Origin: Scatophagus argus
Taxonomy: Eukaryota; Chordata; Actinopteri; Scatophagidae
Length of the DNA: 64,000 nt
Direction: 5' to 3'
Assembly: GCF_020382885.2 (NCBI RefSeq)
Contig: NC_058499.1
Coordinates: 2,254,001 to 2,318,000, forward strand
Shown here: positions 1 to 64,000 of the stretch, one piece after another
Layout: the number at the start of each line of letters is the position of its first letter
Numbering within the stretch: position 1 is the stretch's first letter
Notes under the pieces: generated by a model
The model's database searches: none
Seen by the model: only the letters and a program-made list of their open reading frames with translations
Told to the model about the DNA's origin: nothing
Made by a program: the position numbers and the translations under genes

Positions 1-1374
1 ATCATTGTGGAAAAAAATATTTCTCAACTTTTATTTACAAGTGGCATGTCCAAAATTATTCATACCCTTTGCAAACTGTCACAGTCTGAGGGAAAATCCA
101 AAGTTCTATACCATTCCAAACAGTCCAAGCTGTTCTAAAGCGTCCTAATTAGCCTGACTTATTGGGAACAGCTGTTTTAATCAACTCAACAGGTGAAAAA
201 CAGCAGCGCTGCAGTCGGTTTGTGCACAGTCATGGTAAAACGAAGGAGCTCACTGAGGACCTGCAGCTGCTCATTGTGGCTGCTCACAAGTCAGGAAAGG
301 GCTATAAGCCCATGTGGTCTTTGCAAATTCAAGATTCAAGATTCAAGAGTCTTTATTGTCATTATGCAAGCATGACGAAATTTTGTGCAGATTCTCGGCT
401 TAAAAACACACTTATAAATAGTCAGCAGGAAATTAAAATTGCACACTTAAGAAAAAATATAAAAATATGAAATACAAAATACAAAATGAGGTAGATAAAA
501 AGTGCACTTCGTGCCAGACTATGGTATGCTGTGTGTGTGTGTGTGCAGATAGACGGGGGAGGGTGTATGTGTGAAGTCCTGTATGGGGGTGGGATGTGAG
601 GGTTTCACTGTAGGGGGGTTATTGTTTCAACAGCTCTGGAGAAGAAGCTGTCCCTGAGTCTGTTTGTGCAAATGCTCATTTGGACAAAGAAAAAGACTTC
701 TGGTCTTCTGTTTTATGGTCAGATGAAACAAAAATTGAATTTTTTGGCCACAGTGATGTATCCTTCATTTGGCATGAAAAAGGAGAAACCTTTAACCCTA
801 AGAACACCACCCCCCCTGTCAGACATGGTGGGGGGAACCTAATGGGTGTGATTTTCAGCCAATGACCCAGGGAACCTAATCACAGTAAACAACACCGTGA
901 ATAAAGAGCAATACGTCAATATTCTCAACAACAACATCACACAGTCTGCAGAGAAACTTGGCTTTGGGCACCAGTGGACATTTCAGCACGACTACAACCC
1001 AAAACACACAGCAAAGGTGGTGAAGCACTGGTTAGCAGACAAAAACATTCATGTTTTAAAGTGACCCAGCCAGAGTCCTGACTTGAATCCAACTGAGAAT
1101 CTGTGGAGGGAGCTAAAGATCAGGGTGATGGCGAGGAGACCCTCCAACCTGAAAGAGTTGGAGCTCATCGCTAAAGATGAATGGACAGAAATACCAGTGG
1201 AGACATGCAAAAAGCTGCTCAACAATTATCAGAAGTGTTTGACTGCTGTAATAACCAGTAAAGGCTTTTCTATTGATTATTGAGATGGGTATGAATAATT
1301 TTGGACAGGCCACTTTTTGTTCAAATGTAAATAAAAGCTGAGAAATGATTTTTTCCACAATGATGCCTCTTGTA
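1..1374 (+). mobile_element. Degenerate Tc1/mariner-like DNA transposon with a nested LINE fragment
   Basis: The first 70 bases and the reverse complement of about 1290-1374 match closely. Both carry the ATCATTGTGG end and the stretch reading CCAAAATTATTCATACC, so they are the terminal inverted repeats. The right end closes at a TA near 1373, and the left end is cut by the window edge. Between them lie pieces of a DD34E transposase on the + strand. The WSDETKIEFFG block is near 717-750, the FQHDYNPKHTAK block near 983-1020 and [11 protein letters not shown] near 1074-1110. The reading frame is broken by in-frame stops (near 863 and after HVLK near 1062) and by a foreign insertion at about 327-676, so no active transposase is made. 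The family is clear; the exact subfamily was not determined. Confidence 0.9.
327..676 (-). mobile_element. LINE 3' end (Rex1/L2-like) inserted in the Tc1 element
   Basis: This block interrupts the transposase-derived sequence. It starts with repeated ATTCAAG units followed by AGTCTTTATTGTCATTATG. Read on the minus strand this is the CAATAAAGACTCTTGAATC tail typical of fish LINE 3' ends. The far side reads CTCTGGAGAAGAAGCTGTCCC, a motif often found in the 3' UTR of such elements. GCAAAT occurs at both edges (TTTGCAAAT on the left, TGTGCAAATG on the right) and may be a target-site duplication. The family name is inferred from memory of these tails. A repeat-library search would settle it. Confidence 0.6.
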
Positions 1375-1463
1375 CAAATCCAATGAAGTTTGGAAAGTCA
1401 CGAAGGCCACAGTGGTTCTGTTTTTAACGGTCTGTTCTACACAAATCTGTTGTCCGTCCACAG

Positions 1464-1979
1464 CTGGGTCAAGCTTCGGGCGGGCAGAAGGAGGGCATCC
1501 AGTACACCAACAACGCTTTCCAGAACGACGACGACAGTGACAGCACTGGGTCCGGCAGCTTCAGGACCGGAGAGCCACGGAAAACAGCAGAGAACTTCCT
1601 GCGCTACGAGGAAATCGTGAAGTCTTCAGCGCCGCCGCATGACGACAACGCCAGCCAGGCGAGCTCAGACAAGGACAGTGAGAAGGAAGTAAAACCCATC
1701 CTGACCAAGGAGAGACGCATGGACGAGGGATACAAGTCAGTCTGGTTTAAGGAGGACATTGACCCTAACGCCAAGGAGGAGGTCGTCATCATCCCAGACA
1801 GCAGAGAGAGCGACAGCGACAGCGACGAAGAAGACGATGAGCAGCCATCCAGCAGCAGAGACGACGACGACCCGCGGGTTGTCTTCAATGATGCAGATCT
1901 GGACAGCGGACTCGGGGTGAAGATAGAGGACCCAGCAGAGGACTCGGAGGATGACCGATCTTTGACCGCTGATCTGTGA
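1464..1979 (+). CDS. Last coding exon of an acidic protein, possibly a cadherin-related (cdhr5-like) cytoplasmic tail
   Basis: An acceptor (CCGTCCACAG) precedes an open frame of 171 codons from CTG at 1464 to TGA at 1977-1979. The peptide begins LGQASGGQKEGIQYTNNAFQ. It is very rich in Asp, Glu and Ser, with a DSDSDSDEEDDE run, a GYKSVWFKEDIDP stretch and the C-terminus SLTADL. There is no membrane segment or folded domain in this exon, so it reads as a disordered cytoplasmic tail. The rest of the gene lies left of the window beyond the transposon. I do not recognise the protein with certainty. A cadherin-related protein such as CDHR5 is suggested only because CDHR5 lies near DRD4 in human and the composition fits. 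Reading frame and exon are well supported; the identity is not. Confidence 0.6.
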   Translation: MGQASGGQKEGIQYTNNAFQNDDDSDSTGSGSFRTGEPRKTAENFLRYEEIVKSSAPPHDDNASQASSDKDSEKEVKPILTKERRMDEGYKSVWFKEDIDPNAKEEVVIIPDSRESDSDSDEEDDEQPSSSRDDDDPRVVFNDADLDSGLGVKIEDPAEDSEDDRSLTADL

Positions 1980-4600
1980 GAGGTGCCAAAAGGAAGGGCG
2001 AGGACATAGCAGGAGCCGCCCATAATAAAATCTAATGATGACTTGTCAGCGCTTTCTGTTGGCGGTCAATTGCAGAGCAACGGTGACAGCCAGCCAAATG
2101 TTATTTGTCTGAATTTAATATAAGCTTCGCACTTTGTTAAGGTTTAGATTTGGAATAAATTTGACCATTTATTCTTTCTGTGTAAATACTTCATGTACTG
2201 TGACCTGAAGATGTTTTGCTCGCGTTTAAGAGCAGTTTGAGGCTGCTGACATCAGTGCAGTTTAAACGAAGCCAAGAGGTCAGTGCGGGTACTGCAGGGG
2301 CTCTGGAGCATTTGTTAAATAAATTTATATTTGGTGATTTAACTTCACTAAAAACAGACGTTTAGTACTTTACATCAGTAGATTCACGTTTCAACAAGAC
2401 ACCGAGTGACAGCTGCTGAGGTGGATTTATAGTGTAAGTGTGTTTCAGTGTTTTACACAAGTGCGTAGGCATACGTCAATGTTAGTGACGAAGATGTAAT
2501 AAAAGTTGAAGCAGGAAACATCGTTTTTTCAAAGAATTAAAGTTCTGTCAGTGTGTCTTTTTGGAGTTAATCATTGAAATTCATGTCTGATGTTAAGAGA
2601 GAAACATCAGCTGATAAAAGGCTGCTGTTACAGCCTGTGATAAGAAAAGTCTCCTGACTCTGTAGACTGTAAAACATTATGACCGAAACAAACTCTGAAC
2701 TTTGATTGAATCATCCACGGCAGTTCATGAAAATGTTCGGCAGCAGACCTGTTGTGAATAAGTCTGATCATGAAAAACATTTCTGTTTTTAATAACAAAC
2801 TCTTAAACTGAGGGCTGAAGTGGTTTAAAGCTCCTGTTTTCTGTTATGATTGTGTGAAGTCATCAAAACATTAAAGTAAGCGGTTGTTAATGACTGCTTT
2901 GGCTATAGTTTGACATTAATTAAAGACAGATTATTGTAAATAGAAACTTTTTAAACTGAATGTGTGTCGCTCAGTCAGCATGTCTGACAACATTTTGTCG
3001 TTCATGCTAAATGAGAGGTTAAACTTTCCTTCTGAAGCCACAGGAAGTCTCCACCCTGCAGGCAGTGACACCAACAGGCTGAAGCAGGTACTGCATCGAA
3101 ACTGCAACAACTGTCTGCTTGACGTTTGATTTTACTAAAATAAAAAAAAATGTACATTTCAACAGGAGAAAACATTTCAGTTACAAATTTACACCCGTTT
3201 ATACAATTTTATAAAACCATAAAACCTAAAAAGACGCGTCAGGTCGACAGAGAAACGCTCACAGAGTTAACCAGAGAAATCACTAAAACAAACTCGAAGG
3301 AAGACAGGAAACGCACAAAACCAAAAGTCTGAAAGAGGCAACAAGGCGTACAACAATGTCGCAAAAATGAACTCAGTTAAAACCTCTTAAATAATCAACA
3401 AAATGAAAAAAGATTTGGCAACAAAAGCTCTTCGTGAGGCCCAATCAAACCAGTGTGTATTTATACAAATATTGATATAAGGTGAAATATACTGCTTCCT
3501 TTTGCTTTATGTTTCATGTGCAGGTTAGAAAAAAAAAGATTATTATTCCACCTTTACTCACTAATACATACTGAAACAGACTTTAAGGCTTAACTGCTGA
3601 GTACAATACAGAGTCATAAAATGAAGTTTCTACAATTCCCTGAAGACAAAATGAGGTTTAAACATGTTTATCTGCTAATAACACTATGAAAACAACGGAT
3701 TAGCGCAGGTGCCATACGTCCAGAAAACTGAGTCATCATTTAGCAGATTGAACAGTTCAGTTTCACGCTGCAGTCATGAAGGTGAAGATTTGGGGTGCTT
3801 GTCTGTCTTGTTGTTCTAAACTGAGGATTTTGGGGTTTCGAATCGTTTGTCGTGCAAAACAAAATAACTGATGGAATTTCTCATCATTTTCTGGCCAATC
3901 GAATCAGAAAATCTCAGCATTAATGAAAAGTTGCACCTAATCATTTAAGCTCTGTGTTGCTGTGATCGTGGACTCAGAAGTGGGCAAATCTCATTTTTGA
4001 TACAACCTCGTGTAGCCGCCAAAGTCATAAATTTTCATGTTAAGTCATGCAACTCATTATTTAGCTTTTTCTAATAAGAGCCACCAGTCACATGACCCAG
4101 CTGACCGGTGAGCAGCGGGTGACGGGGTGTTGGTTCAGCTGAGCAGAAACTGTCAACTTCAAATTCTCCTCACTGGTTTTTCTACGAGAGCAAAACAGCT
4201 GCAGTCTCTTTCACATTAAAAGCCGAGTAAAGGAAGGACTGTCCCTTAGAAGGCTTTTAATGTGGCGCATCTGTACAGGAAGCCATAAAAGAAGCAACAA
4301 TCGTTGAAACAGTGTTGATGCTCAACAACACAGCTTTGAGTATGGATGGGAAATGTACACCAAAGTGAATTCACTGAGTGAGACATCGCAGAGCAGGTAA
4401 CCCCACCTGCCTCCACGTGTCTTCGTTCACGCAGGTGACGCAAACCAGACATTAACATGAGAGTTTACGGCGAACGAACGCGGACTCGTTGACCACAGGA
4501 GGAGCAGCTCAGACTGCAGCTGGCTGAAGCTGGTTCAGGTCTGACTCCGGTGAAACAGTTCGAGTGTTCGTGTGAAGGCAGTCGTCTGCTGAAGGTGTCA
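1980..4600. other. 3' UTR of the upstream gene and intergenic DNA before gramd4
   Basis: AT-rich, non-coding sequence between two convergent genes. Candidate poly(A) signals AATAAA for the left gene lie at 2024-2029, 2154-2159 and 2318-2323. The right part must contain the gramd4 3' UTR on the minus strand; TTTAAT at 4256-4261 (ATTAAA on the minus strand) is a weak candidate signal. Open frames here are short and without codon structure, and I see no further gene. Confidence 0.55.
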
Positions 4601-6618
4601 CTACGTCTCTGGGTTGGTGGCTGCAGCCTTGGCATTGATCTTCACGTACTGAGTGTTGATGGCGTCGAAGGCTTCGTCTCTGTGGATCATCGCGCCGAAC
4701 ACCATCGGCTGCAACGAACGCAGGAACAGCGCAGTGCGTTTACTCAGTGCAACTTCACACTTCTATGTCAGCAGATTCAGAGACAAGTACGCCGTACGCT
4801 GTGCTCCTCCCTCTGACCACTTACCTTTTGGGTGGATGGCGTCGCTATGGAGATCCCCATCCCAGATCCAGGCAGCACAGACAAAACTTTATACTGTGAG
4901 GGGCAGAGAAGACGACACGTTAGAGCCCACGTTCAAATGAACTTTATTTTCATGAGTCAGAATGATCAGATGAACAGACTCCAGTTACCACAGAAACGTC
5001 GATCAGACTCACTCACAACCTTCAAGTGACCCTGATCAAAGTCGGACGCTGGAACTGAACCAGAGACTCTGCATACCTTCTGGATGTCGGTGATGTCGAT
5101 GAGTTTGATGACTTTGTTCCTCTTGGAGGATCCAGACCGGGAGCTGGAGCTCTCGAAACACAGATAACTGAGGAGACAGATGAGACGGAGTCAAAAACTG
5201 GAACGGAAACAGGAGCCCACGACTGGATAAATTAATTAATTGGTGTTTAACAACCCGCATTGCAACACACACTGCAGCTCCTGATTGGTCAAACACTAGC
5301 CTCCAACAACCAATAACATCTCTGCTTCAGAAGATGATTTAGACGTTTGACCTGCTGCTTAATCTGCATTATCAGCTCTTGAGGGGAAAAAAAAGATTTT
5401 CAGACTAAACTTCTTTACAATCTCACTGAAAATCAGACAAGAAGCTTCAGCTAAACAGCAGGAACAAACTAAATGAAGCAAACGAGATTAAAACACTTTA
5501 GTTTTACATGACCAAAACTGACAATATTGAATCAAAGGTGCAGTTAATATATTTTGACTTGTATGCAATCCGTAATTCACCGACAGGAAGTGGAGGACTC
5601 ACTGCTCGGTGACGTAGAGGACTCCGTTGCGGATGTAGTCTGTCGGTGTCCTTCGGTCTCTGTTGATGAGGCAGCAGCGCCAGCCGTTCTCACACACTGC
5701 GACACCAAAGATTACAACAAAACACCTGGTGAGACAACATTCACCTGCAGCAGGTGAGCTCACGTCCTTCATCTGAGAAACGATCTGACATTCTGCTGAC
5801 GTTTAAACAAAATCATACAGGAAATGCCTGGGAAAGTTGTTCCAGTTTGAATTAACTTGTGGGAAGCCGTGCACTTCCTGCCCCACCTGTCAGAGGGCGC
5901 TCACTCTCCGGCAGGTTGAAGACTTCGTGGAAAGCTCCCCTCTTGGTGCTGTAGTATCGTCCTCCGTCCTCGTCCCGGCTGACACCCAAAGGAGCTGCGG
6001 CGCCGAAGCTGCCTCGACCCGCCGCCGCCGGAGCCTGGACCGGTGGACAGAAGGGGGCGGGGCAAGCATTGGATTAGCAAATCACAGTCAGAGAGTGTGA
6101 GAGCCGAGAGTCAACGACAACGACTCACCTGTCCAGGTGTGTTCACAGAGTTTTTAGTAAAATATAAAGCTCTGCCTCTTGACTTGAAATGTTTGTGTCA
6201 AAATTTCAGGTAAAGCGATAATTCAGGGACTTGCACAAAATTTGGGAAAGAAAAACAAAGATCTTAGGTAGGACCAAGCCCAGTTCTGGTAAAAACATAA
6301 AAAGAGGACACAAAACTAAAAGTTCAGGTAAAATCCTGAAAACTTGAGGGAACTCCTGCTGAAGTGTGTCCTGAGGGAGGCGCTAGAGGGAGATGACGGG
6401 CGTCATTAACATCTAAAGGACTCATCCTCTACAGCAGGAGCGAGGCGTTTACTGACAATCTGACCAGTAGGTTCTGAAGTATCTCAGCTCTCTGTCAGGA
6501 GAATAACAGCAGCTGATTGGTCGCATTCGGTGATGTCAGTATCACACTCGTCTGATGACTCTACATCTCTGACTGCACACTACTGACCTCTACACTGAGA
6601 CTAGAAACACACACAGTG

Positions 6619-6651
<33 letters not shown>

Positions 6652-9600
6652 CAGGATCCTACCTGTTCACACTCAGACAGCTGAGAGAGAAAAACAACAA
6701 CAGAGACCTGAAACCAGACAGACCAGAGACCACTGGGGACCAGTAAGAACCACTTTGTAGAGATCCTGCAACCAGCACACATTTGATGTTTTCAGTTCAT
6801 TCAAGTTTACATAATTAGATGAACTGATCTTGAAAAACCGCACGTGAAGTCTGCGAAGTCAAAGAGCCAATGCAGAAGTTCCTTTGAAAATCGGCTGAGT
6901 TAACGCTGAGTGGAGTTCACCTCAGGGGACTCGGTTTGGTGTTGTGGCTCACTCACATCGCGACATCACATGACATCCTGATGATATTATTTTCAATTTG
7001 AGCATAAAATATCTGAATGTTTGAACTTCAAGTTTTCAATTTGGTGCTAAAGTTTTTTGTGTAAAGGTTTGAACCTGACCTAACTGTGTATAAAAGAGTT
7101 TTCAGATCCTACTGCGCTGCCATCTGCTGGTCACTGCATCATCTGTCCACTGTGTGCAGCACCAATTAAAAAGCATTTTATTTAGAAATCAGCCCACACT
7201 GACAGCACCTGTCTGGTCATTTCCTCTTACACATTGCTAACACAAATGGGGACGCAGTCAAAAAAAACCAAAAGAGAAAATCAAAGTTTTGGTGGAGGAG
7301 ACTGAAGCCTGGCGACACACACCACCCGGTGGGCGAAACTGTGGGATGATAAACGAAGCCAGACGTTATCTGTGGATATTTCAGGGCGTCTGCACTGACC
7401 CGTCTGCTCACTGTGACGCTGCTGCGCTCCTTCAGCTGCAGGTCGGTGGGTAAGTTGGTCCAGACGATGTAGGGCGTGTCGTAGCGCTGCCTCAGCTTGG
7501 GACAGCTCTTAAAGATGAAGTCGATGATGAAGAACTTTATACCTGCGTACACACCTGAGGAGGAGGAGGAAGATGCTGGTCAGAGACTCTGAGCGATGAT
7601 CGTGTTCCTGTGTGTCTGCTCTGCTGGGTGTGGGGCTCAGCAGCTGCTTGATCAAACTTCAGCCACATGGAAAATCTTTCCGCTCACAATCACTTAATCT
7701 TATACTTCTTTTTTTTCATGCAAATGAACTGAAACAAACGGCTGCTTTAAAGGGAAGAAATCAATCCAAAGACTGATGGATGATTTTAAAAAGGATCAGC
7801 ATGTATGAAGAAAATGTGATCTGGTTCTTCATAACTCAGTCAAACCTGAACACAAACACACAAAACAAATTGACGCGGTGTGTCACGCACCTACGATGAA
7901 GCCCAGCAGTTTGTACGGCAGCAGGCAGGACGAGACGAAGGCCACCAGCAGACCAACGTACAGCTTCTGAGTCAACTCAGGCTGAACCCACATGAACAGA
8001 CTGCGCACACACACACACACACACACAGTATTAAAGATCTTGTATGCAGACCTTTGGCTCCCTCTGCCCCCCGTGATGACAAACTCACTTCTTTATTTTC
8101 TCCAGGATGTTCGCCATCTTCCCGAACAGATTCTGCGAGGACGAAACACACAAACAGCTGATGTGAAATGCGTCCTGAGGTGTCGGCTGTGACGTAGAGC
8201 CTCTGACCGTCCGTCACGTCTCACCTGAGCTCTCTGAGCGACGTCCAGAACCAGCTGGAACTTCTCCGACACCGTCAGGTCCTCTTTAGGAGGCTCCTGG
8301 GAAGACACGGGACACCTGTTGATCACCTGACCTCACCTGTCACTCACCTGCAGCTTTACGTGAATCTGGCACAGTGAAGCGCCTGCTGCTGTTCTCACCA
8401 CAGGCTCTGAGACTTCAGGTACGATGCTCCACTGGATCCTCCAGCCTCTGGCAGCAGTGCATCATGGGAACATACAGGTTCATATGAGATCATTTCACAC
8501 TCACTACATATCTGTGCATCAAAGACTTAAACTCAATCTCTCAGCCAATCAGAATCCATCAGATGGTTTTGGAAAGGCTGAGTGTCAGGACTGAAATCTA
8601 AAAACAAATTGAAAAATAATAAAGACAGAACTAAATGTCAGAGTGGGCGGGGCTTAAACTGACCTGGCGATGAGGTAATTCAAGGAGAGGCGGAGGAGAG
8701 CGAGGAACAGGAACATGGGGATGACCCAGCCGTTCCACGCTGCATACATGTAGACCTGTGGAGGACACACACACACACACACACACACACACGGCATCAT
8801 CAACTGAAAAGACTGCCTGACTTCATAGACTCAGCTTTAAATAGTTTATATTTATTATAAATGCATATTTCTTAATATTTCTGAGGATGGGAGAGAAAAC
8901 GTGGACCTGGACATGAGATTTACTGAATGAAATCAGCTGTTTTTGTTGACAAGATAACATTCTTTGTCTACCGTGACAACAACATCAACATCTCGTGCGT
9001 GTTGGGCGACTCTCAGCTCGTCCATCTTTGTATGAGTAAAGGATGAGGACTCACGATGAAGGCGATGGCCGACGTGTACACGGAGTACCAGCTGGATAAG
9101 GCGGAGAGGTTCCTCATGAAGTTGGTCACGGGTCTGAATCCTCGTTCTGGAAACACAACAACAGACGGGCTGACCAGCTGACCAATCACAGACTGACCGA
9201 CTGCTCTGCCATTCACAGTGCTGTCCTCGTGGACGTCGCAGAGAAATACTCACTGAGGCGTCTCATGTTTTCAGTCAGCCTGCGGATCAGAAAGCAGACA
9301 TGAGATTGTTGGTAAATAAAAAAACGGCTGCTGTGTTTTAAAGACACGAGACCCGGAGCAGGTGGACGCGTCCTGAAGGGTCTCTGCACCGACACTTTGT
9401 CGACGTTTCCTCCTCACCTCTTGGCACTCAGCGGCTCCTCCGCCTCCACCGTCTGCTCCTCCGGCTGGAAGCGGAAGTCCTCGATATAAACGCCAAAACG
9501 ATCGTAAAGCCATTTCAGGAAGCTGTCGGACAGAGTGTCCTTCTGTTTGTCTGAGGACAGGAACAGAAAAGAGTCCGTTCACTAACACCTGACCACGTTT

Positions 9601-10696
9601 TTTAAGCCATAACATGAACCTGTAAGGTCGCTACAGGACAGGCCCGTGTCCCCACAGTCAGGACACCAGCTCCGTCCTAAGTTCTGTCAAGGACAAAGAT
9701 GATCATCTCCGGTTTAACCTGATGTTTGTTACCGAGGTTGTAGTTTTAAGTAAGGAGTCCAGTCGGCAATAAGCATATGGCTGACTTAACGTCACTCTGA
9801 AACGCTTTGTGAAAGTAGAACAGGTGGCAGAGCTGCTGTACTGGACTGCTTTAGATCGTACAGGTGTACCTAATAAAGTGGCCACTGAGTGTGTGTTAAG
9901 TAACCAGCAGCCCCTCAGAGTGATTTCTGTTTTTCCCATTTCAAACAATCCCTCATGGCAGTACTAAACAGGTGAGTGAGTTCTTAACAGCTCACCTGTA
10001 CTGCTGGCTGCAGGTGGAGGAGGGGGCGGGGCTTTAGGAGTCTGAGAAGGTGAGTCTTCGAAGCTGTGAGGCGACCAGCAGACAGAAACAACCCGTCAGT
10101 GTAGGCATGAAAAAGCTGCAGGAACATAAGCTTGTGAATAAAGTTTTAATCGAAATGACCACCTGGACCTCAAGACGTCGTTGATCTTCTGCTCCAGCTC
10201 GCTGCATCTGCTGCGCTCCTTCTCCAGCTCCTGCCTCAGTGACTCCACGTTGGACTCCTCTTTGAGTTTCCTCAGCTCCTCCTCTGAAACAGACGGACGG
10301 TCACGTGGTAAAAGTCATCGCAGTATCCCTCAGGTGTCTTCACCTGTCGCTTACATCATGCTGTCTCAAAGCACAAACAGGAGTGTGATTTTTGTTTTAA
10401 GCCAGACTTTAAAAAGGTGAACCCGACTTTAAAGGGAAGCCTCCACATCAGAGAAGGCTTCAGAAACTTTATTTAGAGGTGCGCGCTCACCTCGTGCTCT
10501 TGCTTGCAGGTTCTGCAGTTCTGCAGTTTGATCACACGTTAGACAGTCACTCTGCTTCCTGTTTCATAACGTCTGACCCATCAGAGCACGACGAGGCTCT
10601 CGCTTCATTCCCGTAAATACTGTTAATACTTTCACTGGAGGTAACACAGTCCTGTGTGTCAGTGTCATTCATTCAGGTCAGCATGGTTATTAATAG

Positions 10697-10735
<39 letters not shown>

Positions 10736-12041
10736 ATAAAGCAGACAGGCAGTTATTGATGGGTTACCCAGCATGCTGTTGTGTTGTTGGAGGTCTGACT
10801 AACATCCAAAACACCACAGTGACCCAACAGCAAATCAACACAGATTCTTCCTGCACGGATTAAAGGGACATTTCACTCTTTCGGCGTTTTTCATTTGTTT
10901 TGATTGTGACTGACAGTCTTAACTTGGGGTCCACCAGCTACAGGAGCTCGTTCAGCAACAGACTCTGACTCCCATGATGCACCACAGAGCGACACAGGAA
11001 ATCATTCCTGCCTGTTGCCATCAAACTGTTAAACTCTGCACTGTGACGGACACACATACTTTTATATATACAATGTATATATGTACGCATGTAAATACCT
11101 ATATTTTAGATTTATACTTATTTTAGGTTTTATCCTATTTTACATCTTTCTTTTCTTGGTCGGGAAAACTGCAAGTGCAATGTCTGTACGAAAAAGAATT
11201 TCCCCTCGGGGATAAATAAAGGACTTCTGGTTCTGAATACTCACGTAAGAAGTGTTTCTCTAACAAGGCGATTTCCAGGTGACCTTTGACCTCGTTGAGA
11301 TCTGACCTCACGTCGTCCTGGAGAGCTGCAGAAAATGATCCTGGACCAGCCTGAGGGACAAGCACACAAATAACCAGAGACATAGAAAACTCTGTACAAC
11401 ATGAAGACACTTTGTGTTATCGGCTCCGGGTGACAACATGACAATGAAACTTCCACGCAGCTACTGAAGTGTTCCCTGAAGTGAAACGGATCAGTGATGG
11501 TGTGACCGGACCGTCAGACAGCAGTCTATCAGAGCTGAGATCAACAGGAAACGGACTGAATTAACAGACGCAGTGGGGATGAGGAGGGAGGAAACGTTTC
11601 AGCCAGAGGGTCTCTGCAGGACCTGCAGAGGCATGTGGGTGAGCCCGTTTCTGATTCCTCTTACAGTCTGGCTCTTATTGTGGTGGTTTCGTGCATCACT
11701 CCCATCAGCGCAGGAAACTTTTCACTCAGCAGCTTCATCGCAGAGCCAAACAGTCCGTCCTGCAGCAACATGAGCCCTCAGACAGCCTCAGACGGATCTG
11801 GTTCATTTTGAGGACCAGATCTCCTGGCTGTGTTTCTCAGATTTTCGTTGTCACAGATCAGACAGGTGTGTTTGTGTACCTGAGCGTCACTCTGCTGCTC
11901 TCCGTCAGCCTCCCTCAGCTCAGGCTTCATCGCGCCCTCCTCAGTGCATTCTGTGTCAGACGTGTTGGGCGACTCCGCCAGATCCAGGAACTCGTCCCGT
12001 TTCTGGCCCCGGAATCGGATCCTGTCCAGATGCTTCCGCAT
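4601..12041 (-). CDS. gramd4: GRAM domain-containing protein 4 (gramd4), 18 coding exons
   Basis: Membrane-associated GRAM-domain protein; the mammalian protein (also called DIP) is reported as pro-apoptotic and mitochondrial or ER-associated. Exons in transcript order: 12041-11880, 11350-11245, 10283-10163, 10063-9996, 9550-9418, 9279-9254, 9146-9055, 8755-8664, 8447-8399, 8296-8225, 8132-8089, 8000-7891, 7554-7400, 6034-5887, 5696-5603, 5167-5077, 4893-4825, 4708-4601. Phases join cleanly to 579 residues, against 578 in human. The start MRKHLDRIRFRGQKRDEFLD matches the human N-terminus. A coiled coil (LNEVKGHLEIALLEKHFLQEEL onward) spans about 68-130, a proline run is near 140-148, and hydrophobic segments are near 225-265 and 335-375. 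The GRAM domain (ERPLT to FGAMIHRDEAFDAI) spans about 445-565. Which duplicate (a or b) this is cannot be told here. A non-coding first exon probably lies further upstream. Confidence 0.95.
6035..7399. other. Largest 3'-half intron of gramd4 (intron 13)
   Basis: Intron of 1365 bases on the minus strand between the second membrane block and the exon that begins APAAAGRGSFG. Apart from the CA tract at 6621-6650 I see nothing structured: no exon with consensus flanks, no transposon end and no RNA gene. Confidence 0.6.
6621..6650. repeat. (CA)15 microsatellite in a gramd4 intron
   Basis: Uninterrupted CA dinucleotides inside the intron between gramd4 exons 13 and 14. Similar shorter CA tracts lie in other gramd4 introns near 8004-8028 and 8766-8792. 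Confidence 0.9.
10699..10732. repeat. (GT)17 microsatellite in gramd4 intron 2
   Basis: Uninterrupted GT dinucleotides in the intron between gramd4 exons 2 and 3. Confidence 0.9.
10905..11237 (+). mobile_element. LINE/SINE 3' end remnant in gramd4 intron 2
   Basis: The block contains CCTGCCTGTTGCCATCAAAC followed by an AT-rich stretch. It closes with AATTTCCCCTCGGGGATAAA and TAAAGGACTTCTGGTTCTG, the classic end of fish Rex1/L2-type retroposons (a palindromic TTTCCCC..GGGGAT hairpin, then an AATAAAG-type tail). It abuts gramd4 exon 2, whose donor boundary is only about 8 bases away, so the insertion point lies almost at the splice site. Length and exact family are inferred. Confidence 0.6.
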
Positions 12042-12879
12042 GGTGGGTTCCGTGGAGCCGGTCTCTACCTGAACATGACGGGGCTGCAGAGACCGGAAAA
12101 GTACTCATCGATTAATCAGTTGATTTTTGCACCTCTAACATCTAAAACAAGTTAAACCCACTGATGGTATATGAAGATGGACAACATGAAAACTCCCCAA
12201 AACACCTGGACGCCCCCTGGTGGCTGGCTGCAGTACGGCTCATAAGCCCATGTTAGCACATGGGACATGAACCAAACTTTGTTCAAGTGTTCATTTTTCT
12301 GATCAGTTTGGTTTTAGATAGTTATTTAATGGTTAAAAAGAGAGAGATGACAAAGTAAAAACACCTGAAAATGGACTCTTCTGGCTGATTTGTATGTGAG
12401 CCTCCTTCAACATTCATTTAATCAGAAGAGTCAGCACTCAACACTGCAGCCAACTCCCATGAAGACTTAAACAAACAAAGAACCAATCAGACGCTCCACT
12501 GGGACGTCACCATACTGTTTGTCCAGGGAGGAGGAAATGTTTGGATCCCCTGTTCACGCTTTATCTTGTGCTCTTTGGACTCACACAGGGGGGACTGTGA
12601 CACATGACTGCAGAGTCTGTGTGGTCTCCAAACTGACTCCTCTAAAACCTGGACTCAGTCAACACAATCACGCCCACAAAGAGACTCCTTCTCTAAAAGA
12701 GGAGTCTGCCACTCAGGGAAAAATGTTCATTCTCTTTGTCATTATACAGGGTTTATATTTGGAATAAAATAAAATAACAATAAAAATAAAATCAATCAAT
12801 ATACAAGTCTTTCTGTGCATGCGCATATACAGACAGATGACAATAAGTCTGTAATAACAATAACAACTTTACTGAACAA

Positions 12880-13110
12880 AGCAGGTCTGATGTGTCACTC
12901 GGCGAGCTTTGGAGGTGCTGGCAGGCGGGTGTTATTGCCTTTACACACAGCCAAGCTTGTTGCTTCCTGTCTTTATGCTAAGCTAAGCTAGCTAGCTGCT
13001 GTCTGTAGCCTTATATTTACCACAGAGACAAGACAGAGCTGTCAATCTTTTCAACTAACTCTTCCACAGGGAGCCAATAAGCCCAAAACACTGAACTATT
13101 CCTTTAAACC
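12880..13110 (+). repeat. Dispersed teleost repeat (GCTAAGCTAAGCTAGC family)
   Basis: The stretch has the layout of a dispersed repeat I recall from many fish genomes: TTTATGCTAAGCTAAGCTAG, then TGTAGCCTTATATTTA, AATCTTTTCAACTAACTC and finally a CACTGAACTATTCCTTTAAA end. It lies upstream of the gramd4 coding start. The class (non-autonomous DNA element or SINE) is not certain. Confidence 0.5.
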
Positions 13111-13639
13111 TTAACCCTAGACAGTCTGCCCTCGGGGTGACATCAGATTTAGACTGAGGAGGTCACATGTTGCTGAACTTGTCGTGTAAAAAGCCGGGTG
13201 GTTTTCCCATTCACTCCATTTCAGCCCCATGACGTGGCCCACCTCAGTGATGGCCGGACGGCTGCTGTTCGGTCTCAGGTCCTCTGAGCCGTCCGACCGG
13301 TCAGACCACTTCTGATTATCACGACTGCGACGCCGTCTGAACACGCAGGACTGACAGCACTAAGTGTACTCACACACTACTGACTGACTCTGGAGATCAC
13401 GCTCTCATGCTTTACCTGCACACACACACACACACACACACAGGTGAGACCGACTGACTGAGTGTTTACTGACAGAGCTGGCGAGTGACGGACGAAAGGC
13501 GTACGGACTGACAGCTCACTGACGAAAACAGACAGACTGGCCCTTTTACGAACTGCCTGCCAATCTAATCTCAGCCTGTAATGACAGAAAATAGTCCCCC
13601 CCTTTGGCTTTTGTTTACCATGTGGACTGATGACAGCCA

Positions 13640-14249
13640 ATCAGCTGCGGCTTACCTGCGAGCCTAACCTAAAGCAGGATCTACAGGAACCCGGGTGGTT
13701 CACGGGGGGTACAGGTTAGACACACCTGGACGCCTCAGAGGAGGTATGAAGGGGGTAGGAAGTGAGGGAGGAAAAGAGGGACAGAGGAAGAGGTTCTCAC
13801 CGTGAACCGAAGCTGAAGCAAACTTTCCCTCCTTCTTTCTTTCCCGGCGGGTCACACCGGTTACAGACCCGCCCCAAACCGGACCAGTCTCCTCTCAGAC
13901 CAGCTAAAGACCAGCTTCGCTCCTCCGTCCCGTCAGATAGGCCAGATCCGGGGGCTTAGAGAGTAAAGCCGGACCGTGTTTCTCTACCTGACACAATAAT
14001 CAGTGCTGTGGGCGGGGTGGCCAGCGGCAGACAAAGGAGGAAGTGACGCCATCACGCTGCGCTCTTAAAGCGAACGTCGGTGTTCGGGAAGGCGGAACCC
14101 AAACAGTCAAGTCTCTGTTTCTGGAGGAACTTTGAGGTAAGTTATGTTGACAGTTCAGTGATAGTTACCGTGTCCTGACGGCGAACAGGTGTGCAGATTA
14201 GCGTGTTAAGCGTGTTTCTAACCCGCAGAGTTTCATCTGAGAGGCGGAA
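13640..14249. promoter_or_regulatory. Probable bidirectional promoter between gramd4 (-) and the nucleotidase-like gene (+)
   Basis: The two genes are divergent and this interval is their GC-rich, CpG-containing centre. Visible elements are a GC box GGGCGGGGT at about 14010-14018 and GGAAGTGACG at 14039-14048, a composite ETS/CRE-like site common in housekeeping promoters. No TATA box stands out. The transcription starts themselves are not visible, so the promoter call is inferred from orientation and composition. The first coding exon of gramd4 lies 1.6 kb to the left, which implies an untranslated first exon for that gene. Confidence 0.5.
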
Positions 14250-15419
14250 ATGGTCTCCACGATCCAGAACACCGACGTGAAGCAGGTAAAACTCACCTGA
14301 GGCAAGTTTTCTTTGAGCACCGTGTATGTAGCACTGTCTCATCGCAAAAGACAGTGAGACAGGTGAGATCACATACCCGCAGAGACACGGGCCTGTCCTG
14401 CACGAGCATTTCTCCGAGTTTTCCACCTGATTACAATCTGGTATTTTCATGTCGCTCTCATGATGTCCAATAGGACATCGCGTACATTTTCTAGTATGAA
14501 CAACTTGCAAATGTCCCGATGGAGTAGGTCAAAAATTAAAGTATCAAGTGTGTATGCCGAATTGATGAGCGAGACCTAGTAATTTAAAGTGCAGCATGTA
14601 ATATTTTTTAACTGTGACATATCTTCACCCTTTAGGGAATTATTTTCAAAATTGAATATTTTCTAAACGGATTCTGGCAGGAGAATATGTGGCTAAAATT
14701 TGGGCAGTGTCTGCAAAGACAACGAAACTGACTGCACAGAGCAAACAAAACTATTCTGCAGGAGGGTGACAAACTGTACAAGGTCCCGTGTAAGAAAACA
14801 CTTCATTTTAAGCTTTTAAGCTTCATTCTCAGCGTTTGTGCACTGAAGGCTTCAAGTTTCCACCTCACACTGGTGTCTGCTGAGTGCTGGTCCTGGATTG
14901 GTTTCCAGACTAGTAGTCATTCCACACAGTGAAGCTCAAACATTCAACCGTAGGAACAAGAAGAAAAACACAAGTTTGACTGCACGGACACTTTAAGGTT
15001 CTTCTATTTCAATCAGACTGTAAGTGGTGTTCCGTGTTGCTTCTGTTCAGGGTTTTAAAAAGCTAAAATAAAGACTCAGGTTCTGTGTCTGTACAGAAGG
15101 ATGCTGATCACGCAGTGGTTGTCGCGGTGACGTCTCGTGCAGTCTTTGGATCTGGAGCTGATGATGGCGAGGACGTGTACGGAGTGGGCGTGGCTTTCCC
15201 GCTGCTGCAGGTCAGAATTTAGCACCAAAAGACATCAACTTAAAACTTTCGCCTGCTGTCATTTTGTGTGTGTAGAAAAATAAAGAAAACACACTGGATG
15301 GTTGCATGAACCAGCGGTGACATTCACTCATACCAAATTAAGTTAAAATAAAAGTTTGGCGTCTTCTGTGTTTTTGCTCTGGTCAACAGATGTCATATTT
15401 ACACACACTCACACTCACA

Positions 15420-15468
<49 letters not shown>

Positions 15469-16743
15469 CGTCCTGCTGCCCCACATACTCACTAGAGCAC
15501 CAAACGTGGATTAATCTGCTTCTGAAAATAGTCCCAAACATTTGCACCGTTTGCTCCTGCTTAAGCGATGTTTGTGAAGAGCTTGGAAGTACTGAACCTT
15601 TTCAAAAAACATGAAACACGTGTACATGTATTTATACACTTCTTTTTTAAATATTTCAGTAGGAACCAAAGAACCAGGAGCTGAGAGCAAACTGAGACAA
15701 AAGTACAGAATAAAATAAAAGAATAAAACCAGAGGCTCTAAAGGCAGATTTCAGATAATCCCATTTGATTTGCACGTTTTGCTCTTCAGGCCCTGCAGAG
15801 GGTGAACGAACGTCTTCTGGAGGAAAATCCTGCTGAGTCGCTGCTGTTTGATGTCGTCCTGATCACCACGGACAGCCAGCAGCAGCAGCTGAGCGCCCGC
15901 ATCATCAGCAGCACCAGACACCACGGTAATCTAACCTGCCGCTGACGGAGAACGGTTTGTAGTGCTGTCGGCGACGGTGTTGACTTCCTGTCGTGATGTC
16001 ATCTCCGCCTTCCCGCAGGTCTCGAGGTGAGCAGGTTCTGTTTTTCCAACGAGGAGGATTTCGTTGAGAGTTTACTGAAAAGTAACGTGCAGCTGTTCCT
16101 GACGACCGACAGAAACGAGGCGCTGCAGTCATCGCAGAAAGGTCGGGAAGTTTCTTCTTCTCTGTCGTTTATTACAGCTGACGCTTCAAACAGGATCCAG
16201 TGTGTATTGATGATGATGATGTGCTGTAAGGCGTCCAGGTGAGAGCGTGAATCATCCTCCCTGTCATTGGTTCAGGTGTCCTCTCAGCACTGCTGGACCA
16301 GCAGGCAGCTTTCTGTCCATCGGAGCAGCTCAGAGTGATGTTCTGTGGGGACGCCGTCTCCCGGGAGGACGCGGGCCCAGTGTCGGCGAGCCGACAAGCC
16401 GCCCAGGTACTCACAGCAACGTCCTGCTGATACGCCTAAAGCCGACACAGACGAGAAAAGAGAACATTTAAGGTAAATTCACATTCCTCCTCTGCAGAGT
16501 TTCTCGGCTCAGCTTGGCGAGATGCGCCAGAGGTTCGGTCTGTTCGACAGCCCGCTAAACATCATCTTGATGACATCGCATGGCGGCAGGGAAAGCTGTG
16601 GCGGCGCCTTGCGGACGCTGCGGTCTCGTGGAGTCGGTGTGGATGAGGCGTACAGCCTGGCCGGGGCCCCACGGGGTCCCATCCTGTCCCTGCTCCGTCC
16701 TCACTTCCTGCTCAGCGACGGCCTCGTCGGCCTGGAGGAGTGA
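14250..16743 (+). CDS. Cytosolic 5'-nucleotidase 1 (NT5C1)-like protein, probably catalytically inactive
   Basis: Exons 14250-14285, 15097-15210, 15790-15925, 16019-16141, 16276-16406 and 16498-16743 join in frame to 261 residues, from MVSTIQNTDVKQ to GLVGLEE. The resemblance to NT5C1A/B runs through most of the length: GVGVAFPLLQALQRVNERL, FDVVLITTD, LEVSRFCF, LRVMFCGDAV and LAGAPRGPILSLLRPH. NT5C1 enzymes hydrolyse AMP in the cytosol using an HAD-type aspartate in FDGDAV. Here that residue is Cys160 (FCGDAV); the second Asp, Asp162, is kept. The lysine-bearing segment after motif I is missing and the late FFDD motif reads LLSD. At 261 residues against about 368 the protein is also shorter at both ends. 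The open frame and clean splice sites argue for a maintained pseudoenzyme rather than a pseudogene. An unseen upstream exon remains possible. Confidence 0.85.
15422..15466. repeat. (CA)22 microsatellite in intron 2 of the nucleotidase-like gene
   Basis: Long uninterrupted CA tract preceded by three CACACT units. Confidence 0.9.
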
Positions 16744-17167
16744 TGTCATCGTGACAGGATGTGGTGTCACATGGCCTCACGAAAACCTTGACTCTGTCTT
16801 TGAAACAAGCTGCCAAATCCTCAAGCTGAGCTGAAAGCTCACTGAGCCTGGAAGAGCCAATCAGACGTCCTGATGCAAAGCTGAGCGAAAAACAAAGTAT
16901 CTCAGAGTTTCTGTTGTCGATTTATTCACCTTTTGCTTCATCGTCCGTCGCTTTGTGTTCGCTCGCAGGCGTGTTGTCCATCAGATATTTAACCCCCTCA
17001 TGTCCACTGGATGAGCTTCCAATGTAAAACAGAAGCGTTTGTCAGAAAGCAGCTTGTGTCCGATCGATGTGCTCACGAGTACTTTGTTTCTGCATCTGAC
17101 TTTCAGAAACTCCGTGTGCTTGTGAGATATTATGGAGGTCAAAACACAAAGTCAAAGGACGACTTTT

Positions 17168-17173
17168 AATAAA
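17168..17173 (+). terminator. Poly(A) signal of the nucleotidase-like gene
   Basis: AATAAA followed directly by a run of A, about 425 bases after the stop codon and on the coding strand. It is the first canonical signal after the gene. Confidence 0.55.
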
Positions 17174-17329
17174 AAAAAAAAGGGGAGAAACCAGCCGTGT
17201 GTGTGTGTCTGTGTGTGTTGCTCTGATGTTTAAAGAAGGCCAGCAGATGGCAGCACAGAACTAAAGTCAGGCAGGCAGTCAGGCAACACACAAACAGGCA
17301 GAAAATTATCTTTGGATGCATTGAAGAGG

Positions 17330-17720
17330 TCTAAAGGAATCCTTAAAATCAATCCTTAAGGGCATTCCAGGGTCCTTGAAGAGGCTGTAGTTGTCCTTGG
17401 GGCAGACTGCAGTCCATGGGGATGTTCCATGGGACCTTGAAGAGGCTGGAGGTGGTGGGGCTCCAGCAACCTTTAAGGAGGTTCCATGGTCCTTGAAAAT
17501 GCTACAGCTGTCCTCACGGTGGTTCCAGGGCTCATTTAAAAGACTCCGGTGATCCCTGGAAAGGCTTCTTCATGCTTGGGGAGTTTCCGCAGGTTTTTGG
17601 AGAAGTTGCAGGGTGTCTGTGGTCCCACAGTGCGTCACTCGGGGGAAATAAAGGAGGTGAGGAGATGTTATTTACACATGAGGAGGTTCCAGGAAGCCTT
17701 GAGAACATTTTCTAGGTAAT
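17330..17720 (+). repeat. Degenerate minisatellite (GTTCCAtGGtCCTTGAAGAGGCT-like units)
   Basis: Units built on the pattern ttCCA(t)GG(g)(t)CCTTGAAgAGGCTg(n)aGtTG recur near 17366, 17424 and 17482, then more loosely to about 17700. Two further weak units lie near 18022-18062. Spacing is irregular (about 55-60 bases) and copies have diverged, so this is an old tandem array. No coding frame runs through it. Confidence 0.55.
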
Positions 17721-20246
17721 AAAAATAATCAGAGCAACAGCCTGAGACGGGACTCATGCTCAGTGAGTTCATGCGATCTGTAACACAGACGCTGGCTGAG
17801 CTCATCTCTGCTGCCACAAATTAAAACATGTTCAGTGAAATGAAACGGCTCGATGTGGTGATCTGTTAGCGACAGTCTGCAGCACGAAGCACTTTGTTTT
17901 CATTATCCTGAGTGAGGATTCTGATGAACGCTGCAGATCGTCAGCTCCCCGTCCTGAACACAAACACATCTTTAATTTAAAACTAACAGAAGGAAACAAG
18001 GATGTCAGGATAAATTCACAGCGGTCCTGGAAGAGGTTGTTGTGGTCTTTGAGAAGGCTCCATTCAGGGTGTGAGTTCTTTTAGTTGTATTTGGCGAAGA
18101 TTTCAGTGGTCCTCGAGTTTGTTCTATTAGCCCTAAGACATGAGGATGATAAGAACATGAAACGGTCCAGGGTCAGTTATTAAACCAAGCCCACCTCAAG
18201 CTGTTGCGATTGGCCTGTTTTGAAAGTAAAGGGATCAGATTCAGAGCAGCAGGAATATTCTGTTCCACACATCTTCCCCCTTGCTGTAGCCTGGTGCCTA
18301 CACTTCCCACAATGCAACATGGTCATGCATGTTTTATGCGAGTAGCAGCTAATGTAGTCTCGAGCTGCCAGCCTTCAGCAGAGCTGAGGAGCATCTTCAG
18401 AGGTCTGGTAAGATCACTGAGATCCTCTTTAAATGCTAAATGGAGTTGTGTTACATTTCTCCACAGCTCAGCTGATCCATCAGCACTGCAGACAACAAGG
18501 TGTCAAAATTAAAAACACACGACTCCACTCGTCACCTTCAGACCGGAATCCAGACCCTCATCTGTGCCCGTCTGAAACGAAAGACCATCTAACCATTCTG
18601 CAGTGGAGCGAAGTGAAGAACTGTGAAGAGACTTGAAGTGGTTTGTGGCTTGTGGCCTGGGATCAGAGTGAGCCTGATAGATGATCAATAACATCATCAG
18701 CTCCACTCCCTCCACCACTGACCTCACTGTCCTGACGAACAGAAATTAAAATCACGTCGTTGTTCTGCTGTCTGCTAAACAACCGTCTTACAGGTTAGCG
18801 AAGAGCTAAAAGGCAACAGTGATGCCAGCGTTACAGCCGCAGACACGTTGGTGAAGAGGAAGTGAGCAAATCTAACAGCAGTGACCCTCTCGCCTCCTTT
18901 CTTTTCTCGCCTCCTTCTGCTCTCAGCCACAGGCAGGAAGGTCAGGATGGAGGGGGGAGGAGGAGGAGGAGGAGGACGCAACATCTGTTGGATCCTGAAG
19001 CAAACTGAAGGGCAGCAGCAACAAGAAAATGATGAAAACCGTCTGACTGACTGAGCTACACAGTGAAGGAAACTGTAACCAGAGTTTGTTTGTTTGTTTG
19101 TAAAAAAATGTCCCTCAAACATTTAGCATATTTTTGTCTATAGGTCAGTTAGGTAAGAGACAAACCTCTGGTGGGCGCTACCCCAGATACCAAATTAATG
19201 TGTGCATGACTGTGTGCGTGTGAACGGCGTGTCATAATGTGGAGTTTAATAGGTTAAAAGACTGCAGGTGAGGTCATGTGACAGCCTCATCTCACGGCTC
19301 TCATTCCCAGAGAGGCAGACTGATGTTCAGATGTTCATCCTGACCGGCGGCGGTCGTTTCTGACTGCCTGAGTGAAAACAGCAGCTGAGCTCTGACGTCC
19401 TGACAAACAGTCGGGGTCTGAACCGAACGAGCCCGTTCATACCCGTCCACACGTCTGATTGTCACGAGAGACAGCCTGTCTGCCTGGTCAGCTTCCCTGA
19501 GGGACTCGGCGTGGCCTTCGACGCTGTCAGGGTTGTTTTTAGCCTCCTGTTGGACATCTGGAGGAGACTCTTGTTATCCGAAGGAAGTGCAAAATATGCA
19601 AACCTTCATACAGATTGAGTTCAAACTTTTTAACTTTTTCTGGCGCCCCTCCACTTCCTGTGCTTTGATGCTAATGCTAGAAACACCACAGTGACCACAT
19701 GTTAACCCCGAGCTGATGGTCGGAGGTCATGGGCTGCGACCACTCTGCTGACGCTTCTTCAACATCATCTACTGGTGTTATCAGCAGAGGTACAAACATT
19801 AATGTATGATCACACGAGAGACGTCTGGACAAATGTTGACATTTAGCGTGCGCTGCTTGTCGGCAGCATCTGGTAGGCCTAACACTAAAATTCACAGGAA
19901 CTTTTTATGAGCCACAAGCGACCATAAACATGGAGGCAGTAACGTGTTGGGTTGGACTTTGGTTTAGTTGTTCATAACATTTGTTGATGTTGTGGCAGTA
20001 ATGAACACGGTGGCCTTTAGGGGGCGCTGGCAGCACTCCAGACTTTGGTTTCCTGCTGTGTTGATGTGTTTGGAGTTTATTTATTAGAAAATGTGTGTGG
20101 TGACTGAGAGTGTAAGTGAAGAAAAGTGTTTATAGTTTGGTCCTGAGCAGCGAGTCCATCCTCTTGATTTAATTCAAATCCAGATGTTGAGACTGAACAG
20201 CAGCAGAGGTTTCCTGCAGTTTGAGATGGGGGTGGGGGGGGTTCCT

Positions 20247-20302
20247 CCTCTCTGCCCTCCGGCCCTGCAGCCCTCCTCTCTGCCCTCCGGCCCTGCAGCC
20301 CT
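20247..20302. repeat. Perfect tandem duplication, 28-bp unit
   Basis: The 28 bases from 20247 (CCTCTCTGCCCTCCGG...) are repeated without mismatch at 20275-20302. A perfect copy pair in otherwise unique DNA suggests a recent duplication or a variable-number locus. Confidence 0.9.
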
Positions 20303-20529
20303 CTGCTCACTTCACTCCACACTGCAAAACGTGATGCATCCACGAAACCTCTTCCACTCTCTGACGTGCCCTCACAGGTGAAAGTCACGTTCACCTTAGC
20401 GTCAGCGTCTGCTTACTCAACAGTTAAAGGCTGTGGAACTTAATGACTCGGGTTTTGTTTAACAGATAAAGAGATTTTTGGCCTGCACACCAAATAATGA
20501 AGGCTTTCAGTGGTGAATTACTGATGAAT

Positions 20530-20900
20530 CACTGGGACCAGCACTGGAAAGTAAATACATATGAGTAGAAAATACATTTACTCAAGTTCTGTAATTAGCC
20601 ACAACTCTGACTTGTACTTGTTAAATATTCCTATTTTATAGCCTTCTACATTTCAGAGGGGGAGAATGTACTTTTTACTTCATTACATTATTTGACAGCT
20701 TTGCAGATTCAGATCATTAATGCGAAATATGCTAAATAAATTATGTATCATTAAATATTAAAATACCCAGCAGCCGAGCTCCCACGTGAATTCATCTTAA
20801 TGTAACGTGTATTAACGTCCCCAAATGGGACATTTTATATCTCAAGTACTTTTAGTACTTTTCACTGCAACTTTGCAGGACATGAAGAGCATGTTTAGAG
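20530..20900 (+). repeat. Dispersed repeat (TTTACTCAAGTTCTGT / TACATTTCAGAGGGGGAGAA family)
   Basis: The order CCAGCACTGGAAAGTAAATAC, TTTACTCAAGTTCTGTAATT, CTACATTTCAGAGGG, GTACTTTTTACTTCATTACA and TTTGCAGATT matches a repeat I recall as very common in percomorph genomes. A related copy lies at about 23298-23450 (same strand), and fragments in the opposite orientation lie near 53300-53430. The element class is not certain. Confidence 0.55.
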
Positions 20901-21172
20901 TATGTTTTACTTTAGTCAAATACTACTACTCGAATTGACCACATTTCGTGTGTATCGTGTTTTCACGTTTGTGTTAAACCTTTAAACGTTGAGTGTAATC
21001 CCGTCATGATAACTCAGTCCGTTCATGTGTGCACTGGTTTACAAAAATCCCGTTAAAACACCGTAATTCAGGGGATTCCCGTTCATTCACAGGCTTCCTG
21101 TTCCACGGCTCCTCTTTGAATTCACTTAACTGTTAAAGTTGATGATATGTTTTTTGCAGCGGTTGCTCCTCT

Positions 21173-21175
<3 letters not shown>

Positions 21176-21218
<43 letters not shown>
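21176..21218. repeat. (CA)21 microsatellite upstream of drd4
   Basis: Uninterrupted CA tract about 580 bases before the drd4 start codon. Confidence 0.9.
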
Positions 21219-21220
<2 letters not shown>

Positions 21221-21559
21221 GGACAGCTGAACAGACAGACAGGCAGATGGACAAACTGTCTCCTGCTGGAGCTCAAGGACTGAAGGACACCGTAAAGCGC
21301 AGCTGCTAAGCGGCTTTAATCGTTTAATTTGGCCCCGGTGGCCTTCAGCAGACTGCAGGTAAACACCCGCAGTCCGACACACGCACTCCTGGTGGTCCGC
21401 ACTCCGCAACCTGAGCCTGAACCTTTTCATCCGGACGCATGGCTTTCCTCCTCAACTTGCAAACGATGTGAGGGTTTTAATGCGCGTTTTCTTCTCATCA
21501 AAATGTTCCTTCTCAAGAGGACAGGCGGAACTTTATCAGCGTCTATTTGATAATGAGTT

Positions 21560-21794
21560 AACGCTGTAAGTGCGCGTTTTATCCTGTAAATAAGACCGAA
21601 CCCCACCTGTTTGCCTTTTGTTTTACGCGGAGTGGTTTTTTTTGCGTAAAGTGCGCACCGGAGCGCTCTGGAGCTCCGTGACACCATAATGACAGCAGAG
21701 TGCGGGGACCACAGTGTTGCCCGGCATTCATGAGCGTCCGCTGGCCGCGCTGCTGCGGCTGGGACCGGGACGGAGCGCAGGAGCCGCGGAGGAG
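21560..21794 (+). promoter_or_regulatory. CpG-rich 5' region of drd4
   Basis: GC content and CpG density rise sharply from about 21640 and continue through the first exon, as in a CpG-island promoter. An upstream in-frame ATG at 21714 would extend the protein by 27 residues ([17 protein letters not shown]...). The ATG at 21795 is preferred because the following MAANLS resembles a normal receptor N-terminus and GGAGATGG is a fair initiation context. The transcription start is not visible. Confidence 0.45.
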
Positions 21795-24700
21795 ATGGCA
21801 GCCAACCTGAGCGCGGCGGCGGCGGCGGCCCCGGAGGCGGCCGCGAGGGGACACAACCTGCCGGCGCTGGTGTTCGGCGTGTTGCTGATCGTGGTGATCA
21901 TCTGTGGGAACCTGCTGGTGTGTCTGAGCGTTTTTACGGAGAAGGCGCTGAAGACCACCACCAACTACTTCATCGTCAGCCTGGCGGTGGCGGATCTGAT
22001 GCTCGCGGTGCTGGTGCTGCCGCTCTTCGTCTATTCCGAGGTAAGATGGACTGAAACCCGCGTTGGGGTGAGTACAGGTGAGATGAGCCGTCCCTGACCT
22101 GCTCGTGCTTTGAAATGTGAAGTCAGCGGGTGTGGATTCAAACACTGAAACTGAAGAGATCTGAGTCTTTTTTAAAAAATCATTTAACAAAAGAACCATT
22201 AAAATAACTCAAATAAACCTTAATTTACTCCTGAAAACAAACCAAGTGCCATAATCTAAACTGAAGTAAGTAAAATATTTTTATAGGCCAAGCATATTTG
22301 TAAAAACACAGCTTACAAAGTGCCTAAAGTATTCACAAATACAAATAGCAGGTTTTGTTTGCATGACTGTAGCCAACGCTGTGCAGTAGGCAGGATCAAA
22401 CCCATGTAGTGCGGGATCAAACCCATGTAGTGTGGGATCAAACCCACGTAGTGAAGGATCAAACCTCTAGTGCGGGATCAAACCCATGTAGGATCAAACC
22501 CATTGGGTGAAGGATCAAACCCATGTAGTGATGGATCAAACCTCTAGTGTGGGATCAAACCTATGTTGTGATGGATCAAACCTCTAGTGCGGGATCAAAC
22601 CCATGTAGGATCAAACCCATGGGGTGAAGGATCAAACCTCTAGTGCAGGATCAAACCCATGTAGTGCAAAGTGGTGAGAAGATTCTTAAAATCCATTCTG
22701 AACTTCACTGGCAGCCAGAGCACTAAGGCTGGAGACTGACCGATAGCTGCTGGGGTTGATGCCGATATCAGGCATCAGGTATCAGGTATTGATCGATATA
22801 TTGACACGTTGTGTGCATGTAATTCACATGAATTAGCTGCTGCTGCTGCTGTTAGACTGATGTGATCTGTGGTCTGTTTGTTGTCACACCAGCATCAACC
22901 CATCACAGATCAGTTCTTAAATATTAAGACTGTTTTGATTGATCACCTGCTTGGTTTAAAGGGTAAATCTGAAATACAAACTAAACCTGTCAATGTGATT
23001 TTATCAGGTGGTCTTTTTTACACCTTAAACAATGCACATAAACCAAACAACAACAATCATTCAGTGAACTTAGCAGAAAGTCAAATCTTCTTCAGTTCAT
23101 AATCACAAACTTTCTTAAATGTTGTTGTTGAGAGCATTTTTAGCAAAGTGTGAAATTCAAATTTATAAAATGTTTTAAGAGGACTGAAAGAGTAAAATGA
23201 GAAGTTAGTTTCCATGAAAGAAGAAGTAAATATGAGAAGAAAACAAACTTCATCTATCAGGATTTGGTTTAAATCTTATTTCCTAACTGCTCTGGTCAGT
23301 GGTGCCGTTACAGTACAAGTAGAGTTTTGAGGTACTTGTACTCGGGTATTTCCATACTTTATACTTGTTCTCCAATAGAGGTGGAGGGAAAGGTTGTACT
23401 TTTTACTTCACTACAGTAATGTGATTGCTTTAGTTGCATTGCAGATTAAACAACACAGTAACACACACACACACACACACACATCTTTATATCGTATACC
23501 TGAAATTGTCTCCATGTCACCCATCGCAACTTCACATATTAATGCATAAGTAATTATAACCCTGTGATTAATATATATATATATTGCTGAAATTAGCCAT
23601 TTTGCATAACAAATACTTTTACTTTTGGTATTTTTTACGTTAATCTAGTAAAATATTAATATAATACAGACATCTGAACAGTCTCAAAACAATGCAGCTC
23701 ACACCAAAACTATTTAAGGTGAACTGTCCCTTTAAGTAAAAGGTCTGAAGTGTCTTTCCTCCACTGCTGACCTTCAGGTTTGGAATAGCAGCTTTAAGGA
23801 AACAGTTCAGTGTTTATTTACTGACAGATCAGGTGAACTCATGTGGACTCAAGGTGCCTTCGTGTCCGGGAGCTTTGGACTGGACCACATGGTCTTCATC
23901 AGCACATGTGCTCTACTCAGCTGTAATTCTCTGAAACTTCTCTTTAATGTCGTCTTAAAGGCAACTCAGTCGAGGCCAACTTTCTCGCTGGTTCAGGGGC
24001 TTTTGGCTTCAATTGCAGAACCTCAGGAAGTTTAAATATATTTTGTTTAGGACACATGCTGATAAAAAATGTCTCTGCATCTTTAATCTTGATGTGACAC
24101 ATCTATCAGTGTTTAAGCTGCTGTTGATGAAAGCTGGCTTTTAAATTCAGTGAACTGTGCCTTTAACCGTCAGCTCTGAACTCCAGCTGACCTTCTGGTG
24201 AAGCTCCGCCCCCCCAGTCCAGTGACATCACTGAGCAGACCTGCTCTGACAGTGGGAAAACTCACAGTCGTTTACTCGGATTCGATTGGCTCTTTCACTC
24301 GTTTTATTTCGCTTTCATTAATTTCGTTATTTTGAATCCCAGCGATGACAAACCGACTGAGGCGGGAAATTCTCTAAAATAAGACTCTACTGGACCTGAA
24401 GGCTTGTCCTGGTGCAGCCAGAGCTCAGAGAACAACATCCAAACAGAGTCTGTACATTCCACCTGACCACAGCCTGGTGTCAGGGGTCGCAGGCCAGCCG
24501 AGGGGCCCCCACGCCGGGGCCAACAATGGATCCAGTGAGAGCAATAAGAATGAGTCCATACATGTCTGTTCTTTTGTCTCCTCCCTCTCATCCTCTTTGT
24601 TTGTTTATCCTGATTGTTCCTCCTGACGGCTTGTTGTTTGTTCTGTCATGTAAACTGTTTGTGGTTTTGTCGACAAACTTTTGACCGCAGGAAGTGAATT

Positions 24701-27700
24701 CATTAGAGAGCTGATCAGCTGATTGACACTTCAGCCTCGGGGTCCTTCTGCAGGTGATGGACGTGTCAAAGGATTCCTGTCTGAAAAAAAATAATGATAA
24801 TTTTAGAGCTTTTTGAAATGGGGCTGTTTTTATTCACAGATTTATTTTGATATATTTTTGTGTCCGGTTTTTTTTATGTTTTATGTTTGATTTTATTAGT
24901 GCACTTTCTTTTCATTTTTCTCCTTGCATTTATTTATCTTTAGGATATTTCCATGTTTTTGCTTGGAGGGTCCACATTTTTATTTGTTTACATCCAAATC
25001 ATTTATTTCTCTCCTGCAGATGCTGATGATTTATTTCATTCTTTAATCAAGATTTTAGTCAAGTTGTATTGTGCTTACGTATCAGCAGAATGTGAGGTAT
25101 CAAACGTGAACTCACATACTAAAACTAGCAGCAGGTGATGAGGATGTCGTGGGCGTCCTGCCTGTGGAGGAAACGTGAGACAACAAAGGTTTGGAGCGTA
25201 AACAAAACGCCTCCTGACGTCCTCCATGCTGGCGCCCTCGTTGTTCCTTGCAGTCCAGCTCTGGTCCGAGTGGACGCACTGAGCGTGTCTCTGTCTTTCA
25301 GTTCCAGGACGGCGTGTGGACCCTCAGCACCACCATCTGTGACAGCCTGATGACCATGGACGTGATGCTGTGCACCGCCTCCATCTTCAACCTCTGCGCC
25401 ATCAGCATCGACAGGTCAGTGCTCACCTGTGCAGGTGCACGCAGTCACCGACCTTTGACCTGCGATGAAGTGAGTACAGCAGTTATCTCCTAACCCAAAG
25501 GAACAAACAGCACCGCTGGAGGTGTGGCCTCAGACTGACGTGAGGTCAGCAGAGAGCCTGAGGCTAACGCTGCAGCGCTACGGGCACAACACACCTGAAT
25601 CTGCAGGATGCAGCTGATCGAGTCATTGCATTGTGGGTAATCTGGGTTTTGTGGCTGCAGGGTTTGAGGGACGACATCTCTGCTCCTCCAGGTTTCAAAC
25701 AAACTGTCCATTGTAAATCAGTGCATTTTCTCTTTTTGAACAAAAACACAAACAAATATTTAAAACTTCAGCGCTGAAATCCATGTTGCTCTCAACGAGA
25801 CTGAGCGTCTACAGCCAGGCTAACGACGTGTGAGGCTGCATGAGGTCTGACTGAACTTTACACCAAAGTGTTTATTTTTTTTATGGTGAATTTCCTCCAG
25901 CTGAAGTCAGGAGGTTGCAAATGATTGAGATGCTGATCTGCAGCCAAACAAACCCTGAAACCCCTCCTCAGTGGAGTTGATTTAAAGAAAGAGGTCATCG
26001 TTCAGCCATAACTCACAGACTCTGGTGTCAGAACCAGAAGTGTAATCGACCTCAGGCCAGCAAACAGCTGCTTAATCAAACCAGATCTCCGAGTGGTCTG
26101 TCAGGACCACATGGGACTCCTTGCCTGGAGTTTGGGCTTCCTGTCTGAAGGTCGTCAGGGTCAGACAGTCACGCCGCGGTTCAGTCTGATGCGCAAATAC
26201 GGTGATCACCTTTTGTCTGTTTCCTGTAAAAGCTCCAAAAGATGAAAAATCAGAGCAGACAGAACAATTTAGTGCCCCAAATGAAGGATGCATCCTCTGT
26301 GACGAACTGCCAGCTTGGCTCCGTGCTCGTTAGTTTGACTCAATGAGATTACCTGAACTCTCGGCTGATGTTGAAGGATGAAAATCTGAGCTGAAAAGCC
26401 CGGCTGCTCTTCAGATCTGACGTCCCAACTCCAGAAAATATGATTACATCAGAGACTGATGGAAGCAATGAGGCTAATGTGAACTGATGGTGATGATCTG
26501 AAGCTTTTCGAAGCAGCCGGCAGCATTTAGAGGTTTAACTGGATGACAGCCTGAATAATTCAACACACTGAGGAGCAGGAAACCTGAGGGTCTGCAGAGT
26601 CCACCTGCTGAGGCTGAAGGGGGGACGTTCTGGGCTCTTGTGCGCGGCTGGTGGTTTTTACAGCGAAATGACGGATGACCTGTCGTCACTCCTTGATGAA
26701 TTACTGCACAGATGCAGGGATGCGAGGCCTTCACATGTCATGGACTCACGCTCATGTGTGACATGTGAAGCTTCAGCTGATTAGCTGAGCTGGAAACAAG
26801 GGAACAACCAACCCAGCTCGCTTCTACTGTAACAAGAAGTCGCCTACCAGCACCGGTAACGTCTAAAAGTAACACGTTTCATTGCAAATTAATTTGCGCA
26901 AAATCCAGACATGAAAACTGAGTGTTTTGTGGGAGGTTGTTTGTGCTTTGTGCTGGATGTGCTTTGCTGGTTCCTGACTGGGAGCAGCTGATGGGTCACT
27001 TCTCAGTAAAATACACTATCTAAACATCCAGACAGCCATCTTCATGGGGCTGTTCCTCAGGGTTTGGACTTCCAGTGAAGGGAAATCTTAATGCTTCAGC
27101 ACACCAAGACATTTTGGACAATGCTATGCTTCCAACTTTGTGGCAACAGTTTGTGGAAGGCCCTTTTCTATTCCAGCATGACTGTGCCCCAGTGCACAAA
27201 GCAAAGCTCCATAAAGACATGGTTGGATGAGTTTGGTGTGGAAGAACTTGACTGGCCCACACAGAGTCCTGACCTCAACCCCATCCAACACAGACACTCC
27301 TGCTGTGTTTTGGTCTGTGATGTTGTCCTGTCCTTCACAAGTGCAGCTAATGACCTTAATTAATTGATGCTTTGCAGTAATTGCTGGAAGGAATTATTAG
27401 TTTATTAGTTCCACCTGAGATTTTCCAGTTGTGAAAGGTCAAAGCTGTAAAAAAAAAAAAAATGATAATAATAATAGTAATAATAATAATTTTAAAAAAT
27501 CTGTGGATCTGATTCATGTGGGAACAATAAAGGAACAGGTGTGCTCCAACTCTGCCATCAGCTGTCAGCATCCAAGTGGAAGGAACATTTATTTACACTG
27601 AAGCACAACATTGCTGCTGCTTTCTTTATTTTATCAAGCATTTTGAGCTGAAATTTGTGTATGAAAGGTGCAACTTAAACAATGCTTATCATTTGTAGTA

Positions 27701-30141
27701 GTAGTAGTAGTAGTAGTTGTTGTAGTAGTATTAATAGTATTTCAGCCATCATACCTCATATTAATACACAGGTTGTCCTGAAATGTTCTCATCATATTCC
27801 TGCTCCCCAAAGGATGAACCTCTACATTTTAATGCCTCCATGATCTTTCCTCTAGCGCCCCCTTCAGGACAAAGTTTATATCTTTAGGTCCACTTCAGTA
27901 ATCACATGATCAAGATGTTCTGTGCCGTCACGGATACTGCAGCCTCTAGGGGGCACTAGCACTCCTCAGTGAAGTTATTTCTTAAGAACATTATTATTTT
28001 TCATGCATGCAAATGACTTCCATGAACACTACATATTGGTGTGTTTGTTCAGGTCAGTGGTGCCACTTCAGGAACAAAAGACTGTAAAATGTCTCTCGGT
28101 TGTTGCAGGTTCATCGCCGTGTTAATCCCTCTCAACTACAACAGGAAGCACGTGGACCTGCGGCAGACGGTGCTGCTGTCTGCCACCTGGATCCTGGCCC
28201 TGGCTGTGGCCTCGCCCATCATGTTCGGCATCAACAAAGTGCCGGGTCGAGACCCCAGCGAGTGTAAACTAGAGAACGACGACTACGTCCTGTACTCATC
28301 AGTGTGCTCCTTCTTCATCCCCTGTCCCATCATGCTGCTGCTGTACTTTGGCATGTTCCGTGGCCTGAGGCGCTGGGAGGAGGCCCGAAAAGCCAAGCTG
28401 AGGAACAGCATCCAGGCCTGCCGCAAGCTGCAGGAGGCCGCGGCGACGCTGCCGCCGCTGGCCTCGCTGCCGCCTCCGCTGCCGCCCATCATAGAGAGGG
28501 ATCAGACGGATACTCTGGATGAGCCGTCCACCTACCCGGACCGGCCCTTTCAGTCGTCAGAATACAAAGGCGGCCCCGTGCACACGGTCAGCTTCGCAGA
28601 GATCAAGTTCAACCCCGACCCTCGCAGGAGGAAGAGGGCCAAGATCAACAGCCGCGAGAGGAAGGCCATGAAGGTTCTTCCTGTCGTTGTGGGTGAGTTC
28701 ACTTCCTGTTTAGTGGTACCAGGGTTATCACACATGGCTGGATCACCAAAAAGCTGAGAGACAAAAATGAAAATTAAAGAATCCAAAATTCTGCAACACT
28801 GGCAGCATTAAGAACAGCTTCAGTGTGGGTCTGATGAAGACCACTAGCTGAAAGTCATCTGTCTCAGGTGTGGGTTCTGGACCTCGGGCTGCTGTAGAAT
28901 CAGGTGCTTCTGGCACAACTCGGTCTTTAAGGTCAAGACTCCAGCAACACTTGTAGTATTCAAAACCTTTTCATGAGAACGAGTTTGGCATGAAGGCATT
29001 CTGTCCGTCCCAAGGAAGCATCCCCTACTTTATGGGTTTGGCTTGGCTTTTCAGACCCCAAAGCTCAGTCCACTATTTAGACCGTCTGTGGAAAGAACCT
29101 GAACCCTGAGGAAGACCACAAACCAAAAGAAAACACAGATGAACCAAAATCCATCGGCCAAGAGGAACATTTTTGGTCTCATGTGGAACAAACATTTGAA
29201 CGAGTTATTATGAAGTTACTGTAGAGTTGTTGAAGTTATTCATTCATCCACTTGTACACTTACATGAGCAGTGATTTCAGGACGCCTCGCCATCACCTCT
29301 GATGTGCGTTCAGAGGCACTAACACATCAGTTAGAAAAGGTCGGCCTATTAATAGCAGCCAGTGTCGGTCCTAATGCGTAGAAGTGCTTCTCTTTAGCAC
29401 ACAGCAGCTAATCCTGCAGCTCCTTAATCTGAAATCCAATTATTACGCAAGCGTGGTGAGTGTGCAGGTAGTTGTCATGCATCTGTGCTTCATTAGTTCA
29501 TCTGACAGTTCCAGCGGCAGCGACAATAAAGAGGACATCACTAAATGCAAGCTGTTTGATCAATAAAATGTTTAGTTTGAATTAAAAACACTGATAAAGT
29601 TACGTAGCTATCAGCTCCCTGCTGCTAGCTGTGTGAAACCAGCTGGAGGTGATCACCTCCATTAGAGGGTCATCGCTGTTGGCTGCTAAATACGTAGGTA
29701 GATTGGCAGACATGGAGGAGCACAGGTAGATGTGTGGGGAGATAGATTTAGAGAAGCTAGGCTAAACACACCCTGGAGTGACTTGTACCGGTCACATGGA
29801 CATCAGACCAACATCCATCTGAACTCTGCATGGAAGAAGGTTTACAGAAATGCTGGTAAAATCAAAATGAGGTTCATGCTGTTTCTGTCTTTCTGTGGAC
29901 AAACTCGTCTTCTTCTCCTCCTGCAGGTGCCTTCCTGTTCTGCTGGACTCCCTTCTTTGTCCTCCACACAATGCGAGCTCGCTGTCAGGACTGCCAGGTC
30001 CCTCCAGCTCTGATGAGCGTGGTGACGTGGCTCGGCTACGTCAACAGTGCTCTCAACCCCGTCATCTACACCGTCTTCAACACCGAGTTCAGGAACTTCT
30101 TCAAAAAGTTCCTGCATCGCTGCTGCTCCAAGAGCGCCTGA
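21795..30141 (+). CDS. drd4: Dopamine D4-type receptor
   Basis: Four exons (21795-22040, 25302-25414, 28109-28692, 29927-30141) encode 385 residues of a class A GPCR. Amine-binding and activation features are present: Cys95 (3.25), Asp102 (3.32, amine contact) in MDVMLCTAS, the D119-R120-F variant of the DRY motif, the SSVCS serine cluster in helix 5, FLFCWTPFF in helix 6 and NSALNPVIY in helix 7. The tail ends CCSKSA with likely palmitoylated cysteines. Helix 1 ([21 protein letters not shown]) and the [20 protein letters not shown] block match D4 better than D2 or D3. Known D4 receptors couple to Gi and lower cAMP. The third intracellular loop (about residues 210-305) is proline-rich ([13 protein letters not shown]) but carries no 48-bp-type repeat as in the primate VNTR. 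The start was chosen at MAANLS. Which teleost duplicate this is was not settled. Confidence 0.96.
22393..22667 (+). repeat. Minisatellite in drd4 intron 1, 14 units of GATCAAACCCATGTAGTGxGG type
   Basis: The core GATCAAAC occurs 14 times head to tail. Units are of three lengths: 21 bases (…CCCATGTAGTGTGG), 19 bases (…CTCTAGTGCGG) and 16 bases (…CCCATGTAG). The run of 19-, 16- and 21-base units at positions 4-6 recurs at positions 10-12, so a higher-order duplication is visible. Units are direct repeats with no unique spacers. Confidence 0.95.
23298..23450 (+). repeat. Second copy of the AAGTACTT-rich dispersed repeat
   Basis: GTGGTGCCGTTACAGTACAA, TTTTGAGGTACTTGTACTCG, GGTATTTCCATACTTTATAC, TTGTACTTTTTACTTCACTA and TTGCAGATTAAA follow the same order as in the copy at 20530-20900 and overlap it in the last two blocks. 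Confidence 0.5.
25415..28108 (+). other. drd4 intron 2
   Basis: 2.7 kb of intron with a Tc1-like transposase fragment at about 27040-27300, A/T-rich simple sequence with TAA units at 27449-27497 and a GTA/GTT trinucleotide tract at 27696-27730. Elsewhere I see no exon or RNA gene. Confidence 0.6.
27040..27300 (+). mobile_element. Tc1-like transposase fragment
   Basis: Reading across frame shifts, the DNA encodes pieces recognisable as a Tc1-family transposase: a histidine-aspartate block near 27170 ([13 protein letters not shown]-type), [15 protein letters not shown] from about 27213 and [11 protein letters not shown] near 27258. No inverted terminal repeats were found around it and the N-terminal DNA-binding part is absent, so it is a dead internal fragment of a different subfamily from the copy at the left edge of the window. 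Confidence 0.75.
28693..29926 (+). other. drd4 intron 3
   Basis: 1.2 kb between the exons coding for the third intracellular loop and helix 6. Unique sequence without repeats or coding signal that I can recognise. Confidence 0.55.
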
Positions 30142-30147
30142 TGAGGA

Positions 30148-30149
<2 letters not shown>

Positions 30150-30179
<30 letters not shown>
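30150..30179 (+). repeat. (CTG)10 tract in the drd4 3' UTR
   Basis: Ten perfect CTG units start eight bases after the drd4 stop codon and end before CATGGACAC. On the mature transcript this would be a CUG repeat. Confidence 0.95.
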
Positions 30180-30180
<1 letters not shown>

Positions 30181-30440
30181 ATGGACACTTTGACAATGCA
30201 CAGCAGCTGAACGAGACGCTACTGACCGTTGATTCCGTGTCCGTCGTCTGTAATGTTGCCACGGTTCCCGTCCTCTGTGAGGTTTCGTTTTTCTACATGT
30301 GCCGACAGCAAAGTTTGTTTGAGCTCCATGTTTGCTGTGGAGAAGCCTCACTCAGCACAGACCGTTCAGCGGATCAGTGACACCTCCACGCCACCCAAAA
30401 GTCAAGAACTCATTTTATATGTTGAAGTGCATCTTTTCAG

Positions 30441-30446
30441 AATAAA
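30441..30446 (+). terminator. drd4 poly(A) signal
   Basis: AATAAA about 300 bases after the stop codon, followed within 30 bases by a T-rich stretch and TTCAGACTTGTGTGTTCGTG, a G/T-rich downstream element. Confidence 0.65.
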
Positions 30447-33343
30447 AGTTTTGACTAAAAAATCTTTTTGTTCAGACTTGTGTGTTCGTGGAGCGATGCA
30501 GACGGAGCATAAGGTCAGGCTGAGTTTCAGTTTGTGGTTTAAACAACCAATCAGGTGTTTGGAAGGTGGTGCTTAGAGGCAGCTATGAGGTGTTTACTCA
30601 CTTCTGTGCAGACATATTCAACGTATGTCTACCCAGGATTAGCAGGTTCACTGTACATGTCAGTGTCTGTCTGTCTGTCTGTCTGTCTTTCATGTCACCT
30701 GTGGGCTGGAAAGGAACAGTTCACCCAAAAATGAAAACTCCACCATGCTGATAGAAAGTCAGGTGAAGTTTTCTAATGCACAAAACATTTCTTGAGCTTC
30801 ACAGAAAAACACGGATTGCACTCTGACAGAAGTTAGAGAAAATTTAACTGTAAGTCCAGGAGGACCTCAGCAGCCTCCGAGTCCACTGAAGTCCTCGGAG
30901 GAGCGTTAATGGTTTGCACAGTTTGATGGAATGATCTCTGCTCAGAGGATGCCCACCAACACATCCTCTTCTCCATCACCGCCTCCAGAGAATCCAGCTA
31001 AACAGGAAGCAGAGGCAGCTCCTCGACGTCCTCCACCTGGATGGACACGGGGGTCAGGGGAGGCTCGTCTCGCTGATGATCAGCTGAAGGACAGGGAGCT
31101 GTAGGAAAGTTTATCTGAAAACACTCAGCTTGAGGCCTCCATCAGCGTCCACACAGGATGAGTTCAGGCACAGAAGAGAAAGCAGCCTGTGGTTTGGCCG
31201 TGAAGAAGAAGCCGTGTACAACCCGAGTTAAACAGCTCGTAAACAGCTCTGAACACCTGGAACTCAGACCACGGGAGCCTCGGATCAGTTCAAGGTAAAC
31301 TTCTGCAGGTGCCTTTGATTTGTGCTCCCCAGCACTGATGGCTTTATGATGTGATCTCTTTACATTCAGCACAAACAGGAAGCAGAACACGTTCCAGCGT
31401 TCATACGAGCTGTTGTTTTAAGACTGACCTGAAGACGTTAGAAGAGACCGTAATGTCCTCTCAACGTCAAACTTTCCTACATTTACAGTCGGCTGTTAAC
31501 GGAGGACATGTCCGGTCCTGGTGGGGTGGGGGTGGTTGGGGTTCTTCTTCACTGTCAGCGAGCAGCAGAGCGCCGCTGAGACCGAGACACAGCAGAATCA
31601 AATGTCAGCACGTCTGAGGTGCTCTGACAGGCCGTCTGACCGCTGACTGCCAGAAATATTTGGGAAAAACAAAACCCTGAACTGTTTCTTCACCGGCTTA
31701 GCGCACACAGAGAAAAACCCTGAATATAAATGTGAAATAGGAAGCTAAACAAAACACACAAATCAGTCCTCGTCCATCCGCAGGAAGACTTTTCCCTTTG
31801 AGACCCAAGCTGGATAAAAATAAACCAGAGATTTGAATGTCATTAATAAATGAACTTATTAAATAAACATCTGAGGAGATGAATGAAGACAGAGGGACAG
31901 AAGTCCCTCTGGAGTCCTGCTGATGAGGGAAAAGACATGCTGAGGTCAGAGGAAAATAAAAAAGGATGACACGAGTGATTTAATGTCCACTTTGTAATGA
32001 TTACAAGCCGTCTGATGTTCGTTAAAAAGAAAATCTTTTCATTTATCACCTGCTAATGTTTGGCTGTTTATCTGTTTCGGTTTAGGTTCAGTGGAGGGAA
32101 CACCTGTCAGAATTAACATTCATATGGGATTTAAGAAATATGGGACGCACTGCATGGCCAAAAGTATGTGGACAGCCAAACTTTCCAGCTACGTCTCCTG
32201 CAGGGGGCGCTACAGCTGATCTTCCTGAGCAGATGAAGTTTAAACATAATAAACTAGAATTCCTGCCTTGTGGTAAAACTTAAAATGAAGCCTTTAGTGG
32301 CAAATAATTTCCAAAATGAGTGGAACTAAAATCTGTAAACTGTGCTTTAAGATGTGAATTCTGTCCTGACTTTGACCCTTTTTCCAAACTGCAGGATGCA
32401 GTCAGTTCGAGTCAAACAACAATCGGACTGGCTGAAAAGCATTTCAGCAAACTAATGGAAAATTAAATTTCAGTTTAAAGATTTAACACCAGAAGCTTTG
32501 GACTGACTCAACTGCTGCCAGATTTTAGTTTGCTTTCTGTCTTTCTGAACTTCTAACTTTGAATCAGATAAAACAAGAAACTTTAAAGCCTGGAAAGATG
32601 ATCATTTTTTAACCTCGAGCACAGAATAATAATTTTTGCAAAGAAAACAGGCTTGAAGTGAAACTTTCAGATGTTGTGAAAATTGTTTTAGCAGGAAGAA
32701 AAACCTTCTAAACTTGATTCAGACAAGAAGATTCTTAAAAAATGCCACAGCTCCATTAACAAAAGTCATCTCTAAGTAGTGGACGGGATGGGAGGGGTTA
32801 ATTTAATACGATCCTCTGTTTTATTGATGTGTTTGACCTTTATTGTCCAGGATGGACTCAGGAGGTTTAAATCTGTTCATCAGCAGTTAAAATGGCAGCA
32901 AAGTAAGGTTTCATAAAATGACAGGGAAGCGACAGCGACTGAGGGACGATAAGAAATCATCATTGTGGCAACTGACAATAATTAACAAATCAATCAATAA
33001 AGAAAACAGTTGGCTGCAGCCATAAAACTTTTTAACACATTATTACCTTATCCTGCTTTATAAAACATAATGATATACTGGGGGTGAATTAATGCTTTTA
33101 TAATTATTGTAATACTGAGTTCATGTCAGTCTGTTGAGCTGCAGTTCCTCCACTGTCCACTAGAGGCTGCTGTGATCAGAAAAAAAAACAAACTTCTCCC
33201 GACGAATATAAACTCAGCGCAGTTTTTGGTACAACCATCCCATGAGGCTCCACTGGAAGGTCAGGGACTTTGTCTCTGTGATGATGTCCTTCTCTGGTCT
33301 GCTCATGTTTCCATGTGAACTGTGGGCGGGGCCAGCCGCACCT
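30447..33343. other. Intergenic region between drd4 and deaf1 (convergent)
   Basis: 2.9 kb. It contains a short TCTG tract near 30664-30688, the start of a dispersed repeat at about 30711-30800 and otherwise unique AT-rich DNA. The deaf1 3' UTR must lie at the right end on the minus strand; TTTATT at 32820-32825 and 32838-32843 (AATAAA on the minus strand) are possible poly(A) signals. No gene was seen. Confidence 0.5.
30711..30800 (+). repeat. Dispersed repeat (GGAACAGTTCACCCAAAAATG family)
   Basis: AAAGGAACAGTTCACCCAAA, AATGAAAACTCC, GCTGATAGAAAGTCAGGTGA and ACAAAACATTTC form the ordered signature of a common fish repeat. A second copy on the same strand is at about 48716-48805 (AATGAAAATTCAGTCATCAT, CTACTCACACCCAGAAAGCT, GGTGAAGTTTC, CACAAAACGTTTC). 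A minus-strand end is at about 58633-58662 (TTCTGGGTGAACTGTTCCTT). Confidence 0.55.
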
Positions 33344-40229
<6,886 letters not shown>

Positions 40230-40420
40230 TCTTCCGCCGAACGACAAGAGCCGAATGAGACCGAGCAGCCGCGGGGCAGAGCGGGGTCCGAACGCAGCCG
40301 AGCCCGGTACGAACCCGAGCAGAAGAGCGAACACGAAATTGAAAATCAGAGGAAACCAACGATATTATCTACAAAATGGGCAGGAAAGCCAACGAATCGT
40401 GCGAGCGAACCCAGAGAGAG
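40230..40420 (-). promoter_or_regulatory. deaf1 promoter/5' UTR with clustered TTCG half-sites
   Basis: A CpG-rich interval directly upstream of the start codon. Eight CGAA words (TTCG on the coding strand) begin at 40238, 40252, 40289, 40310, 40328, 40334, 40393 and 40406. TTCG is the core half-site of DEAF1 binding, and functional sites use two half-sites a short distance apart; the pair at 40328/40334 is six bases apart. Promoter position is inferred from CpG richness and proximity to exon 1. The binding function is a hypothesis. Confidence 0.5.
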
Positions 40421-40524
40421 CAGGCCCACGGCCGCTCGGCTGTTTGTTTTTCGTCGGGAGAAGAGATGCAGCGGAAAGCACCGAAAGGCCACGAGAGGAT
40501 CCGAAGCGACACACGGTGGCCAAA

Positions 40525-40527
<3 letters not shown>

Positions 40528-40562
<35 letters not shown>

Positions 40563-40592
40563 ACACACACACTCACACGCACACACTCACTC

Positions 40593-40630
<38 letters not shown>

Positions 40631-40779
40631 GCACACTCACACACACACACACACACACTCACACTCACACACACACACACTCACACACACACACACACAC
40701 TCACACACTCATACACACACACTCACACGCACACACACACACACACTCACACTCACACACACACACACACACACACAAA
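40528..40779. repeat. Compound (CA)n / (CACT) satellite upstream of deaf1
   Basis: About 250 bases made almost only of CACA with interspersed CACT and CACG units. It creates spurious THTHTH open frames on the + strand. It starts about 300 bases upstream of the deaf1 start codon. Confidence 0.95.
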
Positions 40780-41363
40780 GGGACAGAGTGGAACATGACA
40801 GCAATTCCTGTTAAATACATTTTCTGTTGAGTTTGAAAATTGCGTCTGTCGTCTGCTGTGTCCAAATTCCACAACAGATACAATTTGGCTTTGAATGTTA
40901 AACATTCTTGGGGTAAATAAAAAAGTAACCACTAGATAATCCCGTCCTGCCCGGAAATAATAAAATGTGCATGCTGAAAAATCAAAAAGTGAAAAACATG
41001 TGGGCCTTTAAGAAGATAAAACAAGGATCATTTTGTTGTTATACAACTACAGTTCCCATGATGCTTTAGATGCGTACGGATGGCTCGGATGATGCATGTT
41101 ACATTTTCCAGTAAGCTTTGGGCTTCGGGCTGTTTGTGTATCTCCCAGCTGAAGCAGGGTCAGAAGACCGGATCCCTCAGACTGCTGAGGCTCTGATGCT
41201 TCGACCTTTGCTGTTCTTATTGTAGTTCTGTCCATTCAGAGCAGCTGACTCTTGGATTGTGCAGTCAGTCAGTCAGGTTTGACAGCATGAGGTGGTGTAT
41301 TGAGTTATTCCTACCAGACTGTGGCTAAATGTGTTGACTGTGTGTGGCCACTGGGAGGCAGCT

Positions 41364-41395
<32 letters not shown>

Positions 41396-42675
41396 AGACT
41401 GGTGAGATCTCGGGTCAGGCCGCCCAGTGCCGACTGAACCAGTTCACCCAGAATGAATTCACCGATCAAGTTTCTTTATTGATTTTATTTCGCAGACTTA
41501 AATCACCGTTCTGAGATGAATTCATTCCTTTGAACTTTAACAGCGCTGGCTTTACTCGCCTTCAGGTCTGAGCTGAATCCTGCCCAGTGAGTTCTGAACC
41601 CTCTGCTGTTGTAGTCCGCTTTAGAGTGTAGGGTCAAAGGTCATGCTGGCTCAGTGTGAAAACACTATCATGCAAATGTGAAACAGTGATATCACCCTGC
41701 GTGTGTGTGTTCCTCTAATCCTCCTCTGTCTCTGTGTGCTATAATCCACCTGTGTGTGTCGTGTGTGTGTGTGTGTGCCACCTGACGTCAGCCAGCTGGG
41801 GGAAGGGAAGTGTGTGTGAGTTGTGTGTGTGTGACTGTACGAAATGAAAACAACAGCTCATGCAGTTAGAGTACAGAGAACAGGATCCACGCTGCAGTTA
41901 GCAGGTTGCTAGGATGTTTCTTGGTGGTTGCTAAGGGATGCTAACTGGTTGCTATGGTGTTTTCTGCTCCATTGGTTGTTCGCTCTAACCAGCTCGGTGT
42001 TCGGGTTCACTTCCTGCCGGGTCAGTTTGGACCCGGCGTGTGCGGCCCCGGTGTGGTCCGGACGTGGTGTTGACCCGGTCTGTGTACACCTGGTCTGCGT
42101 CCCTCTCGGCAGGAGGAGCTGCAGCAGCAGTCTCCCTGGCGCTCACTGAAGCCACAGATTGTCTAATTAGATTAAGCGAGGCTTTCCTCAGATAATCATT
42201 TAGCCAGCTCCTGTTTTTTCCTCCGATGGAGTGCTGCTTCTGACTGTGAGCTTGCTGAAGGTCAAACTGAATTTCTGCAAAAGAGGCCGGTTAGGGGAAC
42301 AAATCGTGGTCTCGGAGCAGGTGTGCAGACTGCCGGCTGAGGAGCTGTGGCCGGGTTATGGGCTGTTCCTGGAGCTGTGAGCGTGACGCTGCTCAGAGTA
42401 ATCGGACTGCCACTAATACCTGCTGCTGCTAACGGGAGGCGATGGGGGAAGTTTCTGTAAGTAAAGCATTTCTTCTCCTCAGTGCTGCAGTACCAACACG
42501 TTTAATCAGAAAGTCCTGCCTCTGAATGGCGTCTCTTGTACTTGAAAAAGCCAGAGTGTGTGTTGAAGGTTGGCTGCTGAGTTTGTTCAGCTCTTGGTTT
42601 GTGTGGTTTCGTGCTCTGCTGTGATGATTAGTTCATCATGTCAGTTTCTGCAATGAAATGATTTTGTCGCAGCTT

Positions 42676-43206
42676 CTCTAAAGATAAGATAAGATGAACT
42701 TTATTGATCCCGTAGTGGGGAAATTCACTTGTCGTCGCAGCTCACAAGAAGAGTGCAAAAAGTAAAAAGTGTGCAAAAACAGTTACAAACAAATATAGAG
42801 GTAAAATAAATGAACAATTTACAAAGTACAGTAAACACAGTACACCATGCAGCGATATACAAGTCCTCATAAGAGAGGAAAAGAGGACAAGGCCATTGAA
42901 TTATACAGTCTGACAGCAGTGGGAATGAAGGAGCTGCTGTGTCCTTCCTACACTGAGGGTGTAGCAGTCTGCCGCTGAAGGAGCTGCTCAGAGCCTCCAC
43001 TGTCTGATGCAGAGGGTGAGAGGTGTTGTCCATGATGGATGTCAGCTTGGCTAACGTCCAGTCCAGTGGGCAGCCCAGGACAGAGCCCGCCCTCCTGACC
43101 AGCTTCTCTAAAGTGTAGGTTTCCTGTCTTAAACTCAGCCTCTTTGTGTTTCTGGACCGCTGACTGGAATCAGTCATGAGGCTGAGGCTCTGCACAGCCA
43201 GCAGCA
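42676..43206 (-). mobile_element. LINE 3' UTR (Rex1-like)
   Basis: On the minus strand the block ends GGGATCAATAAAGTTCATCT followed by repeated TATCT, the hallmark tail of fish Rex1-type LINEs. Inside are phrases usual for these 3' ends, such as GGAGCTGCTGTGTCCTTCCT, CTGATGCAGAGGGTGAGAGG and GTCCAGTCCAGTGGGCAGCC. There is no reverse transcriptase reading frame, so only the 3' part was inserted. Confidence 0.75.
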
Positions 43207-43765
43207 AAGCTTTATCCGCCAGTTTGACCGTCGTGACTTGCTCAGCCTGTTCACCTCTCTTTTCAGCCTCAAACAGGCTGCTCCTCTCTTGCTCAGATTA
43301 AGCCCCGGCTGACTGATTGACACAGATTACAGCTGAAGGCACAGAGGTCACAGCCTGCGAAGAACAAATATAACGGCTTTCGGGCCACACACCAGCCGGC
43401 ACGGCGCTCTGCGACGCACACACACATACCTGCAGAGCTAAAACGTGCGTGCAGCAGCTGGGTGGAGGCTCGAGCAGGTCTGTCAGGTCTCTTTTCAGTC
43501 GTGCAGCTGGTTTCTAAATGTGATGAGGTGAGATGATGTAAGGAGACGCTTCAGCCCTGCTGCACACCACTGAGAACTTTGTTTGTCACTTGATTTACTG
43601 TTTGTTCCTGCTGCCCTCCAGAGCTGGAGTTGGTGGTCTTGATTCTTCTGGAAGAAGTTTTTCAGTTCTGTTCAACAAAAGCTCATTGAGCAACATTTAG
43701 AAAGAAGTTAAATTCGATCTGGTTGATGATGACTATCACATTATTACCTAACTTTGTTGTGATTT

Positions 43766-44095
43766 GGGGCAGCCGTGGCCTAGAGGCTGGAGAAGCGGCT
43801 TGTGATCGGAGGGTCACCGGTTCGATTCCCCCACCGGACGGGCAGGAAAAGTTTGGGTGTGGTGGAGTGATTAATGTGGAAAAATGCTCCCCCCCTCCAT
43901 TAGCCGGCTGATGTGCCCTTGAGCAAGGCACTTAACCTCCCAATATGCTCCCCGGGCGCTTGATGCTGCCCACTGCTCCTGTGTGTGTTTCACTGCATGT
44001 GTGTTCAACTAAGGATGCAGAAGACGAATTCAGTGTGTGTATGTAAAAATATATATACTGTCAATAAAGTTGATTCTTCTTCTTCTTCTAGTTGT
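43766..44095 (+). mobile_element. tRNA-derived SINE
   Basis: The 5' part reads like a decayed tRNA: an A-box-like TGGCCTAGAGGCTGG at 43777-43791 and a B box GGTTCGATTCC at 43819-43829. It is followed by a body with TGCCCTTGAGCAAGGCACTTAACC, widely seen in fish SINEs. The 3' end is ATAAAGTTGATTC with a TTC repeat tail. It does not fold as a full tRNA and is not a tRNA gene. Confidence 0.85.
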
Positions 44096-45082
44096 GGTTT
44101 AAAAATAGAAATAAAATGCTTGCTAAATATTTGGGGTGTAAGAAGATATCGATACACGTAATCTTACATGACGTCACACTGCGTCGGTTGTCAAAAACAC
44201 TTCATTTTTAATGGTTTGTGTTTGTGGTTCATTTTGTGTTGGGTTTAAACTTCTAGGTGTCAATGTTGTGATGCGCCTTCAGACATCTGATCCTCACACT
44301 CCAATGCGACTGCATCAACGCAGACAGGAAGTCGTAAGCACGTGTAGCAAGCGTAAACGCAAGGCGCTGCGGTGTATTGAACCGCATCGTGATTCAGCCC
44401 AGCTGAAGTTTCCTTCTGACTGTTGTAGGCTAACACGTGACCGTGGAACACAGCAGTTCATCACCTTATTGATTATATTATATTTACGTGTAATTTTGCC
44501 TTCACTTGTGATTTAATGGTGCAAAATATTGGTGATATTGAATTCAACCATGTTACCCGTTCAGGGCTGTAAGCACAGTCACAATCCCCTCCCCCGCAAC
44601 AACGCTCACACCCACCACCTAAAGAAGACATTTGTTTTTATCATTATTATTTTCACATTTTATTTTTCTAACTGAGCAGTTATATTTTCAGTAATGATGA
44701 CATGATGATGTGCACGTCAAAACCTCCGCCTTCCCAGGAATATAATCCCAGTAGAAAAATACTAAACCCCTCTGTTTAATTTTTAATCTCTTTTTTTGCC
44801 AGAAAAAAAGTCATATTTAAAAATAACATCATAAAATATCAGAACCGGTGTTTTAACCCCCCCCACATGATTGTATGTATGTAATTCCCAGAAACAGGGA
44901 CGTGAGCTTGTTGACCAGTAATTTCCCTCCATTTGTTCTTGTTCTTTGTGACCTCTGAAACGAGCTCATCTGTCTTCCCCCGACAGTCACAGAGTCCCCG
45001 TCAGGCCAGATCTGCACCTCGAGCCGACCACTGAGTCTGTGTTTTTTGGGAAGGCCTGTGTCGAGTCCCAGGGGAAGGAAAC

Positions 45083-61555
<16,473 letters not shown>

Positions 61556-62165
61556 AGCCTCACCCCCTGACCTGACCACTTCCTGTTACGATGGTCTGCT
61601 CGGACTGTGTTTGTTACGACAAGAGTTCTGGTTCTTCTGAGGGCCGAGGAACAAAAAACGTTTTAAAAACAGACTCGTCTGATTGGCTCTCGTCAGGAGC
61701 TCACCTGCTGCTCTTTAGAATCCAGGAAGCAGAAATGTTTCCAGGTGTGTTTGTGGTCGTGTACAGAGCGGCGACGGCAGGCTCACACAGACTGATGTTT
61801 CCCTCTTTATTTTAATAGACATGAACTCTGCAGTCGTTGTTTAGGAGAAGAGTGTTTGTGAGGTGATCGATCAATAATCAGATTCCGATCTGTAAATATT
61901 CCTGTTGATGTTCAGACGTAGTCGGAGCTCGTTTTGAAGTGCAGCCTCTCAGAGCTGATGTGAGCTGACGGTGATGAGTTCAGGTTAGTTTTGTGTCCAG
62001 GTTTAACTTTAAGGATCTGTGACTGAAATGTTTAGAGTCAGTTTTAATGGGGGTGGGCGGGTGTGGGGACTCTCCCAGAAACTTGTATCTGTAGACAGAA
62101 AAGTGTAAAGTAAATGTCCAACGTTGGATTTTATGGAAGTTATTAAAAGTTTTAAAAAAAATAAA
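61556..62165 (+). other. atp2b1 3' UTR
   Basis: Sequence from the stop codon to a candidate poly(A) signal AATAAA at 62160-62165, which follows a run of A. No earlier canonical AATAAA was found in this stretch. Later signals would give a longer UTR. Confidence 0.5.
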
Positions 62166-64000
62166 TATTTCCAGAGCAGGACGTTTGTGACGCAGCTTCT
62201 CGTCAGACAGAAGAAGAAGTGTTGGAGGGTAACTTTTCCCATGTTTTTGTGTCTAATGGGATTGAGGGGACCAACAGGTCTTGAAGCTGGTCCAGAACTG
62301 ATGGAAGCCACTGCAGGCAGCAGCTGTGAAACGGGCTGTGACGTGATCCTTCGGGGCAGTTCAGGAGGGTTTGTGTGGTTTACGATGATAGAAATGACTT
62401 TTCCTGCAGAAGGAGTCTGGAATCTTTGGCGAGCGTCTGCTTCCGGGAAAACAAAAAGGGATCTGATTCGTTAACAGAAAGCTCTAACTTTGTAGGGATC
62501 TTCTCCATAATGCTGCTGTCACCAGTGATCACAGTGTGATTGCTTTGCATCCCGATCGCAGCGTACTCACTCACTGTGGACCACTTTCAATTCTGTTTAC
62601 CAATTTGTCAGTTTGAGTCCAACTTAAAAAAATACCAAATATATTTTCACTATAGTTTCATCTGTAAGTAACACAATAACAAACTGATGTGACAGTCTTT
62701 CATTCAAAAGCGAAATTCTTGTCAGATGAGGGGGTCTGTTCAGGGGTCCCTGATGTGAACCTTTCAGGGATGAACAATCACAACACCAGCATAAAGATTA
62801 GACTGAATTAATAAAATAAATCAGGTCATTTGACTGACGTCATACATTCATAATGTTTTTGGACACATCTTAAGGCTTCACTAAACAGGATCGGGACCAA
62901 AAATCCTTGAAATATCAGCCCTGAAATAACAACCGAATTAAACAAATTTGAGAATTAAAGTTCTTAGTGACTCTCACAAACGTCTTTCAGTCAGTCTGTC
63001 CGTTAGTCAGTTAGTCTGTCTGTCTGTCAGTCTGTCAGTCAGCCTGTCTGTCTGTCTGTCTGTCAGTCTGTCAGTCAGTCAACTGTCTGTCTGTCTGTCA
63101 GTCAGTGTGTCTGTCTGTCTGTCAGTGAGTCTGTCTGTCTGTCAGTCTTTCTGTCTGTCAGTGAGTCTGTCTGTTGTGCATTTCTGAGTCTTGACCCCCC
63201 ATCTCTGACAAACAACATGGATTGAGGTGTGAGGTCACCCAACCAAGAAACTGTTCTATTGCAAACCAGCTGGATCAGTTTCAGGTGTAAGAAGAGGAAT
63301 GACACCCAGTTTGAGGTCGCACAAAAGACGCAGAGACTGTGTGGCCAGACTCCCCAGGTGGCCCAGGTGGCCCAGGTGGCCATTTCTCAAATGGGCCTCT
63401 GTCGACCCCTAGTGGTTTGTGTTAGTATTACAGGGAGTCCGTCATAGTTTTTGTATTAAGTATGTGTATGTGGCCTACTGAGCTTTTATTATTACATAGA
63501 TATAAATCAATTTATTTTGCTTATTAAAATGATCATTATTAGATTTCAAAAGGCGCAAAGCGTCTGAAATTGGTGTGGTGAGAGAAAACTTGAGCAACAC
63601 TTCATGCACAGCAGCTGTTGTACATCAGGAAATTTCCTGACAACTGGGCAAAGTTCATACACTGTTGAAATAAGAACGAAAGCTCCAAATATGAATGCCG
63701 TGGTGGGTTTTTTTGTTTGCTTTTTGGATTTTTTGTCAACTTCAGGCTTGTTTCTGTGTGAATGTGGCACAGAATGTTTTCTTAGCAAGTCTATTTTCTG
63801 TTAAACCTGTTTTATTTCTTTCTTTTTTTATTTTGTTTTCTTTATGTCCTTTTAAAGCAACAACAAAAAAGAACAGAATGAAGGAAAATTTAACCGACCA
63901 GTTTATAGAATATCAAACTTAAACTAAAGACCTTAAGAATACCCACACAATGCAACATTCCTGTTTTTGGAGTACTGAGATGTGGAATCACTGTTTATTT
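62166..64000. other. Right-hand flank downstream of atp2b1
   Basis: AT-rich non-coding DNA with a TCTG/TCAG tetranucleotide array at about 62985-63175 and three CCCAGGTGG units at 63353-63379. No gene, transposon terminus or RNA gene recognised up to the window end. Confidence 0.5.
62985..63175. repeat. Tetranucleotide array of TCTG and TCAG units
   Basis: About 190 bases of CTGT/CAGT-type units, mostly TCTG with interspersed TCAG, TTAG and TGAG. It lies downstream of atp2b1. Confidence 0.9.

Follow-up and report, generated by a model that had tools for sequence, protein, structure and literature searches.

Gene content of the window

The window analysed here is a stretch of 64 kb, positions 2254001-2318000 of contig NC_058499.1 (C7) of the Scatophagus argus genome (570.7 Mb in 48 contigs). 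On its forward strand, at 14250-16743, lies a coding frame of 261 amino acids divided into six exons of 36, 114, 136, 123, 131 and 246 bases (the last including the stop codon), hereafter the window gene. The genes of the window and their introns would fit a teleost. The exons of the window gene are predicted from the sequence. The five introns between the coding exons are all GT-AG, with phases 0/0/1/1/0, and an in-frame TGA stands four codons ahead of the ATG. Coordinates, the division into six exons, consensus splice sites and phases had all been given in an earlier sequence-only reading of this DNA, and re-reading the gene left every one of them as it was. The positions of these features and of the neighbouring genes are collected in Table 1.

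Downstream of the window gene lie the exons of two further genes, one for a dopamine D4 receptor and one for a plasma-membrane Ca-ATPase; their extents were taken from coding scores, and one piece of each gave its identity. Two sets of pieces on the reverse strand are presumably parts of a GRAMD4-like and a DEAF1-like gene; the six of these pieces that were tried gave no match in Pfam, nor did a short stretch near the start of the window that we take to resemble a Tc1-type transposase. The gene that we take to be GRAMD4-like points away from the window gene, and owing to this divergent arrangement they may have a promoter region in common. The CpG value is raised at 13.9-14.5 kb (0.88-0.93), though the exons of the window gene reach similar values.

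Table 1. Features of the window, in window coordinates.
Feature	Position	Strand	Remarks
Stretch resembling a Tc1-type transposase	707-814	+	presumed identity
GRAMD4-like pieces	4604-12065	-	presumed identity
Putative 5' UTR intron	14137-14228	+	GAG|gtaagt ... cccgcag|AG; predicted from sequence
5' UTR part of exon 1	14229-14249	+	predicted from sequence; in-frame TGA at 14238-14240
Coding exon 1	14250-14285	+	amino acids 1-12, start ATG
Coding exon 2	15097-15210	+	amino acids 13-50; 54 bases shorter than in the three paralogues
(CA)n repeat	about 15400-15467		in the intron between coding exons 2 and 3
Coding exon 3	15790-15925	+	from amino acid 51; 6 bases longer than in the paralogues
Coding exon 4	16019-16141	+	123 bases, as in the paralogues
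Coding exon 5	16276-16406	+	to amino acid 180, with FCGDAV; 54 bases shorter than in the paralogues
Codon TGT, Cys160	16344-16346	+	position of the nucleophile Asp; GAT/GAC in the paralogues
Coding exon 6	16498-16743	+	amino acids 181-261, stop TGA; without the C-terminal extension of the paralogues
Thr206	16573-16575	+	conserved in 92/92 relatives (alignment); presumably motif II
Codon CGG, Arg239	16672-16674	+	position of the invariant Lys, 92/92 relatives (alignment)
Codon AGC, Ser253	16714-16716	+	position of the first Asp of FFDD, 92/92 relatives (alignment)
AATAAA	17168-17173	+	likely polyadenylation signal (sequence)
Dopamine D4 receptor exons	21714-30120	+	coding scores; PDB match of one piece, E 1e-45
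DEAF1-like pieces	34269-40349	-	presumed identity
Plasma-membrane Ca-ATPase exons	48849-60770	+	coding scores; match of one piece, E 2e-32

Family membership and paralogues

The predicted protein matches a single Pfam family above the cut-off, PF06189 (5'-nucleotidase), with an E value of 1e-28 and 100.5 bits against a gathering cut-off of 28.2, and the match covers most of its length. This similarity is far beyond chance, and judged by it the window gene is a homologue by descent of the cytosolic 5'-nucleotidase I (cN-I) family. A search of the genome revealed three other loci, C15, C17 and C19, all canonical members of the family, which were modelled from the second exon on. From that exon onwards their exons measure 168, 130, 123, 185 and 354-369 bases (the last without the stop codon) with phases 0/0/1/1/0, and the intron positions and phases of the window gene match those of all three. 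Because of this shared exon structure, the window gene would be a DNA-level duplicate within the family and not a retrocopy. Its exons 2 to 5 differ from those of the paralogues by -54, +6, 0 and -54 bases, all whole codons, with no frameshift. The window protein is identical to the C15, C17 and C19 proteins at 83/247, 80/247 and 83/247 positions, respectively (32-34%), and the three share 73-83% identity among themselves.

Protein and DNA searches of the genome, in which the best candidates were scored, brought up no further copy of the window gene, and no close relative of its protein was confirmed in the viral contigs searched. A phmmer search of the PDB gave no convincing relative of the window protein (best E 1.7) or of the C19 paralogue (best E 0.38).

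Catalytic residues

The alignment comprises the window protein and 92 relatives. Three of these are the fish paralogues, nine are proteins encoded on plasmids and recovered by tblastn, and 80 come from loci in bacterial genomes. The 80 were picked by the motif I or FFDD patterns and are biased to intact motifs; the other 12 sequences were chosen without such patterns. The columns occupied by Cys160, Asp162, Thr206, Arg239, Ser253 and Asp254 read D, D, T, K, D and D in 92 of the 92 relatives; they are called catalytic here on the basis of the motifs in PMC13156797 together with the general chemistry of HAD phosphatases. Three of the six are lost in the window protein (D160C, K239R and D253S), with Asp162, Thr206 and Asp254 retained. 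Starting from the codons of the paralogues, no fewer than two base changes are required for each replacement, and no fewer than six for all three. Motif I, DXDX[T/V][L/V/I] in the active enzymes, thus reads CGDAV; the replacement of FDGDAV by FCGDAV, as well as that of FFDD by LLSD, had already been pointed out in the sequence-only reading, and both were found again.

The lysine and DD pair are altered as well. The GAPKGP sequence of the family becomes GAPRGP, with Arg239 in place of a lysine present in 92/92 relatives, the lysine of K(X)7DD is replaced by Leu245, and the pair itself reads SD. The lysine motif segment had been taken to be deleted, which does not hold: both lysines are substituted, and the segment that is missing carries a different motif (see below). 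Another Arg, invariant in 92/92 relatives, is His208 in the window protein.

A separate observation concerns the lysine as such. The column of the vertebrate K(X)7DD lysine holds Ala in 60/92 relatives and is unconserved in bacteria; the lysine that is invariant throughout the family (92/92) is that of GAPKGP. Judged by this alignment, the published K(X)7DD motif may name the wrong residue as the catalytic lysine.

Deleted segments and overall conservation

Two segments present in the three paralogues are deleted in the window gene. One consists of 54 bases of exon 5 together with the start of exon 6 and carries the substrate-recognition motif S (P...[R/K]GF[W/L]), which is absent from the window protein in the alignment with the paralogues. 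The other consists of 54 bases of exon 2.

A wrong or incomplete gene model, in which alternative exons would complete a full enzyme or Cys160 would be a sequencing error, could in principle account for such losses, all the more as the model was read from sequence and its short first coding exon falls outside the comparison with the paralogues. When the whole 64-kb window was searched by tblastn with the three paralogues (queries from exon 2 on), no missing piece of the enzyme was seen, in a search that segments as short as the deletions could escape. This result and the in-frame TGA ahead of the ATG leave no sign of an upstream exon restoring the enzyme, a point raised in the earlier reading. 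Moreover, exons 2 and 5 can still be aligned at both ends despite their deletions, and Cys160 needs two base changes and is accompanied by the loss of the Lys and of an Asp. An error of this kind is very improbable.

The loss extends well beyond the active site. Among the 52 columns that are near-invariant (one residue shared by 95% or more of the relatives), 21 retain the family residue and 6 fall in gaps. The remaining 25 are changed, three of them to the residue found in the C19 paralogue; the residues lost include a Gly and a Trp. With 31 of 52 such columns changed or gapped, much of the family function would be gone from the window protein, and perhaps part of the structure too. Retention at the catalytic columns (3/6) is about the same as at the other ungapped near-invariant columns (18/40), so that there is no sign of a nucleotide pocket being kept in particular. 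The suggestion that the protein may bind nucleotide finds no support here.

The same counts bear on the idea that the protein took up a new activity, with Cys160 possibly taking part in chemistry and a phosphate or some other ligand still bound by Asp162, Thr206 and Asp254. These three residues are indeed retained, as this idea would have it. Against it, the invariant Lys, the first Asp of the DD pair and motif S are all gone, and the catalytic residues are kept no better than the others. We regard a new enzymatic or binding role of this type as improbable.

Selective constraint

Several indels have occurred in the window gene, yet none shifts the frame. Its GC content at third codon positions is 0.736, against 0.423 in its introns and 0.57-0.66 at third positions of the paralogues. 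Where the three paralogues all have the same base, the window gene shares it at 90/187, 136/212 and 28/72 sites for codon positions 1, 2 and 3, respectively (48%, 64% and 39%). Positions 1 and 2 taken together differ from position 3 (Fisher p 0.007), with position 1 itself close to position 3.

A codon model written for the purpose was fitted to the four genes of this genome (the window gene, C15, C17 and C19) and gave an omega of 0.083 on the branch of the window gene versus 0.047 elsewhere. A value of 1 on this branch was rejected (2dlnL 26.1, 1 df, 247 codons, a difference of 13.1 log units), and rejected again on the 204 strictly aligned codons (2dlnL 20.7, 10.4 log units), a fit in which the length of the window branch ran to its bound of 54.6. 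Because of saturation at synonymous sites, omega is bounded only from above, at about 0.2-0.3 (within 1.92 lnL units, 247 codons). A neutral dN/dS near 1, the outcome that would have spoken against a maintained gene, is thus rejected in a comparison that comprises the paralogues of the same genome. Taken together, we would say that the window gene appears to have been constrained for most of its history. Omega is here an average over the branch, and a loss of function confined to its most recent stretch, of less than about 0.03 substitutions per site, would go undetected by it.

How long a frame stays open once constraint is lifted was simulated on unconstrained copies of the gene, at an assumed rate of 0.1 indels per substitution. 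Both frame and splice sites remain intact with a probability of 0.62, 0.37, 0.056 and 0.008 at 0.005, 0.01, 0.03 and 0.05 substitutions per site, values in which the catalytic changes and the open frame are not combined. Given this early breakage and the six or more base changes behind the catalytic losses, catalysis would have been lost earlier than the time over which an unconstrained frame stays open. The open frame, set against the simulated decay, suggests that purifying selection may have acted on the window gene after catalysis was lost, and that it may act at present.

These simulations also give some room to a gene that became non-functional recently, having encoded a constrained, diverged protein until lately and having collected no stop or frameshift yet. 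Copies that had accumulated only 0.005 or 0.01 substitutions per site were often still intact, and the change or loss of 31 of the 52 near-invariant positions would fit a protein no longer at work. Such a late loss does not by itself explain the catalytic replacements, whose base changes in three codons appear to be older, and it has against it a branch omega below about 0.3. We consider it unlikely, and prefer a gene that is still maintained.

Position in the family

In a tree of 93 sequences the window gene is placed outside the three paralogues with an ultrafast bootstrap of 97% and has a branch length of 3.3 substitutions per site. Long-branch attraction is likely in this placement. When 25 of the 89 bacterial sequences were used in an AU test, all three placements compared stayed acceptable (p-AU 0.76, 0.27 and 0.31), and the tree therefore allows more than one age of the window gene relative to the split of NT5C1A and NT5C1B.

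Discussion

Set against cN-IA and cN-IB (NT5C1A and NT5C1B; PF06189), the window gene belongs to the same family and has the intron positions and phases of the canonical paralogues of its own genome, but differs from them in its low identity (32-34%), in the replacement of an Asp, a Lys and a further Asp, and in the absence of motif S and of the C-terminal extension. The predicted protein lacks the features by which an active cN-I enzyme is defined, namely the Asp of motif I, the Lys and DD pair, and motif S. Loss of catalytic residues in the homologue of an enzyme, one mark of a pseudoenzyme, is what was found. In HAD phosphatases the Asp nucleophile, the Lys and the DD pair are needed for the formation and hydrolysis of the aspartyl-phosphate.

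The window gene is probably a fourth NT5C1 paralogue that lost catalysis long ago and has been kept as a protein-coding pseudoenzyme. In this scenario an ancestral cytosolic 5'-nucleotidase I copy would have been duplicated at the DNA level and would then have diverged strongly. Having lost the nucleophile, the Lys and one residue of the DD pair, the protein could neither form nor hydrolyse an aspartyl-phosphate, and for this reason it is not expected to hydrolyse AMP or IMP. It might act instead through protein contacts, most simply by partnering or competing with the active paralogues, or with their targets, without catalysis of its own; this is the weakest step of the scheme and a tentative one, with the balance tilted against it. 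A pseudoenzyme had also been proposed in the sequence-only reading. That part is supported by the loss of three invariant catalytic residues and of motif S and by the rejection of omega = 1; the nucleotide binding attached to it is not supported.

Pseudophosphatases such as STYX, MK-STYX, PTPRU and PHLPP2 are likewise phosphatase relatives reported to be catalytically inactive. They have Cys-based PTP/DUSP or metal-dependent PPM folds and are not HAD nucleotidases. In a search of the literature on NT5C1 and HAD pseudoenzymes and on fish NT5C1, covering mostly work outside subscription journals, no NT5C1 copy devoid of the motif I Asp was among the matches listed.

The closest comparison is with a teleost NT5C1 paralogue, medaka Nt5c1aa, for which PMC13156797 reports no detectable IMP-degrading activity. 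There the protein is described as retaining motif I (DXDX[T/V][L/V/I]) and K(X)7DD and as carrying a Pro-to-Leu change in motif S. This pattern is seen in the C17 paralogue and not in the window gene: C17 (C17:17108847-17117119) has a Leu at the motif S Pro of C15 and C19 (DTLLDHGPLKGF). Given the resemblance of this Leu to the medaka change (PMC13156797), two of the four NT5C1 genes of this genome, the window gene and C17, may be inactive on IMP. In the C19 paralogue (C19:5826936-5831682) a Cys replaces the Gly of motif S, LKCF being found for LKGF.

On a wider scale, the window gene could represent a third vertebrate NT5C1 type, outside NT5C1A and NT5C1B, that persists in fishes as a dedicated regulator, itself catalytically dead, of the production of adenosine and IMP by the active cN-I enzymes, although we hold this to be rather unlikely. 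The gene bears on the breakdown of IMP in fish, a process for which a loss of activity in another NT5C1 paralogue is reported (PMC13156797). A catalytically dead fish copy standing beside three canonical ones would offer a natural tool for studying the roles of cN-I besides hydrolysis.
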